Origin: Eubacteriales bacterium
Lineage (GTDB): Bacteria > Bacillota > Clostridia > Lachnospirales > Lachnospiraceae
Direction: 5' to 3'
Assembly (NCBI GenBank): GCA_030526005.1
Contig: JAUNDP010000001.1
Location: forward strand, 62,001 to 126,000
Length of the DNA: 64,000 bases
Shown here: in pieces, positions 1-64,000 of the stretch
Layout: every line of letters starts with the position of its first letter
Position numbering within the stretch: position 1 is the first letter of the stretch
Translations under genes and position numbers: made by a program
Notes under the pieces: generated by a model
The model's database searches: none
Told to the model about the DNA's origin: nothing
Seen by the model: only the letters and a program-made list of their open reading frames with translations

Positions 1-44
1 ACAGGGATAAAAATGATAAAGATATTGCAGCAGGAGGAAACAAT

Positions 45-1292
45 ATGCTCAGTGTAGAAGAAATTGGAAAAAAAGCGAAACATACAGTTCCAGCTTTGGC
101 AAAATTAAAAAGCGGTGAAAAAAATGAAGCGCTGAATGCAGTGGCAAAATCACTTATAGACGGAACGAAAGAGATTTTGGAAGCCAATGAAAAAGACGTG
201 ATATCTGCAAGAGAACGCGGAATGAAAGAAGGTCTTGTGGATCGTCTGATGCTGAATGAAAAAAGGATTCAGGATATTGCAGAAGGCCTGCGCCAGATCG
301 CCTCTTTGGATGATCCGATTGGAGAGGTAATTTCAATGAAACCGCGTCCAAACGGACTTTTGATCGGACAGAAACGAGTGCCTCTCGGAGTTGTAGGAAT
401 CATTTATGAATCACGCCCAAATGTCACAGCAGATGCCTTTGGACTTTGCTTTAAGACAGGAAACGCAGTGATTTTAAAAGGCGGAAGCGATGCGGCAAAC
501 TCAAACGGCGCGATTGTGCAGCGTATCCGAAAAGCATTAAGAGAACAAGGAATAGAAGAGGATGCGGTTCAGCTGATAGAAGACAACCGCAGAGAGACAG
601 TTCAGAAATTTATGAAACTGAACCAGTATGTAGACGTTTTGATTCCGCGCGGAGGAGCAAACTTAATCCGGACAGTGGTGGAGACAAGTACAATTCCAGT
701 AATTGAGACAGGAACAGGAAACTGTCATATCTATGTCGATGAGACAGCAGATCTGCAGATGGCGATTGATATTATTTTCAATGCAAAGACACAGAGAATC
801 GGAGTGTGCAATGCGTGTGAATCGCTTGTTGTCCATGAAAAGATAAAAGATCAGCTTTTGCCGGCATTAAAAGAGAGACTGGATGAAAAAAATGTAGAGC
901 TAAGAGGCGACGAAGGCGCAAGAGAAGCAGCAGATGGAATAAAAGAAGCGATGCCTGAAGACTGGGGAAAAGAATATCTGGACTATATTTTATCGATCAA
1001 GACAGTGCGCTCCATTGATGAGGCAATCGCGCACATCAATCGGTATAATACGGGACATTCAGAGGCGATTGTGACGAAAGACTATGCAAATGCACAGAAA
1101 TTTTTAAATGAGATTGATGCAGCAGCTGTCTATGTCAATGCCTCCACCCGATTTACAGATGGATTTGAATTTGGCTTTGGAGCTGAAATTGGAATCAGTA
1201 CGCAGAAACTTCATGCCAGAGGACCGATGGGACTGCTTGCGCTGACAACGACAAAATATATTATTTATGGAGACGGACAGATCCGCCAGTAA
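45..1292 (+). CDS. proA: Gamma-glutamyl phosphate reductase (proline biosynthesis)
   Basis: Cytosolic NADPH-dependent enzyme that reduces gamma-glutamyl phosphate to glutamate-5-semialdehyde, the second step of proline synthesis from glutamate. The 415-residue product is full length for the family. It has the aldehyde-dehydrogenase-type fold signatures, including the [10 protein letters not shown] segment near residue 120 and the catalytic cysteine in GVCNACES (Cys255, the position used in characterised family members). The start is supported by an AGGAGGAAA Shine-Dalgarno at about 33-41. The 44 bases before it could hold the last codons of an upstream gene (a TAA at 8-10); proB would be expected there but cannot be seen. 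A promoter and a hairpin follow the stop. Confidence 0.97.
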
Positions 1293-1313
1293 CGAGACAT
1301 GAGGGGATGTCAC

Positions 1314-1342
1314 TTGCAATTTTTTCTGTCCTATTATATAAT
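1314..1342 (+). promoter_or_regulatory. Sigma-A promoter for the miaB-mutSL run
   Basis: TTGCAA (1314-1319), a 17-bp spacer and a perfect TATAAT (1337-1342). The predicted start of transcription, near 1349, lies just before the hairpin at 1353-1384 and about 85 nt upstream of miaB. Confidence 0.7.
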
Positions 1343-1352
1343 AAAACGTAAT

Positions 1353-1384
1353 AAATTCCTGGCGATGAGCTGGGAATTTTTTTC
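1353..1384 (+). terminator. Hairpin with U-tract between proA and miaB
   Basis: AAATTCCTGGC pairs with GCTGGGAATTT (11 bp with two G-U pairs, 5-nt loop) and is followed by a run of T. It looks like the intrinsic terminator of proA. It lies downstream of the apparent miaB promoter, so it would also sit at the 5' end of the miaB transcript. Confidence 0.65.
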
Positions 1385-1432
1385 AAAAAGATCAAAGAAA
1401 AACAGAATCGTATGGTAGAAGGAGAGCAAAAT

Positions 1433-2917
1433 ATGGTAAATGATATAGAAAAAATCTTAGAGACGATTGATCTTGAGACGACACCACCTCTGGAAGAACC
1501 GATGCGGCAGTACTATTTTTTGAAGAAGGCGCGTAAATATATAGAGGAGGCATCAAAAAAGGCAGGGCGTCCTCTGACGGCATGTACAACAACATTTGGA
1601 TGCCAGATGAATGCGAGGGACTCTGAAAAGCTGGAAGGCATTCTGCATCAGATCGGATATGTACCGTCACAGTCGGAAGAAGCAGATTTTGTGATTTATA
1701 ATACATGTACTGTGCGCGAAAATGCAAATCAGAGAGTATATGGACGCTTGGGAGTGCTCAACAGCTATAAGAAAAAAAATCCGCATATGATGATTGCGCT
1801 GTGCGGCTGTATGATGCAGGAGCCGGAAGTGGTAGAAAAGCTTCAAAAAAGCTATCGTTTTGTAGACCTTATTTTCGGGACACATAATATCTATAAATTT
1901 GCAGAGCTGATTGTAAACTGTTTTGAATGCCGCCATCAGATCATTGATATCTGGAAGGATACGGACCAGATTGTAGAAGATCTGCCAAGCGAGCGAAAAT
2001 ATCCGTTTAAATCAGGCGTCAATATTATGTTTGGATGCAATAATTTCTGCAGCTATTGTATTGTGCCATATGTCAGAGGAAGAGAGAGAAGCAGAAATCC
2101 AAAAGACATTGTCCGTGAAATTGAACAGCTGGTAAAAGACGGCGTCGTTGAGGTGATGCTTCTGGGACAGAATGTAAATTCTTATGGAAAGACATTGGAA
2201 GATCCGATTACATTTGCTCAGCTTCTGCGTGAAATTGAAAAAATTGACGGTCTGAAAAGAATCCGATTTATGACTTCTCATCCGAAGGACCTGTCCGATG
2301 AGCTGATTGAGGTGATGAAAAATTCAAAGAAGATCTGCAATCATCTGCATCTGCCTCTTCAGTCAGGAAGCTCCCGTATTTTAAAAATCATGAACCGAAA
2401 ATATACAAAGGAACAGTATTTAGAGCTGGTAGATAAGATACGCGCTGCAGTTCCGGATATTTCACTGACGACAGATATTATTGTCGGATTTCCGGGAGAG
2501 ACAGAGGAAGACTTCCAGGAGACACTCGATGTGGTAAGAAAAGTGCGATATGACAGCGCCTTTACATTTATCTATTCAAAACGGACAGGAACACCGGCGG
2601 CGAAGATGGAAAATCAGGTGCCGGAAGATATTGTAAAAGATCGCTTCGATCGTCTTCTTGCAGAAGTACAGACCATTTCCAAAGAGGAATCAAAAAAAGT
2701 GGAGGGACAGGTGCTTCCTGTTCTGGTCGAGGGAATCAATGAACACGATCCAGATTTGCTGACAGGAAGATTGACAAACAATCTGCTTGTTCACTTTAAA
2801 GGTGAAAAAGAACTGATCGGGACAATCACAGACGTATATTTAAAGGAATGCAGAGGCTTTTATTATATGGGAGAAAAATTGGAAGAACAGGAAGGATCAG
2901 GAACGTGGCACAATTAA
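1433..2917 (+). CDS. miaB: tRNA-2-methylthio-N6-dimethylallyladenosine synthase
   Basis: Radical SAM methylthiotransferase that adds the 2-methylthio group to i6A37 of tRNAs, after MiaA has made i6A37 (miaA lies downstream in the same run). The N-terminal UPF0004 domain shows its three cluster cysteines (FGCQMN, NTCTV, LCGCM). The radical SAM motif CxxxCxxC is Cys202/206/209 in FGCNNFCSYC, and a TRAM domain closes the protein. I chose ATG 1433 over an in-frame ATG at 1412 because GAAGGAGAG (1418-1426) is correctly spaced for 1433; this gives 494 aa. The 3' end overlaps mutS by 13 bp, implying translational coupling. Confidence 0.95.
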   Translation: MVNDIEKILETIDLETTPPLEEPMRQYYFLKKARKYIEEASKKAGRPLTACTTTFGCQMNARDSEKLEGILHQIGYVPSQSEEADFVIYNTCTVRENANQRVYGRLGVLNSYKKKNPHMMIALCGCMMQEPEVVEKLQKSYRFVDLIFGTHNIYKFAELIVNCFECRHQIIDIWKDTDQIVEDLPSERKYPFKSGVNIMFGCNNFCSYCIVPYVRGRERSRNPKDIVREIEQLVKDGVVEVMLLGQNVNSYGKTLEDPITFAQLLREIEKIDGLKRIRFMTSHPKDLSDELIEVMKNSKKICNHLHLPLQSGSSRILKIMNRKYTKEQYLELVDKIRAAVPDISLTTDIIVGFPGETEEDFQETLDVVRKVRYDSAFTFIYSKRTGTPAAKMENQVPEDIVKDRFDRLLAEVQTISKEESKKVEGQVLPVLVEGINEHDPDLLTGRLTNNLLVHFKGEKELIGTITDVYLKECRGFYYMGEKLEEQEGSGTWHN

Positions 2918-5553
2918 CACCGATGATGCAGCAGTATGTAAAGACAAAAGAATCCTACAAAGACTGCATTTTGTTTTACAGACTGGGCGACTTTTATGAA
3001 ATGTTTTACGAAGATGCGCTGGTTGCATCAAAAGTACTGGAGATCACTCTGACAGGGAAAGACTGCGGTCAGGAAGAGCGCGCGCCGATGTGCGGCGTTC
3101 CCTATCATGCAGTGGACAACTATCTGAACAAACTTGTCTCAAAAGGATACAAGGTGGCGATCTGTGAGCAGGTGGAAGACCCAAAGACAGCAAAAGGAAT
3201 TGTAAAAAGAGAAGTTATCCGTGTTGTAACGCCGGGAACAAATTTAAATACACAAGCTCTCGATGAGACAAAAAATAATTATCTGATGTGCATTGTCTAT
3301 GTGGCAGACCGATATGGCGTTTCCATGGCAGATATCACGACAGGAGACTATTTCGTGACGGAGATTGAGACAGACAGAAAACTGCTCGATGAGATTGCAA
3401 AATTCGGTCCGACTGAAATTATTTGCAACCAGTCTTTTTCCGTCAGCGGAATCGACTTGGAAGATATGAAAGAGCGGCTGGGAATTACAATCTATGCTCT
3501 GGATGACTGGTATTTTGATGACGAGCTGTGCAAGCAGGCTTTGAAAAAACACTTTCATGTCAGCACACTGGATGGGATCGGTCTTAGTTCTTATGACAGC
3601 GGAACGATTGCAGCAGGGGCGCTGCTCCAGTATTTGACAGAGACACAGAAGACGTCCCTGGATAATCTTACAAGTTTAAAGCCGTACATAACAACGAAAT
3701 ATATGACGCTTGACAGCTCCACAAGGCGAAATCTGGAGCTTTGCGAGACACTGAGAGAAAAACAGAAAAAAGGCTCGCTTTTATGGGTATTAGATAAGAC
3801 AAAGACAGCTATGGGCGCCAGAATGATGCGCAGCTTTATCGAGCAGCCGTTGATCAGCAAGGAGGAAATCAATGAACGTCTTGATGCTGTGGCTGAACTG
3901 AATAAAAATGCGATCAGCAGAGAAGAAATCAGGGAATATTTAAATCCAGTGTATGATCTGGAACGATTGATCAGTAAAATCAGCTATAAATCAGCAAATC
4001 CAAGAGACTTGCTTGCCTTTAAAAGTTCACTTTCCATGTTGCCCCATATTAAATACCTGCTTCAGAGCATGAGTTCAAAAGCATTAAAAGAAGCAGGAGA
4101 GAATATGGACACGCTCGATGACCTGTATGAGCTTGTAGACAGAGGAATTGTAGAAGAACCTCCGATTGCGATTCGTGAAGGCGGGATCATAAAAGAAGGA
4201 TTTCACGAGGAGATCGACAGACTGAAACACGCAAAGACAGAAGGCAAGACGTGGCTTGCAGAACTGGAGGCAAAAGAAAAAGAAAAAACAGGGATAAAGA
4301 ATCTGAAAATCAAATATAATAAAATTTTTGGATATTATCTGGAAGTGACAAACTCTTATAAAGAACTTGTGCCTGATTATTTTACGAGAAAACAGACGCT
4401 TGCAAATGCGGAGCGTTATATCACACCGGAATTAAAAGAACTGGAAGATATGATTTTAGGGGCAGAGGAAAAACTGTATGCGCTGGAATATGATCTGTTC
4501 TGTCAGATTCGGGATCAAATTGGTTCTCAGGTTGTGCGTATTCAAAAAACGGCAAAAGAAATTGCGAGATTGGATGTGTTTGCTTCTTTTTCTCTCGTTT
4601 CCCAGCGAAATGGATATGTCAGACCGAAATTGAATGAAAAAGGTGTGATTGATATCAAAAATGGCCGTCATCCTGTTGTGGAGCAGATGATCCAGAATGA
4701 TATGTTTGTGGCAAACGATACCTATCTTGATAATGGAAACAATCGTGTTTCGATCATAACGGGGCCAAACATGGCAGGCAAATCGACTTATATGAGACAG
4801 ACTGCTCTGATTGTTCTCATGGCGCAGATTGGATGCTTTGTGCCGGCAGAGAGCGCAAAGATCGGAATTGTAGACCGTATTTTTACAAGAGTAGGAGCAT
4901 CGGATGATCTGGCTTCCGGTCAGAGTACTTTTATGGTAGAGATGACAGAAGTAGCCAATATCCTGCGTAATGCCACAAATAACAGTCTTTTGATTCTGGA
5001 TGAGATTGGAAGAGGGACGAGCACATTTGACGGGCTGAGTATTGCATGGGCTGTCGTGGAACATATCAGTAATCCAAAAGTCTTAGGTGCAAAGACTTTG
5101 TTTGCCACACATTATCATGAACTGACAGAATTAGAAGGAAAGTTAAACGGTGTGAATAATTATTGCATCGCAGTGAAAGAACAGGGAGATCATATTGTAT
5201 TTTTGCGGAAAATCATAAAGGGCGGAGCAGACAAAAGCTATGGCATTCAGGTGGCAAAGCTGGCAGGCGTGCCGGATTCCGTCATTCAAAGGGCAAAAGA
5301 ACTGGTAGAAGAATTGAGCGCTGCCGATATTACAGAAAAAGTAAAAGAGATGAAAGCAGAAGGAAATACGAAAACAAAGACAAAGAAAAAGAAATATGAT
5401 CAGCTTGAAATGGATCAGATTTCTCTGTTTGACACGGTGCGTGAAGAAGATATTATAGAGGAGCTCAAAGAAATCGAAATCAGCACATTGACGCCGATTG
5501 ACGCGCTCAACACACTTTACCGGCTTCAGAACAAATTAAAGAATCGTTGGTGA
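2905..5553 (+). CDS. mutS: DNA mismatch repair ATPase MutS
   Basis: Recognises base mismatches and small loops and recruits MutL. Starting at GTG 2905 (VAQLTPMMQQY, the usual family N-terminus) it is 882 aa. An upstream in-frame ATG at 2848 lies inside miaB and would add an unusual basic leader. The N-terminal mismatch-binding domain carries the FYRLGDFYEMF motif (Phe and Glu contact the mismatch). The ATPase has Walker A GPNMAGKST near residue 620 and Walker B LLILDEIGRGTSTFDG. A lysine-rich linker precedes the C-terminal dimerisation helices. Only 4 bp separate it from mutL. Confidence 0.97.
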   Translation: MAQLTPMMQQYVKTKESYKDCILFYRLGDFYEMFYEDALVASKVLEITLTGKDCGQEERAPMCGVPYHAVDNYLNKLVSKGYKVAICEQVEDPKTAKGIVKREVIRVVTPGTNLNTQALDETKNNYLMCIVYVADRYGVSMADITTGDYFVTEIETDRKLLDEIAKFGPTEIICNQSFSVSGIDLEDMKERLGITIYALDDWYFDDELCKQALKKHFHVSTLDGIGLSSYDSGTIAAGALLQYLTETQKTSLDNLTSLKPYITTKYMTLDSSTRRNLELCETLREKQKKGSLLWVLDKTKTAMGARMMRSFIEQPLISKEEINERLDAVAELNKNAISREEIREYLNPVYDLERLISKISYKSANPRDLLAFKSSLSMLPHIKYLLQSMSSKALKEAGENMDTLDDLYELVDRGIVEEPPIAIREGGIIKEGFHEEIDRLKHAKTEGKTWLAELEAKEKEKTGIKNLKIKYNKIFGYYLEVTNSYKELVPDYFTRKQTLANAERYITPELKELEDMILGAEEKLYALEYDLFCQIRDQIGSQVVRIQKTAKEIARLDVFASFSLVSQRNGYVRPKLNEKGVIDIKNGRHPVVEQMIQNDMFVANDTYLDNGNNRVSIITGPNMAGKSTYMRQTALIVLMAQIGCFVPAESAKIGIVDRIFTRVGASDDLASGQSTFMVEMTEVANILRNATNNSLLILDEIGRGTSTFDGLSIAWAVVEHISNPKVLGAKTLFATHYHELTELEGKLNGVNNYCIAVKEQGDHIVFLRKIIKGGADKSYGIQVAKLAGVPDSVIQRAKELVEELSAADITEKVKEMKAEGNTKTKTKKKKYDQLEMDQISLFDTVREEDIIEELKEIEISTLTPIDALNTLYRLQNKLKNRW

Positions 5554-5557
5554 TAAA

Positions 5558-7444
5558 ATGAAAATAGAAGTACTTGATCAAAGTACGATCGACAAAATTG
5601 CAGCAGGAGAAGTGATTGAACGGCCGGCATCTATTGTAAAAGAACTGGTGGAAAATGCAATCGACGCAGGAGCAAGTTCTGTCACAGTGGAAATAAAAGA
5701 TGGGGGAATCTCATTTATCCGAATTACAGATAATGGCGTAGGGATTCCCCAAAAAGAGGTGCCGTCTGCCTTTCTTCGCCATGCGACGAGCAAGATCAGA
5801 AAAGTGGAAGACCTCTTAGACATTCATTCTCTTGGATTTCGCGGCGAGGCGCTCTCAAGCATTGCAGCTGTATGTCAGGTAGAGATGCTGACAAAGACGC
5901 AGGAAAGCCTTGTCGGCATCCGCTATCAGATTGAGGGCGGGGAAGAGAAGGCAATGGAGGAAGTTGGAATTCCGGAAGGCACAACATTTCTGGTGCGCAA
6001 CCTTTTTTATAATACACCGGCAAGAAAAAAATTCTTAAAAAGCAATGTGACAGAGACGGGATATATCAGCGACTTGATTGAAAAGATGGCATTGTCGCAT
6101 CCGGAAGTTTCTTTTAAATTTATCAGCAACAGTCAGATCAAGCTGCATACTTCCGGAAATTGTGAGCTGAAAGATATTGTCTACAATGTCTTTGGAAGAG
6201 AAATTGCAAGTCAGGTGATGCCAGTCTGCAGACAGCAAGATGGGATTGTGCTGGAAGGACTGATCGGCAAACCGGTGATTTGCCGTGGAAATAGAAATTA
6301 TGAATGTTTCTTTATCAATGGACGGTACATAAAAAGCAAGATTTTGATGAAAGCGCTTGAGGATGGGTACAAGGCATTTTTAATGCAGCATAAGTATCCG
6401 TTTGCTGTACTTCATTTGAAAATGGACGGATCTTTATTGGATATCAATGTCCATCCGGCAAAATTGGAGGTACATTTTTGGGACAATGATAAGATGTATC
6501 GCCTGGTAGAAAGTACAATTCGAGGGATTCTGGAACAAAAAGAATTTATTCCAGAGATTTCATTTGGCGATGAAAAAGAGAGAAAGAAAACACAGGAAAA
6601 AAATTCGTTTCCAGAGCCATTTGAAAAAAGACGAATGATGCAGTTAAAAGAAGAGAAGAAAGAATACCATTGGGAAAATAAGGTTCCAAACAGAACGGAT
6701 ACAGACGCTTTCCTGAGGCGTGAACCAACATATTTTAAAACAGGAGACCGGAATCTGAATCAAGAAAGCGCTCCAAAATGCATAGAAAAACAATTTGAAA
6801 GCCATAGAGAGCAAAGACCGGTTCAGATTACACTGTTTGACAAAGAGGCAGCGGCAAAAAACGATACAGCCCAGTACCAGATCATAGGACAAGTATTTGA
6901 GACTTACTGGCTCGTCCAGTATCAGAATAAACTGTATATCATTGATCAACATGCTGCGCATGAGAAAGTATTGTATGAACGGACAATGAAAAGCTTAAAA
7001 GACCACTCTTTTACGTCACAAATGCTTTCTCCGCCTGTAGTGATTCCGCTGAGTATGCAGGAAGAAGAACTGTTTTTGCGGTATCACGCTTATTTTGAGG
7101 AGATCGGATTTGAGATCGAATCGTTTGGGGGAAGAGAGTATTCGATTCGGGCCATTCCAGGAAATTTATTTGGAATTGAGAAAAGAGAACTTTTTCTGGA
7201 ACTTCTCGACAGCTTAAACAATTTGAATGGGGAAGAAGAACCGGAGATTTTAAAAGAAAAAATTGCTTCCATGTCATGTAAGGCAGCCGTCAAAGGAAAT
7301 CATCAGATGACGAGACAGGAGGCAGAAAATCTGATATCAGAATTGTTAAAGCTGGAAAATCCATATCATTGTCCGCATGGAAGACCGACAATCATCTCCA
7401 TGACAAAGTATGAACTAGAAAAAAAATTCAAGAGAATTTTATAG
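5558..7444 (+). CDS. mutL: DNA mismatch repair endonuclease MutL
   Basis: Partner of MutS and, in bacteria lacking MutH, the strand-nicking endonuclease. The 628-aa protein has an N-terminal GHKL ATPase (ENAIDAGA, DNGVG, GFRGEAL) and a charged linker at about residues 340-440. Its C-terminal dimerisation/endonuclease domain carries the metal-binding DQHAAHE motif beginning at Asp463, plus a conserved CPHGRPT motif near the end. Presence of DQHA(X)2E(X)4E indicates a nicking-competent MutL. It sits between mutS and miaA. Confidence 0.97.
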   Translation: MKIEVLDQSTIDKIAAGEVIERPASIVKELVENAIDAGASSVTVEIKDGGISFIRITDNGVGIPQKEVPSAFLRHATSKIRKVEDLLDIHSLGFRGEALSSIAAVCQVEMLTKTQESLVGIRYQIEGGEEKAMEEVGIPEGTTFLVRNLFYNTPARKKFLKSNVTETGYISDLIEKMALSHPEVSFKFISNSQIKLHTSGNCELKDIVYNVFGREIASQVMPVCRQQDGIVLEGLIGKPVICRGNRNYECFFINGRYIKSKILMKALEDGYKAFLMQHKYPFAVLHLKMDGSLLDINVHPAKLEVHFWDNDKMYRLVESTIRGILEQKEFIPEISFGDEKERKKTQEKNSFPEPFEKRRMMQLKEEKKEYHWENKVPNRTDTDAFLRREPTYFKTGDRNLNQESAPKCIEKQFESHREQRPVQITLFDKEAAAKNDTAQYQIIGQVFETYWLVQYQNKLYIIDQHAAHEKVLYERTMKSLKDHSFTSQMLSPPVVIPLSMQEEELFLRYHAYFEEIGFEIESFGGREYSIRAIPGNLFGIEKRELFLELLDSLNNLNGEEEPEILKEKIASMSCKAAVKGNHQMTRQEAENLISELLKLENPYHCPHGRPTIISMTKYELEKKFKRIL

Positions 7445-7454
7445 AGAGGAAACG

Positions 7455-8429
7455 ATGAAACAACCATTACTAATTTTAACAGGACCGACTGCAGTCGGAA
7501 AGACAGCGCTTTCCATCTCGCTTGCAAAAGCGATAAACGGAGAGATCATCTCGGCTGATTCGATGCAGGTATACCGCGGAATGGATATCGGTTCCGCAAA
7601 GATAAAAAAAGAAGAAATGGATGGGGTGCCTCATTTTTTAATTGATGAACTGGAACCAGACGAGGAATTTCACGTTGTAAAGTTTCAGACACTTGCAAAG
7701 CAGTATATGAAAGAAATCTGGGAGCGGGGTCATGTGCCTGTCTTGACAGGAGGAACAGGATTTTATATACAGGCGGTCCTGTATGATATTGATTTTACAG
7801 AAAATGAATGCGATCCTGTTTATCGAGAAGAATTGGAGCGTATTGCAAGGCAGGAAGGGGCGGCTGCGCTTCATGGGAGACTGCGTGAGGTAGATCCTGT
7901 CTCAGCAGATGAGATCCATGAAAATAATATAAAAAGAGTGATTCGGGCTCTGGAGTTTTACAAGGAGACAGGAACTCCGATCTCTGCGCACAACGAGATG
8001 GAGCGAAAAAAAGAGTCTCCATATCAGTCGGCTTATTTTGTCCTGAATGACAATAGAGCGCATCTCTATGAAAGAATTGACAACCGAGTAGATCAGATGA
8101 TGAAAGATGGACTGCTGGAAGAAGTAAAAAGACTGAAAGAGCGCGGATTTACAAGGGATATGGTATCCATGCAGGGTCTGGGATATAAAGAAATCATGGA
8201 TTATCTGGATGGAAAATGTTCTTTAGAGGAAGCTGTTTATACGCTGAAGAGAGATACGCGCCACTTTGCAAAACGTCAGATTACCTGGTTTAAAAGAGAA
8301 CGTGATGTGATTTGGATGGAAAAAGAAAAGTATCATTATAACGAGGAAGAAATTTTAAAGGCAATGCTTTTAGAACTGGAAAAAAGAGGATGGAAGACAG
8401 GAGAGAATCATGAAGACACAGATAAATAG
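7455..8429 (+). CDS. miaA: tRNA dimethylallyltransferase
   Basis: Transfers dimethylallyl from DMAPP to N6 of A37 in tRNAs reading codons that begin with U, making the substrate for MiaB. The 324-aa protein has the P-loop GPTAVGKTA at its N-terminus and the DSMQVYRGMDIGSAK segment that binds substrate. The Shine-Dalgarno AGAGGAAA is at about 7443-7450. Its last 20 bp overlap the next gene in another frame, so the two are probably translationally coupled. Confidence 0.96.
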   Translation: MKQPLLILTGPTAVGKTALSISLAKAINGEIISADSMQVYRGMDIGSAKIKKEEMDGVPHFLIDELEPDEEFHVVKFQTLAKQYMKEIWERGHVPVLTGGTGFYIQAVLYDIDFTENECDPVYREELERIARQEGAAALHGRLREVDPVSADEIHENNIKRVIRALEFYKETGTPISAHNEMERKKESPYQSAYFVLNDNRAHLYERIDNRVDQMMKDGLLEEVKRLKERGFTRDMVSMQGLGYKEIMDYLDGKCSLEEAVYTLKRDTRHFAKRQITWFKRERDVIWMEKEKYHYNEEEILKAMLLELEKRGWKTGENHEDTDK

Positions 8430-9708
8430 TATGTATGAGACACTTGGTATTTCAGAAGAAGTATATCAATTTGGTCAGAAAATAGAACGCCAGTTAAAGG
8501 AGCGGTTTGATGAGATTGATGAGACGGCAGAGTATAATCAGCTTAAAGTAATCCATGCGATGCAGAAAAACCGTGTGGCAGAAGAACATTTTAACATGAG
8601 CAGCGGATATGGATACAATGATGCCGGAAGAGATACATTGGAAGAAGTGTATGCGAGTGCGTTTCATGCAGAATCAGCGCTTGTGCGTCCTCAGATTACC
8701 TGCGGAACACATGCCCTTGCGGTGGCGCTGTCAGGAAATCTGCGCCCGGGAGATGAAATGATTTCTATTTCTGGCAAACCGTATGATACACTGGAAGAAG
8801 TGATTGGAATCCGTCCTTCAAACGGATCGTTAGCAGAATATGGCGTATCTTATAAACAGGTGGATTTGCTTGAGGATGGAAGCTTTGATTTTAAAAAGAT
8901 TAAAGAGACGATCAGTAAAAAGACAAAACTGGTGGAAATTCAGAGATCGAAAGGATACCAGACACGCCCGACGCTGTCTGTATCCCAGATTGGAGAGGCG
9001 ATTGCATTTGTAAAGAGCATAAATCCAGAGATCATCTGCATGGTAGATAACTGCTATGGAGAATTTGTGGAGCGCATAGAGCCAAGTGATGTCGGGGCAG
9101 ACATGGTAGTCGGTTCGCTGATCAAAAATCCAGGAGGCGGATTGGCTCCGATCGGCGGATATATTGTAGGAAAGAAAGAATGTATAGACAATGCAGCGTA
9201 CCGTCTGACTTCTCCGGGCCTTGGAAAAGAGGTAGGGGCAAGCTTAGGAGTGATGCGTTCTTTCTATCAGGGATTTTTCCTTGCGCCTACTGTGACAGCA
9301 GCTGCGTTAAAAGGAGCAATTTTTGCGGCAAACATCTATGAAAAATTGGGTTTTTCTGTCGTGCCAAATGGTCAGGAATCACGTCATGATATTATTCAGG
9401 CTGTGACATTTGGCTTTCCGGAAGGCGTCATTGCATTTTGCGAGGGAATTCAGGCAGCTGCTCCGGTGGACAGCTATGTGACGCCGGAGCCATGGGCAAT
9501 GCCAGGATATGACAGCGAAGTAATTATGGCAGCAGGAGCTTTTGTACAGGGTTCCTCGATTGAACTGAGCGCTGACGGTCCGATTAAACCGCCGTATGCC
9601 GTTTACTTCCAGGGCGGTCTGACATGGAACCATGCAAAATTTGGAATTTTGATGTCTTTACAGAAAATGGTAGAGAAACATCTTGTAAAGCTTCCAAAAG
9701 ACGTATAA
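8410..9708 (+). CDS. PLP-dependent methionine gamma-lyase-family protein (YnbB-like)
   Basis: A 432-aa fold-type I PLP protein of the family annotated as 'methionine gamma-lyase family' or 'aluminium resistance protein' (YnbB in Bacillus). The PLP lysine is probably in GSLIKNPGGG, preceded by the cofactor aspartate in MVDNCYGEF. The true substrate is not established for this family, and the cystathionine/methionine lyase label comes only from fold similarity. The gene follows miaA with a 20-bp overlap, a neighbourhood I recall as common in Firmicutes. AGGAGAG precedes the ATG. Confidence 0.85.
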   Translation: MKTQINSMYETLGISEEVYQFGQKIERQLKERFDEIDETAEYNQLKVIHAMQKNRVAEEHFNMSSGYGYNDAGRDTLEEVYASAFHAESALVRPQITCGTHALAVALSGNLRPGDEMISISGKPYDTLEEVIGIRPSNGSLAEYGVSYKQVDLLEDGSFDFKKIKETISKKTKLVEIQRSKGYQTRPTLSVSQIGEAIAFVKSINPEIICMVDNCYGEFVERIEPSDVGADMVVGSLIKNPGGGLAPIGGYIVGKKECIDNAAYRLTSPGLGKEVGASLGVMRSFYQGFFLAPTVTAAALKGAIFAANIYEKLGFSVVPNGQESRHDIIQAVTFGFPEGVIAFCEGIQAAAPVDSYVTPEPWAMPGYDSEVIMAAGAFVQGSSIELSADGPIKPPYAVYFQGGLTWNHAKFGILMSLQKMVEKHLVKLPKDV

Positions 9709-9723
9709 AAGGCGGAAAAAGAA

Positions 9724-10941
9724 ATGAGACAAATTGTAGTGATCGGGGGCGGGCCTGCCGGCATGATGGCAGCGATTGCAGCTGCAAGAAAAGGAGCAGA
9801 AGTGACGCTGCTTGAACAGAAAGAAAAACTGGGCAAGAAGCTTTTGACAACAGGAAATGGCCGATGCAATATGACAAATGTATCGGCGCATCTCGAAGAA
9901 GGATATGCCAATGAGAAATGGGACTTTTTAAAAGGATGTTTCGAGCAGTTTGGCGCACAGGATACGATTTCTTTTTTTGAGAATCTTGGAATGAAAACAA
10001 AGAAAAGAGAAAATCTTGTCTATCCTGTGACGGATCAGGCCGCTACGGTGCTGGAATTTTTAATGATGGAACTGCGCAGACAGAAAGTAAAAGTAAAGTG
10101 CCAAGAGAAAGTGACTGCGCTTGAGGAGACGAAAAAAGGATGGCTTGTAAAGACAGAAGGATGGCAGTATGAGGCAGACTGCGTGATTATGGCAGGAGGC
10201 TCAAAGGCAGCAGTTCAAAAAGAAGATACGGCAGCTTATCTGCTGGCAGAGAAACTGAAATTAAAAATAAAGAAACCTCTTCCTGCGCTGGTACCTTTGA
10301 AATGCAAAAATAAAGTCTGTTCTGCACTAGCGGGACTTCGCACGCAGGTGAAGCTGAAACTTTTGATTGACGGGAAAAATATTCAGACAGAAGAGGGAGA
10401 ACTACAGTGGGCAGAATATGGCATTTCAGGAATTGTCGTATTTCAGATCAGTTCTAAAGCAGCCAGAGCTTTGGATGAAAAGAAAAAAGTAGAAATAGAA
10501 ATAGATCTGTATCCTGCCGAGGAGAAGCAGAAAACAGCAAACTTTCTGTACCGCACAGCCATATCAGATTCTCAGAAGACACCAGAGGAAGTCCTGATGG
10601 GAATCTTTCCGAAAAAAATGGCGTCTTTTCTGGTACATGAGATGAAATGGAAAGGAAAGGCCAGTCAATATCCAGAAGAAGAGTGGGAGAAAGCGGTTGA
10701 AAAATGGAAACATCTAAGACTTGCGATTGATGGGACAAAACCATTTGAACAGGCGCAGATCTGCTCCGGAGGAGTGTCGCTTTTTGAGATCGATAAAAAC
10801 ACACTGGAGTGCAGACAACACAGAGGTCTTTATATTGCCGGAGAACTTCTGGATATTGATGGAATGTGCGGAGGATACAATCTGCAATGGGCATGGACAA
10901 GCGGACATATCTGCGGTACTTATGCAGCGAAAGGAAAATAG
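9724..10941 (+). CDS. HI0933-family (BaiN-like) FAD/NAD(P) flavoprotein
   Basis: A 405-aa flavoprotein with an N-terminal Rossmann FAD-binding motif GGGPAGMMAA and a second nucleotide contact near the C-terminus (GELLDIDGMCGGYNLQWA). These are hallmarks of the HI0933/BaiN family of predicted oxidoreductases. BaiN has been proposed to act on bile acids in Clostridium scindens, but most homologues have no assigned substrate and I assign none here. The stop at 10941 is immediately followed by the ATG of the next flavoprotein, so they are co-transcribed. Confidence 0.85.
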   Translation: MRQIVVIGGGPAGMMAAIAAARKGAEVTLLEQKEKLGKKLLTTGNGRCNMTNVSAHLEEGYANEKWDFLKGCFEQFGAQDTISFFENLGMKTKKRENLVYPVTDQAATVLEFLMMELRRQKVKVKCQEKVTALEETKKGWLVKTEGWQYEADCVIMAGGSKAAVQKEDTAAYLLAEKLKLKIKKPLPALVPLKCKNKVCSALAGLRTQVKLKLLIDGKNIQTEEGELQWAEYGISGIVVFQISSKAARALDEKKKVEIEIDLYPAEEKQKTANFLYRTAISDSQKTPEEVLMGIFPKKMASFLVHEMKWKGKASQYPEEEWEKAVEKWKHLRLAIDGTKPFEQAQICSGGVSLFEIDKNTLECRQHRGLYIAGELLDIDGMCGGYNLQWAWTSGHICGTYAAKGK

Positions 10942-12531
10942 ATGATACGATTACAACAAGTAAAATTGCCGGTTACACATACAAAAGAAGAGCTGACAAA
11001 AGCGATTGAAAAAACACTTCATGTTTCATCGGAACAGATAAAATCGTATGAAATTGTAAAACAGTCTCTGGATGCCAGAAAAAAGGCAGAATTAAAATAC
11101 AGTTATGTGATTGATGCAGAAGTTTTGAAAGAGCAAAAAGTAGTAAAACAGTGTCGGAACAAAAATGTGTCTTTGACAGAAAAGAAAAAATATGTATTTC
11201 CAAAATCAGGATCACAGCCTTTGAAACAGCGGCCTGTGATTGTAGGAGCAGGACCAGCGGGATTGTTCTGCGCTTTAATGCTGGCACGTCACGGATATCG
11301 CCCGATTCTTTTTGAACGTGGATGTGATGTGGAGACGCGGATGAAAGACGTAGAGCAGTTCTGGAATGGCGGAAAACTGAAAAAAAATTCTAATGTACAG
11401 TTTGGAGAAGGCGGTGCCGGCACATTTTCAGATGGAAAGTTAAATACACTTGTCAAAGATGAAAAGGGCAGAAACCGCTTTGTACTGGAGACATTTGTCC
11501 ACGCAGGCGCTCCACAAGAAATTTTATATGTCAATAAACCGCATATAGGTACCGATATTCTGCGCAGCGTCGTGTGGAATCTGCGGGAAGAAATCAAAGC
11601 GTGCGGCGGAGCTGTGTTTTTTGAGACACAGGTGACAGATTTGGAAATCAAAGATGGCAGAGTAAACCGTCTGGAGCTAAATGGAAAAGAGTGGATGGAT
11701 GCAGAAACAGTTGTTTTTGCAGTAGGACACAGTGCAAGAGACACGTTTGAGATGCTTCAGAAAAAGCCGATTTCACTTCAGGCAAAGTCATTTGCAGTGG
11801 GAGTTCGAATTGAACATCCTCAAAAAATGATTGATCTGGCACAATACGGAGAGATCGAATCTGGAATTCTTCCGGCAGCGGCTTACAAAGTAACAGAGAA
11901 ACTGGAAAATGGAAGAGGCGTCTATTCTTTTTGTATGTGTCCGGGAGGATATGTGGTGAATGCTTCCTCCGAGGAAGGAAGGATTGCTGTCAATGGAATG
12001 AGTTATCACAGGCGTGACGGTGAAAATGCAAACAGTGCAATCATTGTGACTGTGACGCCGGAGGACTTTGAAGGGAAAGATGCACTTGCGGGCGTACGAT
12101 TTCAAAGAAAACTGGAGGAAGCATCTTACCATGCCGGGAACGGCACCATACCGGTTCAATGCTTTGAAGATTTCTGTGCAGACCAGGAGACAAAAAGATT
12201 GGGCGAAGTAAAACCTCAGATCTGTGGAAAATGGAAACTGGCAAATGTGCGGACGTGTTTTCCAGAGGAGATTGCTCATTCTTTAGAGATGGGAATCAAA
12301 GCGTTTGGGAAAAAAATTAAGGGATTTGACCGTCCAGATGCAGTGATTTCAGGCGTGGAGAGCAGGACATCCTCTCCAATCCGAATGGAGAGAAGCGAGA
12401 CATTTGAGAGCAGTGTGGCAGGATTATACCCTTGCGGAGAAGGCGCTGGATATGCGGGAGGCATCACATCAGCGGCGATGGATGGAATCAAGGTTGCAGA
12501 GCAGATTGCAATGAAGTATCAGAAATTTTAA
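10942..12531 (+). CDS. Uncharacterised FAD-dependent dehydrogenase (COG2509 type)
   Basis: A 529-aa protein with an N-terminal region of about 90 residues, then the FAD-binding motif VGAGPAGLFCALMLARHG. The C-terminus has GEGAGYAGGITSAAMDG, which closes the FAD site. The family is widespread in Firmicutes but has no assigned reaction. It lies directly after another flavoprotein with zero spacing. The gene is followed by a promoter for radC, so the operon that begins before miaB probably ends here. Confidence 0.82.
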   Translation: MIRLQQVKLPVTHTKEELTKAIEKTLHVSSEQIKSYEIVKQSLDARKKAELKYSYVIDAEVLKEQKVVKQCRNKNVSLTEKKKYVFPKSGSQPLKQRPVIVGAGPAGLFCALMLARHGYRPILFERGCDVETRMKDVEQFWNGGKLKKNSNVQFGEGGAGTFSDGKLNTLVKDEKGRNRFVLETFVHAGAPQEILYVNKPHIGTDILRSVVWNLREEIKACGGAVFFETQVTDLEIKDGRVNRLELNGKEWMDAETVVFAVGHSARDTFEMLQKKPISLQAKSFAVGVRIEHPQKMIDLAQYGEIESGILPAAAYKVTEKLENGRGVYSFCMCPGGYVVNASSEEGRIAVNGMSYHRRDGENANSAIIVTVTPEDFEGKDALAGVRFQRKLEEASYHAGNGTIPVQCFEDFCADQETKRLGEVKPQICGKWKLANVRTCFPEEIAHSLEMGIKAFGKKIKGFDRPDAVISGVESRTSSPIRMERSETFESSVAGLYPCGEGAGYAGGITSAAMDGIKVAEQIAMKYQKF

Positions 12532-12552
12532 GATAAATTAAGATTCCATCTG

Positions 12553-12581
12553 TGTACAAGACATTTATTCTATGATAAAAT
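12553..12581 (+). promoter_or_regulatory. Predicted sigma-A promoter for radC
   Basis: TGTACA (12553-12558), a 17-bp spacer and TAAAAT (12576-12581), about 50 bp before the radC start. The -35 matches consensus at four of six positions. Confidence 0.5.
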
Positions 12582-12629
12582 GTTAAAATTAAGACAGGCA
12601 GTTTTCGTGGGAGAGAGTCAGGAAAAAGA

Positions 12630-13319
12630 ATGCGGTCTATGAAACAAATACGAAAAGAAGAACGTCCGTATGAAAAATGTAAACAATATGGCACACATTC
12701 TCTGTCCGATGCAGAGCTGCTGGCGATTATGCTGAGGACGGGATCTCCATCTATGAATGTAGTGGAGATGGCAGAACGTGTTTTGGAAGCCTCAAAAGTA
12801 GAAGACAGTCTTCTGGGATTGTATCATCTATCCAGGGAAGATTTGATGCAGATTGATGGAATCGGAGAGATTAAAGCTATGCAGATCCAATGTATTGCCG
12901 AATTTTCAAAAAGAATGGCCAAAGCTTCTGCAAAAGATCAACTGTCATTTCAAGATCCTGCATCTATTGCACGCTATTGTATGGAAGACTTGCGCCACTG
13001 TGAGCAGGAACAGCTGCTGGTGATGATGCTGAATACGAAAAACCGTCTTTTGGGAGAAGAAGTAATTTCAAAGGGAACAGTAAACGCTTCCCTGATTTCA
13101 CCAAGAGAGATTTTTATCCGTGCACTGCACTATCATGCAGTGTATCTGATTTTAATACACAACCATCCAAGTGGTGATCCAAAGCCAAGCAAGGAAGATA
13201 TTGCGGTTACAAAGAGAATACAGGAATCAGGAAATCTGATCGGAATTGAACTGCTGGATCATCTGATTATCGGGGATCATCGTTATGTCAGTTTTCGAGA
13301 GAGTGGTCTGCTGTTTTGA
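12630..13319 (+). CDS. radC: RadC-family JAB-domain protein
   Basis: A 229-aa member of the RadC/JAMM family. An N-terminal helix-hairpin-helix region (DGIGEIKAMQIQ) precedes the JAB domain, whose zinc-binding motif HNHPSGDPKPSKED is intact. Despite the name, a DNA-repair role is doubtful and no biochemical function is settled. Upstream bases contain AGGAAAAAG before ATG 12630; an alternative start at 12639 would remove three residues. Its position immediately before mreBCD is a classic Gram-positive arrangement. Confidence 0.93.
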   Translation: MRSMKQIRKEERPYEKCKQYGTHSLSDAELLAIMLRTGSPSMNVVEMAERVLEASKVEDSLLGLYHLSREDLMQIDGIGEIKAMQIQCIAEFSKRMAKASAKDQLSFQDPASIARYCMEDLRHCEQEQLLVMMLNTKNRLLGEEVISKGTVNASLISPREIFIRALHYHAVYLILIHNHPSGDPKPSKEDIAVTKRIQESGNLIGIELLDHLIIGDHRYVSFRESGLLF

Positions 13320-13376
13320 CAGAATCCGTCCTGAAAAAGCTTTAAAGGCACAGAGAAGCGAAGGAGAAGAGCAATT

Positions 13377-14402
13377 ATGTTATTTCACAATACATATGGT
13401 GTGGATATGGGAAACGACACGATTAAGATCAGTGATCGAGATGAAAGAAAATTTTTAATGGAGAGAAATGTGATTGCAATTCGGGATCAGACTCATGTGA
13501 TTGCGGTAGGGCAAAAAGCATTTGAAATGTATGAGAAGACCCCTGTCAATGTGGAAGCGACATGCCCGATGGCAGGGGGTGTGATTGCAGATACACAGAA
13601 TATGGAAATTGTACTTTGGAAATTTCTAAAGAAATGTGCAGCGTTTCGTATGCGGCATCCCCAGATTTATTTTGCTGTTCCAAATAATATTTCAGAAGTG
13701 GAAAAAAGAGCTTATTTTTCTACATTGAAGGGGAGAATCAAGGCAAAGAAAGTATTTTTGGTAGAAAAAGGGATTGCAGATGCTGTCGGGATGGAACTGC
13801 CGATTGAAGAACAAAGAGGCAGTATGGTGATCAATATCGGCGCCCAGACAACAGAAATTTCTGTGATCTGCGGGGGAAAGATTATCTTAAGCAAAACGCT
13901 GAAGATCGGCGGGAAAAGTATGGATGAATCAATCGCTACAATGGTCCGCAGAAATTTTAATTTGAGCATCGGAATGAAAACAGCAGAAGTTTTAAAGAAT
14001 AATCTGGCATATCTGCTGGAAGGAGAAGAAAAAGAAATGCGGGTGTGGGGAGTAAATACATTATCTGGGCTTCCGAGAGAAGCGGCAATTCCGGCAAGCG
14101 CAGTCAGTTTTGCTCTTCTGGAAATTTTAGAAGAGATTACAGCAAATATAAAATCAGTGGTTGAGCGGACACCGCCTCAGATTTTGCAGGATATCAAAAG
14201 AAGCGGTATTTATCTGACAGGAGGCGTCTCAATGATACCAAATATTGCTGATTTTATCCGTCTGGAAATTGAGACGAGAGTATATCCTGTTCAATATCCA
14301 ATTTTCAGCACGATACGAGGCCTTCTGAAAATTATGAATGAACCGAAAAAATACAGGAAATATACATATTCGTTAAAAGATCTGACTGGAAAAATGATGT
14401 AA
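13377..14402 (+). CDS. mreB: Divergent MreB-like rod-shape actin
   Basis: Bacterial actin that organises lateral-wall synthesis together with MreC, MreD, RodA and PBP2, all encoded just downstream. At 341 aa it is normal length for MreB. The nucleotide pocket is divergent. Phosphate loop 1 reads GVDMGNDTIKI, and phosphate loop 2 reads INIGAQTTEIS where canonical MreB has DIGGGTTE-like residues, so the metal-proximal Asp is Asn. The adenosine motif LTGGVSMIP is retained. The start has GAAGGAGAAGAG about 8 bp upstream. The context makes the cell-shape role convincing even if ATPase activity is altered. Confidence 0.9.
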   Translation: MLFHNTYGVDMGNDTIKISDRDERKFLMERNVIAIRDQTHVIAVGQKAFEMYEKTPVNVEATCPMAGGVIADTQNMEIVLWKFLKKCAAFRMRHPQIYFAVPNNISEVEKRAYFSTLKGRIKAKKVFLVEKGIADAVGMELPIEEQRGSMVINIGAQTTEISVICGGKIILSKTLKIGGKSMDESIATMVRRNFNLSIGMKTAEVLKNNLAYLLEGEEKEMRVWGVNTLSGLPREAAIPASAVSFALLEILEEITANIKSVVERTPPQILQDIKRSGIYLTGGVSMIPNIADFIRLEIETRVYPVQYPIFSTIRGLLKIMNEPKKYRKYTYSLKDLTGKMM

Positions 14403-14419
14403 TAAAAAGAGGAAACTAT

Positions 14420-15349
14420 ATGAAAAAGAAAACAAATGATTCAATCAAAAGCAAATATATTTTTATTCTTGTGATGATTTTTTGCTTTGTCTTGATTCTG
14501 CTTACGTTTACAACAGATGTTGTATCCGGTCCGTTTAAGCGAGTGGCAGAATTTGTGATTGTTCCGGTACAAGAAGGATTCAATCGGATAGGAACATGGA
14601 TTACAGACAAAGGTGTATACTTTCAGGATTCAGCAGACATTTATGAAGAAAATCAGGCGCTTCAGAAAAAAGTGGATGAGCTGACGGCAGAAAATACGCA
14701 GCTTTTGCAAAATGAAGAGGAACTGAAACGGCTGAGAGAATTGTATGAGCTGGACAGCCAATATGAGGATTATCCAAAAGTAGGAGCAAGAATCGTGGCA
14801 AAGACATCAGGAAACTGGTTTAATTTGTTTACCATTGACAAAGGAAGCGATGATGGGATTCAGGTTGATCAGAATGTAGTTGCGGGAAGCGGACTGGTAG
14901 GAATTGTGACCGAAGTCGGAAAAGACTGGGCCACTGTTCGGGCAATCTGCGATGATTACAGCAATGTCAGCGCTATGGTTTCCACAACGTCTGATGTCTG
15001 TATTGTATCAGGAAATCTCGGCTTGCTGGATGAGGGAAAATTGGAGCTGAGCAAATTGATGGACAAAGAGGATAAAGTTTCTGTCGGTGCGAAAGTAGTT
15101 ACTTCCCATGTGAGTGAAAAATATCTTCCAGGTATTTTAATCGGATATATCAGTGATCTGTCAAGTGACAGCAACCAGCTGACAAAATCTGGTTATATCA
15201 CACCGGTTGTAGATTTTAAACATTTGCAGGAGGTGCTTGTAATTACAGAATTGAAAGAAACAGGCGCATCTGATTTTGAAAATGCAAATAATCAGCCACA
15301 GACAGAAAGCGAGTCATCAGAAGACGAAACAGCCAGCACGGAGGAGTAA
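14420..15349 (+). CDS. mreC: Rod shape-determining protein MreC
   Basis: Membrane-anchored extracytoplasmic scaffold linking MreB to wall enzymes. The 309-aa protein has a short cytoplasmic N-terminus, one transmembrane segment at about residues 11-28, a coiled coil at about 70-110 rich in Glu, Leu and Lys, then the beta-barrel MreC domain. An acidic Ser/Glu-rich tail ends the protein. RBS AGAGGAAA precedes the ATG. It lies between mreB and mreD with 17-bp and 6-bp gaps. Confidence 0.95.
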   Translation: MKKKTNDSIKSKYIFILVMIFCFVLILLTFTTDVVSGPFKRVAEFVIVPVQEGFNRIGTWITDKGVYFQDSADIYEENQALQKKVDELTAENTQLLQNEEELKRLRELYELDSQYEDYPKVGARIVAKTSGNWFNLFTIDKGSDDGIQVDQNVVAGSGLVGIVTEVGKDWATVRAICDDYSNVSAMVSTTSDVCIVSGNLGLLDEGKLELSKLMDKEDKVSVGAKVVTSHVSEKYLPGILIGYISDLSSDSNQLTKSGYITPVVDFKHLQEVLVITELKETGASDFENANNQPQTESESSEDETASTEE

Positions 15350-15355
15350 AGATAT

Positions 15356-15859
15356 ATGAAAAGAAAAATCACAGTGATATTGATGATATTTTTCTGCTTT
15401 ATTCTTCAGTCTACATTATTTCAGCAGCTTGCCATTGCATCGATTGCTCCGAATCTATTGCTGATTATAACAGTGTCTTTCGGATTTATTCGAGGAAAGC
15501 GAGAGGGAATTTGGATTGGATTTTTATGCGGACTGCTGATGGATTTGTCTGTTGGAACGATGATTGGAGTAAATGCGCTTTTCTATACATCAATAGGCTA
15601 TATCAATGGATGCTTTTATCATATTTTTTATGATGATGATATACGAATGCCGATCTTTTTTGTAGCGGTCAGTGATCTGGCATATGGAATTGCTGTCTAT
15701 GCAACTATGTTTTTGCTGAGAGGAAGAATTGACTTTTTCTATTATCTGAGACGCATTATCATTCCAGAAGTGCTCTATACACTGGTAATAACAATTCTAT
15801 TGTATAAAATAATATACCGCCTGAATCAATGGCTGGAAAAGACGGAATTAAAGGGGTGA
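15356..15859 (+). CDS. mreD: Rod shape-determining membrane protein MreD
   Basis: A 167-aa polytopic membrane protein with about five hydrophobic helices, matching MreD length and topology. Low sequence conservation is normal for the family, so identification rests on topology, the N-terminal helix pattern and its place between mreC and a PBP2 gene. It is part of the elongasome membrane core. RBS GGAGG is 10 bp upstream of the ATG, inside the end of mreC. Confidence 0.9.
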   Translation: MKRKITVILMIFFCFILQSTLFQQLAIASIAPNLLLIITVSFGFIRGKREGIWIGFLCGLLMDLSVGTMIGVNALFYTSIGYINGCFYHIFYDDDIRMPIFFVAVSDLAYGIAVYATMFLLRGRIDFFYYLRRIIIPEVLYTLVITILLYKIIYRLNQWLEKTELKG

Positions 15860-15865
15860 TAATAT

Positions 15866-18754
15866 TTGTTTCAGCATATGAAATCTAAGATGAAAAAAAA
15901 TCTGAGATCCAGAATTTTGATTCTAGTGATTGTATTTCTCATTTTAGGAGGCTTTTTAATCCAGCGTCTGTTTGTCCTTCAGATTATCAGGGGAGAAGAC
16001 TATGAAAATAACTTTACCATGCAGATCAAAAAAGAAAAAGTGCTGGATGGAACAAGAGGAAATATTTATGATGTCAATGGGTACCCTCTTGCATACAATA
16101 AACTGGTTTACTGCGTGACATTTGAAGATGTGGGAAGCTATGAAACGATGCGGGAAAAAAATTTGAAACTAAATGGGATTTTTTATCAGCTGATCAAAAT
16201 TATTGAAGAAAACGGCAGTGAAGTGCTCAGCGACTTTGGGATTCGAATTAATAACTCTGGCAATTATGAATTTGCAAAGACCGGATTTAATCTGATGCGT
16301 TTCAAGGCAGACATCTATGGAAGAGTTTATATTGAAGATCTGACAAAGGAAGAGGAAAATATAGATGCAGCTTCTATGATGGAAGAATTATGCAGTGATG
16401 ATTATTATGGAATTTTAGGCGACTATACACCGCAGGAGCTGGCTCAAAATGGGCTTCCGGAACAACTGACGATGGAAGAAACGCTGCAGCTGGCTACACT
16501 CAGAAGCGCGCTTGCAGCAAACAGCTATCAGAAATATATGTCTATTACAATCGCCGAGGACATCAGCGAAGAAGCTGTTGCTGTCATTATGGAAAATAAA
16601 GACAAGTTTCTGGGCGTGGACGTTGTGGAAGACACGATTCGTGTCTACAACGATGCGATTTATTTTGCGCCGATTATTGGCTATACAGGTCCTGTCTCAG
16701 CAGAAGAATTGGAAGAGCTGGAAAAAGAAGATCCATCTTATCATCAGGGAGATATCGTCGGAAAATCAGGTCTGGAACAGTATTTTGAGACAGAATTGCA
16801 AGGCGAAAAAGGAAGTCAGACTTTCTATGTAGACAATATGGGAAAAGTACTGAAAGAAGAAAAATATGTCAGTCCTTCCGCAGGAAATGATATTTATCTT
16901 ACGATTGACCATGAGACACAGATTGCGGCATATAAAATTCTGGAACAGCGTATTGCCGGTATTTTGTACAGTATGATCGAAAATACAGAGTTTTATCCGG
17001 AAGGATATCTGGAAGAACTGGCAAATCCGGATAAAATACGAATTCCAATCTATGATGTATATTATGCTCTGTTTAAAAATAATGTCATTGATATTGCTCA
17101 TTTATCAAGCGAGGATGCGACAGCATTTGAACAGGGAATCTATCAGAAATTTGCGTCCAGACAAGAAGAAATTTTTGCAGCGTTGAAAGAGGAGCTGCTC
17201 AGTGAGAATCCAACGATATACAATGACCTGAGTCAGGAGTATCAGGTATATCAAACGTATATTGTGGATACAACGCTGATTGAAAGCGGAATTTTACTGG
17301 AAGATGCAGTAGATCAATCAGACGAAACGTATAAAGCATGGCAGGATGGAACAATCAGTTTGAGGGAATATCTGACTTATGCGATTTCAAAGAACTGGAT
17401 TGATGTATCAAAAGTGACAGAAGAAAATCAATATTTGGATTCGGATGAGATTTATTCTGCGCTCGCAGATGCGATCTCAGTATATCTCAAGGATGATATG
17501 GAATTTTCAAAATATGTCTACCGCTATATGATTTCAGACGAAACACTGACAGGCACAGAGATTTGCCTGCTGTTATTTGAACAGGAAATTATTGAGTGGA
17601 ATGAGGATGATTACAATTCTCTGGCAGCAGGAGTCTATATGCCATATGACTTTATGAGAGCGAAAATTTATTCTCTTGAAATCACGCCGGCACAGCTTGC
17701 GCTTGCACCTTGTTCCGGTTCTCTTGTTGTGACAGATGTCAATACAGGAAATGTTGTGGCATGTGCGACATATCCAAGTTATGATAATAATCGTCTTGCA
17801 AACAATATTGATTCTGACTATTTTATGAGTCTGACAAATGATTTGTCCAGTCCATTTTATAATCGTGCTACACAGGAAGTAACTGCTCCAGGTTCTACTT
17901 TTAAGATGATCACTGCGGTGGCAGGAATGGAAGAAGGCGTAATCAGTTCAGGAGAATCCATCGAATGTAAAGGAACATTTGAAGAAGTAACACCGCATAT
18001 TAACTGCTGGATTTCTCCGGGAAATCATGGTGTTTTGACATTGTCCGAGGCAATCGAACAATCTTGTAACTATTACTTTAATACGGTTGGATACTGGCTT
18101 GGATTTAACGGAGGAGAAGAGTCGGAAGATGCGGTCGGTATCGAACGTCTGATGAAATATGCAGCGCTGTTTGGTCTGGATGATAATTCCGGAATCGAAA
18201 TTGCTGAGAGCGCTCCACAGATGGCGGATGTGGCGGTAGCGCCGGCAGCAATGGGACAGAGTAATCATGCGTATACGACAACACAGCTTGCAAAATATGT
18301 AGCGACGATTGCAAACAGAGGAACGTGCTATGATTTGACATTGCTTGATAAAATTACGGACACTTCCGGAACAATGATTCAGGAGCAGACGCCAAATATT
18401 CACAGTGAGATCTCATTAAGCGCAGATGCCTGGGGAGCAATTCAGTATGGAATGAATCAGGTGATCCACAATACAAGCTCAATAGAGGGAACAGAAGCGA
18501 TTGAGTGGGCAGGAAAAACAGGAACAGCCGAGGAAAGTAAGATCCGTCCAAACCATGCGGTCTTTGTAGGCTATGCCCCATATGATAAACCACAGTATGC
18601 AATCGCAGTCCGCGTGACAAACGGATATACATCTGCAAACTCAGCGGCGATTGCAGGCGATATGGTCAGCTACTTATTCCATCTGCAAAATGAAGAAGAA
18701 CTGCTTTCCGGAGTTGCAAAGGAAGGAACAACAAACACAGTACGTACCGACTAA
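15866..18754 (+). CDS. Class B penicillin-binding protein 2, with a large insertion
   Basis: D,D-transpeptidase that cross-links peptidoglycan during elongation, working with RodA (encoded downstream). It starts at TTG 15866 behind AAGGGGTGA. An N-terminal membrane anchor (residues 15-35) is followed by the dimerisation domain, then the transpeptidase with active-site Ser677-Thr-Phe-Lys680, Ser733-Cys-Asn735 and Lys884-Thr-Gly. At 962 aa it is roughly 300 residues longer than usual PBP2 proteins. A mainly helical acidic stretch of about 250 residues (about 365-612) lies between the LTIDHETQ strand (about residue 345) and the SGSLVVTDVNTG strand, which are normally close together. The candidate symbols mrdA or spoVD cannot be separated by sequence, but position favours the elongation enzyme. 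Confidence 0.92.
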   Translation: MFQHMKSKMKKNLRSRILILVIVFLILGGFLIQRLFVLQIIRGEDYENNFTMQIKKEKVLDGTRGNIYDVNGYPLAYNKLVYCVTFEDVGSYETMREKNLKLNGIFYQLIKIIEENGSEVLSDFGIRINNSGNYEFAKTGFNLMRFKADIYGRVYIEDLTKEEENIDAASMMEELCSDDYYGILGDYTPQELAQNGLPEQLTMEETLQLATLRSALAANSYQKYMSITIAEDISEEAVAVIMENKDKFLGVDVVEDTIRVYNDAIYFAPIIGYTGPVSAEELEELEKEDPSYHQGDIVGKSGLEQYFETELQGEKGSQTFYVDNMGKVLKEEKYVSPSAGNDIYLTIDHETQIAAYKILEQRIAGILYSMIENTEFYPEGYLEELANPDKIRIPIYDVYYALFKNNVIDIAHLSSEDATAFEQGIYQKFASRQEEIFAALKEELLSENPTIYNDLSQEYQVYQTYIVDTTLIESGILLEDAVDQSDETYKAWQDGTISLREYLTYAISKNWIDVSKVTEENQYLDSDEIYSALADAISVYLKDDMEFSKYVYRYMISDETLTGTEICLLLFEQEIIEWNEDDYNSLAAGVYMPYDFMRAKIYSLEITPAQLALAPCSGSLVVTDVNTGNVVACATYPSYDNNRLANNIDSDYFMSLTNDLSSPFYNRATQEVTAPGSTFKMITAVAGMEEGVISSGESIECKGTFEEVTPHINCWISPGNHGVLTLSEAIEQSCNYYFNTVGYWLGFNGGEESEDAVGIERLMKYAALFGLDDNSGIEIAESAPQMADVAVAPAAMGQSNHAYTTTQLAKYVATIANRGTCYDLTLLDKITDTSGTMIQEQTPNIHSEISLSADAWGAIQYGMNQVIHNTSSIEGTEAIEWAGKTGTAEESKIRPNHAVFVGYAPYDKPQYAIAVRVTNGYTSANSAAIAGDMVSYLFHLQNEEELLSGVAKEGTTNTVRTD

Positions 18755-18779
18755 AGGAAAGAAAGAGGGAAATGGCACA

Positions 18780-19469
18780 GTGAATCATAATTCTGTAATG
18801 ATTAAGAGTAACAAATATGGGTTGATTGTGGTACTGGATGATAAAATTCCATTTGCACAGCTGCTGAGAGATGTAGCCGATAAATTCAAAGAAGCATCCA
18901 ATTTTTTTAAAAATGCAAAAATGGCGATTTCTTTTTCAGGAAGAACACTGACCCAGGAACAAGAAAAGGAACTCGTTTCAACGATTGTAAACAATTCACA
19001 TATTCATATTTTATGTGTGATTGATGAGAGAAAAGAAGTAGAAGAATACTATCGTCAGGCAGTGGAACATTCTATGGAAGAAATTAAAAAACAGGATGGT
19101 CAGTTTTATCGGGGAACATTAAAAGCAGGAGAAGTATTGGAAACAGAAAAGAGCATTATTATTGTCGGGGATGTGAATCCCGGAGCAAGCGTAATTTCAA
19201 AAGGAAATATTGTGGTTATTGGCTCCTGCAGAGGGAATGTATATGCAGGAGCTTCCGGAAATACAGAATGTTTTGTTGCCGCCTTAATATTGCGGCCTAT
19301 TCAGGTCAGAATTGCGGACAAGGCGGCACGCAGTGCCATTGTGAAATGGAATGACACGAGTACGTATCAGATTGACCCTAAAATAGCTTACATTAAAGAG
19401 GAACGGATTCATATAAAAACAATCTCACAGGATGTCTTATCAGATCTTGGCCAGACAGAAGAAGAATAA
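18780..19469 (+). CDS. minC: Septum site-determining protein MinC
   Basis: FtsZ-polymerisation inhibitor that keeps the division site at midcell, recruited to the membrane by MinD. I place the start at GTG 18780 (VNHNSVMIKSNKYG), behind AGAGGGA at about 18764-18770; the open frame upstream overlaps the PBP2 gene. This gives 229 aa. The C-terminal right-handed beta-helix (about residues 115-205) is visible in repeated short glycine-rich turns (IVGDVNPGASV, NIVVIGSCRGNVYAGA), which bind MinD and FtsZ. It is the first gene of minCDE. Confidence 0.93.
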   Translation: MNHNSVMIKSNKYGLIVVLDDKIPFAQLLRDVADKFKEASNFFKNAKMAISFSGRTLTQEQEKELVSTIVNNSHIHILCVIDERKEVEEYYRQAVEHSMEEIKKQDGQFYRGTLKAGEVLETEKSIIIVGDVNPGASVISKGNIVVIGSCRGNVYAGASGNTECFVAALILRPIQVRIADKAARSAIVKWNDTSTYQIDPKIAYIKEERIHIKTISQDVLSDLGQTEEE

Positions 19470-19514
19470 CAAGATACAAAAGATGGCAGAAAAAAGAGAG
19501 TGGGAGGACTGAAT

Positions 19515-20321
19515 ATGAGTGAAGCAATCGTAATTACATCTGGAAAAGGAGGAGTCGGAAAGACAACCGCAACAGCAAATATAGGAACAGGACTTGCCAG
19601 AATGCAAAGAAAAGTGGTATTAGTGGATACGGATATTGGTCTGCGCAATTTGGATGTTGTGATGGGGCTGGAAAATAGAATTGTCTATAATTTAGTGGAC
19701 GTCATAGAAGGAAACTGCAGAATGAAGCAGGCATTAATTCGAGATAAGAGATATCCTAATTTGTATCTGCTTCCATCTGCTCAGACGAGAGACAAATCAG
19801 CAGTAACACCGGAGCAGATGGTAAAATTGACAGACTGTCTAAGAGAAAGTTTTGACTATATATTGCTGGACTGTCCTGCTGGAATTGAGCAGGGATTTCA
19901 AAATGCCGTTGCGGGCGCTGACCGTGCGATTGTTGTAACCACACCGGAAGTATCAGCCATTCGGGATGCAGACCGGATTATTGGTTTGCTGGAAACGCAT
20001 GAAATCCATGATGTACATCTGCTGGTAAATCGTGTCCGAAAGGATATGATTCGAAGAGGAAATATGATGTCAATCGAGGATGTGGCAGAAATACTGTCCA
20101 TTCCTTTGATTGGCGCAGTGACAGATGATGAAAATGTAGTGATTTCTACAAATCAGGGAGAGCCGCTTGCAGGAAATGATTCTTGTGCCGGACAGGCATT
20201 TTTGCAGATCTGTCGGAGAATTGAAGGAGAAGAAATCCCAATCAGCGATTTTTCAAGAAGTGAAAGCATTTTCGAGAGACTCTCCAGTTTCTTTAGAAAA
20301 AGTGAGAGAGGTATTGTATGA
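19515..20321 (+). CDS. minD: Septum site-determining ATPase MinD
   Basis: Membrane-associated ATPase that carries MinC and is released by MinE. ATG 19515 with GGGAGGA at 19502-19508 is preferred to GTG 19500 and gives 268 aa. It has the deviant Walker A GKGGVGKTT, the LVDTDIGLRNLD switch I region and DCPAGIEQG (Walker B). The C-terminal amphipathic membrane-targeting helix ends FFRKSERGIV. The stop overlaps the minE start by 4 bp (ATGA). Confidence 0.97.
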   Translation: MSEAIVITSGKGGVGKTTATANIGTGLARMQRKVVLVDTDIGLRNLDVVMGLENRIVYNLVDVIEGNCRMKQALIRDKRYPNLYLLPSAQTRDKSAVTPEQMVKLTDCLRESFDYILLDCPAGIEQGFQNAVAGADRAIVVTTPEVSAIRDADRIIGLLETHEIHDVHLLVNRVRKDMIRRGNMMSIEDVAEILSIPLIGAVTDDENVVISTNQGEPLAGNDSCAGQAFLQICRRIEGEEIPISDFSRSESIFERLSSFFRKSERGIV

Positions 20322-20527
20322 TGTGGCGGAACCGAAAAAAAGAAACGAAATCAAAAACGATTGCAAAAGAACGAATTCAGTCTACCTTGATCTCGGATCA
20401 CACGGACTGCACACCAGAAATCCTAGAACAGATTGAAAAAGATATTTTTCAGGTAATACGCAGATATTTTGATATCAAGCCTGAGGAACTGCATGTGCGG
20501 TTGGAGATCGTAAAAAATCAGAAATAG
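20318..20527 (+). CDS. minE: Cell division topological specificity factor MinE (short form)
   Basis: A 69-aa MinE, shorter than the 88 residues of E. coli. It keeps an N-terminal segment that could contact MinD and membrane (AKERIQSTLISDHTD) and the beta-strand dimerisation core ending HVRLEIVKNQK. It stimulates MinD ATPase to set up pole-to-pole oscillation. Start codon overlaps the minD stop (ATGA), indicating translational coupling. Presence of MinE rather than DivIVA-only placement is typical of Clostridia. Confidence 0.88.
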   Translation: MMWRNRKKETKSKTIAKERIQSTLISDHTDCTPEILEQIEKDIFQVIRRYFDIKPEELHVRLEIVKNQK

Positions 20528-20536
20528 GGTGTAATT

Positions 20537-21640
20537 ATGTTAAAACAATATAAGATAAAAGATTACGGATTCCGATTAATATTATGGGCAACTGCCTTGT
20601 CAATTCTTGGAATTATGATAATCGGAAGTGCAAATGAGAGCTATCAAACGAAGCAAATTTTAGGGCTGGGACTTGGCATTGTGACAATGGTGATTGTCTC
20701 TCTCATTGACTATAAATGGATTTTAAATTTTATATGGCTGATTTATGTGGCAGGTATCGGTCTGCTGCTTGCAGTCCGCTTTTTTGGAACAGAAGTAAAA
20801 GGGGCGCAGCGTTGGATTGAAATTGCGGGTATTCAGTTTCAGCCATCTGACTTGGAAAAAATTATTCTGATTTTATTTTTTGCTTATTTCTTTTCTAAAC
20901 ATGAAGAGAATATCAGTAAATTGAAGACAATTATTTTTTCTTTGATATTGCTGGGAATTCCGTGGATTCTCGTAAAAGAGCAGCCAGACCTTTCTACAAG
21001 TATTGTGTTGATCCTTGTATTTTGTGCAATGTTTTTTATTGCAGGCTTGAGTTATAAAATAATTGGTGGTATCATAATGGTGTGTATTCCGGCAGCAGTG
21101 ATTTTCCTCAGCATTGTCACACAGCCAGGACAGACTTTGCTGGAAGGATATCAGGTGAATCGTATTCTTGCATGGTTAAGACCGACAGAGTATGCAGATC
21201 AGGCAATTCAGCAGACAAATTCTATTATAGCGATTGGATCTGGACAACTTTATGGAAAAGGTCTGAATAATAATGTGGTATCATCAGTAAAGAATGGAAA
21301 CTTTGTGGCAGAACCGCAGACGGACTTTATTTTTTCAGTGGCAGGAGAGGAATTGGGTTTCATCGGATGCTGTATTATTATTCTTTTAGAGCTTTTGATT
21401 GCTTACGAATGTATCAGAATCGGAAGAAAAGCCCGTGATTTGACAGGTACATTGATTTGCTGCGGAGTAGGCTCATTAATTGTCTTTCAAAGCTTTATGA
21501 ATATTTGCGTAGCAACGGGACTCATGCCGAATACGGGGCTTCCGCTGCCTTTTGTGAGCTATGGATTGACATCTTTGGTCAGCCTATTTATAGGAATAGG
21601 AGTTGTACTGAATATTGGACTGCAGGCCAAAAAATATTAG
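20537..21640 (+). CDS. rodA: RodA/FtsW-family peptidoglycan polymerase
   Basis: SEDS glycosyltransferase that polymerises lipid II into glycan strands in partnership with a class B PBP. The 367-aa protein has about ten transmembrane helices. It has the SEDS signature [20 protein letters not shown], the catalytic-region segment [12 protein letters not shown] with its conserved Asp, and the C-terminal [16 protein letters not shown]. Linkage to mreBCD and PBP2 favours RodA over FtsW. RBS TAGGGTGTAA precedes the ATG. Confidence 0.92.
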
Positions 21641-21657
21641 ATAGAGGGGGTGAAAGT

Positions 21658-22053
21658 ATGAACATTGGATTGATTGCTCATGATGCCAAAAAGAAACTGA
21701 TGCAGAATTTCTGCATTGCTTATCGTGGAATTTTATGCAAAAATGAATTATATGCAACAGGAACAACAGGACGTCTGGTTGAAGAAGTTACAAATTTAAA
21801 TATTCATAAATATCTTGCCGGCCATTTGGGAGGAGAACAGCAACTGGGGGCACAGATTGAACACAATCAGATTGATTTGCTGATTTTTCTGAGAGATCCT
21901 CTGACAAAAAAACGTCATGAACCGGATATCAATAACGTATTGCGATTATGCGATGAACACAACATTCCGATGGCAACAAATTTAGCGACGGCGGAGCTTC
22001 TGATCAAGTCTCTTGACCGAGGCGAATTGGAATGGCGTGAAATGTATAAATAA
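21658..22053 (+). CDS. mgsA: Methylglyoxal synthase (catalytic Asp replaced by Glu)
   Basis: Converts dihydroxyacetone phosphate to methylglyoxal and phosphate. Start ATG 21658 follows AGGGGGTGA, giving 131 aa, normal for the Gram-positive form; the open frame upstream lies inside rodA. Family motifs are present: GTTGRLV (phosphate binding), FLRDPL (with the second catalytic Asp) and NIPMATN. The usual GGDQQ motif reads GGEQQ here (Glu60, codon GAA at 21835-21837), replacing the aspartate equivalent to E. coli Asp71. RodA-MgsA adjacency is common in Clostridia by my recollection. Confidence 0.93.
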
Positions 22054-22076
22054 AAAATAAGGCAGGCTAATAGACA

Positions 22077-23126
22077 ATGGCGATTTCAAAAAGAGAGCAA
22101 AGAGAAAGACGGGAAAAGATGAGAAAAAAACGCAGGATGAAAGCAACTTTGCTTTGTGGCGTTCTTTTTCTGCTTTTTTGCGCTATAATCGGAAGCTTAC
22201 TCTATTTTTTTAAATGGCGAGAGCCTGAGATACAGCTCCAATCTCAATTTGCATTATTTGATCCTGTTTTAGGAGTGGAGAAAACAACTCTGGCAAGTGA
22301 GAGAGCTGCCTCTTTTGCAGAAAATTTATGTGTGCAGAACGAAAATTATGGAACAGATCAGCTTTCTTTGACATCTGAGGCGGCTGAGGTGTTTGATCTG
22401 GAAAATAAAGAAGTATTGTATGCCAAGAATATCCATGAACGGTTGTATCCCGCAAGCTTGACAAAAATTATGACTGCGCTTGTAGCATTAAAATATGGAA
22501 ATCTGGATGACGAAGTAGTAGTTGGATGGGAATGTGAGGATATTGATCCAGATTCTTCTATCTGTGAGATTGATCCAGGAGAGACTTACACTCTGCGCCA
22601 GCTGCTGTATGGTTTGATGATTGCATCAGGAAATGATGCAGCCATGACGATTGCTGTCCATGTAGGCGGAAGTGTAGAAAATTTTGTAGCTATGATGAAT
22701 CAGGAGGCAATGGATATTGGTGCTACAAACACACATTTTGTCAATGTACATGGACTGCATGATGACAATCATTATACAACGGCATATGATATTTATCTGA
22801 TTTTTCAGGAAGCATTAAAATATGATGTGTTTGAGGATTTGATCAGCCAAAAGACGTATACAGCAACGTATACATCTGCAGAAGGGGAACAGATGGAAAT
22901 TACATGGAATTCTACAAACCAGTTTTTGACAGGCGAATCAGAACAGCCGGAAAATGTAACTGTGTTCGGAGGAAAGACAGGTACGACAGATGAGGCAGGA
23001 GCGTGTCTTTCTATATTAAGTAAAGATGAATATGGAAATTCTTATTTCTCTGTGATTTTGAAAGCTGATTCTAAAGTTACTCTTTATTCAGAAATGACAG
23101 AATTATTATCACAAATTAAGAAATAA
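22077..23126 (+). CDS. D-alanyl-D-alanine carboxypeptidase (DacA/DacF type)
   Basis: Low-molecular-weight penicillin-binding protein that removes the terminal D-Ala of peptidoglycan stem peptides outside the cell. A very basic N-terminus (residues 1-22) precedes a transmembrane or signal-anchor helix at about 23-45. The serine peptidase S11 motifs are Ser127-Leu-Thr-Lys130, Ser184-Gly-Asn186 and Lys300-Thr-Gly. At 349 aa it lacks the long C-terminal domain of typical DacA. It is the last gene of the run from mreB, 23 bp after mgsA. Confidence 0.92.
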   Translation: MAISKREQRERREKMRKKRRMKATLLCGVLFLLFCAIIGSLLYFFKWREPEIQLQSQFALFDPVLGVEKTTLASERAASFAENLCVQNENYGTDQLSLTSEAAEVFDLENKEVLYAKNIHERLYPASLTKIMTALVALKYGNLDDEVVVGWECEDIDPDSSICEIDPGETYTLRQLLYGLMIASGNDAAMTIAVHVGGSVENFVAMMNQEAMDIGATNTHFVNVHGLHDDNHYTTAYDIYLIFQEALKYDVFEDLISQKTYTATYTSAEGEQMEITWNSTNQFLTGESEQPENVTVFGGKTGTTDEAGACLSILSKDEYGNSYFSVILKADSKVTLYSEMTELLSQIKK

Positions 23127-23129
23127 TTC

Positions 23130-23158
23130 TTGTATTTTATCGGCAAATGTTCTATAAT
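23130..23158 (+). promoter_or_regulatory. Sigma-A promoter for the small P-loop gene
   Basis: TTGTAT (23130-23135), a 17-bp spacer and TATAAT (23153-23158), followed by a leader of about 60 nt and AAGGAGG before ATG 23228. Confidence 0.65.
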
Positions 23159-23227
23159 CATTCTTATAGAAGTTGTGTTTTTAGACATAAATACTAAATA
23201 ACATCAAAACCGAAGGAGGAGATTATA

Positions 23228-23656
23228 ATGATTCAGATAATCGCAGGCAAGAAGGGAAAAGGAAAAACAAAACATTTGTTGGAGAAAGCAAACACAGAGA
23301 TCAAGGCAGCGCATGGCAGTATTGTATACTTAGATAAAAGTGCAAAGCATATGTATGAATTAAACAACAAGATTCGTTTGATTGATACATCCGCTTATCC
23401 GATTACAAACAGTGATGAATTTATTGGATTTATCTGTGGTATTCTTTCTCAGGATAATGATTTAGAGCAGATGTACTTAGACAGCTTCTTAAAAATAGCA
23501 AATCTGGAAAATGCAGATGCAGATAAACTGGAAAGAACAGTTGAAAAGTTAGGCAGTATTGGGGAAACTTACGATGTAACATTCGTTTTGAGTATCTCTA
23601 TGGATAAGGATGAACTTCCAGAAAAAGAAAAAGAAAAAGTAATTGTTTCTCTGTAA
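23228..23656 (+). CDS. Small P-loop protein of unknown function
   Basis: A 142-aa cytosolic protein that opens with a Walker A motif, IIAGKKGKGKTKHLLEKA (Gly-Lys-Thr at about residues 12-14). It then has the short strand GSIVYLDKSAKHM and a C-terminal strand TFVLSISMD. No clear Walker B glutamate is visible. I recall close relatives in Lachnospiraceae being annotated as 'ATP-binding' or 'twitching motility protein PilT'; nothing here supports motility. It is monocistronic with its own sigma-A promoter and excellent Shine-Dalgarno. Confidence 0.8.
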   Translation: MIQIIAGKKGKGKTKHLLEKANTEIKAAHGSIVYLDKSAKHMYELNNKIRLIDTSAYPITNSDEFIGFICGILSQDNDLEQMYLDSFLKIANLENADADKLERTVEKLGSIGETYDVTFVLSISMDKDELPEKEKEKVIVSL

Positions 23657-23683
23657 AAAAATGCAGTAATAAGCGTACTTATT

Positions 23684-23741
23684 CTTATACCTGCTGTTTT
23701 CATTACCTATACATAAAAACAAAGCAGAAATGGCAGGTATA
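23684..23741. repeat. 11-bp inverted repeat after the P-loop gene
   Basis: CTTATACCTGC near 23684 is the exact reverse complement of GCAGGTATAAG near 23731, separated by about 36 nt. Without a following T-run it is a weak terminator candidate. It could help the AT hairpin at 23773-23816 end the P-loop transcript. Confidence 0.45.
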
Positions 23742-23772
23742 AGAGAAAAAATGTTCATAATTTGATTTTGAG

Positions 23773-23816
23773 ATAATAAAAGAAAGATCATCATTTTCCG
23801 TTCTTTCTTTTATTAT
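23773..23816. terminator. AT-rich hairpin between convergent genes
   Basis: ATAATAAAAGAAAG pairs with CTTTCTTTTATTAT across a 16-nt loop, with T-rich flanks on the plus strand. It lies between convergent genes and probably terminates the plus-strand transcript. Confidence 0.5.
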
Positions 23817-23876
23817 TTTACTTTTTAAATGTTATCGTATGAATGATACTAATAACAAAAAAGAAAAAATACAAAC

Positions 23877-23902
23877 AAAAAAAGCGCCAGTTTCCCAGCG
23901 CC
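23877..23902 (-). terminator. Intrinsic terminator with GAAA tetraloop
   Basis: Read on the minus strand, GGCGCTGG-GAAA-CTGGCGCT forms an 8-bp stem (three G-U pairs) closed by a GNRA tetraloop, followed by seven T. It lies 16 bp past the stop of the DUF378 gene. Confidence 0.8.
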
Positions 23903-23917
23903 CTTATCCATATGATT

Positions 23918-24118
23918 CTATTCCTGATGACCAATACGACCATACATACTGATCATATAAAGTCCTGCAATTCCAACAACTGCATAAATAATACGTGAGA
24001 TCAGCGAAAGACTGCCAAATAAAAAAGCTACCAGATCAAATTGAAAAAATCCTATTAATCCCCAGTTAATCGCTCCTATAATAACGAGTGTCAATGCAAG
24101 ATAATCTAACCATTTCAT
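23918..24118 (-). CDS. DUF378 (YuzA-like) small membrane protein
   Basis: A 66-aa protein with two hydrophobic helices. It starts MKWLDYLALTLVIIGAINWGLIGFF and contains the GAINWGLIG signature of the DUF378 family; the C-terminus is short and polar. Function unknown. The ATG has a strong AAAGGAGGAAG Shine-Dalgarno on the minus strand. It is monocistronic, with a GAAA-tetraloop terminator just after the stop. Confidence 0.87.
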   Translation of the reverse strand: MKWLDYLALTLVIIGAINWGLIGFFQFDLVAFLFGSLSLISRIIYAVVGIAGLYMISMYGRIGHQE

Positions 24119-24295
24119 AGATAAATCTTCCTCCTTTTTTCTTATTTTGTACAGATATTTTTATTTTATTCATAAAATATTTTATATTTTTTACAACAGT
24201 ATATCAGAATTGACTTTCATAGATTATTCTTATATAATATGTTCAGTTTTATCAGTGAATATACAGATTAACGTTCTTTTTTAAAGGCCCAGAAG

Positions 24296-24324
24296 TTGAG
24301 TTCTTTTTTGATACATGATAAAAT
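24296..24324 (+). promoter_or_regulatory. Sigma-A promoter for the HlyD-like gene
   Basis: TTGAGT (24296-24301), a 17-bp spacer and TAAAAT (24319-24324). The predicted transcript starts near 24331, only about 16 nt before the TTG start, so an upstream in-frame start at 24296 is untenable. Confidence 0.6.
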
Positions 24325-24346
24325 AGACAAAAAAGGAGAGGAAAGC

Positions 24347-25720
24347 TTGATACGGAATAAAAGTAATAAAAAAATTGTACGGTATAAGCGTCATATGAAT
24401 ATTAATATAGGAACTATTTTATTTGGTTTAATCTTTATTTATATGATTATTAACTTTATTCTTTATATAACAAACTCTCATGTTACAATTTATGAAGTTA
24501 CAGCAGGACCCTTATCTGGAAATTATCATTTTACTGCATTAGCTTTAAAAGACGAACAAATTGTGACAGCTGAAGAGAGCGGAACTGTCAGTTATTACGC
24601 AAAAGAGGGAAGCAAAGTTGGAAAAGGAAACAGTATTTACTCTATCAATGACGGCAGAATGGAGAATGTTTTATCCTCTGAAGAAGATACTATTTTTTCC
24701 ACAAAAGATCTATCTGGAATCCGCAATGAAGCATCTGCATTTTCAGAGAATTTTCGTGAGGTTTCCTTTCAAAATGTTTACAACTTTAAATCAAATATTC
24801 AAGGAAGTATCCTGGATTTAGTTACAGAAAAGACGATGGACAGAATGAACGAATCTGGAGACATTAGTTATGCAAATTCTTATACGGCGCCGCAAGCAGG
24901 TATTATTGTCTATTCTGTTGATAATTATGAAAATATTTCTGAATCAGACATCACAATGGAAATGTTTGATCAAAAAAATTATATACGAACAAATTTAAGA
25001 TCTGATCGAGACATACAGATGGGAGAACCAGTATATAAACTGTTAACGAGTGAAGACTGGTCTTTGATTATCCCTTTGACAGACAAAGATCTTGGAGAAT
25101 TAAGCGGTATGACGCAAATTCGTTTTCGCTTTTTAAAAGATGGAACAAGCTTTAATTCGGATTTCTCTATTATACAAAATGGAGATCAGTATTTTGGAAA
25201 ATTAGATATCAGTAATTCTTTAATTCGATTTGCGGCAGATCGTTTTATTGAAATTGAATTAATTGTCAGCAGGCAGACCGGATTAAAAATACCAAATTCT
25301 GCACTGGCAGTAAAAGAATTTTTTGAAATACCAAAAGAATTTGCAAAATATGAAGGAGAAAATCCATCCTCCATTACTTTGACAAGAGAGACGTATGCAA
25401 ATGACGGCTCTGCTGTTGTCAGTGAAATAGAAGTGCCGGTTTATCGAGAAGAAGAAAATTCTTTCTATGTTGATGATAATGTATTTCAGCTTGCGGACTA
25501 TGTTCTGAAAGGAGAAGAGCGCTTTCAAATCTTAGAATCGGAAGAGTTAACAGGAGTTTATAATGTCAATATGGGATATGCTGTTTTTCGAGAAGTAGAA
25601 GTTTTAGATTCCAATGAAGAATACAGTATTGTGAAAGCAGAGGATGTGTATAGTCTGTCACAATATGACCATATTGTCTTGGATGCTTCTGATGTGACAG
25701 AAAATCAGATTATATTTTAA
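24347..25720 (+). CDS. HlyD-like membrane adaptor protein
   Basis: A 457-aa protein with a basic N-terminus, one transmembrane helix (about residues 25-45) and a long extracytoplasmic part. It resembles membrane-fusion/HlyD-type adaptors: a split biotinyl-lipoyl-like hairpin (SGTVSYYAKEGSKVGKGNSIY near the N-terminus, TAPQAGIIVYSVDNYE later) and C-terminal beta domains. I start it at TTG 24347 because AAGGAGAGG (24332-24341) fits that codon. No ABC or MFS partner lies nearby. It heads a run with ylmE, sepF and ylmH, so a division or envelope role is possible but only inferred. Confidence 0.75.
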   Translation: MIRNKSNKKIVRYKRHMNINIGTILFGLIFIYMIINFILYITNSHVTIYEVTAGPLSGNYHFTALALKDEQIVTAEESGTVSYYAKEGSKVGKGNSIYSINDGRMENVLSSEEDTIFSTKDLSGIRNEASAFSENFREVSFQNVYNFKSNIQGSILDLVTEKTMDRMNESGDISYANSYTAPQAGIIVYSVDNYENISESDITMEMFDQKNYIRTNLRSDRDIQMGEPVYKLLTSEDWSLIIPLTDKDLGELSGMTQIRFRFLKDGTSFNSDFSIIQNGDQYFGKLDISNSLIRFAADRFIEIELIVSRQTGLKIPNSALAVKEFFEIPKEFAKYEGENPSSITLTRETYANDGSAVVSEIEVPVYREEENSFYVDDNVFQLADYVLKGEERFQILESEELTGVYNVNMGYAVFREVEVLDSNEEYSIVKAEDVYSLSQYDHIVLDASDVTENQIIF

Positions 25721-25738
25721 CTTTAGAGGTGGAAAATC

Positions 25739-26431
25739 ATGATAAAAGAAAATTTAAAAGAGGTAAAAGAAAAGATTCAAAAAGCATGTCTGCGCTCAGG
25801 CAGAGATCCTAAAGAGGTCACTTTGATTGCTGTAAGCAAAACAAAACCTGTATCTATGATTGAAGAAGTATATACAGAAGGAATCCGGGATTTTGGTGAA
25901 AATAAACCGCAGGAATTAAGAGAAAAATATGATTTGATGCCACAAGATATCAGCTGGCATATGATCGGTCATCTGCAGAGAAATAAAATAAAGTATGTGG
26001 TCGACAGAGCGTGCATGATTCATTCGATTGATTCTGTCCGCCTTGCTCAGGCAGTTGAAGAAGAAGCAGCCAAAAGAGAAAAAGTGATTCCAATCCTTTT
26101 AGAAATCAATATTGCGAGAGAAGAGAGCAAGTTTGGATTTTTGGAAGAGGAAGTATATGATGCAATAGAAACAATCTCAAAACTTCCTCATTTAAAGATT
26201 GAAGGATTGATGACGATTGCTCCATTTGTGGAGAATGCCGAAGAAAATCGTATACATTTTAAAAATTTAAGAAAATTATCTGTTGACATAAAACAAAAAA
26301 ACATTGATAATGTTAATATGTGCAATCTGAGCATGGGAATGACTGGAGACTATGAGATTGCGATAGAAGAAGGCGCCACATTTGTCCGTGTGGGAACAGG
26401 GATTTTTGGCGAACGAAACTACATAAAGTGA
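25739..26431 (+). CDS. ylmE: YggS/PROSC-family PLP homeostasis protein (YlmE)
   Basis: A 230-aa PLP-binding protein of the YggS/PLPBP family, which controls free pyridoxal phosphate and amino-acid balance and has no known catalytic turnover. The PLP lysine is in VSKTKP near residue 35. The C-terminus shows the MSMG-type motif (LSMGMTGDYEIAIEEGATFVRVG) that holds the cofactor phosphate. It is next to sepF and ylmH as in the ylm cluster of other Gram-positives. RBS AGAGGTGG precedes the ATG. Confidence 0.95.
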   Translation: MIKENLKEVKEKIQKACLRSGRDPKEVTLIAVSKTKPVSMIEEVYTEGIRDFGENKPQELREKYDLMPQDISWHMIGHLQRNKIKYVVDRACMIHSIDSVRLAQAVEEEAAKREKVIPILLEINIAREESKFGFLEEEVYDAIETISKLPHLKIEGLMTIAPFVENAEENRIHFKNLRKLSVDIKQKNIDNVNMCNLSMGMTGDYEIAIEEGATFVRVGTGIFGERNYIK

Positions 26432-26459
26432 GAAACGATAAAGATTGGAGATTTTGAAT

Positions 26460-27080
26460 ATGGGTGTTCTGAATAAATTCTTAAATGTAATGAAATTAAA
26501 CGATGATGAGGACATGGATGATGAAGAATTCCTGGATGATGAAGTAGATGATTTTGAAGAGGAACGTCCGAAAAAACGTTTATTTAAAAGCCGTGATGAG
26601 GATGACGACGACGATGACGACGACGAGGATGATGATTTCAGACGTCGCTCTAAGAGCAGACAGACAAAGAATGCTTCAAAGCAAAAGTCAGTTCGTCAGA
26701 GCCAGAGTCAGACAGCGCCAGTGATGAGCGGCACCTCTTCGAGCAAGGTTTCCCCAATTCGCCCTAGAAAGAAAAGTAATATGGCTGTCAGCGGAGAGAT
26801 TATGGTTTTAAAACCTCGTTCTTTAAATGATGCCTACCAGATTACACAGGCACTTTGGAATAATTGTACTGTAATTTTAAACCTGGAAGAAGCACCGACA
26901 GAAGAAGCGCAACGTATTGTGGATTTTTCATCCGGAACTTGCTTTGCTTTAAGCGGAAGAATAGAACAGATTTCTCCTAGCAATAATAAAATGCTGGTTA
27001 TTACACCGGAAACAGTAGAACTGTCCGGCGATTTTCAGGAAAGAATGGGAACTGCTCTTGATGTACACAGCCGTTTCTAA
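26460..27080 (+). CDS. sepF: Cell division protein SepF, with an acidic linker
   Basis: FtsZ-binding membrane anchor for the division ring. ATG 26460 (MGVLNKFLNVMKL) starts the N-terminal amphipathic membrane helix; the TTG at 26445 would disrupt it. The 206-aa protein has a long acidic and then basic/Ser-rich linker (residues 16-105, with an Asp run near 45-60). The SepF fold follows, with motifs IMVLKPRSLNDAYQI, NCTVILNLE and RIVDFSSGTCFALSG. The order ylmE-sepF-ylmH matches the dcw-associated cluster, without a visible ylmG. Confidence 0.95.
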   Translation: MGVLNKFLNVMKLNDDEDMDDEEFLDDEVDDFEEERPKKRLFKSRDEDDDDDDDDEDDDFRRRSKSRQTKNASKQKSVRQSQSQTAPVMSGTSSSKVSPIRPRKKSNMAVSGEIMVLKPRSLNDAYQITQALWNNCTVILNLEEAPTEEAQRIVDFSSGTCFALSGRIEQISPSNNKMLVITPETVELSGDFQERMGTALDVHSRF

Positions 27081-27093
27081 CAGGTAATCAGTT

Positions 27094-27855
27094 ATGGATG
27101 AGCAATTTGAAAAACGACTTCTGGATCTTGCAAATCAGTCCAGAATGAAAAATATTGTCATATTCAGTGACTTTTTAAATTTAAATGAACTTCATATTTT
27201 TCATAGCAACTTCCAGAAATTTTCTTTTGTAAAATGGAAAATTTCTGGAGGCTATGAATTTGCCGAGCGTCAGATAGTAGCCTTTATTCCTGATGCTTTT
27301 TGTTTATATGAAGAAGAGAAAGAAATCTCTTTTCCAATCACAGTATTAGAGATTAAGCCCTGCAGTCTGCGCTTTGCAGAATCACTCACACATAGAGATT
27401 ATCTGGGCGCCGTATTAAATCTGGGGATTGATAGAAGTAAAATAGGGGATATTTTAACAGAAGAAGGAAGAGCTTTACTTTTCTGCAAACCTTCTGTAAA
27501 AGATATCATATGCCGAGAGTTATGCCGTGTACGCCATACCACCGTATCCATTCGAGAGACAGTTGAAGAACAAATTGAGATTCCGATCCGAAAAGAAAAG
27601 ATACAAGGCAGTGTCTCTTCCGTTCGGCTTGATGCCGTGATTTCCCAGGCATTTCCAGGATCAAGAAGCAGTATGACAGCTTTTATTGAATCTGGAAAAG
27701 TATTTGTGAATGGAAAAATGATTCTGTCAAATGGATACCATTTAAAAGAAAATGATATCATTTCTGTGCGTGGTATGGGACGATTTCAGTATATGGGAGA
27801 GATCTCCAAAACAAAAAAAGGCAGAATCTTAATTTCACTAGAAAAATACAGTTAG
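27094..27855 (+). CDS. ylmH: YlmH-type S4-domain RNA-binding protein
   Basis: A 253-aa protein with an N-terminal YlmH domain and a C-terminal S4 RNA-binding domain at about residues 180-240 (LDAVISQAFPGSRSSMTAFI, then KVFVNGKM). YlmH/RqcP-family proteins bind ribosomes; RqcP-type relatives act in alanine-tailing of stalled chains, whereas YlmH is linked by position to division genes. The assignment to the family is secure, the exact role is not. It follows sepF by 13 bp. Confidence 0.9.
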   Translation: MDEQFEKRLLDLANQSRMKNIVIFSDFLNLNELHIFHSNFQKFSFVKWKISGGYEFAERQIVAFIPDAFCLYEEEKEISFPITVLEIKPCSLRFAESLTHRDYLGAVLNLGIDRSKIGDILTEEGRALLFCKPSVKDIICRELCRVRHTTVSIRETVEEQIEIPIRKEKIQGSVSSVRLDAVISQAFPGSRSSMTAFIESGKVFVNGKMILSNGYHLKENDIISVRGMGRFQYMGEISKTKKGRILISLEKYS

Positions 27856-27869
27856 GAGTTTGATAGGAT

Positions 27870-29000
27870 ATGATAAAAAATAAAGAAGCAGACTCTTTTA
27901 TGGAGGTAAAGAAAGACAATAAAACAGCATATACGATTTATTTTGAACAGTCTTTTGAAAATATTTCTGAAAAAATAATGGAGTTAGGCAGCAATACACG
28001 AAAGGTCTGTATTGTTTCTGATACAAATGTATCTTCGCTTTACAGAAAAGAAATAGAAGAAAGACTGCTGCCTGTATGCAGAAAAGTAGTATCGTATACA
28101 TTTATCGCCGGAGAGCAGCATAAAAATTTAGAGACGGTAAAAGATATATATCGTTTTTTGATTGAACAGAAATTTGACAGAAAAGATCTTCTGATTGCTC
28201 TTGGAGGCGGAGTGACAGGAGATCTTACAGGTTTTGCTGCTGCCACTTACTTGAGAGGAATTGATTTTGTTCAGATACCGACTACGCTCTTGGCTCAGGT
28301 AGACAGCAGTATCGGCGGAAAGACAGGGGTCGATTTTGACTGCTATAAAAACATGGTAGGAGCATTTCATCAGCCTAAGATGGTATATATCAATATCAGC
28401 ACTCTGAAGACGCTTTCAAACGAACAGTTTTATTGTGGCATGGGAGAAGTTCTGAAACATGGACTGATTAAAAGCAGTTCCTATTATGAATGGATTATTA
28501 ACCATATGACGCAAATCTGCGACAGAGATCCTCTTGTTCTGATGAAAATGGTAAAAAAGAGCTGTGATATCAAGCGTCTCGTAGTAGAAAAAGATCCGCT
28601 CGAAAAAGGAGAGCGCGCACTATTAAATTTTGGACATACGTTAGGTCACAGTATTGAGAAACTGATGAATTTTCAATGGCTTCATGGTCAATGTATTGCC
28701 CTTGGATATACGATAGCTGCTTATATCTCCTGGAAAAGAAACCTCTTAAGCGATGAGGAATTTTTTGAGATCCGCGATATGAATGTGGGATTTGAACTTC
28801 CAATTTCTTTTTCTGATCTGAATGCAGAAGAAATTTTGGCAGCGACAAAAGTAGATAAAAAGATGGAAAATGGTACATTAAAATTTATCCTATTAAATGG
28901 AATCGGCAATGCGTTTATCGATCGCACTGTGACTGACGAAGAAATTTTAGAAGCGGTAAACTATTTTAATGCAGATTTTAGAACAGAGGCAGACGAATGA
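27870..29000 (+). CDS. aroB: 3-dehydroquinate synthase
   Basis: Second enzyme of the shikimate pathway, converting DAHP to 3-dehydroquinate with NAD+ and a divalent metal. The 376-aa protein has the NAD motif GGGVTGDLTGFAAATYLRG and the active-site segment QVDSSIGGKTGVD. Metal ligands are in GEVLKHGLIK and NFGHTLGHSIE. The start could alternatively be ATG 27900. No other aro genes lie nearby; it follows ylmH by 14 bp and overlaps lspA by 4 bp. Confidence 0.95.
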   Translation: MIKNKEADSFMEVKKDNKTAYTIYFEQSFENISEKIMELGSNTRKVCIVSDTNVSSLYRKEIEERLLPVCRKVVSYTFIAGEQHKNLETVKDIYRFLIEQKFDRKDLLIALGGGVTGDLTGFAAATYLRGIDFVQIPTTLLAQVDSSIGGKTGVDFDCYKNMVGAFHQPKMVYINISTLKTLSNEQFYCGMGEVLKHGLIKSSSYYEWIINHMTQICDRDPLVLMKMVKKSCDIKRLVVEKDPLEKGERALLNFGHTLGHSIEKLMNFQWLHGQCIALGYTIAAYISWKRNLLSDEEFFEIRDMNVGFELPISFSDLNAEEILAATKVDKKMENGTLKFILLNGIGNAFIDRTVTDEEILEAVNYFNADFRTEADE

Positions 29001-29503
29001 AAACATCAAAAAAACAGTCAAAAATTTTTTTTGGATTGATCAGCTGTCTCTTATTCATTTCTTTTGACCAGCTCACAAAATGGTTTGCTGTTCAATTTTT
29101 AAAAGACAGTTCGGATATTGTTCTAATTCCACAGATTTTAGAACTACATTATCTTGAAAATGTAGGAGTGGCATTTGGAGCTTTAAAAAACCGTCAATGG
29201 ATACCAATTTTATTTGCGTTAATTATCACCATCCTGTTTTCGGTATTTTACTGCAGAATACCAAGTAAGAAACGGTTTCTTCCTCTGCGGATCAGCATTA
29301 TTGGAATCATTGCGGGAGCAGTTGGAAATCTGATTGATCGGATATGGCATGGATATGTGGTTGATTTTATCTATGTTGTGTTTATTGATTTCCCTGTATT
29401 TAACATCGCAGACTGCTATATTGTAGTTTCCATCATAAGTATGGCAATTTTAATGCTGTTTGTCTACCGTGAGGAAGAATTAAAACATATTTTTGACAGA
29501 TAA
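28997..29503 (+). CDS. lspA: Lipoprotein signal peptidase (SPase II)
   Basis: Membrane aspartyl protease that removes signal peptides from prolipoproteins. The 168-aa protein has four transmembrane helices, an N-terminal DQLTKW motif, and both catalytic aspartates in GNLIDRIWHGYVVDF and FNIADCYI. It overlaps aroB by 4 bp (ATGA) and is followed at once by an RluD-family gene, the usual lspA-rluD pairing. Confidence 0.96.
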   Translation: MKTSKKQSKIFFGLISCLLFISFDQLTKWFAVQFLKDSSDIVLIPQILELHYLENVGVAFGALKNRQWIPILFALIITILFSVFYCRIPSKKRFLPLRISIIGIIAGAVGNLIDRIWHGYVVDFIYVVFIDFPVFNIADCYIVVSIISMAILMLFVYREEELKHIFDR

Positions 29504-29513
29504 AGGATACGAT

Positions 29514-30428
29514 ATGGAACATTATAATCTTACAATAACAGAAGAAAATTCTGAAAAACGGATTGATCGTTTTTTATCTGAATATTTTTCGGATTACTCG
29601 CGGTCTTTTTTTCAAAAACTAATTAAAGAGAAGCAGATTCTGGTAAATCAGAAAGAAATTAAGAGCAATTACAAACTGAATAGAGACGATATACTGGAAA
29701 TTACGATTCCAGATCCAGAAGTCCTTGATGTGGAACCTCAAAATATTCCGCTTGACATCTTATATGAAGATGACGATTTGATTGTAGTCAATAAACCAAA
29801 AGGAATGGTTGTTCATCCAAGCGCTGGTCACTATACGGATACACTTGTAAATGCCCTTTTATATCACTGTAAAGATCAGCTATCTGGGATTAATGGCATG
29901 ATGCGTCCAGGAATCGTTCACCGTATTGATCAAAATACAACAGGATCTCTTGTTGTATGTAAAAATGACTTTTCCCATAACAGTCTTGCTGAACAACTGA
30001 AAGAACATTCTATTACGAGACGTTATCGCGCGATCGTCCATGGAGTTTTGAAAGAAGACGAAGGAACGATTGACCAGCCAATCGGACGTCATCCGATTGA
30101 TCGAAAAAAAATGGCGGTTAATCTTAAAAATGGAAAGCGTGCTGTCACACATTATCGCGTATTAGAACGATTTCAAGGTTTTACTTACATTGAATGTCAG
30201 CTTGAGACCGGAAGAACACATCAGATTCGTGTTCACATGAGCAGTATTCATCATCCTATTCTGGGCGATGATGTTTATGGACCGTCGAAATGTCCATATC
30301 GCTTACAAGGACAGACACTTCATGCTATGGTCATCGGATTTATTCATCCAAGAACAGGATCATATCTGGAGATCACAGCGCCATTGCCGTTATATTTTGA
30401 AGAACTTCTTTCAAAGCTGCGCAGATAG
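29514..30428 (+). CDS. RluD/RluA-family rRNA pseudouridine synthase
   Basis: Isomerises uridines in 23S rRNA. The 304-aa protein (start at ATG 29514 behind AAAGGA; an in-frame codon at 29493 lies inside lspA) has an N-terminal S4 domain (about residues 10-70) and a catalytic domain. The active-site aspartate is in HRIDQNTTG; the family more often has HRLDxxTSG. Further motifs are RRYRAIVHG and GRTHQIRVHM. RluD-like is the best guess; the target uridine cannot be told from sequence. Confidence 0.93.
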   Translation: MEHYNLTITEENSEKRIDRFLSEYFSDYSRSFFQKLIKEKQILVNQKEIKSNYKLNRDDILEITIPDPEVLDVEPQNIPLDILYEDDDLIVVNKPKGMVVHPSAGHYTDTLVNALLYHCKDQLSGINGMMRPGIVHRIDQNTTGSLVVCKNDFSHNSLAEQLKEHSITRRYRAIVHGVLKEDEGTIDQPIGRHPIDRKKMAVNLKNGKRAVTHYRVLERFQGFTYIECQLETGRTHQIRVHMSSIHHPILGDDVYGPSKCPYRLQGQTLHAMVIGFIHPRTGSYLEITAPLPLYFEELLSKLRR

Positions 30429-30497
30429 GACTTCAAGTCTGGCGGATATGAAAAATCAGAAAATAGATGAATTTTTTGAAAAATTATAGGAAAATAG

Positions 30498-30526
30498 TGT
30501 ACATTTCTTTGAGAATGATTTATAAT
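30498..30526 (+). promoter_or_regulatory. Predicted sigma-A promoter for the cytidylate-kinase-like gene
   Basis: TGTACA (30498-30503), a 17-bp spacer and TATAAT (30521-30526). It produces a leader of about 85 nt containing the structured element at 30550-30600. Confidence 0.6.
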
Positions 30527-30549
30527 ATACCATAGTTAATACGACATAA

Positions 30550-30600
30550 CAGGAAACAACAGCGCCATATCGCGTTGTAGCTGGGGGAAAATAAATCCTG
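30550..30600 (+). promoter_or_regulatory. Structured 5' leader of unknown class
   Basis: An outer helix CAGGA (30550-30554) with TCCTG (30596-30600) encloses a hairpin. In it ACAAC and GCG (split by a bulged A) pair with CGC and GTTGT around a 6-nt loop CCATAT. A purine-rich GCTGGGGGAAAA strand follows inside. The element ends just before the Shine-Dalgarno AAAGGAAG. I do not recognise a known riboswitch consensus. Confidence 0.4.
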
Positions 30601-30616
30601 AAAGGAAGTGTAGCTT

Positions 30617-31255
30617 ATGAATAATGAAACAATTATTACAATCGGAAGACAATTTGGCAGCGGCGGAAAAGAAATCGGAGAAAAACTGGCAGAAGCGCTG
30701 GGAATAAAATGCTATGATAAAGAATTGTTAAGCCGTGCCTCAAAAGAAAGTGGAATCTCACAGGAATTGTTTGAGAATCATGATGAAAAACCAACAAACA
30801 GCTTCTTATATTCCCTTGTGATGGATACGTATTCCATGGGATATTCATCTGCCACATTCAATGATATGCCATTGAATCATAAGGTGTTTTTGGCACAGTT
30901 TAATGCTATCAAGAAAATTGCAGATGAAGGTCCATGTGTTATCGTTGGAAGATGTGCAGATTATGCGCTTGCAGAGTATAAAAATTGTATATCTGTATTT
31001 ATCCATGCAAGCATGGATAACCGTATCAAACGAATTTCAGAAAAGTATCAGCTATCAGAGAACAAAGCAAAAGATTTAATTGTAAAAACAGATAAAAAGC
31101 GCGCCAATTATTATAATTATTATTCTAGCAAAAAATGGGGTGACGCCAGCAGTTATCATTTATGTATTGACAGTGGAATTTGCGGCATTGACGGCACGGT
31201 AGAAATGATACAGGAGTTTGTAAAACTGAAAGAAAAACAACGGGCAAAAAGATAA
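30617..31255 (+). CDS. Cytidylate-kinase-like family protein
   Basis: A 212-aa P-loop protein of the cytidylate kinase-like (AAA_26) family. It opens [22 protein letters not shown], a Walker A variant in which the family uses GSGGKEIG, followed by CYDKELL. The middle contains VIVGRCADY and the [11 protein letters not shown] lid-like segment. Members are common in Clostridia and gut anaerobes and have no proven substrate. A true CMP kinase (cmk) would be about 220 aa with different motifs. It has its own promoter and a structured leader. Confidence 0.85.
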
Positions 31256-31293
31256 AAGAACAGATGGAAAATAAAAATAGGCAGGGATCGAAT

Positions 31294-31740
31294 ATGAAAT
31301 TTATAATTCAGCGTGTCACACACGCAACTGTGACAGTAGAAGAAAAAAGAGTTGGAGAGATTGAGAAAGGGTTTGTCGTTTTGATTGGCATTGGAAAAAA
31401 CGACACTCAAAAAGAAGCAGATTATCTCGTAAAAAAACTGACAGGGCTGCGTATTTTTGAAGATGAATGCGGAAAAACAAATCGATCTCTGAAAGATGTA
31501 AATGGAAGTCTGCTACTGATCTCCCAATTTACTTTGTATGCAAACTGCAAAGCGGGCAATCGTCCAAGTTTTACAGAAGCAGGTAACCCTGAACAGGCAG
31601 AATTATTATATGAATATATTATTGCGGAATGCAGAAAAAAAATAGACGTTGTGGAAACTGGAATTTTCGGAGCGGATATGAAAGTGGAATTGTGCAATGA
31701 CGGACCTTTCACCATTTTGTTGGAACAGGAGCCAGCATAA
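31294..31740 (+). CDS. dtd: D-aminoacyl-tRNA deacylase
   Basis: Proofreading enzyme that hydrolyses D-aminoacyl-tRNAs and Gly-tRNA(Ala). Start ATG 31294 ([15 protein letters not shown]) is the canonical DTD N-terminus; an in-frame ATG at 31264 would add ten non-conserved residues, and CAGGGA at about 31282 fits 31294. The 148-aa length is standard. The [17 protein letters not shown] motif is intact; the C-terminal motif usually read as NxGPVT is NDGPFT. It is probably co-transcribed with the kinase-like gene upstream. Confidence 0.95.
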
Positions 31741-31773
31741 TTGTGCAAAATATAACGACTGTATCTTTAATTT

Positions 31774-31802
31774 TTGACATTTCATGGAAAAACTGCTATA
31801 AT
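31774..31802 (+). promoter_or_regulatory. Consensus sigma-A promoter for the DUF6465-like gene
   Basis: A perfect TTGACA (31774-31779), 17-bp spacer and perfect TATAAT (31797-31802), the best match to consensus in the window. It implies strong constitutive expression of the 129-aa basic protein that follows. Confidence 0.85.
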
Positions 31803-31876
31803 AATAAATTGTGGGTCTGAAAGCAGCATAATTTGTCTTTCGATCTAACATACCATAAGGTATAAAGGAGGAAACC

Positions 31877-32266
31877 ATGGCTAGTAAACGACTGAAAAAG
31901 AAGATGCAGAAGAGAAAAGACAACATAGAAAACATACTGGTTCATAGAGTGATTGATCAGACTGAAAATATAGAAAAACAGATTGATCAAAATCCTGAAA
32001 TTCAAAGTGTAAGAAAGGAGAGCAGTGCAATGGGAAAAGAGCAAGCACAGGAAAAGAAAAGCAGTTCCAAGAAAACTATGGTTTATTTTCAGTTCCAAGG
32101 AAAAGAAATTGAGGAGCAGGAAGTAATTGGAATGATTAAAAAAGTCTGGAAAGACGAAGGAAATATGATGAAGGACTTAAAAGAACTGTCTGTTTATATC
32201 AAAGCAGAAGAGTCAAAGGCGTACTATGTGATTAATGGAGAAATCAGTGGTTCAGTCGATTTATAA
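31877..32266 (+). CDS. Highly charged small protein, DUF6465-like
   Basis: A 129-aa protein with a Lys-rich N-terminal half (residues 1-65, probably disordered) and a compact C-terminal domain. The latter begins MVYFQFQGKEIEEQEVIGMIK and ends YIKAEESKAYYVINGEISGSVDL. The C-terminal pattern matches what I recall of DUF6465, a Lachnospiraceae/Clostridia family of unknown function. It has a perfect-consensus promoter and an AAGGAGG Shine-Dalgarno, so it is likely abundant. A bidirectional terminator follows. Confidence 0.78.
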   Translation: MASKRLKKKMQKRKDNIENILVHRVIDQTENIEKQIDQNPEIQSVRKESSAMGKEQAQEKKSSSKKTMVYFQFQGKEIEEQEVIGMIKKVWKDEGNMMKDLKELSVYIKAEESKAYYVINGEISGSVDL

Positions 32267-32278
32267 TAATAAAAGAAT

Positions 32279-32317
32279 AAAAAAACTGCGGTCAATGTAA
32301 TTTGCCGCAGTTTTTTT
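32279..32317. terminator. Bidirectional terminator
   Basis: AAAAACTGCGG and CCGCAGTTTTT form a GC-capped stem across a 13-nt loop with A/T runs on both sides. It serves both the plus-strand gene ending at 32266 and the minus-strand permease gene ending at 32322. Confidence 0.85.
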
Positions 32318-32321
32318 ATTC

Positions 32322-34337
32322 TTAATCTTTCTTTTTGACAATACGATAATACGTTTTCGCTGTAAGAAAATATACAATCAAATATAGAAATCCAAACAGA
32401 ACAGCAGTGATGCCGGTACAGATACCAAACAGATGGAAATCTTTCAGCTTAAACAGCGTAAGCACCTGACATAAGGCTGGAAATGCGACAGCTGTATGCA
32501 GAAGAGACATTCCAAGCGGCAAGAAGAAGACAAGAATAATTTGGTGATGAATCGCTTTTTTGATCTCCTGATCGCTCATACCGACTCTCTGCATAATAAG
32601 AAAACGTTCTTTATCTTCATATCCCTCTGTAACCTGTTTGTAATAGATAATCAGAACAGTAGCAATAGCAAATACGGCTACAAAAAACAGACCAGCAAAA
32701 AAGATACTGCCATAAATCTGATAAAAATCTTCTCTGGCGGCTGAAAGCGTATCTACTGTGGCAAGATGTTCGCAGTAATTTAGATAATAGTTTCTGAGTG
32801 CATTGATTTCATAATTTTCCGATGCCAGATTATAATCGGAAAGATCATAATATTGTATCAGTTCATAACTGTATGTCATATCAGAAAGTTCTGCTACTTT
32901 TCTCACATCGTTTAAACGATGAAAAAGCTGATTGAATACTTCTTGATTTGGCAGAATCAAAATCATCTTTTCTCCATGGTATTCATTTGAAAGAAAACGT
33001 TTCCATTCTTGTTCGATCTCTACTTTTTTTAAAGAAAAACTCCATTCATCGATCTGAATTTCATCATATTGTGCGGTATCATCTTCTGTATAAAAAAATA
33101 CTTCATTTTCTGTTCCGGATAAAGGATATCCCGTAATTTTTTCAAAATCTTCTCTCACAAAGCAGGAAAACCGTTCCATATTTTCATATGTCTGCTCCCA
33201 TGCGGAGATAGAAAACTGACCTTTTGAATCCTCTACACATGTTAAATCCATTCTCTGAAAGGTCACTTCATTCTCTACTTTCACGCCGGATTTAGCAGCA
33301 TAGTCAGCCGCTATCTGGCTCATCCATTCAGGTGATACCGGTTCATCAAAATAAGATGAAACAGCAACCTCTCTTATAAAACGACTTCTTAAAATACTTT
33401 CTTCTCCAAAAAACAAGCTTGTGCATGTGGATACTGTAATCAAAACAGCAGTTGAGAGAATACAGATCGTCGCAAGTCCAGCAGCATTTTGCTTCATACG
33501 GTAAATCATCCCTGATACAGCGATAAAATTGGAAGGACGATAAAAAAAAGATTCTTTTCTGCGCAAGAATTTCAGCAATGAAATACTGCCGGTCAGCATA
33601 ACGCCGAATGTGCCTAAAATCACAAGCAGAACTGCCGGCAAAAACAGAAGAAACGCTTCATCTGGAGAGACAATATTCCATGCTGTGAGATAGCCGCCAA
33701 TAAGACACAAAAAAGAAAGAAATGCGAGGATACGGTGCGATCTCGGCTCTTTTTCTCCTTCATGGCTCTGACGCAGAAGATCAGCTGGGCTTGTTTTCGA
33801 TACACTAAATAAATCATACAGCAATACGAGAGAAAAAATAAATGCAGAAAAAATGACTGTAGACAGTACAGAATCAAAAGGAATGCGAAATGTCAGCTCA
33901 GACGGGATGTGAACAATCTTTAAAAGCACAAGAAACATAAGCTGACTTAAAAGCGCTCCGCTTCCTACAGCGACTACTGTACAGAACGTACCTACCAGAA
34001 TTACTTCAAAAAATAACATTGTCCGAATATGACGTTTTTCCATTCCTAAGATACGATAAATACTAAATTCTTTTTTTCTTCTCTTTAATAAAAAGCTGTT
34101 GACATAGAAGAGAAAGATAACAGCTACAATGCGATACAGTAATGCACACATACAAAGAATCGATGACATTTTAGATGCCCCGCGTACTTCTCCTGTGCGG
34201 ATCATATCTTCTACTGAGAGCAAGATATACAACAAAGCTAATGTGAAAGAGCAGCTGAATAAGTAAGGGAAATATAAAGTTTTATTCTTTCTGATTCCAT
34301 CTGCTGCCATCTTAAAATACAGAAAAAAGTTATTCAT
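32322..34337 (-). CDS. Bce-type ABC transporter permease (peptide antibiotic detoxification)
   Basis: A 671-aa FtsX-fold permease. The topology is ten hydrophobic segments with a large extracytoplasmic domain of about 200 residues (about 315-540) between helices VII and VIII, diagnostic of BceB/VraG-type permeases. Such transporters protect lipid II cycle intermediates from bacitracin, lantibiotics or similar peptides, and signal flux to a BceS-type kinase, here encoded at 36007-37011. It overlaps the ATPase gene by 4 bp. Substrate cannot be read from sequence. Confidence 0.9.
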   Translation of the reverse strand: MNNFFLYFKMAADGIRKNKTLYFPYLFSCSFTLALLYILLSVEDMIRTGEVRGASKMSSILCMCALLYRIVAVIFLFYVNSFLLKRRKKEFSIYRILGMEKRHIRTMLFFEVILVGTFCTVVAVGSGALLSQLMFLVLLKIVHIPSELTFRIPFDSVLSTVIFSAFIFSLVLLYDLFSVSKTSPADLLRQSHEGEKEPRSHRILAFLSFLCLIGGYLTAWNIVSPDEAFLLFLPAVLLVILGTFGVMLTGSISLLKFLRRKESFFYRPSNFIAVSGMIYRMKQNAAGLATICILSTAVLITVSTCTSLFFGEESILRSRFIREVAVSSYFDEPVSPEWMSQIAADYAAKSGVKVENEVTFQRMDLTCVEDSKGQFSISAWEQTYENMERFSCFVREDFEKITGYPLSGTENEVFFYTEDDTAQYDEIQIDEWSFSLKKVEIEQEWKRFLSNEYHGEKMILILPNQEVFNQLFHRLNDVRKVAELSDMTYSYELIQYYDLSDYNLASENYEINALRNYYLNYCEHLATVDTLSAAREDFYQIYGSIFFAGLFFVAVFAIATVLIIYYKQVTEGYEDKERFLIMQRVGMSDQEIKKAIHHQIILVFFLPLGMSLLHTAVAFPALCQVLTLFKLKDFHLFGICTGITAVLFGFLYLIVYFLTAKTYYRIVKKKD

Positions 34338-35098
34338 GATAAAATCCCTCCCTGAGAGAGCAGAGTCAGCGTATTTGAGATTTCCTGATACATTTCTTCA
34401 TTTGTGCGTGCTCCCTTGTAAATTTGATGGTATACCACGCCATCTTTCATAAATAAGACGCGGCCGGCATGACTTGCTGCCCGTATGCTGTGTGTGACCA
34501 TCAAAATCGTCTGCCCCATTTGATTGATCCGTTCAAAAACCTGGAGCAGATTTTCAGTTGCTCTTGAATCAAGCGCTCCTGTAGGTTCATCTGCAAGCAG
34601 CAGTTTGGGATTCGTAATTAATGCTCTGGCAGCAGCAGCACGCTGTTTTTGCCCTCCTGATACCTCATATGGATATTTTTTTAAGATATCTGAGATTCCA
34701 AGAATCTTTGCAAGCGGTTCTAATCGTTCTCTCATTTCAGGTACCTTTTTTCCTGACAGCACAAGAGGAAGAAAAATATTATCCTGAAGAGTAAATGTAT
34801 CGAGCAGATTGAAATCCTGAAATACAAATCCCAAATTTTCTCTTCGGTAAGCAGCAAGACGGCGTTCTGACACAGCAGCAAGATTTTGACCATCAACAAT
34901 AATTTCTCCGGAAGTAGGGCGGTCAAGCGAAGCCAGAAGATTTAATAATGTAGTCTTTCCGGACCCAGATTCCCCCATAATGGCTGCATATTCTCCTTGT
35001 TCTATTGAGAAAGTGACATCGGAAAGCGCCTCTACCTGATTGGAACTAAGATGACTGACATAAACTTTCTTTAAATGATTAACTTCTAATATTTTCAT
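34334..35098 (-). CDS. Bce-type ABC transporter ATP-binding protein
   Basis: A 254-aa ATPase with Walker A GESGSGKTT, ABC signature VSGGQKQRAAAARAL, Walker B LLLADEPTGALDS and switch His in VTHS. It belongs to the MacB/BceA class that pairs with FtsX-fold permeases, and it overlaps the permease gene by 4 bp. The start ATG has GGGAGGTATC upstream. The promoter before it (35128-35194) carries the tandem AATGTAAG operator described separately. Confidence 0.95.
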   Translation of the reverse strand: MKILEVNHLKKVYVSHLSSNQVEALSDVTFSIEQGEYAAIMGESGSGKTTLLNLLASLDRPTSGEIIVDGQNLAAVSERRLAAYRRENLGFVFQDFNLLDTFTLQDNIFLPLVLSGKKVPEMRERLEPLAKILGISDILKKYPYEVSGGQKQRAAAARALITNPKLLLADEPTGALDSRATENLLQVFERINQMGQTILMVTHSIRAASHAGRVLFMKDGVVYHQIYKGARTNEEMYQEISNTLTLLSQGGILS

Positions 35099-35127
35099 AG
35101 ATACCTCCCTGTTTTTTTTCTGTCTCT

Positions 35128-35194
35128 ATTATAAAAAAAGAGAAATGTAATTGCCATTGTTTTAGCTTACATTTCTCTTTGTTAATCTTACATT
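35128..35194 (-). promoter_or_regulatory. Operator-promoter of the ABC transporter operon (tandem AATGTAAG boxes)
   Basis: On the minus strand: AATGTAAG (35187-35194), 13 nt, AATGTAAG (35166-35173), 9 nt, weak -35 TGGCAA (35151-35156), 17 nt, -10 TATAAT (35128-35133). The two boxes are 21 bp apart, two helical turns, as expected for a dimeric OmpR-family activator. The poor -35 fits activator dependence. Identical spacing occurs at 35932-35998 and 55399-55465. Confidence 0.8.
35137..35180 (-). terminator. Terminator of the transglycosylase gene, overlapping the ABC operator
   Basis: A perfect 14-bp inverted repeat (35137-35150 with 35167-35180, 16-nt loop) followed on the minus strand by a T-run leading into TATAAT. 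It lies 23 bp past the transglycosylase stop. One arm contains the proximal AATGTAAG box and the other fills the -35/-10 spacer of the ABC promoter. Confidence 0.65.
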
Positions 35195-35202
35195 GACGTC
35201 AC

Positions 35203-35883
35203 TTATGGAATTACAACTGCACCAAGTTCAGACATCTGGCGCAGAATCTGATTTTTTCGCTGCTCTGCCAGGTCTGGATTTTGATTCAGATCATAGACAG
35301 ATGGAGCATTTGGTATACCTGCCAATGTGATACATTCTTCCTCCGTCAGATCTTGAACATCTTTTCCATAATAACCACGGCTTGCCTCTGCGATTCCATA
35401 ATAGCCGCTTCCAAAATAGATTGAATTTACATATAAAGCAAAGATTTCCTCTTTTGAAAAAGTCTGCTCCATTTTAAATGCCAGAAACATTTCAGCCGCT
35501 TTACGTTTCAGCATTTTTTCCTGCGTCAGATATTGATTCTTGGCAAGCTGCTGTGTGATGGTACTTCCTCCTTCTACATAACTACCAGCAGCAATATCAT
35601 GGATCACAGCGCGTCCAATGGCGATCAGATCAATACCGCAGTGTTTAAAAAAACGTTTATCTTCAGCGGCAATCACAGCTTTACAGTAGACATCAGGCAA
35701 ATCGCTGTATGGTATGAAATCTTCTTTACTCTCAATCTCATGCGCCATTTCATATAGATCTTTCTCTGCTAACTTTTCTTTTGCTGTTGTAATTCCGGAA
35801 ATACCTAAAACACCTGCTGCCAGAAAACAGATGATCAGGAAAGAAAGAATCAACAGTTTAAAACACTTTTTTATCCATTTCAT
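35203..35883 (-). CDS. Monofunctional biosynthetic peptidoglycan transglycosylase (GT51)
   Basis: Membrane-anchored glycosyltransferase that polymerises lipid II outside the cell without a transpeptidase domain (MtgA/SgtB class). Start ATG 35883 (MKWIKKCFKL), behind AAGGGGAGA; the frame continues upstream without an RBS. The 226 aa comprise a transmembrane helix (about residues 8-30) and the GT51 motifs EDKRFFKHCG with catalytic Glu, GGSTITQQLAKN, KRKAAEMFLA and YVNSIYFG. It lies between the ABC genes and the sensor kinase and has its own copy of the tandem operator, so it appears to be a regulated member of the detoxification module. Confidence 0.92.
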   Translation of the reverse strand: MKWIKKCFKLLILSFLIICFLAAGVLGISGITTAKEKLAEKDLYEMAHEIESKEDFIPYSDLPDVYCKAVIAAEDKRFFKHCGIDLIAIGRAVIHDIAAGSYVEGGSTITQQLAKNQYLTQEKMLKRKAAEMFLAFKMEQTFSKEEIFALYVNSIYFGSGYYGIAEASRGYYGKDVQDLTEEECITLAGIPNAPSVYDLNQNPDLAEQRKNQILRQMSELGAVVIP

Positions 35884-35931
35884 ATATGTTCTCCCCTTTT
35901 TCTTTTGTGTACAGTGAAATTTTCTAATATT

Positions 35932-35998
35932 AGTATAAAAGAAAGAACATGATCGTGCCATTCTCTTAGCTTACATTTCTTATATCAAACCTTACATT
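35932..35998 (-). promoter_or_regulatory. Operator-promoter of the transglycosylase gene (tandem AATGTAAG boxes)
   Basis: On the minus strand: AATGTAAG (35991-35998), 13 nt, AATGTAAG (35970-35977), 9 nt, weak -35 TGGCAC (35955-35960), 17 nt, -10 TATACT (35932-35937). All spacings equal those at 35128-35194. The boxes begin only 9 bp past the sensor kinase stop. Confidence 0.8.
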
Positions 35999-36006
35999 TT
36001 AGTAAG

Positions 36007-37011
36007 TTATTCTTCAAGAAGCGGGGGATGGGACAGATCAAGACGGACAATAGTTCCTATACGAACGTGTGACTCAATCGAAATGGTATGCCCCAGCAAA
36101 TCTGCAACTTGTTTGCAAAGAGAAAGTCCTATTCCAGTGGAACGTTTCTGAATCCGTCCATTATATCCGGTATATCCCCATTCAAAAATACGCGGAAGAT
36201 CTTCTGGTAAAATACCGATACCCGTATCTTGTATTACCAGACAAGAAGGAAGTTTTTTATCCATATAAATAGAGATCGTTCCTTGCTCCGGCGTATATTT
36301 TATTGCATTTGTCAAAAATTGTTCGATCAGAAAACAAGTCCATTTTTCATCTGTAATTACCATGTCATCTAGATCTTTTAAATCTAAACGGATTTTTTTA
36401 TAGATAAACAACGGCGCAATTTTTTTTACTACTTGTCTTACCATATCTGAGATATTATATTTTGCAATATGCAGATCGTTTGTATGATCTTCCAGTCGCT
36501 GATATTGGAGCGCCATATCAACGTATTGTTCAACTTTTAACAGTTCCAGTTCAATCTGACCGCGTTTTATAGATTCTTCCTGTAAAAGGAGGCGGATTGC
36601 AGAGAGCGGTGTTTTTATCTGATGACTCCATAATGTATAATACGTTTGCGTTCTGGAGGATTCGTCCTCTGCTTTTTTTTGCTCTTCCTGCAACGATTGC
36701 TGAAGAGATCGAATCAATTCCTGATAAAGATTTTCTTCTTCTGTATATGCTTTTGGCAAGGTTAAAGAGGTATAATCTTTCTGTGAGCAGCAGCGTTTTA
36801 GCTGAAAAATGTTTTTCCTTTTCTGTATCCAGATCAGTCCTCCAAACAGCAGAACAGTTGTCGCTGACAGAATAAGAGCATAAATCAGAGGAGAAAAAGG
36901 CAAAGCGTACAGAAAGAAAATGGCTGTCCATTCTAACGTACAGATCAGCATACAAAGCAGAATCCAGATCTGTTTTTTTATAAAATAAAGTAATCTTCTC
37001 ATTCTTCTCAT
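36007..37011 (-). CDS. Intramembrane-sensing histidine kinase (BceS-like)
   Basis: A 334-aa sensor kinase with two transmembrane helices (about residues 13-36 and 41-62) joined by only a few residues. Lacking an extracytoplasmic sensor domain, it should read the state of its ABC transporter, as BceS-type kinases do. The H-box is LWSHQIKTPLSA with phospho-acceptor His130. N-box EQFLTNAIKYTP and G-boxes DTGIGIL and STGIGLSL are present. It overlaps the response regulator gene by 4 bp. Confidence 0.92.
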   Translation of the reverse strand: MRRMRRLLYFIKKQIWILLCMLICTLEWTAIFFLYALPFSPLIYALILSATTVLLFGGLIWIQKRKNIFQLKRCCSQKDYTSLTLPKAYTEEENLYQELIRSLQQSLQEEQKKAEDESSRTQTYYTLWSHQIKTPLSAIRLLLQEESIKRGQIELELLKVEQYVDMALQYQRLEDHTNDLHIAKYNISDMVRQVVKKIAPLFIYKKIRLDLKDLDDMVITDEKWTCFLIEQFLTNAIKYTPEQGTISIYMDKKLPSCLVIQDTGIGILPEDLPRIFEWGYTGYNGRIQKRSTGIGLSLCKQVADLLGHTISIESHVRIGTIVRLDLSHPPLLEE

Positions 37012-37709
37012 TGCGGAGACTCCAGAAAATATCCCATTCCTTTTTTGGTTGCAATGATCGTTCCAAGACCGATACTTTCCAGTCTTTTTCTAAGCCTTGC
37101 CATGTTTACAGTCAGTGTATTATCGTCGATAAAATTGTCTGTCTCCCATAATTTCTGAATTAATTCCTCGCGTGTCACAATTTTTCCTGCATATTCCATC
37201 AATGTCTGCATCAAACGAAATTCATTTTTTGACAGTTCAATCTGCTGATTGTTGAAATTTAAAACAGCTTCACTGAGATTCAAAGAAATACTGCCATAAA
37301 AGAGGATATCCGGATTTTTTCCAAAAGTATATGTTCTGCGCAACATAGCCTGAATTTTGGCAACAGCAACTTCCAATCGAAATGGTTTTACGATAAAATC
37401 ATCTGCTCCCATATTTAATGCCATAACCTGGTTTAAATCGTCGCCTGCTGAGGATAAAAATACAACAGGGGTCTTGCTGATTTCTCTGATTTTATGACAC
37501 CAGTAGTATCCGTCATAAAATGGAAGTGAGATATCCATTAGAACAAGATGAGGGCTGCAAGCACGGAATTCCTCCAGGACATTTTGAAAATCCTGAATCG
37601 GATAGACTGAAAAATTCCACCGTGTCAGCTGGCGGCTTAGCACTTCCACAATAGAAGTGTCATCCTCCACAAGAAAAATACGATATCTTTCTTTTAATGT
37701 CTGATCCAT
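37008..37709 (-). CDS. OmpR/PhoB-family response regulator (BceR-like)
   Basis: A 233-aa regulator. Start ATG 37709 (MDQTLKERY) with AAAGGAG is chosen over an in-frame start at 37760. The receiver domain has acidic pair VEDD, phospho-acceptor Asp59 in LVLMDISLP and the conserved Lys in VKPF. The winged-helix domain ends with recognition helix NTLTVNMARLRKRL. It is co-encoded with the BceS-like kinase and is the leading candidate to bind the tandem AATGTAAG operators flanking its operon. No copy of that operator is seen at its own promoter, which would make it constitutive. Confidence 0.94.
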   Translation of the reverse strand: MDQTLKERYRIFLVEDDTSIVEVLSRQLTRWNFSVYPIQDFQNVLEEFRACSPHLVLMDISLPFYDGYYWCHKIREISKTPVVFLSSAGDDLNQVMALNMGADDFIVKPFRLEVAVAKIQAMLRRTYTFGKNPDILFYGSISLNLSEAVLNFNNQQIELSKNEFRLMQTLMEYAGKIVTREELIQKLWETDNFIDDNTLTVNMARLRKRLESIGLGTIIATKKGMGYFLESPQ

Positions 37710-37795
37710 ATAGACTCCTTTCTTTTTGCTTTCTTTATGATATTTCTGGTACAGATCCAAATCCAGTCCAGATTCCAGAATGTTTTCTGCGTTTT

Positions 37796-37804
37796 ATTAT
37801 ACCA
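37796..37804 (-). promoter_or_regulatory. Extended -10 promoter for the response regulator-kinase operon
   Basis: Minus-strand TGGTATAAT (TGn plus a perfect TATAAT at 37796-37801) about 90 bp before the regulator start; no good -35 hexamer is visible. It diverges from the promoter at 37848-37876. Confidence 0.5.
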
Positions 37805-37847
37805 AAAAGAAAGCATGTATTCCAGACAAAATCCGTTTTAAAAAAGA

Positions 37848-37876
37848 TTGTCCTAAATTACAGGATATGGTACGAT
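37848..37876 (+). promoter_or_regulatory. Predicted promoter for the SagB-type gene
   Basis: TTGTCC (37848-37853), a 17-bp spacer and TACGAT (37871-37876), 26 bp before the ATG, with AAAGGAGAG as the Shine-Dalgarno. Confidence 0.5.
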
Positions 37877-37902
37877 GAAAGAAAAAGAAAAGGAGAGTAG
37901 TT

Positions 37903-38700
37903 ATGAATGAACAGACAAAATATCATTTGATGAAGCGCAGAGAAATCTTGAAAAGTTATTCTGCTCTGGATGCCGGATGGGAAGAGAGCGATGAATCTCA
38001 GTCAGTGGAGCAGCCAGAATTATTTTTAGAAAAATCGGATAATAGAATCGTTCTTCCGCCACATGAAGAAACACCGCTGTGTAATCTTTCTTTCACAGAG
38101 CTTTTAACGGCTCGTCAGAGCACACGATCATATGAGGATAAGGATATGACCATGTCACAGCTTTCTTATCTTTTATGGGCAACACAGGGCGTACAAAAGG
38201 TGGTTGGGCGCAAGAAAAAAGCAGGATTCCGCACGGTACCGTCAGCCGGATGCCGTCATGCGATAGAAACGTACCTTGTAATCAACCGTGTATCTGGGCT
38301 TCAGGCTGGATTATATCATTATCTGCCTTTGACACACGAATTGGAACTTCTGGATGAGCAATGTGATAAAAAGCTGGTGTTGGAAGCAGTGGAAGGTCAA
38401 AAATTTGCAGCAGAAGCGCCTGTTCTATTTTTATGGACGGCGGTTCCGTATCGCATGGAATGGCGATATGTACAAAAAGCGATAAAGTATATCTTGCTGG
38501 ATGCAGGCCATATTTGTGAAAATTTATATTTGGCGTGCGAAATGATTGGATGCGGAGGATGTGCGATAGGGGCATACAACCAGGATGCAGCAGATGAATT
38601 GTTGATGCTTTCACCGGGACCTTCTGGAGAAAAAAGCTATGAATGTACTGTTTATGCGGCAGCAGTCGGTAGAAAAAAAGCGTCTGCAGAACAGAAATAG
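37903..38700 (+). CDS. SagB/ThcOx-family nitroreductase-like dehydrogenase
   Basis: A 265-aa FMN-dependent oxidoreductase of the nitroreductase superfamily. The core starts LLTARQSTRSYEDKDMTMSQLSYLLWATQG, typical of SagB-type proteins, and has the FMN-contact region TVPSAGCRHAIETYLVI. Family members oxidise azolines in ribosomally made peptides, but many stand-alone copies exist. No cyclodehydratase (SagC/SagD) or precursor gene is nearby, so peptide modification is not supported. A short N-terminal extension of about 60 residues precedes the domain. Confidence 0.85.
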   Translation: MNEQTKYHLMKRREILKSYSALDAGWEESDESQSVEQPELFLEKSDNRIVLPPHEETPLCNLSFTELLTARQSTRSYEDKDMTMSQLSYLLWATQGVQKVVGRKKKAGFRTVPSAGCRHAIETYLVINRVSGLQAGLYHYLPLTHELELLDEQCDKKLVLEAVEGQKFAAEAPVLFLWTAVPYRMEWRYVQKAIKYILLDAGHICENLYLACEMIGCGGCAIGAYNQDAADELLMLSPGPSGEKSYECTVYAAAVGRKKASAEQK

Positions 38701-38777
38701 CATTTTAAAAAGTGACGAAATCTTTTTGGCTTTTTCTTAATTTCTGGTAAAGATATGTCAAAATATCGTTTTTTTTG

Positions 38778-38806
38778 TTGACGCAGTTCTGAACGGATAG
38801 TAAAAT
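38778..38806 (+). promoter_or_regulatory. Sigma-A promoter for the C39-like gene
   Basis: TTGACG (38778-38783), a 17-bp spacer and TAAAAT (38801-38806), followed by a leader of about 60 nt with AGAGGAGG before ATG 38874. Confidence 0.65.
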
Positions 38807-38873
38807 AGTAGAAGATTATCGGATAAAAAGTCAGATATGAAAACCGAAGAAATGAATCAGAGGAGGAATTTGA

Positions 38874-39803
38874 ATGAGTAGTGGAAGAGGCAGAAAAAGA
38901 AAACGAAATAAGAAACATCCTTTTTATTTCGTTTTCTTTTTGGCACTCCTATGTTGTATAGGTGGAGGATATTTTTTGATTCAAAAAAGTTCTTCCACTG
39001 TTCCAGATCCTGCTTTTGTGAGCTTGCCGGACGAAGATTCATCCCGTATGTCTGAGACGGAAGTTCAGGAGACTCAGGAAGCGCAAAATACCGTTCAGAC
39101 AGAACAGATGGATGAATTGACAGCTTCTTTAAAGGAGATTGCTCAGACCTACCCAGAGGCACAGACGATTTTAGATCATAAAGAGGATTATCCAGAAGAC
39201 GTTTTAAAAATGCTGGCATTTAATGATGAGACACTGGAATTTGTCCTTGGATATCCTGAAAAACATGGCATTCCAAGCGAAGCGTCCACAATCGGTACAT
39301 TTGAATATGGTACCATTCCTCAATTATTTCAATGGGATGAAAGATGGGGATACCAAAGCTACGGCACAAGTGTAATTGCTGTAAATGGATGCGGTCCTAC
39401 CGCTTTAGCTATGGTGGCAGCAGGACTGACCGGAGACGATTCCATTACGCCAGCCCGTGTAGCGGAATATGCGGAGGCTAACAATTATTACGTTGCCGGA
39501 GAGGGAACAAGTTGGAGTTTAATGTATGACGGATGTTATAATTTTGGTGTTGCCGGTACAGAACTGCAGTTGGTTGAGGATACGATCCGCAATGAACTTC
39601 TGATGGGGCACCCGATCATATGCAGTATGTGGCCCGGAGATTTCACAACAGACGGCCATTTTATTGTATTAACAGAATGGACAGATGAAGGGATTAAAGT
39701 CAATGATCCAAACAGCAAGAGGAGAAGCGAACAGCTTTGGGATTACAGCAAGCTGGAAAGCCAGATCAGAAATCTGTGGTCTTATCATGCAGCGGAATAT
39801 TGA
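38874..39803 (+). CDS. Membrane-anchored C39-like cysteine peptidase
   Basis: A 309-aa protein with a basic N-terminus (RKRKRNKK), a transmembrane helix at about 16-37, an acidic/Gln-rich extracytoplasmic linker (about 40-90) and a C-terminal papain-like C39_2 domain. The catalytic residues are visible: Cys173 in NGCGPTALAM, His262 in DGHFIVL and Asn277/Asp278 in KVNDPNSK. The order TM-linker-protease suggests an extracellular enzyme held at the membrane. The substrate is unknown. It is monocistronic with a strong terminator. Confidence 0.88.
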   Translation: MSSGRGRKRKRNKKHPFYFVFFLALLCCIGGGYFLIQKSSSTVPDPAFVSLPDEDSSRMSETEVQETQEAQNTVQTEQMDELTASLKEIAQTYPEAQTILDHKEDYPEDVLKMLAFNDETLEFVLGYPEKHGIPSEASTIGTFEYGTIPQLFQWDERWGYQSYGTSVIAVNGCGPTALAMVAAGLTGDDSITPARVAEYAEANNYYVAGEGTSWSLMYDGCYNFGVAGTELQLVEDTIRNELLMGHPIICSMWPGDFTTDGHFIVLTEWTDEGIKVNDPNSKRRSEQLWDYSKLESQIRNLWSYHAAEY

Positions 39804-39841
39804 GAAAAAATAAATCTGGTTTGATTGTGATATCAATCGTC

Positions 39842-39885
39842 AAAAGAAGAAAAAGTAACCAAATATACTTTTTCTTCTTTTTTTG
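39842..39885 (+). terminator. Intrinsic terminator of the C39-like gene
   Basis: A perfect 16-bp stem (39842-39857 with 39866-39881), 8-nt loop, ending in a T-run. Confidence 0.85.
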
Positions 39886-39980
39886 AGGAAATTCCTCTCT
39901 GTTTTTCAATAAGAAGATGTGGGAAGAAATTAACGTAATAATATTATGTAAATTAAAAGCGTGGAGAAAAGGAGAAAAAT

Positions 39981-40340
39981 ATGGGTTGTCTCGGAAATTT
40001 ATTATGGTTTTTATTAGGAGGCTGTCTTGGTGGGATTGCATGGTGCCTTGCAGGATGCCTTTGGTGTGTCACAATTATAGGGATTCCTGTGGGAATGCAG
40101 TGCTTTAAATTTGCAGGTCTTAGCTTTTTTCCGTTTGGGAAAGAAGTTGTATACGGCGGTCATACAGGATCTCTTCTGTTGAATATTATATGGCTGATTG
40201 TTTCAGGAATTCCGCTTGCTGTCGGTTTTGCCATAGTTGGTATTATTTTGTGTATTACAATCATCGGGATTCCATTTGGAATGCAGCATTTTAAGTTAGC
40301 CAAGCTGGCTTTGATGCCATTTGGATCTGAAGTCCATTAA
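39981..40340 (+). CDS. YccF-domain inner membrane protein
   Basis: A 119-aa protein containing two YccF repeats: each has a hydrophobic helix followed by TIIGIPVGMQCFKFAGLSFFPFG or TIIGIPFGMQHFKLAKLALMPFG. It has three to four membrane segments and the tandem IGIP-GMQ motifs that define the family. Function unknown. Start ATG 39981 follows AAAGGAG. It is monocistronic, with a bidirectional terminator after it. Confidence 0.92.
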   Translation: MGCLGNLLWFLLGGCLGGIAWCLAGCLWCVTIIGIPVGMQCFKFAGLSFFPFGKEVVYGGHTGSLLLNIIWLIVSGIPLAVGFAIVGIILCITIIGIPFGMQHFKLAKLALMPFGSEVH

Positions 40341-40346
40341 AATCTG

Positions 40347-40394
40347 AAAAAAGGATCTCTTTCTTGTTTTAAATCAGGAGAGAGATCCTTTTTT
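40347..40394. terminator. Bidirectional terminator
   Basis: AAAAAAGGATCTCT (40347-40360) and AGAGATCCTTTTTT (40381-40394) form a perfect 14-bp stem between the convergent yccF-like and recombinase genes. Confidence 0.85.
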
Positions 40395-40429
40395 CAGGAA
40401 AGCTCAGGAAAGTGGAAGAGCAAGTGGAT

Positions 40430-41488
40430 TTAAGATTCACGAAGCTTTACAACACGCGCTGCCATACGACGTTTTTCGTCTGACATAGCAGCATAGTGTT
40501 TTCGTGTCGTATTTACGTCTTTATGCCCTAAAACTTCAGCCACGAGATAAATATCGCCTGTTCTCTGATAAAGAGCTGTACCGTAAGTACTGCGCAATTT
40601 ATGCGGCGTGATTTTTTTTGTGGCAATGATCCCAGCCGTATACTTTTTTACCATATTTTCGACAGCTTGTATCCCGATACGTTTATGTTGTGTAGACAGA
40701 AACAACGCCTGTTCATGTCCGCTCAGAGCAACCGCATTTTTTCGCTCATCCAGATAATCCCGAAGCGCCTGTTCTACTTCGGTTCCGAAATATACGACCA
40801 TTTCGTTTCCTCCTTTTCGGATGATGCGAATGCCATTATTTTTGAAATCTACATCCAAGATATCAAGTCCGACACATTCAGAAACACGGATGCCCGTTCC
40901 AAGAAGCAATGTGACAATAGCGATGTCTCGAAGTTTTGTCTTTTCATAATATCGTTTTTTCTGACCGGTTAATTCATTGCCACAGTGTTCCATATATTCA
41001 AGAAGGGCAGCAGTCTCATCCTGATCAAGACGTACAATCGCTTTGTCATGCAGTTTAGGCATATTGATGAGAAGAGTAGGATTTTGAGTAATGAGCTGAC
41101 GCTTATAAAAGTAGAGATAAAAGCTGCGCAGAGCAGACATTTTTCGTTTTAAACCACGTTCTTTGTTTATATGAAGTTCATTGTCAGATGACTCGTATAC
41201 TTTTAAATATTCCTGATATTCTTCGATATCCACAACATCCAGCTGATCCAGAAGCGTGACTTTTAAATCTTGCATTGTATAATTTTTAAATGCCGGATTT
41301 TCAGATAAAAGATATCGGAAAAACAAACGAATATCATACGCGTAAGATATTCTTGTCTTTGTGGATGTCGTCGGTTCGATCGCTCGGAAATAATCTTTAC
41401 AGAAAGGCGGCATGGTCTTTAAAATTTCTCTGAGACGAATGGTATTTTTTATATCCATTTGTTCATGATAAGAGACGGATTTATTCAT
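40430..41488 (-). CDS. XerC/XerD-type tyrosine recombinase
   Basis: A 352-aa site-specific recombinase with an N-terminal SAM-like core-binding domain (about 20-135) and a complete catalytic domain: Arg201 (GTGIRVSE), Lys225, His296-x-x-Arg299 (HKLR), His322 (LGHKD) and nucleophile Tyr332 (RKHYAAM). All six catalytic residues are intact. It has a housekeeping setting without phage, ICE or att sequences, which favours a chromosomal Xer role over a mobile element. It has its own consensus promoter. A degenerate relative lies at 43866-44771. Confidence 0.88.
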   Translation of the reverse strand: MNKSVSYHEQMDIKNTIRLREILKTMPPFCKDYFRAIEPTTSTKTRISYAYDIRLFFRYLLSENPAFKNYTMQDLKVTLLDQLDVVDIEEYQEYLKVYESSDNELHINKERGLKRKMSALRSFYLYFYKRQLITQNPTLLINMPKLHDKAIVRLDQDETAALLEYMEHCGNELTGQKKRYYEKTKLRDIAIVTLLLGTGIRVSECVGLDILDVDFKNNGIRIIRKGGNEMVVYFGTEVEQALRDYLDERKNAVALSGHEQALFLSTQHKRIGIQAVENMVKKYTAGIIATKKITPHKLRSTYGTALYQRTGDIYLVAEVLGHKDVNTTRKHYAAMSDEKRRMAARVVKLRES

Positions 41489-41564
41489 AAAAGCACTCCT
41501 TTTTCTATTTTTTTAATATCTATTGGAAAAACATGTGTTTGTCGTATAGATCTTTCTCACTACT

Positions 41565-41592
41565 ATTGTATCTCAGACCGTATTTTTGTCAA
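41565..41592 (-). promoter_or_regulatory. Sigma-A promoter for the Xer-type recombinase
   Basis: Minus-strand perfect TTGACA (41587-41592), 16-bp spacer and TACAAT (41565-41570), about 77 bp before the ATG. Confidence 0.75.
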
Positions 41593-41602
41593 GTTTTTCT
41601 TA

Positions 41603-41660
41603 TAAAAAACGGTAAAACCCCTCTGTATCCATGTTTATTCTGTGATACAGAGGGGTTTTA
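41603..41660 (-). terminator. Intrinsic terminator of the zinc-ribbon gene
   Basis: A perfect 17-bp stem (41613-41629 with 41644-41660, 14-nt loop) 13 bp past the stop of the 321-aa gene, followed on the minus strand by a run of six T. Confidence 0.85.
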
Positions 41661-41673
41661 TTTATCTTAAAAC

Positions 41674-42639
41674 TTATTTGTGACCTTTTCTTTGGAATAT
41701 ATTTTTGAATTTTCCAAACTCAGATCTTTTTTCATCGCCAAAAAACCATTCGTCGGAGTCATCATCCAGCATAGCTTCAAATTCACGATCCAGCTCAGAA
41801 TCTTCATCAAAGACCGTATTTTTTCCGGATTTCTTTTTAGAAACTTTTTTTTCTGATTTTTCTGTGTGTCTGTCTTGTGTATGCTTTAAAAAATCTGTTT
41901 CAAGCGAAAGATCCTCATCCAGAAAATCCTCTTTCGTTTTCTCTTCTTCTTTTCTTTCTGGAGACATATATTTTTTTTGCTTTTTTATGAAAGAAAACTC
42001 TTCCCAGTCATCTTCATCGTCTTCTGCCTGCGAACGGGATGTTTTTTGCTCTGGCTGTTTTGGAATATCGTGAATGTCATTCTTGCTCTCTTCAAATAGT
42101 TCTTCCTGATCTTCTGTTCTTTCTCGACGTCTGCGGACTGTTTCCGGCTTTTCCTGTTTTTTCTTATTTTGACGTTTTTGAAGTCTTTTCTGATACTGAG
42201 CGAAATCAAAATCATCTTCCTCATCATAGACCTCGTCGTCATCATCCTCAAAGTTTGTCAAAAAGGATCTGTGCTTTTGAGAAGCTTTCTCTTCCTCTGC
42301 CCGCTCTCGTCTTTCTATCTTGCGTCTTTCGGGCCGTTTTGTCTCTGTTTCTGGTTTTTCCTCTAAAACTCGCCGTTTGCGAACAGGTCTCTCTTCTTTA
42401 TCCAGTATATCGTCTGATTCTTCTGAAAAATCTTCTATTTTGTCTTTTTCAAGTTCTTCTTCTAAACTTTCCTCCTGATCAATTTCCACATAAAACATTT
42501 TTCCGCATCCGTGACAAAGGCATGGCAATATATTATCTTCCATGTCCTCTGGGTACATGGTAAATCCTTTGTCATGGCATTCCTTATTTGGACAGCGAAT
42601 TGCGGCAACAAAACTGCCGAATTTTTCTCTCGTTGTCAT
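41674..42639 (-). CDS. Zinc-ribbon protein with a very long charged tail, unknown
   Basis: I do not recognise this 321-aa protein. The first 55 residues look folded: two cysteine pairs, RCPNKEC and CLCHGCGKMF (the C-x2-C pairs around residues 16-45), suggest a zinc ribbon. The remaining 260 residues are low complexity with alternating Glu/Asp- and Lys/Arg-rich stretches and no hydrophobic segment, hence probably disordered. It ends in a basic IFQRKGHK. Start ATG 42639 has AGAGGAGAC upstream. It is monocistronic between two recombinase genes and lexA; nothing indicates a function. Confidence 0.75.
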   Translation of the reverse strand: MTTREKFGSFVAAIRCPNKECHDKGFTMYPEDMEDNILPCLCHGCGKMFYVEIDQEESLEEELEKDKIEDFSEESDDILDKEERPVRKRRVLEEKPETETKRPERRKIERRERAEEEKASQKHRSFLTNFEDDDDEVYDEEDDFDFAQYQKRLQKRQNKKKQEKPETVRRRRERTEDQEELFEESKNDIHDIPKQPEQKTSRSQAEDDEDDWEEFSFIKKQKKYMSPERKEEEKTKEDFLDEDLSLETDFLKHTQDRHTEKSEKKVSKKKSGKNTVFDEDSELDREFEAMLDDDSDEWFFGDEKRSEFGKFKNIFQRKGHK

Positions 42640-43063
42640 AGATTACTTGTCTCCTCTTTTCATTTACTTATGCTGATGCTCAAAATACGAATTTTAATCC
42701 ATATTGATATCATTTCTGCTCCAAACATATCCGGTTTTTCGCTTTTACGCCAATACACTTTTTTTGCAGACATAACTTCCCGACCAGCTATCGGTACTTT
42801 CTCGAATATTATGTTATTTTATAACTTTTTCAGAGAGTTCCTACTTATTTTTTTGTTCATCTAAAATCGAAAATTACTCGGATTTATTATAATACTTCTT
42901 TGAAAGTTCTTCAACTGATTTTATCATAATTCATCGGATTGTTTTAGGCATTTCTGCATATAAAGCCAGATTTTTACTTCTGTTTATCCAAAAAAAGAAA
43001 AGGATTATGCGAATATTTCCTTTTTTCTTTTTCTTACAATTTAAAGAACTATTTATTCTGACA
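42640..43063. other. Long AT-rich divergent intergenic region
   Basis: This is the main part of a 500-bp gap between the divergent zinc-ribbon gene and lexA. I see the RBS of the zinc-ribbon gene, one possible 37-codon reading frame (42660-42773, minus) and an A/T-rich imperfect hairpin near 42990-43034 ending in a T-run. No tRNA, riboswitch or repeat was recognised. Confidence 0.5.
42660..42773 (-). CDS. Possible 37-codon small ORF (tentative)
   Basis: Minus-strand ATG at 42773 to TGA at 42660 encodes a basic peptide beginning MSAKKVYWRKSEKPDMFGAE and ending in an Ile/Ser-rich tail. The open frame extends a further 14 codons upstream with protein-like composition but no start codon. The only Shine-Dalgarno candidate is a weak GGGAAG. 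It could be a small protein, a remnant of a gene or chance; it overlaps the presumed leader of the zinc-ribbon gene. Confidence 0.2.
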   Translation of the reverse strand: MSAKKVYWRKSEKPDMFGAEMISIWIKIRILSISISK

Positions 43064-43115
43064 GAACAAATATTCTAAACATTTGTTTGAATTTTTACTA
43101 TAGATATGATATAGT
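43064..43115 (+). promoter_or_regulatory. lexA promoter with two LexA-like dyads
   Basis: Dyad 1 is GAAC-AAAT-ATTC (43064-43075) and dyad 2 is AAAC-ATTT-GTTT (43077-43088), both fitting the GAAC-N4-GTTC layout of Gram-positive LexA boxes with mismatches. Dyad 2 overlaps the -35 TTGAAT (43087-43092); a 17-bp spacer leads to the -10 TATAGT (43110-43115). This supports autorepression. Confidence 0.6.
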
Positions 43116-43141
43116 TAAAAAAAAGAGCTGGAGGTATACTT

Positions 43142-43765
43142 ATGGCGTATGGAAAAATAACAAAAAAACAGTCTGAAATTTTGGAATATATAAAAAATGA
43201 GATTTTAAACAGAGGCTTTCCACCTGCTGTTCGTGAAATATGTGATGCTGTTCATTTAAGATCTACTTCTTCGGTTCACTCCCATCTGGAATCACTCGAA
43301 AAAAATGGATATATAAGAAGAGACCCGACAAAGCCAAGAGCAATCGAGATTTTAGACGATAACTTTAATTTGGTTCGCCGCGAGATCATCAATGTGCCCG
43401 TCATGGGGAAAGTGGCTGCCGGATCTCCGATTCTTGCAGTTGAAAATGTAGATGGATACTTTCCGATCCCTTCTGAATATATGCCAAAAGGAAAAACTAC
43501 ATTTATGCTGGAGGTAAAAGGAGAAAGCATGATTAATGCCGGCATTTTCAATGGCGATAAAGTATTGGTACAGCAGCAGACAACTGCTGAAAACGGTGAA
43601 ATGATTGTTGCTCTTGTGGAAGACTCCGCTACCGTAAAAACCTACTATAAAGAGGATGGCTATTATCGTCTTCAGCCGGAAAATGATCATATGTCTCCGA
43701 TTATTGTCGATGGAGAATTAAAAATTCTCGGAAAGGTAATCGGTGTTTTTCGATTTTTTCAATGA
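43142..43765 (+). CDS. lexA: SOS repressor LexA
   Basis: Represses SOS genes and self-cleaves when stimulated by RecA-ssDNA. The 207-aa protein has an N-terminal winged helix (about 1-65) with recognition segment STSSVHSHLESL. The cleavage site is Ala93-Gly94 (KVAAGSP), and the catalytic dyad is Ser129 (GESM) and Lys166 (TVKTYY). GCTGGAGG precedes the ATG. Two dyad sequences over the promoter fit autorepression. It is convergent with a degenerate recombinase gene. Confidence 0.97.
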   Translation: MAYGKITKKQSEILEYIKNEILNRGFPPAVREICDAVHLRSTSSVHSHLESLEKNGYIRRDPTKPRAIEILDDNFNLVRREIINVPVMGKVAAGSPILAVENVDGYFPIPSEYMPKGKTTFMLEVKGESMINAGIFNGDKVLVQQQTTAENGEMIVALVEDSATVKTYYKEDGYYRLQPENDHMSPIIVDGELKILGKVIGVFRFFQ

Positions 43766-43808
43766 AAATGTTGCTGGTTCTGAAAAAGCAAAGATTCGGT
43801 ATTTATAG

Positions 43809-43847
43809 CATATGAGTTTACATAATTTTTTTATGTAAACTCATATG
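43809..43847. terminator. Perfect 17-bp hairpin between convergent genes
   Basis: CATATGAGTTTACATAA (43809-43825) and its exact complement (43831-43847) flank a TTTTT loop. It lies between the lexA stop and the recombinase stop. It lacks a long distal T-run, so termination is likely but not certain. Confidence 0.55.
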
Positions 43848-43865
43848 GCTTTTAACCTATCTTTT

Positions 43866-44771
43866 TTATCTTTCGGGCGGAAGAACAATCATCTTAATCA
43901 AATTTGTAGCATTTTCTTTGATATCTGTCTGAAAATCGTCATTTTCATACCGTTTTATGTGCATTTGAGTAATCCGTATCTGCTCCGCCACCTGATCGTC
44001 TTTTGCCCCATACGCGTATAATGTGCCGGCGTAAGCGCTTCTTAAATCCATCGCACTGTAATCAGAAACCCCTGCCTTTTTTGTGATTTTACGCATCATA
44101 CGGTGAAGATACATCGTATTTAATGGATTCCCTCTGCCATTAAAAAAATAATACTCATGATCCTCTCTTGTTTTCTCATAACGCTTCAAAATTTCAGCCA
44201 CATCCTGTGGGATATAGACAACTTCTTTTTTTTCACGCAGAATCAGATATCTTTCTCCTTCTTTTTCTACAAAATCCCCTGGTTTTATGGCACAGACATC
44301 TGTAGAAAGCAATCCCATCCGATAAAACAGAACTAAAATTGCGTATGTCATATCATCTTCTTCTGCTGCCCTTAACATTTTATCAAGATCTTCAATCGGA
44401 AAAACTTCTTTTACGCTATCCTCTTTGTCAAAATAGATGAGATAACTGTAAAAATAATCTTGAAAAGAACTTGGTATCTCATAATCATCTTTTTGCTGTA
44501 ATATAAAGTCTGCAAAGGCGTGCAGCTCTTTTAGCTTTTTCTCCAGCGTCTTGCTCCGTATCTGCTGATCTTCCACTCTTTTTTTCATCGTTTGATAATA
44601 TTGCTCTGCATCCTGTTGCTGTATAGCCAGAAAATCTTTCTGTATGATATCAAGAAATTCGTTTAAATCTCCAAAATAAGTCTCACTCGTCTTATCGTTT
44701 CGAAAATGACGAGTAAATCTCTCCCAGATCATAGTTGTTGTGACTGACAAGTAAACACTTGGCTCCCTCAT
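43866..44771 (-). CDS. Tyrosine-recombinase-fold protein with degenerate active site
   Basis: A 301-aa protein with the core-binding plus catalytic-domain layout of tyrosine recombinases. Several catalytic positions are lost: the first Arg of the GxR motif is Leu155 (MGLLSTD), HxxR is Met241-Asp-Leu-Arg244, and the LGH motif reads IRIT. Tyr275 (KRYEN) and a beta-hairpin Lys remain. It is unlikely to perform strand exchange alone and may be a DNA-binding or regulatory paralogue, for example a partner of the intact enzyme at 40430-41488. The usual annotation would be 'site-specific integrase'. Confidence 0.78.
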   Translation of the reverse strand: MREPSVYLSVTTTMIWERFTRHFRNDKTSETYFGDLNEFLDIIQKDFLAIQQQDAEQYYQTMKKRVEDQQIRSKTLEKKLKELHAFADFILQQKDDYEIPSSFQDYFYSYLIYFDKEDSVKEVFPIEDLDKMLRAAEEDDMTYAILVLFYRMGLLSTDVCAIKPGDFVEKEGERYLILREKKEVVYIPQDVAEILKRYEKTREDHEYYFFNGRGNPLNTMYLHRMMRKITKKAGVSDYSAMDLRSAYAGTLYAYGAKDDQVAEQIRITQMHIKRYENDDFQTDIKENATNLIKMIVLPPER

Positions 44772-44855
44772 AAAAGCACCTTCTTTCCAAAAGAAATCAA
44801 AATTTATAATACAACCATTGTATCATAAAACATTTTTCGTAAAAATACAACTTTC

Positions 44856-44887
44856 AAAAAAACGGCACAGCTTCTGCTGCACCGTTT
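44856..44887 (-). terminator. Intrinsic terminator of the rplU-rsfS operon
   Basis: A 12-bp stem (44860-44871 with 44876-44887, two G-U pairs, 4-nt loop) followed on the minus strand by seven T; it lies 35 bp beyond the rsfS stop. Confidence 0.85.
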
Positions 44888-44922
44888 CCATCTCTTATAG
44901 TATTTTTTAAATTTCTTATCTG

Positions 44923-45288
44923 TTATTCTCTTTCCAGTTCTTCCAATGTCATTGTTTTGCCATCTCTCCAAATACGTTCTAAATCATAGAAAAGACGGTT
45001 TTCCGAATCAAAAACATGGACGATAACATCGCCGTAATCCAATAAGATCCAGTTTGCAGTCTGATATCCCTCTACCTGTTTTGCAGGATGTCCAGCCTTT
45101 GTCAATTTCTCGTCTACATTGTCAACAAGAGCCTGTACTTGATTTTTATTTGTACCGCTGGCAATAATAAAATAATCAGCAAGAACAGATACCTCTTGGA
45201 TATCAATGATCGTAATATCTACTGCTTTCTTTTCATCTAATGCTTCATAGGCAATTTTTGCCATTTCTTTTGATATAAGATGTCCCAT
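44923..45288 (-). CDS. rsfS: Ribosome silencing factor RsfS
   Basis: Binds ribosomal protein uL14 and blocks subunit joining when nutrients are low. The 121-aa protein has the family signature YFIIASGTNKNQVQALVDNV and the conserved WILLDYGDVIVHVF strand. It ends the minus-strand operon that begins with rplU and directly abuts yqeK. A terminator follows. Confidence 0.95.
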   Translation of the reverse strand: MGHLISKEMAKIAYEALDEKKAVDITIIDIQEVSVLADYFIIASGTNKNQVQALVDNVDEKLTKAGHPAKQVEGYQTANWILLDYGDVIVHVFDSENRLFYDLERIWRDGKTMTLEELERE

Positions 45289-45873
45289 TTAGCTCTCCCC
45301 TTTTCTTTTTTTATAATAATCATAAGCCATTTTTGTCATAGGATCTAAGACCTCTTCCTGTTTGCTTAAATATTCCAGCGTATCGTGCAAAATAAGATAC
45401 ATGGTCTCATCAAGATCCCGAAAAGCCATTTCGCGGATGAAAGGAAGATTTAATGCCTTGCTGCGCATCGGCTCAATATAATCCGCAATATATACAATCT
45501 TTTCCAAACGGCTCATCTGTGGCTTTCCTGTCGTATGATAACGAATTGCGTTTAAAATCTCTTCTTCTTCCACACCATATTTCTTATCCGCAAGATATGC
45601 CCCAAGCTTTGCGTGGAGCAGAAAAGGATTTTTATATTCGGCTTCCGATACTTCGATCCCATTCTTTTCACAAATTTTTAACTTTTTATCGTTTGGCATA
45701 CACTTCGCACAGTCATGAAGCAGCCCTGCAATTTGAGCACGAAGCAATTCTTCGCCATGTGCCATGGCAAGCGCCGCACACATATACATAACGCCTATGG
45801 TATGTGTATAACGATCCTCGTCCATATACTTTTTCACTTTTTTCTGCATTTTCTTTAAGTTATAGGACTTCAT
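45289..45873 (-). CDS. yqeK: HD-domain dinucleotide hydrolase YqeK
   Basis: HD-family metal phosphohydrolase; YqeK-type enzymes hydrolyse Ap4A symmetrically. Start ATG 45873 (MKSYNLKKMQKK) behind GAGGGTG is preferred to a longer frame opening at 45960 inside nadD. The 194-aa protein shows the HD metal ligands in RYTHTIGVMYM, LLHDCAK and AIRYHTTG. The nadD-yqeK-rsfS order is conserved in Firmicutes. Confidence 0.92.
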   Translation of the reverse strand: MKSYNLKKMQKKVKKYMDEDRYTHTIGVMYMCAALAMAHGEELLRAQIAGLLHDCAKCMPNDKKLKICEKNGIEVSEAEYKNPFLLHAKLGAYLADKKYGVEEEEILNAIRYHTTGKPQMSRLEKIVYIADYIEPMRSKALNLPFIREMAFRDLDETMYLILHDTLEYLSKQEEVLDPMTKMAYDYYKKRKGES

Positions 45874-46501
45874 CTGTTTCACACCCTCTATATAGATTTC
45901 TCTTTTGAATATATTCATCCACAGCATCCGGTACATAATAACGGATAGGTTTTCCATCATTTAACCAACTGCGAATCATTTGAGAAGAAATATCAATATT
46001 TGACGTATCCAGCTTCTCAATTTTTGCTTTATATTTTTTAGAAAGTTCCTGTATCTTATCATCGAATCTTGCCGTATGGACATGATCACGGATCGCAACA
46101 ACAATCGTACAGAGACGGCAAATCTGTTCTGGCTCTTTCCACTCTTCGAGTTGGAACAAAGAATCTGCACCCATGATAAAATAATATTCTGTATCAGGAT
46201 GAGATTTCGTCAAACGCTGCAGTGTCTCTTTCGTATAATTAAACCCTTTCCCATTCATTTCTTCAAATGACAGTTCAAAATGAGGATTAGAAGAAATGGC
46301 GCGTCTGACCATTTCTACTCTCTCTTCATTCGTGGCACGCCCTTTACGGTTCAGTTTATGAGGTGGATTTCCCGAAGGCATAAATAATACTTTATCCAGC
46401 TTAAATTGCTGATATGCACTTTCTCCAAGAATCAAATGACCGATATGAATTGGATCAAACGTTCCTCCCATGATTCCGATTTTCTTTTTAAGTGCTGCCA
46501 T
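45860..46501 (-). CDS. nadD: Nicotinate-nucleotide adenylyltransferase
   Basis: Adenylates nicotinate mononucleotide in NAD synthesis. The 213-aa protein has the nucleotidyltransferase motif GGTFDPIHIGHL (T/HxGH) and the C-terminal ISSQMIRSWL motif (ISSTxxR type). It overlaps yqeK by 14 bp and follows yhbY by 14 bp. Confidence 0.96.
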   Translation of the reverse strand: MAALKKKIGIMGGTFDPIHIGHLILGESAYQQFKLDKVLFMPSGNPPHKLNRKGRATNEERVEMVRRAISSNPHFELSFEEMNGKGFNYTKETLQRLTKSHPDTEYYFIMGADSLFQLEEWKEPEQICRLCTIVVAIRDHVHTARFDDKIQELSKKYKAKIEKLDTSNIDISSQMIRSWLNDGKPIRYYVPDAVDEYIQKRNLYRGCETDEVL

Positions 46502-46515
46502 ATGTTCATACCCCT

Positions 46516-46809
46516 TTACTTTGGAAGAACAATCTTTTTCTTGTCGTCTTTTCCAGCACGATACAGTACAATCTTCTTTCCAATTACCTGAACAACCTCT
46601 GAATGTGTACGTTCTGCTGCGATCTGTGCCAGCGCCTTAGGATCATCAAGACAATTCTGTAACACATGAATTTTAATCAATTCTCTTGCCGCAAGTGCTT
46701 CGTCAATCGCTGCTGTATTTTCTGGGGTCAGACTTGATTTTCCGATCTGCAGAATCGGGTCCATGGTCATTGCCAGACTCTTTAAATATGCTCGTTGTTT
46801 ACTTGTCAT
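46516..46809 (-). CDS. yhbY: YhbY/CRM-domain RNA-binding protein
   Basis: A 97-aa single CRM domain protein linked to 50S subunit assembly. It has the family motifs QRAYLKSLAMTMDPILQIGKSS and the basic GxxG-type loop. Position between obgE and nadD supports a ribosome-assembly role. Confidence 0.93.
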   Translation of the reverse strand: MTSKQRAYLKSLAMTMDPILQIGKSSLTPENTAAIDEALAARELIKIHVLQNCLDDPKALAQIAAERTHSEVVQVIGKKIVLYRAGKDDKKKIVLPK

Positions 46810-46830
46810 CTTTTTCTCCTGTTTTCAATC

Positions 46831-48126
46831 TTATTTATAATAATCAAACTGAAGACCATACATTCTTACTGTATCTCCTTCTTCAATACCGGCTTTCTCT
46901 AATTCTTCCAAAATACCGCTCTCTTTTAAGAACTTCTGGAAGAAAGTAAATCCTTTTTCAGAATCCAAATTCGTATAACCTAACATTTTTTCGATCTTAG
47001 GCCCTTCCACAATATAAGTATGTTCTTCTTCCGAAGATTTTGTCACAGTATAAGGAAGATCCATCTGGATATCAAATTCATCTGGAAAGTATTCCTGTTC
47101 AAACACTACTGTTTCATCCGGAACCTGATCCAATAATTCTCTCACATAATACAATAATTCCTTGATACCCTTTCCGGTGACTGCTGAAATAGGGAATACA
47201 CGAATTCCCTGCGGTTCAAATTCCTCTTTTAATTTCTGAATCGGATCATTTTCGCCATCCTGATAGATCGCATCAATTTTATTTGCAGCGATTACTTGAG
47301 GACGTTTTGCAATCTCTTCTTTATATGCGACAAGTTCCTGATTAATCTTATGGATATCCTCAATCGGATCACGTCCTTCCGTGGATGCGGCATCCACGAT
47401 ATGAATCAATACTTTTGTACGCTCAATATGGCGCAGAAATTCATGACCGAGTCCGATGCCCTCTGAAGCGCCCTCTATTAATCCTGGAATATCTGCGATT
47501 ACAAATCCTTTTCCGCCATCTAAATCTACCACACCAAGATTTGGTGTCAGCGTGGTAAAATGATAATTTGCAATTTTAGGACGCGCATTGCTGACTCTGG
47601 AAAGGAAAGTAGATTTTCCAACATTTGGGAATCCGACTAATCCTACATCTGCAATCACCTTTAATTCCAGATTTACCCAAAGTTCCTTGCCTGGTTTTCC
47701 AGGCTGCGCATACTTTGGAACCTGCATTGTTGCCGTAGCATAGTGCATATTTCCAAGTCCGCCTTTTCCACCTTTTAAGATCACTTTTCTGCGATTTTCT
47801 CCAGACATGTCAGCGATCACGCGATTAGATTCCGCCTCTTTGATAATTGTTCCCTCTGGAACTTTCAGTACAATATCACTTCCATTTGCACCATGACACC
47901 GTTTTTTCTTTCCTTCTTCACCGTCTTGGGCACAAAATTTCCCTCTATGACGAAAATCTGCCAGTGTATTCAATCCTTCATCCACTTCAAAGATTACATC
48001 ACCGCCTTTTCCGCCGTCACCTCCGTCCGGACCTCCTGCTGCCACAAAAAGCTCTCTTCGGAAACTTACATGGCCGTCACCGCCTTTTCCAGAACGAATA
48101 AAAATCCTTGCTCTGTCTGCAAACAT
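46831..48126 (-). CDS. obgE: Obg-family ribosome-assembly GTPase
   Basis: Essential GTPase of late 50S assembly and the stringent response. Start ATG 48126 (MFADRARIFIRSGKGG) behind CAGGTGAG; a longer frame to 48189 lacks conservation. The 431-aa protein has the glycine-rich Obg fold (about 1-160). Its G domain has G1 GFPNVGKST, G3 DIPGLIEGA and G4 NKID, and a C-terminal OCT domain (about 345-430) follows. A hairpin terminator lies between rpmA and this gene, so it may be partly uncoupled from the ribosomal proteins. Confidence 0.96.
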   Translation of the reverse strand: MFADRARIFIRSGKGGDGHVSFRRELFVAAGGPDGGDGGKGGDVIFEVDEGLNTLADFRHRGKFCAQDGEEGKKKRCHGANGSDIVLKVPEGTIIKEAESNRVIADMSGENRRKVILKGGKGGLGNMHYATATMQVPKYAQPGKPGKELWVNLELKVIADVGLVGFPNVGKSTFLSRVSNARPKIANYHFTTLTPNLGVVDLDGGKGFVIADIPGLIEGASEGIGLGHEFLRHIERTKVLIHIVDAASTEGRDPIEDIHKINQELVAYKEEIAKRPQVIAANKIDAIYQDGENDPIQKLKEEFEPQGIRVFPISAVTGKGIKELLYYVRELLDQVPDETVVFEQEYFPDEFDIQMDLPYTVTKSSEEEHTYIVEGPKIEKMLGYTNLDSEKGFTFFQKFLKESGILEELEKAGIEEGDTVRMYGLQFDYYK

Positions 48127-48217
48127 ATTCTCACCTGCCTGTTTTTTCTTATTTTTAGTATGAAACGCCGCTTGCCATTCTAAACACAAAAAATTACAAT
48201 TTTGTAGTCTGCCGATT

Positions 48218-48253
48218 AAAAAAATGGCTTCAAACCAATCTGATTTGAAGCCA
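48218..48253 (-). terminator. Terminator or attenuator between rpmA and obgE
   Basis: TGGCTTCAAA (48225-48234) and TTTGAAGCCA (48244-48253) form a perfect 10-bp stem, followed on the minus strand by seven T. It should reduce transcription into obgE relative to the ribosomal protein genes. Confidence 0.8.
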
Positions 48254-48259
48254 CACGTT

Positions 48260-48550
48260 CTATTCTTCTACTGCTACCGGAACGATAGAAACCTGTTTTT
48301 TGTCTCTGCCTTTTCTCTCAAACTTTACAACACCGTCAACTAATGCGAATAAAGTATCATCTCCGCCGCGTCCTACGTTTACGCCTGGATGAATCTTTGT
48401 TCCACGCTGTCTGTAAAGGATATTTCCAGCTTTTACAAACTGTCCGTCTGCTCTTTTCGCACCTAATCTCTTGGATTCGGAATCTCTACCGTTTTTTGTA
48501 GAACCAACTCCCTTTTTATGAGCGAAAATCTGAAGGTTCATATTTAACAT
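48260..48550 (-). CDS. rpmA: Large ribosomal subunit protein bL27
   Basis: A 96-aa bL27 carrying the Firmicutes N-terminal extension MLNMNLQIF ahead of [21 protein letters not shown]. The extension ends in the NLQxF-A motif that the Prp protease cuts to expose the mature N-terminus, which reaches the peptidyl-transferase centre. The protease gene is immediately upstream (48554-48874). Confidence 0.97.
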
Positions 48551-48553
48551 GTC

Positions 48554-48874
48554 CTACACCTCCTCGAATATGATGTTCATATATTCATTTCCGTAATTTT
48601 TCTGAATATCCTGCAAGCCAAGTATCATAGAATCCATCAGCAAAGCAGTCTCCTTTGAGACTGTCCCGTCCAAAATCAATTCTACCAGCCCATCTCCTTG
48701 TCTCACTGCGAAATGATCCGAGGTGAAAGCTTCAATCGAATTAATCGTATTTACTGTCAGCACAGATACGGCAGCACAGATAATATCATATCCTTCCTCT
48801 GCATATCCTGCATGACCTTTTGAGACAAAACCTGCATACTGATTCTCTTTTCTATGAATGATAATCTCTATCAT
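48554..48874 (-). CDS. prp: Ribosomal-processing cysteine protease Prp
   Basis: Cysteine protease that removes the bL27 N-terminal extension. The 106-aa protein has the catalytic His in SKGHAGYAEEGYDIICAAVS and the catalytic Cys in the same segment (IICAAVS). It lies between the genes for bL21 and bL27, with 6-bp and 3-bp gaps, the standard order in Firmicutes. Confidence 0.96.
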   Translation of the reverse strand: MIEIIIHRKENQYAGFVSKGHAGYAEEGYDIICAAVSVLTVNTINSIEAFTSDHFAVRQGDGLVELILDGTVSKETALLMDSMILGLQDIQKNYGNEYMNIIFEEV

Positions 48875-48880
48875 AATGGA

Positions 48881-49186
48881 TTAACCATTGATTTTTTCAA
48901 TCTTAACCTGAGTATACTGCTGTCTGTGACCGTTTTTCTTATGATATCCGGTTTTGCTTTTATATTTGTAAACAATCACTTTTTTCGCTTTTGCATTCTT
49001 AACAACACTAGCTGTTACGGTTGCACCTGCAACGTCTGCACCAACTTTCAGACCGTCATTGCTTACTGCGAGAACGTTATCAAAAGTAACAGTTTCTCCA
49101 GCTTCCACTCCCAGCTTTTCTACGTTAATGATATCGCCTTCGGCTACTTTGTACTGTTTACCACCTGTTGCAATAATTGCGTACAT
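48881..49186 (-). CDS. rplU: Large ribosomal subunit protein bL21
   Basis: A 101-aa bL21. Start ATG 49186 ([14 protein letters not shown]) with AGGAGGTG eight bases upstream is preferred to GTG 49195, which overlaps that Shine-Dalgarno. The usual [12 protein letters not shown]-terminus and [21 protein letters not shown]-terminus are intact. First gene of the operon, preceded by an L21 leader. Confidence 0.97.
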
Positions 49187-49189
49187 ATG

Positions 49190-49265
49190 GCACACCTCCT
49201 ATTATCATTACTCGCCAAATACGGTGACCAGATCTCTGATCCTTAAACCTCTTTGTGCGGCATAC
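49190..49265 (-). ncRNA. L21 leader (5' regulatory RNA)
   Basis: The minus-strand leader between the promoter and rplU contains segments characteristic of Firmicutes L21 leaders: CGTATGCCGCACAAAG, GGATCAGAGATCTGGTCACC (itself a short GATCAGAGATCTGGTC hairpin) and CCGTATTTGGCGAGTA just before the Shine-Dalgarno. It is thought to mediate autogenous control by a ribosomal protein. Confidence 0.75.
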
Positions 49266-49271
49266 GATTGA

Positions 49272-49300
49272 ATTGTACTATATTATTCCGATTACGTCAA
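49272..49300 (-). promoter_or_regulatory. Sigma-A promoter of the rplU operon
   Basis: Minus-strand TTGACG (49295-49300), 17-bp spacer and TACAAT (49272-49277); transcription should begin near 49265, giving the L21 leader. Confidence 0.8.
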
Positions 49301-49319
49301 CGGATTTTTTGTAAATTTT

Positions 49320-50507
49320 TTAACTTTTTTGTCCTAGCTGCTCAGAAAGGGATTTCTTGACCTTTTTTCGCGTGATTTCTACTAATCCAAGACGTGTCAT
49401 ATCCACCAGTGTGGTTTTGACTGGATCCTGATTTAAGAAGTTTTCCAAATACCGCATCAGTTCTCTGCGATCGTTTTCCTGTTCCAGGTTGATAAAGTCT
49501 ACAACGATAATTCCTGAAATATTTCTGAGACGAAGCTGTCTGGCAATCTCTGCTGCTGCTTCCTTATTAATCTTTAAAAACGTTTCCTGCTGTTCTTTCT
49601 TTGCGATACATTTCCCAGTGTTGACATCAATCACTGTCATAGCCTCTGTGGGCTGAATCACAAGATAAGCGCCTGATTTCATCCAGACACGTTCTTTTTG
49701 AGCATTTTCCAGCTCTCTCTCCAAATTGTAAAGTTTTGAAAGAGGCAGCAGGTCGTCTTGATAGAAAGAAACTTTGCATGGATGTTCAGACTGCTGCTTA
49801 TATTGTACAATCTCTTCATAAAAATCAGGCTGATCGGTGATAATCTCTTCTGTATTTTTATGATATCTGTTTTTTAAAACCTGTGTACAATAGGAATCAT
49901 TTTTCATCAGTATGCTAAAGCAGGTGCGAAACGGTGCATTTTTGACGATTGCCTCATATTTTTTTGAAAGTTCTGCTGCTTCTGAAAGAAAAAGTTCTTC
50001 GGATACATTCGCCGCGTTTGTGCGTACAATCCATCCATATGTCTCATTTTCAAAAGGAACGATCCACTCGCGCAGTCTTTTTTTACAGCCGCTGTCCAAT
50101 TTAGAAGACAATCCAATTCTTGTATTTCCATGAGTTAAGACAAGATATTGACCTGTCAGGCAAAAGTCGGCAGTAAGTCCCGGGGCTTTTGTTTTAATTC
50201 CTTCTTTTTTTACTTGTACCAGCAGTTCATCCTGCGCCACAAGACGATTAGATGGAATTTTAGAGGTATAGACAGCATTTTTTGCCTCTTCCAGAGGAAG
50301 ATAACACATCATTCCCGGCGCAATTTCCACAAAGGCCGCCTGAATATTTTTTACGACATTTTTTACCTTGCCGATATAGATATTTCCAAGAATAGTATCT
50401 TTTTCCGCACCGCATTCCAGCTGAACACATTGATCCTCCTCAAAAAAAGCAGTCACTGTGCTTCCATGTATCCTTGTAAAAATTAATTTACTATGCAATC
50501 TCTTCAC
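49320..50507 (-). CDS. rng: Ribonuclease G/E family endoribonuclease
   Basis: Single-strand endoribonuclease for rRNA maturation and mRNA decay. The 395-aa form is shorter than E. coli RNase G (489) but normal for Clostridia. An S1-like RNA-binding domain (about 38-120) is followed by the DNase I-like catalytic part with metal-binding aspartates in VIDVNTGK and IIVVDFINLEQ. There is no RNase E-type scaffold tail. It overlaps the preceding DUF2344 gene by 17 bp. Confidence 0.92.
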   Translation of the reverse strand: MKRLHSKLIFTRIHGSTVTAFFEEDQCVQLECGAEKDTILGNIYIGKVKNVVKNIQAAFVEIAPGMMCYLPLEEAKNAVYTSKIPSNRLVAQDELLVQVKKEGIKTKAPGLTADFCLTGQYLVLTHGNTRIGLSSKLDSGCKKRLREWIVPFENETYGWIVRTNAANVSEELFLSEAAELSKKYEAIVKNAPFRTCFSILMKNDSYCTQVLKNRYHKNTEEIITDQPDFYEEIVQYKQQSEHPCKVSFYQDDLLPLSKLYNLERELENAQKERVWMKSGAYLVIQPTEAMTVIDVNTGKCIAKKEQQETFLKINKEAAAEIARQLRLRNISGIIVVDFINLEQENDRRELMRYLENFLNQDPVKTTLVDMTRLGLVEITRKKVKKSLSEQLGQKS

Positions 50508-51207
50508 CTAAATCTTCCAATGAAACAAATTGTCTCTTTTCTTCTGTTCCAACATCAGCATACATTTCCATCCGATGTACCAAAAGAGAAAACGGCTGCT
50601 GTTCTGCATGGAGCCATTGTGCGAATGCTTCCATAACCAGCTCTGGTTTGATATTCGTAACGCTTCCGGCACATAGTTGCATAAATACTCCGTCCTCTTT
50701 TTGTTCTAATTTGTAAATATATGGACGGATATCCATCTCTTTTTCTGATTTTTTTGTCTTTTTCACAATCACAATCTGTTCCTGACGGTAAAATTCCAGA
50801 AGTTTTTCCTGCCAATTCGGGCAAGGAGCCTTTCCATCCCGATAGGAGACAAAGTAGTCTGCTGCCGCAACTAAAGACATCGCTTTGTTTGCTTTGTCCT
50901 GCGGAACCTGACGAAAAGAAAGAATTTTGATTCCATCCACCATCACATGGTTTAAACGGTTTACAGCTTCTTCTGAAGAAATTGTGCCATGAATCTCAAT
51001 ATCAAAATACTCCCCATCGCTTGTCAGACCAACTCCGAGAGGAGAAGCAAATGACATAACCATGTGAGGGCTGAATCCTTCCGTATAGACAATATCCAGA
51101 TCGGCCCGGCGGATTGCTTTCTGAAAATAGCGCATAATGTCCAAATGTCCGATAAATTTCATTGCTCCATGTTTTGAAAATTTAATTCTGATTTTCAATA
51201 CAGACAC
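50491..51207 (-). CDS. DUF2344 / TIGR03936 radical-SAM-linked protein
   Basis: A 238-aa protein of the TIGR03936 family, usually encoded beside or fused to a B12-binding radical SAM enzyme. The N-terminus RIKFSKHGAMKFIGHLDIMRYFQKAIRRA and the motif YTEGFSPHMVMSFASPLGVGL are characteristic. No enzymatic activity has been assigned to it that I know of. It overlaps the radical SAM gene upstream by 26 bp and RNase G downstream by 17 bp, indicating one operon. Confidence 0.9.
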   Translation of the reverse strand: MSVLKIRIKFSKHGAMKFIGHLDIMRYFQKAIRRADLDIVYTEGFSPHMVMSFASPLGVGLTSDGEYFDIEIHGTISSEEAVNRLNHVMVDGIKILSFRQVPQDKANKAMSLVAAADYFVSYRDGKAPCPNWQEKLLEFYRQEQIVIVKKTKKSEKEMDIRPYIYKLEQKEDGVFMQLCAGSVTNIKPELVMEAFAQWLHAEQQPFSLLVHRMEMYADVGTEEKRQFVSLEDLGEEIA

Positions 51208-53047
51208 CTCCCTTGTACTGTGCCGCGCCGCATCCGGAACATTTCATGCGACAGTTTGGCGTTACGTTCTCCTGCTTTGCTCTTTCCCATTCGCGCTGCA
51301 AAAATTTCTTTGTGACACCGATATCTATAAAATCCCACGGAAGAAGTTCCTGTACATCACGTTCTCTTGTCGTATAGAAATCAAGATCGAGATCTGTCTG
51401 AGAAAATGCTTTTTGCCAGTATTCATAGTGAAATGTCTCTGACCATGCATCATACAATGCTCCATTTTTGTATGCCGCAAGAATCGTCTTCCCTACTCTT
51501 CTGTCACCTCTTGCAAGCAGTCCTTCTAAGACAGTAACATCTGCCTCATGCCAGTTATAACGGATACTTTTGTGGTTCAACTGGTCTTTTACTTCATGAT
51601 TTACAATCTTGGCTTTGCCCAAAAACTGATCTTTTGTATTCATAGCAGCCCACTGGAATGGAGTAAACGGTTTTGGAACAAAAAAGGAAGTGCTGACAGT
51701 AATCTGGCATTTTCCATTTCTCTTATCTTTTGGTATCTCATAATATCTTCTGGCAATCCGATCGGCAAGATGAGCAATCTCTTTTATATCGTCCTCTGTC
51801 TCTGTCGGAAGTCCCAGCATGAAATAAAGCTTTACTTTATTCCATCCGCCATCAAATGCTTCTTTTGCTCCATCAAGAATCACTTCTTCTGTCAGACCTT
51901 TATTGATTACATCACGCAGTCTCTGAGATCCGGCTTCCGGCGCAAATGTCAGGCTGCTTTTTTTCACATCCTGTACTTTACTCATCACATCAAGAGAAAA
52001 CGCATCAATGCGCAGGGAAGGCAGAGAAATATTGACCCCTTTCTTTCCAAACTCTTCAATCAGAAAATTTACAATTCCTTCTAAATCAGAATAATCACTG
52101 GAACTTAGAGAACTGAGAGAAATTTCCTCATGTCCCGTATTTTTCAGCATTTCATACGCATATTCTTTTAACATTTCAAGAGAGCGCTCTCTTGTCGGAC
52201 GGTACAGCATTCCAGCCTGACAGAACCGGCAGCCTCGGATACAGCCCCTCTGGATTTCCAGCACTACACGATCCTGTGTCACTTTGATAAACGGAACGAC
52301 AGGCGCCTTTGGATAATAGGTATTTGTGACATCCATCACAATCTGTTTTTCAATCTTTTTTGGTACTTCTTCATATTTTGGCGTAAAAGCACACAGCATC
52401 CCATGTTCGTCATAGGAAGCCTCATATAAAGATGGCACATAGATACCCGGAATCTGGGCAGCAGATCTTAAAAATTCTGCTCTTGTCTTTTTCTCCTGTT
52501 TCATCTTTTTATATAAATCAATCAGAGCAAAATATTGCGTCTCACCCTCTCCGATATAAAACAAGTCAAAAAAGTCAGCCAGTGGCTCCGGATTGTAAGC
52601 ACAAGGCCCTCCACCGATCACAATAGGATCTTCTTCTGTACGATCTTTTGATAAAATTGGAATCTGACTCAAATCCAAAATCTGCAAGATATTTGTATAA
52701 CACATTTCATACTGAATGGTGATGCCTAAAAAATCAAATTGTTTGATTGGGTCCTGACTCTCAAGCGCAAATAATGGAATGTGTTCCTCTCGCATAATCC
52801 GGTCGAGATCAGTCCATGGAGAGTATACACGTTCACAATAAATATCATCTCTTCTATTTAACATATCATATAAAATCTGAATGCCTAAATGAGACATTCC
52901 GATTTCATAGACATCCGGAAAACACATGGCAAAACGGACATCAATTTCAGATACATCTTTTACGATAGAATTTACTTCATTCCCAATATATCTTGCCGGT
53001 TTTTCTATTTTCAGCAATATTTCATCACTTAAAGCTAGTTTTCTCAT
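51182..53047 (-). CDS. TIGR03960 family radical SAM protein with B12-binding-like domain
   Basis: A 621-aa radical SAM enzyme. The N-terminal part (about 1-200) resembles a cobalamin-binding Rossmann domain (PDVYEIGMSHLGIQILY). The radical SAM core has the CxxxCxxC cluster motif in QRGCIRGCRFCQAG. A C-terminal CRMKCSGCG cysteine cluster may bind a second metal centre. The reaction is unknown. Linkage with DUF2344 and RNase G is conserved in Clostridia and suggests an RNA- or ribosome-related modification, but that is inference. Confidence 0.9.
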   Translation of the reverse strand: MRKLALSDEILLKIEKPARYIGNEVNSIVKDVSEIDVRFAMCFPDVYEIGMSHLGIQILYDMLNRRDDIYCERVYSPWTDLDRIMREEHIPLFALESQDPIKQFDFLGITIQYEMCYTNILQILDLSQIPILSKDRTEEDPIVIGGGPCAYNPEPLADFFDLFYIGEGETQYFALIDLYKKMKQEKKTRAEFLRSAAQIPGIYVPSLYEASYDEHGMLCAFTPKYEEVPKKIEKQIVMDVTNTYYPKAPVVPFIKVTQDRVVLEIQRGCIRGCRFCQAGMLYRPTRERSLEMLKEYAYEMLKNTGHEEISLSSLSSSDYSDLEGIVNFLIEEFGKKGVNISLPSLRIDAFSLDVMSKVQDVKKSSLTFAPEAGSQRLRDVINKGLTEEVILDGAKEAFDGGWNKVKLYFMLGLPTETEDDIKEIAHLADRIARRYYEIPKDKRNGKCQITVSTSFFVPKPFTPFQWAAMNTKDQFLGKAKIVNHEVKDQLNHKSIRYNWHEADVTVLEGLLARGDRRVGKTILAAYKNGALYDAWSETFHYEYWQKAFSQTDLDLDFYTTRERDVQELLPWDFIDIGVTKKFLQREWERAKQENVTPNCRMKCSGCGAAQYKGGVCIENQN

Positions 53048-53292
53048 ATTTTTCCTTTCTCGGTTTCATACTATATTGAATGAATCTTTTTTATTATATC
53101 GAGTTTAAACAAAAAGTTCAACGGTTTAGCAACGTTAAAGTGCACAAGATTTTTTTATTTTATTTTTCTCTTCTTTTTTATTTTCTGTCAGGTCAGACAT
53201 AAGAATGTTCTGGTTCATCTTGATTTCTTCTGCTATAATAGAAAATATAATAAAAAAAGCGAAGATTAAAAATTAGAAATGAGGAGAGAATT

Positions 53293-53991
53293 TTGCCAAA
53301 TATTTTACTTGTGGATGATGAGCAAGCCATTGCCGATTTAATCGAGGTTTACTTAAAAAATGAAAATTTTACAGTGTATAAATACTACACTGGTCTGGAA
53401 GCGCTCCATTGCATTGATACAATACCGATTGATCTTGCCATTTTAGATCTCATGCTTCCGGATATTGACGGACTCACAATCTGCCAGAAAATCAGAGAAC
53501 ATTATACATTCCCCATTTTAATGCTGACAGCAAAAGATGGTGAGATTGACCAGATCAATGGTTTTGCTCTCGGCGCAGATGACTATATCACAAAACCATT
53601 TCGTCCTCTGGAATTAATCGCCAGAGTGAAAGCAAATCTGCGCCGTGTCACCTGTTATAACCAGTCAGAAAAATCAAGAGTAGGATCTTCGCTGCTCAGT
53701 GTGCGAGGTCTTTCCATCAATGCAGAAAGTCATGAATGTTTTCTGAATGAACGCCCTTTGTCACTGACTCCTACCGAATTTGAAATTTTAAAAATTTTAT
53801 GCGAAAATCTTGGAAAAGTCGTCAGCTCTGAAGAATTATTTCAAAGAGTCTGGAAAGAAAAATATTATGAGAATGCTTCAAATACAGTGATGGTTCATAT
53901 TCGCCATATCCGTGCAAAGATGAAAGAATCTGCTGAACGTCCAAAATATATAAAAACAGTATGGGGAGTGGGGTATAAAATCGATGAATAA
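53293..53991 (+). CDS. vanR: VanR-type response regulator
   Basis: A 232-aa OmpR-family regulator that starts at TTG 53293 behind GAGGAGAG. The receiver domain has acidic pair DD, phospho-acceptor Asp52 (LAILDLMLPDIDG) and the conserved Lys (DDYITKPFRPLEL, a segment very like VanR of glycopeptide resistance clusters). The C-terminal winged helix has NTVMVHIRHIRAKM. It overlaps vanS by 8 bp. It should control the operon starting at 55493, although the operator there matches those of the Bce-type module. Confidence 0.9.
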   Translation: MPNILLVDDEQAIADLIEVYLKNENFTVYKYYTGLEALHCIDTIPIDLAILDLMLPDIDGLTICQKIREHYTFPILMLTAKDGEIDQINGFALGADDYITKPFRPLELIARVKANLRRVTCYNQSEKSRVGSSLLSVRGLSINAESHECFLNERPLSLTPTEFEILKILCENLGKVVSSEELFQRVWKEKYYENASNTVMVHIRHIRAKMKESAERPKYIKTVWGVGYKIDE

Positions 53992-55105
53992 AAAGAAAAC
54001 CTTTTTTACACCGCTAAAAGTCATCGGCGGCGTTTTTTTATTTGTTCTGTTTATTGAATATCTGTTTGATCATGTTTTTAACGGTGTTTTTGTTGAATGG
54101 TTTGCAAGCAATTTTACATGGACGGAAACAGACTATGCCGGAAATATAGATACCAGCATAAACTGGAATGCTTTAACCGGTTTTTTGACAATGGCATTTT
54201 TCCTTTTTTGTCTTGTGCTTGCATTTGCCGTTTCCTTTTTAAAAAAGCAGCAGGCGAAAAGGACAAAGCGTGAAGTCATTGAGACATTTTCTGATCAACT
54301 AGATCAGTTTTTAGAAAAAAATGGAGATCTTTCTGTTTTTTCAAAAGATTTTTCTTCCATCAGTCTGCCGATCAGTAAACTTCAAAAAAATTCTTTGGAG
54401 AAGGAACGCCTTTTGGAACAGGAAATGCAGCAGAAAAATGATTTGATTACCTATCTGGCACATGATTTAAAGACACCGCTTGCTTCTGTGATTGGATATC
54501 TTTGTCTCTTGGATGAAACTCCAGATTTACCGGCTGATCTTCGAGAAAAATATATTGGAATCACACTTGAAAAATCATATCGTCTGGAACAGCTGATCAA
54601 TGAATTTTTTGAGATCACACGGTATAATCTGCACAAAATTGTTATCACACCAGGCAAAATTCATATTAAGCAGATGCTGCTGCAAATGGCTGATGAGTTC
54701 TTCCCTATTTTAGAAGCAGATAAAAAGAAAATTACCGTTGACGCTCCAGACGATTTTGTATTTGTAGGGGATGCGGATAAGTTAGCCAGAGTATTTAACA
54801 ATATTTTAAAAAATGCGGCATCTTACAGTGATCCCCAAACAACGATTCAAATTAAAGTAACGCCTGAAAAAGAAAATGTCAAAATTTCTTTTACAAATGA
54901 AGGAACTCCTATCCCAGCTCACTTGTGTCAGACAATCTTTGAAAAATTTTATCGTCTAGACAGTTCCAGATCAAGCAAAACAGGAGGTTCTGGACTTGGA
55001 CTGGCGATTGCAAAAGAGATTGTCACAGCTCATCATGGTGTTATAGAGGTAAAAAGTAATCCTCAATGCACTGTTTTTACTGTAACACTGCCAATCCATC
55101 AATAA
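53984..55105 (+). CDS. vanS: VanS-type sensor histidine kinase
   Basis: A 373-aa kinase with two transmembrane helices (about 10-33 and 62-86) enclosing a short extracytoplasmic segment of about 30 residues. HisKA follows with phospho-acceptor His160 (AHDLKTPLASV), then N-box NNILKNAASYS and G-box GGSGLGLAIAKE. The small sensor loop and placement match VanS of vanG-type clusters, in which the kinase/phosphatase responds to vancomycin or wall stress. Confidence 0.9.
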   Translation: MNKKKTFFTPLKVIGGVFLFVLFIEYLFDHVFNGVFVEWFASNFTWTETDYAGNIDTSINWNALTGFLTMAFFLFCLVLAFAVSFLKKQQAKRTKREVIETFSDQLDQFLEKNGDLSVFSKDFSSISLPISKLQKNSLEKERLLEQEMQQKNDLITYLAHDLKTPLASVIGYLCLLDETPDLPADLREKYIGITLEKSYRLEQLINEFFEITRYNLHKIVITPGKIHIKQMLLQMADEFFPILEADKKKITVDAPDDFVFVGDADKLARVFNNILKNAASYSDPQTTIQIKVTPEKENVKISFTNEGTPIPAHLCQTIFEKFYRLDSSRSSKTGGSGLGLAIAKEIVTAHHGVIEVKSNPQCTVFTVTLPIHQ

Positions 55106-55112
55106 AAAACAA

Positions 55113-55132
55113 CGAATCAAATATTTGATTCG
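55113..55132. repeat. Perfect 20-nt palindrome after vanS
   Basis: CGAATCAAA and TATTTGATTCG form an exact 20-nt palindrome 8 bp past the vanS stop, followed by ATTTTAT. It may be a weak terminator for vanRS or a protein-binding dyad. Confidence 0.6.
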
Positions 55133-55165
55133 ATTTTATCAATAAAATTTTTAAATTTTCTATCC

Positions 55166-55248
55166 CCCCTCGTATAGTGTTAAGGGCATAACTGAAACTT
55201 TCAGACCGTTTCGTGCCATTTCATTTGCGAGGGGATTTTTTCTTTTTT
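55166..55248 (+). terminator. Structured terminator-like element between vanS and vanG
   Basis: CCCCTCG (55166-55172) pairs with CGAGGGG (55228-55234), enclosing about 55 nt with possible inner helices (GGCA with TGCC; CTGAA with TTCAG), and followed by a T-rich tract 55236-55248. It may end vanRS transcription; the large interior is unusual for a simple terminator. Confidence 0.5.
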
Positions 55249-55398
55249 ATTTCTGTGCCCATTTTTTGTTGTTCGGAAATTTATTACATTTCCATAAGGA
55301 AATCTTAAGGCGTTTGGCAGATTCCTGCAAGAACTGTTTCTTCTTTTTCTGATAGGATAAGTCTTGTAAAAAATCCTATGTGACAAAAAAATGACATC

Positions 55399-55465
55399 TA
55401 TGTAAGATTTTAAAATGAAAATGTAAGACAAAACGATGTCAGTTTTTTCAAAGATTTTTTATAAT
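55399..55465 (+). promoter_or_regulatory. Operator-promoter of the vanG operon (tandem TGTAAG boxes)
   Basis: TATGTAAG (55399-55406), 13 nt, AATGTAAG (55420-55427), 9 nt, weak -35 TGTCAG (55437-55442), 17 nt, -10 TATAAT (55460-55465). Every spacing equals those of the two Bce-module promoters. The remaining intergenic DNA from 55249 to 55398 shows nothing I recognise. Confidence 0.8.
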
Positions 55466-55492
55466 AAAAGAAAAAAGAAGGGGTACTTATTT

Positions 55493-56542
55493 ATGATAAA
55501 TCATAAGAAAACAATCGCCATTTTATTTGGAGGAAAATCAAGCGAATATGCTGTTTCTCTGCAGTCTGCTGCCGCAGTGATACGGGCAATCAATCAAGAA
55601 AAATATAATCTGTTTCTGATAGGAATCGATCCATCTGGACAATGGTTCCATTTTAAAGGAGAGGTCAGTCAGATTGAAGCAGATACATGGAAATCTGATG
55701 CCATTCCAGCTTTTATTTCTCCCGATCCATCTGTCCATGGTATTTTAGAGCAGTCAGAATCTGGCATCTTTGCCTATCCTATTGACGCTGCCTTTCCAAT
55801 TCTGCATGGAAAAAACGGAGAAGATGGAACAATACAGGGGCTTTTGGAACTTGCCGGTATTCCCTGTATCGGATGTGGACTGCTTTCAAGCGCACTGTGC
55901 ATGGATAAAGACCGCGCCCATAAACTTGCCTTTCTTGCAGGAGTAAACGTTCCGCGCTGTATTAAAGTAGATAAAATCGGAACAGATGAACAGATGAGGC
56001 AGCAGGCAAAAGAACTGTCTTATCCAATCTTTGTAAAACCGATTCATGCCGGTTCTTCGTTTGGCATCACAAAAGTTGTAAAAGAAGAAGAACTGATGTC
56101 TGCTGTTGCCACAGCATTTACTTATGATACAGAAGTCATTTTAGAAGAAGCGATCGAAGGATTTGAAGTTGGATGTGCAATTATTGGAAAGGACAAACTG
56201 CAAACAGGAGAGATAGATGAAATTGAATTGTCGGAAGGTTTCTTTGATTTCACAGAAAAGTATACGCTTAAGACCTCAAAAATTCATATGCCTGCAAGAA
56301 TAGACGCTGAAACAGCAAACTTGATTAAAAAGACAGCTTGTCTGTTATATCGTACGCTCGGATGTTCTGGTTTTGCAAGGGTGGATCTGTTTGTAACACC
56401 TGAAAAAGAAATTTATTTTAATGAAATTAATACGATTCCGGGATTTACTTCTCACAGCCGCTTTCCCAATATGATGCGCGGGGCAGGTTATACTTTTGAA
56501 GCACTTGTCGAAAAACTGATTGAACAGGAGGTATCATCATGA
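55493..56542 (+). CDS. vanG: D-alanine-D-serine ligase (VanG type)
   Basis: ATP-grasp ligase that makes the D-Ala-D-Ser dipeptide, whose incorporation lowers vancomycin affinity of wall precursors. Start ATG 55493 behind GAAGGGG gives 349 aa, the VanG length; an upstream in-frame codon at 55436 overlaps the promoter. Motifs include LHGKNGEDGTIQG, VKPIHAGSSFGITK and FNEINTIPGFTSHSR. The omega-loop signature reads EKYTLKTSKIHMPAR (Glu-Lys-Tyr 255-257), which fits VanC/E/G-type D-Ser ligases rather than host Ddl. The adjacent VanXY and VanT genes agree. Confidence 0.9.
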   Translation: MINHKKTIAILFGGKSSEYAVSLQSAAAVIRAINQEKYNLFLIGIDPSGQWFHFKGEVSQIEADTWKSDAIPAFISPDPSVHGILEQSESGIFAYPIDAAFPILHGKNGEDGTIQGLLELAGIPCIGCGLLSSALCMDKDRAHKLAFLAGVNVPRCIKVDKIGTDEQMRQQAKELSYPIFVKPIHAGSSFGITKVVKEEELMSAVATAFTYDTEVILEEAIEGFEVGCAIIGKDKLQTGEIDEIELSEGFFDFTEKYTLKTSKIHMPARIDAETANLIKKTACLLYRTLGCSGFARVDLFVTPEKEIYFNEINTIPGFTSHSRFPNMMRGAGYTFEALVEKLIEQEVSS

Positions 56543-57123
56543 ATCATAGAGCAAATTTTTATTTACAGTTGGTTTCTCCCGACCATCCAGTTGAATTAGT
56601 CCCTGCTGATCAGGATCTGATTCCAGCCTTTAAAGCGTTCCCAGATATTTTAATGGAACGTTATGCTGCCTTTGCATTGCAGGCTCTCATAAACAGATTA
56701 CATGCAGATGGTCAGATTGTGCCCGTCAGCGGTTTTCGCACGCAGCAGGAACAACAAAAAATATGGGATGACACGGTAAAACAGAGTGGTCTGGCTTATA
56801 CGAAAAAATATGTTGCTATTCCAGGATGCAGTGAACATCAGACAGGTCTTGCGATTGATCTTGCGTTAAATAAAGAAAAAATAGATTTTATCTGTCCATC
56901 TTTTCCAAATGAAGGAGTCTGCCGTCAATTTCAGCAGCTGGCGCCTTTCTATGGATTTATTCTGCGATATCCAGAAGGGAAAGAGCAAGTCACTAAGATT
57001 GGATGGGAACCATGGCATTTTCGTTATGTTGGAACACCTCATGCACAGATTATTTCAGCGCATAATCTTACTTTAGAAGAATATCTGCTGCATACTTATA
57101 TTTCGAAAGCGTGTGCCAGATGA
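56539..57123 (+). CDS. vanXY: VanXY-type D,D-peptidase
   Basis: Zinc D,D-dipeptidase/carboxypeptidase that destroys D-Ala-D-Ala and D-Ala-ending precursors, so only D-Ser-ending ones remain. The 194-aa protein has the M15B/VanY motifs: SGFRT (Ser64-Gly-Phe-Arg67), SEHQTGLAIDL with zinc ligands His100 and Asp107, and EPWHFRYVG with catalytic Glu157 and zinc ligand His160. No signal peptide or membrane helix is seen, so it should act in the cytoplasm like VanX/VanXY. It is somewhat shorter than described VanXY proteins. It overlaps vanG by 4 bp and the next gene by 4 bp. Confidence 0.88.
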   Translation: MNHRANFYLQLVSPDHPVELVPADQDLIPAFKAFPDILMERYAAFALQALINRLHADGQIVPVSGFRTQQEQQKIWDDTVKQSGLAYTKKYVAIPGCSEHQTGLAIDLALNKEKIDFICPSFPNEGVCRQFQQLAPFYGFILRYPEGKEQVTKIGWEPWHFRYVGTPHAQIISAHNLTLEEYLLHTYISKACAR

Positions 57124-58151
57124 AAGAGCAGAAATATCCGGCAATGGACTGGATGAGAATGATCTGTGCTTTTTTGGTGGTAGCGATTCATACTTCTGTT
57201 CTTTCCTCGTTTTCTGAGACAGCGGATTTTTTTCTGACAGGAATTGTCTGTCGAATTGCAGTTCCATTTTTCTTTATGGTATCAGGATTTTTTCTGATGC
57301 CTAAAATAGCATCCCGTTTTTCTTCTGTCATAAAAACAGAAAAGAAACTGCTTGTCATGTACATGGCATCTGTTTTACTGTATCTTCCGCTGAATATTTA
57401 TGCAGGACAGTACTTTTTTAAAGATCTTCCTTCCTTTTTTCGGGCATTCTTTTTGGATGGAACCTTTTACCATCTATGGTACTTTCCGGCAGCAGCAGAG
57501 GGAATTTTGCTTCTTGGACTGATGCAGCGCTTGTTTTCCAGAAAAATCTGTATGTTTTTTTGCATTCTTCTGTATCTCATTGGTCTTGGGGGCGACAGTT
57601 ATTATGGAATAATCAAAGATATTCCATTGCTTCAATCATTTTATGATACTTATTTTCAAATCGGAACGTATACAAGAAATGGATTCTTTTTTGCACCTGT
57701 ATTTCTTTGCCTGGGCTGGATTTTATCAGATACCAGAAACAGATTATTTTTTCCGCACGCAAAGAAAATTTCATTGGTTTCTTTTGCACTGCTCATCGCA
57801 GAGGGATGGCTGCTGCATACATTTCAGATACCGCGCCATGACAGTATGTATCTGTATCTGCTTCCATGTATGTATGGAATATTTTCTGTGCTTACAGCTA
57901 TTCCATGCAGCAGTCAGATCTCTTTCCGAAAGATTTCAATGTTCATCTATATCATCCATCCCTGGGTGATTGTACTCGTGCGTGCTTTTTCTGGTTTTCT
58001 TCATCTGGATTCCTTCTTTGTAAATCAAAGTTTGATTCATTTTCTTGCAGTATCCGGTATATCTTATACTTTGGCGGTGATTTTATGGAAAATACAACAA
58101 AAAATTTTGAACAAAAAAAACATGAAATTTTTCGTACCTGGGCGGAATTAG
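57120..58151 (+). CDS. VanT membrane (acyltransferase-3) domain, separate gene
   Basis: A 343-aa membrane protein with about ten helices that matches the N-terminal half of VanT serine racemases, an acyltransferase-3-like domain proposed to import L-Ser. The N-terminus MDWMRMICAFLVVAIHTSVL carries the family His. In described VanC/E/G clusters this domain is fused to the racemase. Here it stops at 58151, 67 bp inside the racemase gene in another frame. ATG 57120 overlaps the vanXY stop (ATGA). Confidence 0.85.
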   Translation: MKEQKYPAMDWMRMICAFLVVAIHTSVLSSFSETADFFLTGIVCRIAVPFFFMVSGFFLMPKIASRFSSVIKTEKKLLVMYMASVLLYLPLNIYAGQYFFKDLPSFFRAFFLDGTFYHLWYFPAAAEGILLLGLMQRLFSRKICMFFCILLYLIGLGGDSYYGIIKDIPLLQSFYDTYFQIGTYTRNGFFFAPVFLCLGWILSDTRNRLFFPHAKKISLVSFALLIAEGWLLHTFQIPRHDSMYLYLLPCMYGIFSVLTAIPCSSQISFRKISMFIYIIHPWVIVLVRAFSGFLHLDSFFVNQSLIHFLAVSGISYTLAVILWKIQQKILNKKNMKFFVPGRN

Positions 58152-59254
58152 ACTTAAATGCTTTGCGGCAGAATGTCTCTGAGATAAAAAAGATTTTGCC
58201 TGACAGCTGTCAGATTATGGCTGTGGTAAAAGCAAATGCATATGGTCATGGAGATGTGCTCATTTCCAGTCATTTAAATCAGATGGGTATTTATTCCTTT
58301 GCTGTAGCTACATTAGAAGAGGCAATTCATCTGCGCAAATTTGGCATAGAAGGCAGTATATTAATTCTTGGATATACGCCTGCTCTCTATGCACCGGAGC
58401 TGATGCAGTATGATTTGACACAGACTGTCGCAGATTTTTCTCATGCACAGGAACTTGCAAAGACAAAGATTCCTGTAAAAGTTGAAATTAAAATCGATAC
58501 AGGAATGCATCGCCTTGGCATTACGCCGGAACATAACGAAGAAATTGTGTCTTTATTCTCTATTCCGACTTTTTCTGTCTGCGGAATGTATACACATTTA
58601 TGCGTCGCTGACAGTCAGGAGCCAGAAGATGTTGCGTTTTCCAAAAAGCAGCTGAAATCTTTTGCATATCTTACAGATCTGCTCGAGGCAGCAGGCATCG
58701 CTCTGCCGCCTCTGCATGTACAAAGCAGCTATGGGGTTTTAAATTATCCTTTTTTAAAATATGATTTTGCACGAATTGGAATTCTATTGTATGGCTGTCA
58801 CAGCCAGTTTGAAGAATCCTGTCTTATGAATCCTGATGTACGACCTGTTCTTTCGCTGTACAGTCATGTTGCACTGATTCGTGAAGTGGAAGAAGGAGAC
58901 ACCGTTGGATATGGCAGAACTTATAAAGCAAAAAGAAAAAGACATTTGGCTGTGATACCAGTTGGATATGCAGATGGATACCCTCGATCGTTATCCAATC
59001 GAGGGTATGTTTTAATTCACGGACAGCGTGCCAGAATTGTAGGCCGTATCTGCATGGATCAAATGATCGCAGATGTTACGGCGATTGAAAATGTCTGCGT
59101 TGGTGATCGCGTTACGTTAATTGGAAAGGATGGAAGAGACAGAATTTATGCCGAAGAACTTGCCGCACTTTCCAAAACCATTACAAATGAATTGCTCAGC
59201 CGATTAGGCTCCAGAATTACCCGTGTATTGCTTATTGATAAAAAATTTGAGTAA
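58085..59254 (+). CDS. vanT: VanT racemase domain (alanine/serine racemase), separate gene
   Basis: A 389-aa fold-III PLP racemase supplying D-Ser for VanG. The PLP lysine is Lys49 in AVVKANAYGHG; the catalytic Tyr is in VGYGRTY and a CMDQ motif is present. Asn368 (ITNELL) replaces the Tyr of alanine racemases (Tyr354 in Geobacillus Alr), the substitution known from VanT of vanG clusters to admit serine. Possible start ATG 58085 has GGCGGTGA (58073-58080). The open frame extends to 57866, and a -1 slip at 58115-58121 would instead fuse it to the membrane domain. Its 3' end overlaps hflC tail to tail by 23 bp. Confidence 0.88.
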   Translation: MENTTKNFEQKKHEIFRTWAELDLNALRQNVSEIKKILPDSCQIMAVVKANAYGHGDVLISSHLNQMGIYSFAVATLEEAIHLRKFGIEGSILILGYTPALYAPELMQYDLTQTVADFSHAQELAKTKIPVKVEIKIDTGMHRLGITPEHNEEIVSLFSIPTFSVCGMYTHLCVADSQEPEDVAFSKKQLKSFAYLTDLLEAAGIALPPLHVQSSYGVLNYPFLKYDFARIGILLYGCHSQFEESCLMNPDVRPVLSLYSHVALIREVEEGDTVGYGRTYKAKRKRHLAVIPVGYADGYPRSLSNRGYVLIHGQRARIVGRICMDQMIADVTAIENVCVGDRVTLIGKDGRDRIYAEELAALSKTITNELLSRLGSRITRVLLIDKKFE

Positions 59255-60098
59255 TCGGCGAGTTTTCATCTAAAATGATCGTTTTATTCTCACCTTTTAT
59301 GGATACTTTCAATGCATCAAGGCTTCTTACAAAAGAGTAAAAGTCCTGTTTATCTTCATCATTGTAAGCATCTGCTAAGATTTTCATATACTGCGCATCT
59401 CCTTCAGATCGGATAATTTCAGAGTTTTTTTCTGCTTCAGACAGAATCAGCTCTACTTCCTGATCTGTAGAGTTGCGAATCACCTGCGCTTCTGCTTCCC
59501 CTTGTGCTTTATATGTTGCGGCCATATTATCGCGCTCTGATATCATACGCTCATAGACAGAATCTTTGTTATCAGCAGGCAGATCAAGCTGTTTTGTCTC
59601 TACTTCAATCAGATGAATCCCATATGATTCCAGACTGTTTCCGATATGAGCAAGAATTTTTTCTTGCAGTTCTCCATCGCGGCTTGTGATAACTTCATCC
59701 TGATTCATATTACTGATCACATTTTTCGTTGCATTATAAATAGCAGTATTCAGACGACTCTCTGCATTACTGATTGAAGAATTTAAAGTTTGTGCAAACT
59801 TTAAAGGGTCTGAAATCTGCCATAAAGCGTAACAGTCTGTAATCATTGTTTTTTTATCCTTTGTGATGACATCGGACGGCTGCAAGTCAAACAGAAGGAT
59901 TTCTTTCGGAAGCGTATCGGTACTTTGAATAAATGGAACTTTGAAACTAACGCCCGCATCTTTTACTACATGACTTACTTTCCCAAACTGACGTACCAAT
60001 TTATATTCATTTTCAGCAGTCACAACAACACTGGAAAGTGCTGTGATACATAGAACAACTGCTGTTGCTCCAATAATAATTTTCTTTTTTTTCATCAT
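59232..60098 (-). CDS. hflC: SPFH-domain protease modulator HflC
   Basis: A 288-aa stomatin/prohibitin-family protein with an N-terminal transmembrane or signal-anchor helix (residues 6-28) and an SPFH domain (about 30-190) with VRQFGKVSHVVKDAGVSFKVPF. A helical tail rich in Glu/Ala (about 200-260) ends it. It forms membrane complexes with HflK that modulate FtsH in E. coli; no ftsH lies in this window. Its 3' end overlaps the racemase gene convergently. Confidence 0.92.
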   Translation of the reverse strand: MMKKKKIIIGATAVVLCITALSSVVVTAENEYKLVRQFGKVSHVVKDAGVSFKVPFIQSTDTLPKEILLFDLQPSDVITKDKKTMITDCYALWQISDPLKFAQTLNSSISNAESRLNTAIYNATKNVISNMNQDEVITSRDGELQEKILAHIGNSLESYGIHLIEVETKQLDLPADNKDSVYERMISERDNMAATYKAQGEAEAQVIRNSTDQEVELILSEAEKNSEIIRSEGDAQYMKILADAYNDEDKQDFYSFVRSLDALKVSIKGENKTIILDENSPITQIFYQ

Positions 60099-60184
60099 AT
60101 TTTATCGGACATTCCTGATGCCATGTCCTCTCCTTTCTGATTATTCAAATGATATTTGATACAGATAAGATAAAAAAATTTTCT

Positions 60185-61225
60185 TTATTTTTTAGCTTTT
60201 TGTTCTTCTGATGCTTTTTTCTCTGTTTCCTCTGATTTTTCTTCTGATTCTTGGATGAAAGATTCAACAGGAAGTATTTTTTGAATGCCATCGCTGCCGT
60301 CGATAATCAGTTTGACATCTGGAAGCACTTCCTCCATTGCTTCATAAAACATTCGTTTCTTTGTGACCTCAGGATTTTTTTGATACTCATCGTATAATGC
60401 GTTCATTCTTGCCGCCTGCGCCGTTGCCTGGTTAATTTGCTGCTGTTTGTACACTTCTGCTTCTTTTAGAATCTGGTCTGCTTTTGCTTTTGCATCTGGA
60501 ATTTTTTCATTTTTATATTTGTTTGCATTATTTAAAGCAGTTTCTTTTCCCTGCTTTGCATTTTCAACTGCTTTAAATGCCTGCATAACTTCAGATGTAG
60601 GTGGTTCTGAGTCTTGAATTGTAATGTTGACAAGCTGAAGTCCTATTTGATTTTGATCCAGTTCACGAATCAGCATTTCTTTGATATTTGCCTGAATCTC
60701 ATTTTTTCCTGTTGTCAGCACACTGTCCACATCATATCCTGCAATCACTGTTCGTATACAGCGCTGAGCCATATTGCGCAGCACACTTTCTGGATCTTTG
60801 CTGGAATAAAGATACTGTACAGGATCAGACACTTGGTATTCAATGAAAAAATCAACGTTGACAAAGTTATAATCAGCTGTAATCATCATAGCCTCGTCGT
60901 CAACATAATCTCCAGATACAATTTCATATCCAATAGGAATTCCTTTGATTGTGGTGTTGACTTTTTTTACTTCCTGGATAAAAGGAATTTTAAAATGAAG
61001 TCCGGCATCTGTTACTGCTTTTGCTTTTCCCAATGTTATCAAAACAGCCTGTTCCTGCTCTTTAATCTGATAAAATGAATTAAGCCCAACTATGGTAAGA
61101 ACGGCAATGCCGGCTGTCCATCCAATTATTTTCTTTCCTTTTTTTACAGTACATTTTCTACTTCTGTCTGAATCTGCTCTGTCAGAAGAACGCTTTCTTC
61201 TTTGAAATGGATTATTCATATTCAT
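60185..61225 (-). CDS. hflK: SPFH-domain protease modulator HflK
   Basis: A 346-aa partner of HflC. It has a basic cytoplasmic N-terminus, one transmembrane helix (about 31-48), an SPFH domain starting EQEQAVLITLGKAKAVTDAGLHFKIPF, a long coiled-coil region (about 220-290) and a Lys/Glu-rich C-terminal tail. It lies 86 bp upstream of hflC on the same strand. A promoter before it (for example a TTGTTT/TATTAT pair near 61275-61305) is possible but weak. Confidence 0.92.
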   Translation of the reverse strand: MNMNNPFQRRKRSSDRADSDRSRKCTVKKGKKIIGWTAGIAVLTIVGLNSFYQIKEQEQAVLITLGKAKAVTDAGLHFKIPFIQEVKKVNTTIKGIPIGYEIVSGDYVDDEAMMITADYNFVNVDFFIEYQVSDPVQYLYSSKDPESVLRNMAQRCIRTVIAGYDVDSVLTTGKNEIQANIKEMLIRELDQNQIGLQLVNITIQDSEPPTSEVMQAFKAVENAKQGKETALNNANKYKNEKIPDAKAKADQILKEAEVYKQQQINQATAQAARMNALYDEYQKNPEVTKKRMFYEAMEEVLPDVKLIIDGSDGIQKILPVESFIQESEEKSEETEKKASEEQKAKK

Positions 61226-61365
61226 AAAATCCCTCTCTCTTTCTAATTTTAACTCGGAATACTGTTTATATGGATAATACTGTTTGTCATTTTTTAAACA
61301 ATTTCCTCAAATTTTAGGATTTTTTGATGATTTTATAAAACCATAACAAAAAAAATTTATTTGGC

Positions 61366-61412
61366 ATTATAAAAAAACCTGATTTATTTTTCAATCAGGG
61401 TTTTTTTATAAT
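61366..61412 (-). terminator. Intrinsic terminator of the GH3 gene
   Basis: A stem of about 19 bp with one bulge (61366-61384 with 61393-61412), 8-nt loop, with a T-run; it lies just past the GH3 stop and before the hflK promoter region. Confidence 0.8.
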
Positions 61413-61415
61413 TTC

Positions 61416-64000
61416 TTATTTTACTTTAATCTCAAATGATGCGCCGCTCTTTTCATAGATTTCTTCTGAACTTGCTGTCAAAATCTTTAAGGTCTGGGAC
61501 TTGTCAGCAGTAAATTTCACTTCAAATACTGCTTTTCCTAATTTTACTTTGCGTGTACTGGAAGTCTCAAGTGTTGCTGTTCCGTTTGATAATTGGATAA
61601 ATTCTACATAAGAAGGCGCTGTAATCTTCACCGTTACTTCATCGCCAGCCTGGATTTCTTCCGAGATTATCTCAGCTGTCACAGTCTCTTCTGTGAGATC
61701 GTCTGTCTCAGGAGCAGCAGATGCGTTGTAGGAAACGGTTGCTCCGCTGTTTTCAAACATACCATCTTTTTCTGTATATACAAGCAAAATTTCATTTTCT
61801 GTTTCTTTTGCTGTAAATGATACATTCCAGCGACCGTCTTCCAGTTTTTCTGCTGCTGCATTTGCGCTTTTTCCATCTGTATCAAATAATTTAATATCTG
61901 TGATATCTTCTTTTGATGTCACAGTCACATCAACGGTATCGCCTGCCACGATTGTGTCATCTTCCACAACAGCCGTTGTGTCAATATAATTGCTCATGGA
62001 ACTTGTCTTTAAGACTGCTTCCATCATACGGCATACATTTTCCTGAAGCTGTGCCACACTGACGGTATCCATTGGATCTTCATTATTGACACAGTATTCA
62101 AAATAATCTACCTGAGAATATGGCATAAGCAGTTCGCATCCGGCGCTGAATGTTGCGCCTACAGTTGACTGATATCTCCAGTCTGTAACGTATACGCCGT
62201 TAAATCCCCACTCGCCTCGTGTAATATTTGTCATCAGCTCTCGGCTTGCTGCACAGTACTGACCATTGACACGGTTATACGCCGGCATAATGGAATACGG
62301 ATCTGCTTCTTTTACTGTAATCTCAAATGGTTTCAGATAGATTTCACGGATTGCACGTTCACTTGCAATCGTATCTACAAATTTTCGATTGCTCTCTTCG
62401 TTGTTCAAAGCAAAATGCTTCACGCATACACCGCCGCCTGTTCCGGCTTCGTCTTTCTGAGACTGAATATATTTACAAATTGCAGCAGCTTCTTTTCCTG
62501 CCAGAAGAGGATCTTCTGAATAATATTCAAAATTACGTCCTATTAAAGGATTTCTATGGATATTGATGCCAGGCGCCAGCCACCAGTCAATATCAAATTC
62601 GATCATTTCTCTTCCGATCATGTCTCCCATCACTTCCAACAGTTCCACATTCCATGAGCAGGCTGTTGCAGATGCGTTTGGAAAACGGGTAGCATTATTT
62701 TCTTCAATTACTGTACCGTCTTCATCTTTGATTTCACGGGTGATACGAATACCGGCCGGACCGTCTGCCATGACGATGGATGGAATACCATATTCTGGAA
62801 TGCTGTTTGTGATACCGCCTGATCCGCTATATTCTCTTGATTTTGCAACAATATCTTCCTGACCGGTCAGGCATCCTGTGGACAGTGTCAACAATTCTTC
62901 TGTATCTAACTGTGATACAAATTCTTCCACTGTAATTGTTTCGTCATAAACAGCCTGCAATTTGAATGTTGTTTCTGGATAAGCATTTTTTAATTCTTCT
63001 GTCACAATCTCAGGAATTTCTGATGCTTCAACAATCGTAAAACTATCTTTTGTCATAGAAAATGACGGCGCATTTTCAATTTCTTCCTGTTCTGTGTCAT
63101 ATGTGATCGGTGTATGTCCTTCTTTGCTTAATTCCTCTGGCAATGTTTTTTTTGCATTTTCTGTCATACCCAACTGATTTGTAAGCTGTTCTGTCAATAT
63201 TTGTTCTTTTAAATCAGCTTTTGCTGCAACTTTTGTATTTCTGGAAGAATTTCCTACACGGAATAAGTACTGTCCCGGATCAACAACATAAGCTGCTTTT
63301 TCTTCACTGTAGGAGGACAGATCTGACGTTGAAAAACGGATCGTCACTGTCTGGGATTCGCCAGGAGCCAGTTCTTTTGTCTTCTGAAATCCTGCCAGTT
63401 CCTGATATGGCTTTTCAAGTTCTTCTGAATCAGGAGCAGAAAAATAAACCTGAACAACTTCTTTTCCAGCCAGATCTCCTGTGTTTGTAACCTTAGCTGT
63501 CACAACAATCTCATTTGTCTCTTCATCAATAGAAAACTTTTCCTCGGTGATCTCAAATGTCGTATAGGACATTCCATATCCAAATTCATATGCGACATCC
63601 ATTCCAAATGTGTCAAAATAACGGTAGCCTACATAGATGCCTTCTTCATAGTAAACACATGGAGTGTTTTCATCTATGACAGCTGTGTACTGTTTTCCGC
63701 CGTTCAAAGCAGGATCCAGATTAAATTGCTTCGGATGATACAGTCCTGCATTTTGCATTGGATCAAGACCATATGTCTTATATGTATTGGATGCTATGAA
63801 TGGAATTAAACCATCTTTTGCTGTATTTTCATATGTATTTTGAGATACCTCTGTTGTCTGTTCCCCATGATGCCAGTTTGCAAAATTCTGAGAAGAATAA
63901 TGGTCTTCAAAATGATATGCCCATGTATCATTCAGTTTTCCGGATGGATTTACTTTTCCTGTCAAAACGTCAACAAGTGCATATCCTGATTCTGATCCTG
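61416..64000 (-). CDS. Glycoside hydrolase family 3 protein, permuted domain order (5' end outside window)
   Basis: Partial gene; the frame is open to the window edge (preceding residues read SGYALVDV), so the true start lies beyond 64000. Visible order: the GH3 C-terminal alpha/beta domain end (LTGKVNPSGKL, YFDTFGMDVAYEFGYGMSYT), a fibronectin-III-like domain, then the GH3 TIM-barrel (IVMADGPAGIRI, HRNPLIGRNFEYYSEDP, catalytic-Asp motif VTDW, about 62180-62200), and a C-terminal pair of Ig-like beta domains. Barrel after C-domain is the permuted layout known from Ruminococcus albus and Butyrivibrio beta-glucosidases. Probable beta-glycosidase; sugar specificity and export are unseen. Confidence 0.88.
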   Translation of the reverse strand, partial: GSESGYALVDVLTGKVNPSGKLNDTWAYHFEDHYSSQNFANWHHGEQTTEVSQNTYENTAKDGLIPFIASNTYKTYGLDPMQNAGLYHPKQFNLDPALNGGKQYTAVIDENTPCVYYEEGIYVGYRYFDTFGMDVAYEFGYGMSYTTFEITEEKFSIDEETNEIVVTAKVTNTGDLAGKEVVQVYFSAPDSEELEKPYQELAGFQKTKELAPGESQTVTIRFSTSDLSSYSEEKAAYVVDPGQYLFRVGNSSRNTKVAAKADLKEQILTEQLTNQLGMTENAKKTLPEELSKEGHTPITYDTEQEEIENAPSFSMTKDSFTIVEASEIPEIVTEELKNAYPETTFKLQAVYDETITVEEFVSQLDTEELLTLSTGCLTGQEDIVAKSREYSGSGGITNSIPEYGIPSIVMADGPAGIRITREIKDEDGTVIEENNATRFPNASATACSWNVELLEVMGDMIGREMIEFDIDWWLAPGINIHRNPLIGRNFEYYSEDPLLAGKEAAAICKYIQSQKDEAGTGGGVCVKHFALNNEESNRKFVDTIASERAIREIYLKPFEITVKEADPYSIMPAYNRVNGQYCAASRELMTNITRGEWGFNGVYVTDWRYQSTVGATFSAGCELLMPYSQVDYFEYCVNNEDPMDTVSVAQLQENVCRMMEAVLKTSSMSNYIDTTAVVEDDTIVAGDTVDVTVTSKEDITDIKLFDTDGKSANAAAEKLEDGRWNVSFTAKETENEILLVYTEKDGMFENSGATVSYNASAAPETDDLTEETVTAEIISEEIQAGDEVTVKITAPSYVEFIQLSNGTATLETSSTRKVKLGKAVFEVKFTADKSQTLKILTASSEEIYEKSGASFEIKVK

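Follow-up and report, generated by a model that had tools for sequence, protein, structure and literature searches.

The window, a stretch of 64,000 nucleotides from a Lachnospiraceae draft genome (contig C17 in our numbering), carries a vanG-type operon, vanR-vanS-vanG-vanXY-vanT, in which vanT occupies two genes (53293-59254), and, 19-20 kb from the vanG promoter, the genes bceR-bceS-MGT-bceA-bceB on the minus strand (37709-32322), where MGT denotes a monofunctional transglycosylase. Their features are collected in Table 1.

Table 1. Features of the Bce and vanG loci (window coordinates; R1 is the profile of bceA promoters described below)
Feature	Position	Strand	Basis or remark
BceB-like permease	32322..34337	-	FtsX; hydropathy
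BceA-like ATPase	34334..35098	-	ABC_tran
BceR-type promoter of bceAB	35127..35201	-	R1 49.3 bits
Monofunctional transglycosylase (MGT)	35203..35883	-	Pfam Transgly 211.9 bits; start codon by our reading
BceR-type promoter of MGT gene	35931..36008	-	R1 48.3 bits
BceS-like sensor kinase	36007..37011	-	hydrophobic in first 64 residues only
BceR-like response regulator	37008..37709	-	Response_reg + Trans_reg_C; tree; start codon by our reading
VanR response regulator	53293..53991	+	NCBIfam vanR_ACDEGLN 370.7 bits, cutoff 350
VanS-like sensor kinase	53984..55105	+	NCBIfam HK_VanS the top hit, 314.7 bits against a cutoff of 400
Degenerate VanR-type direct repeat CCATAAGGAAAT / TCTTAAGGCGTT	55292..55314	+	copies 11 bp apart
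Putative -10 TAGGAT of ancestral vanG promoter	55353..55358	+	50 bp from TCTTAA, as in L026
BceR-type promoter of vanG operon	55391..55466	+	R1 35.5 bits, E 4.5e-10 (window), 1.8e-8 (genome-wide)
Distal inverted repeat TGACA-TCTA-TGTAA	55392..55405	+	exact fit to published TNACA-N4-TGTAA (PMC9020739)
Proximal ATGTAAG	55421..55427	+	21 bp after first ATGTAAG
-35 TGTCAG	55437..55442	+	17 bp from -10; same columns kept as ATGGC in bceA promoters
-10 TATAAT of vanG Bce-type promoter	55460..55465	+	
VanG D-Ala-D-Ser ligase	55493..56542	+	NCBIfam VanG 539.7 bits, cutoff 495
VanXY-like peptidase	56539..57123	+	NCBIfam vanXY the top hit, 230.6 bits, slightly short of cutoff 250
VanT membrane subunit	57111..58151	+	NCBIfam vanT-CELN N-terminal half, 265.4 bits, below full-length cutoff 900
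VanT racemase subunit	58085..59254	+	NCBIfam vanT-G-Cterm 522.9 bits, cutoff 460; start codon by our reading

Gene content of the two loci

The VanS-like kinase has two hydrophobic segments, and the VanT racemase gene is separate from, and overlaps, the gene for the membrane subunit; the same two genes are found at the vanG locus (L026) of a genus-mate, genome G105, so the split is probably no sequencing slip. The best VanG relative, at 70% identity, comes from a Lachnospiraceae metagenome-assembled genome, and between the window and L026 VanR is 84-85% and VanG 70% identical. In both genomes the operon adjoins the same glycoside hydrolase gene (82% identity), the genes between differing, which suggests vertical descent; that shared neighbor and the lack of a near match in 72,556 plasmid records led us to reject a mobile operon. 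In G105 a BceS/BceR-like gene pair lies between vanT and the glycoside hydrolase gene (L026 10819-12371), where the window has hflC and hflK. An inverted repeat, CCCCTCG...CGAGGGG followed by T's (55165-55250), lies between vanS and the vanG promoters, and by eye it reads as the terminator of vanRS.

By crude hydropathy the second locus has the makeup of a Bce module, with a kinase devoid of an extracellular domain, a permease with a large extracellular stretch (two groups of hydrophobic segments with some 225 residues between them that contain none) and regulator and kinase genes beside those of the transporter; among the NCBIfam matches listed for its proteins there is no Bce-specific model. 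A SagB-type/nitroreductase-family protein is encoded next to bceR (37903-38700).

Promoter profile and search sets

The R1 profile was derived from 23 aligned bceA promoters, all from other genomes, at Bce modules located by kinase or regulator homology. These rows were taken from 33 candidate sites at Bce modules, six loci selected by their box being left uncounted; five stretches with neither a site nor bceA, two loci where the inverted repeat is present and the downstream part deviates, two divergent paralogues (L192, L195) and the site of the window's own genome, which was held out, were excluded, and L178 was omitted as a duplicate of L193. Because the choice at each locus fell on whichever site best fitted a pattern similar to the window's box, the training set is biased towards box-like sites. 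The alignment displays an inverted repeat, a TGTAAG that follows it by 20 or 21 bp, a conserved ATGGC in the -35 region and a -10 element.

The profile was also run on 299 genomes from 298 genera of the family at E<=1e-4 and under stricter filters; the resulting counts are lower bounds, with 11 listed BceA rows left out for low identity or position at a contig edge. The orthologue set comprises the best 80 of 481 vanG relatives found; three of these loci have fewer than 140 bases upstream, and promoter counts use the other 77. The genus is further represented by one genus-mate with vanG (G105) and by a third genome, G150, without it.

A BceR-type promoter upstream of vanG

The region 55399-55465 reads TATGTAAG-N13-AATGTAAG-N9-TGTCAG-N17-TATAAT, as the initial annotation had it, and the box extends further upstream to an inverted repeat overlooked there, which fits the BceR-like operator consensus given for BceRS-BceAB modules of Bacillota, TNACA-N4-TGTAA (PMC9020739); the bceA and MGT sites deviate from this consensus by one base each, counted by eye. 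The initial annotation had also claimed base-for-base identical spacing with the two promoters about 19 kb away, and the measurements bear it out: the first and second ATGTAAG start 21 bp apart at vanG (55400/55421), bceA (35193/35172) and MGT (35997/35976), and the second ATGTAAG lies 39 bp from the start of the -10 in all three (55421/55460, 35172/35133 and 35976/35937). TGTCAG is best read as the -35 element, and both promoter hexamers, together with a GAAGGGG ribosome-binding site, are correctly positioned ahead of vanG.

R1 returns exactly three matches in the window, at bceA, MGT and vanG, with nothing further at E up to 10 and no match upstream of bceR. A genome-wide motif search, which the initial annotation had put forward as the way to define the regulon, yields four strong R1 matches, of which the vanG site is the weakest, and a next best of 9.0 bits; the fourth is the bceA promoter of a second Bce module on contig C50, the highest-scoring site of the genome (67.7 bits).

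In the draft genome (2,514,093 bases) the exact pair WATGTAAG-N13-WATGTAAG has three occurrences, all of them in the window, and its backwards control has none; allowing up to two mismatches gives three sites at zero, none at one and 23 at two, against 51 sites for the control, so the three exact pairs stand apart from chance. Across the family, exact pairs are present in 19 of 150 genomes, the own one included, and only six of 19 places outside the own genome adjoin Bce genes; as a sole criterion the pair was dropped as too loose. Each of the six Bce-adjoining pairs lies ahead of bceA or bceB and widens into an inverted repeat similar to CTTACA-N4-TGTAAG. The inverted repeat on its own was likewise dropped as evidence, its two exact occurrences in the window (0.58 expected) being matched by 15 of 100 shuffles. 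Another family of ATGTAAG pairs, with the common core GAAC-GT-GATGTTC, was noticed in three genomes (L004, L006, L020), where it adjoins a two-component pair weakly like VanR/VanS (41-42% / 22-27%).

vanG orthologues and a putative older VanR-type promoter

The motif reported for VanRG of Enterococcus faecalis, (T/C)CGTANGAAA(T/A)T (PMC4405338), is found with at most one mismatch in 32 of 77 vanG upstream regions (1.3 expected) and with at most two in 51 (14.8 expected), and 11 bp is the commonest spacing between paired copies (22 pairs). R1 has no match at E<=5 across the 80 vanG loci (891,134 bases), and a box-pair scan of the same loci gives only one weak match (L083, 3 mismatches). In the family sample, an R1 site at vanG is present, among the matches listed, in one of 46 vanG genomes, the own one, and at least 33 of the 46, again counting the own, have an R1 site somewhere. 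The initial annotation had named a lack of conserved paired boxes ahead of vanG orthologues as a refutation of its reading, and in the loci examined the boxes are indeed not conserved, which counts against it. Since a profile built from other genomes picks out the vanG site, we read this absence as a lineage-specific gain; cross-species conservation gives no sign of selection, as no other examined vanG locus has the box.

In the window, VanR motif copies within two mismatches are lacking both from 55315-55492, where the best have three (at 55364 and 55411), and from the region upstream of vanR. The degenerate repeat of Table 1 sits 77-99 bp ahead of the Bce-type promoter; its first copy has two mismatches to the VanRG consensus and its second, counted by eye, about four, and it resembles the pair CCATAAGAAAAT / TCTTAAGAAATT at locus L065. 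In L026 the distance from TCTTAA to a -10-like hexamer is 50 bp (5892 to 5942), the same as in the window, and the two loci align over this older promoter with a score of 78, reached by none of 300 resampled pairs (null maximum 67). With L073, a more distant locus, the window gives no significant alignment (68 of 300 resampled pairs), and local alignments of the window's vanR promoter with that of L026 (46/300) and of the window's vanG and vanR promoters with each other (218/300) are not significant either. Upstream of vanG, L026 has no VanR motif copy within two mismatches, so the VanR site of its clade is probably a variant; its vanR upstream region contains TCTTAAGAAAAT, one mismatch from the motif.

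By our own reading of starts and coordinates, the -10-like hexamer of the window is 140 bp away from the vanG ATG, against 56 bp in L026. The window's leader is thus 84 bp longer, about the length of one R1 promoter, and the simplest history would be that a Bce promoter was gained in the interval separating vanG from the old promoter. A gain in the window's lineage, as opposed to a loss in L026, is suggested because other species have no Bce promoter there.

Regulatory model and alternatives

Taken together, we favor, with a probability of roughly 0.7, a vanG operon with tandem promoters, an ancestral VanR-type one (55292-55358) and a gained BceR-type one (55391-55466), a model that rests on sequence comparison. 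On this evidence the vanG box is, by prediction, a BceR-type operator and not VanR's. In the mechanism we propose, a BceS/BceAB complex would detect when peptide antibiotics attack the lipid II cycle, and would phosphorylate BceR; BceR-P would bind the inverted repeat and the proximal half-site, just upstream of a weak -35, and recruit RNA polymerase to the vanG promoter, so that vanG-vanXY-vanT would be switched on jointly with bceAB and the transglycosylase, while VanRS may contribute vancomycin-dependent transcription from the upstream promoter. Two alarm systems sharing one resistance operon is what the arrangement suggests.

Which BceR would act at vanG is a further matter, and the one at the window's own module is favored by box spacing and promoter identity. 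The spacing is 21 bp at vanG and at the C17 promoters and 20 bp at bceA of C50, and the vanG promoter shares 70% identity with the C17 bceA promoter, against 58% with that of C50 (56-58% with the other five compared), a hint that it was perhaps locally derived. An unlikely but substantial alternative assigns the box to the second BceR, of the C50 module, or to both: the recognition helices of the two are nearly identical (NTLTVNMARLRKKL against NTLTVNMARLRKRL), no site of the genome matches R1 more strongly than the bceA promoter of C50, and the only close BceR of G105 (53%, contig C161) groups with that of C50 although the MGT promoter of G105 has the 21-bp spacing, so that 21-bp sites may be within reach of a C50-type BceR. 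We rejected the idea that box spacing strictly follows BceR lineage, the tree showing only a loose tie (7 changes on 28 labelled rows). The third BceR of the genome (contig C58, L192) has a different helix, NTLTVLISRLRAKL, and a different box at its bceA promoter. L192 and its G105 counterpart L195 (contig C68) form a divergent Bce-like module, with the boxes TGTAAC and TGTTAG, respectively; the altered box and helix of L192 represent a possible natural switch of specificity.

It is about as improbable that the BceR promoter replaced VanR control altogether, the upstream site having decayed and VanRS no longer driving the operon. Such a replacement would account for the degenerate repeat and for the -10 TAGGAT, as well as for the missing VanR motif upstream of the window's vanR, where L026 retains a copy. 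Against it, VanR is better conserved between the genus-mates than VanG, so that VanRS seems still to be under selection, and VanRG of E. faecalis likewise does not bind its own promoter (PMC4405338).

Binding of VanR itself to the ATGTAAG pair, with the likeness to Bce promoters a convergence on a common GTAAG core, we judge very unlikely, given motif, spacing and the orthologue survey. The published VanR motif (PMC4405338) does share GTA-G with TGTAAG and the box lies directly upstream of vanG, but the box region holds no VanR motif within two mismatches, VanR repeats are mostly 11 bp and not 21 bp apart, the 76-bp likeness covers inverted repeat, -35, -10 and spacing, and L026, with so similar a VanR, has no box and aligns over the older site. 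The initial annotation had supposed that VanR and BceR might share one box. Their recognition helices do differ as it quoted them from the translations, but sharing is not supported: VanR has a motif of its own, within one mismatch at 32 of 77 orthologue loci, whose degenerate copy lies upstream of the box. A chance or non-functional resemblance, which the single genome and the lack of conservation at other vanG loci would allow, is the least credible reading, given 35.5 bits against a next best of 9.0 genome-wide, the absence of R1 matches at E<=5 from vanG loci totalling 891,134 bases, and a correctly placed -35, -10 and ribosome-binding site.

Envelope genes behind predicted BceR-type promoters across the family

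At least 118 of 299 family genomes have an R1 match at E<=1e-4. The 150 listed sites precede bceA/bceB-type genes (127), MGT genes (8), VanZ-like genes (6), vanG (1) and other or unclear genes (8). By position, 117 are followed within 450 bp by a BceA match, and one, the own, is followed by a vanG match; two of the remaining 32 are the MGT sites of the genus (own, and G105 contig C188), and the other 30 precede BceA-type (7), BceB-type (3), MGT (6), VanZ-like (6) and other or unclear genes (8). Thirteen of the 14 MGT and VanZ sites, all but the own MGT, are on contigs with no BceA match among the matches listed, in draft assemblies whose contigs are in some cases short, and for this operator to act at a distance therefore looks usual. 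With due caution for draft assemblies, predicted BceR-type sites recur at envelope genes that stand apart from the transporter.

Stand-alone MGT genes lie behind BceR-type promoters in seven other genomes. VanZ-like genes do so in six Lachnospiraceae genomes, four of the six encoding VanZ plus an RDD domain; their contigs have no listed bceA. The survey thus predicts a Lachnospiraceae Bce regulon of bceAB, monofunctional transglycosylase and VanZ-like proteins.

At the MGT locus of G105 (L275, compared with window 32322-38700), YccF, a C39 peptidase, MGT and ten further genes keep the window order, whereas bceAB, bceRS and the nitroreductase-like gene are absent. The Bce module looks to have been inserted around MGT or lost in G105; because the G105 MGT keeps its BceR-type promoter, MGT seems older as a BceR-type target than as a member of the module, unless G105 lost the module.

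The joint envelope-stress regulon that the initial annotation proposed remains the best reading insofar as vanG, MGT and bceAB share one predicted operator type; its other part, a box shared by VanR and BceR, is not supported. More tentatively, and with slightly less than even odds, the complete BceR promoter may act as a plug-in unit, by which D-Ala-D-Ser switching would answer a transporter-based flux sensor as well as a glycopeptide sensor. As BceR promoters are also found at transglycosylase and VanZ genes, BceR would in that case serve as a regulator of the lipid II cycle with several defences under it, and not as the switch of a single transporter, and lantibiotics or bacitracin would pre-induce vancomycin tolerance. 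If the operon has indeed been captured by a peptide-antibiotic sensor, glycopeptide tolerance could be turned on by lantibiotics of the gut or by bacitracin, and the window would offer a clear example of a resistance operon rewired, between closely related genomes, through the gain of a promoter.

Comparison with known systems

A search of the open-access literature, most subscription papers lying outside its scope, found no report of a van operon controlled by a BceR-like regulator; BceR and vanG as whole words occur together in a single paper there, through an author name. In the accessible text of the sources consulted, van operons are described under the control of their own VanRS, with VanU in addition in E. 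faecalis VanG (PMC8541618, PMC4405338). Bce-family regulators that control, or are predicted to control, other envelope genes are known, as with GraR at mprF and dlt in Staphylococcus aureus (PMC3128592), BceSR at sstFEG in Streptococcus suis (PMC6819616) and a putative box at dlt in Lactococcus lactis (PMC7438565). The window resembles these cases in that respect, but their targets are charge-modification and efflux genes, and its own is a precursor-switching van operon with a regulator of its own.

Like the BceRS-BceAB modules described in PMC9020739, the window's module has a kinase that is hydrophobic only N-terminally, an ABC transporter whose two hydrophobic groups are separated by a long stretch, the operator consensus at the transporter promoter and a bceR with no R1 match upstream. 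It differs from that description in the half-site that Lachnospiraceae promoters add 20-21 bp downstream, with ATGGC at the -35, and in a predicted regulon that reaches MGT, VanZ and, in the window, vanG. The vanG operon of E. faecalis BM4518 is controlled by VanRG and VanUG (PMC4405338); the window shares with it VanRS ahead of the D-Ala-D-Ser genes and, in a putative, degenerate form, direct repeats of VanR type before the resistance genes, and departs from it in making VanT from two genes and in placing a BceR-type promoter between the VanR-type site and vanG. Operator and regulators are thus of known kinds, and the wiring predicted here, in one genome, would be new.
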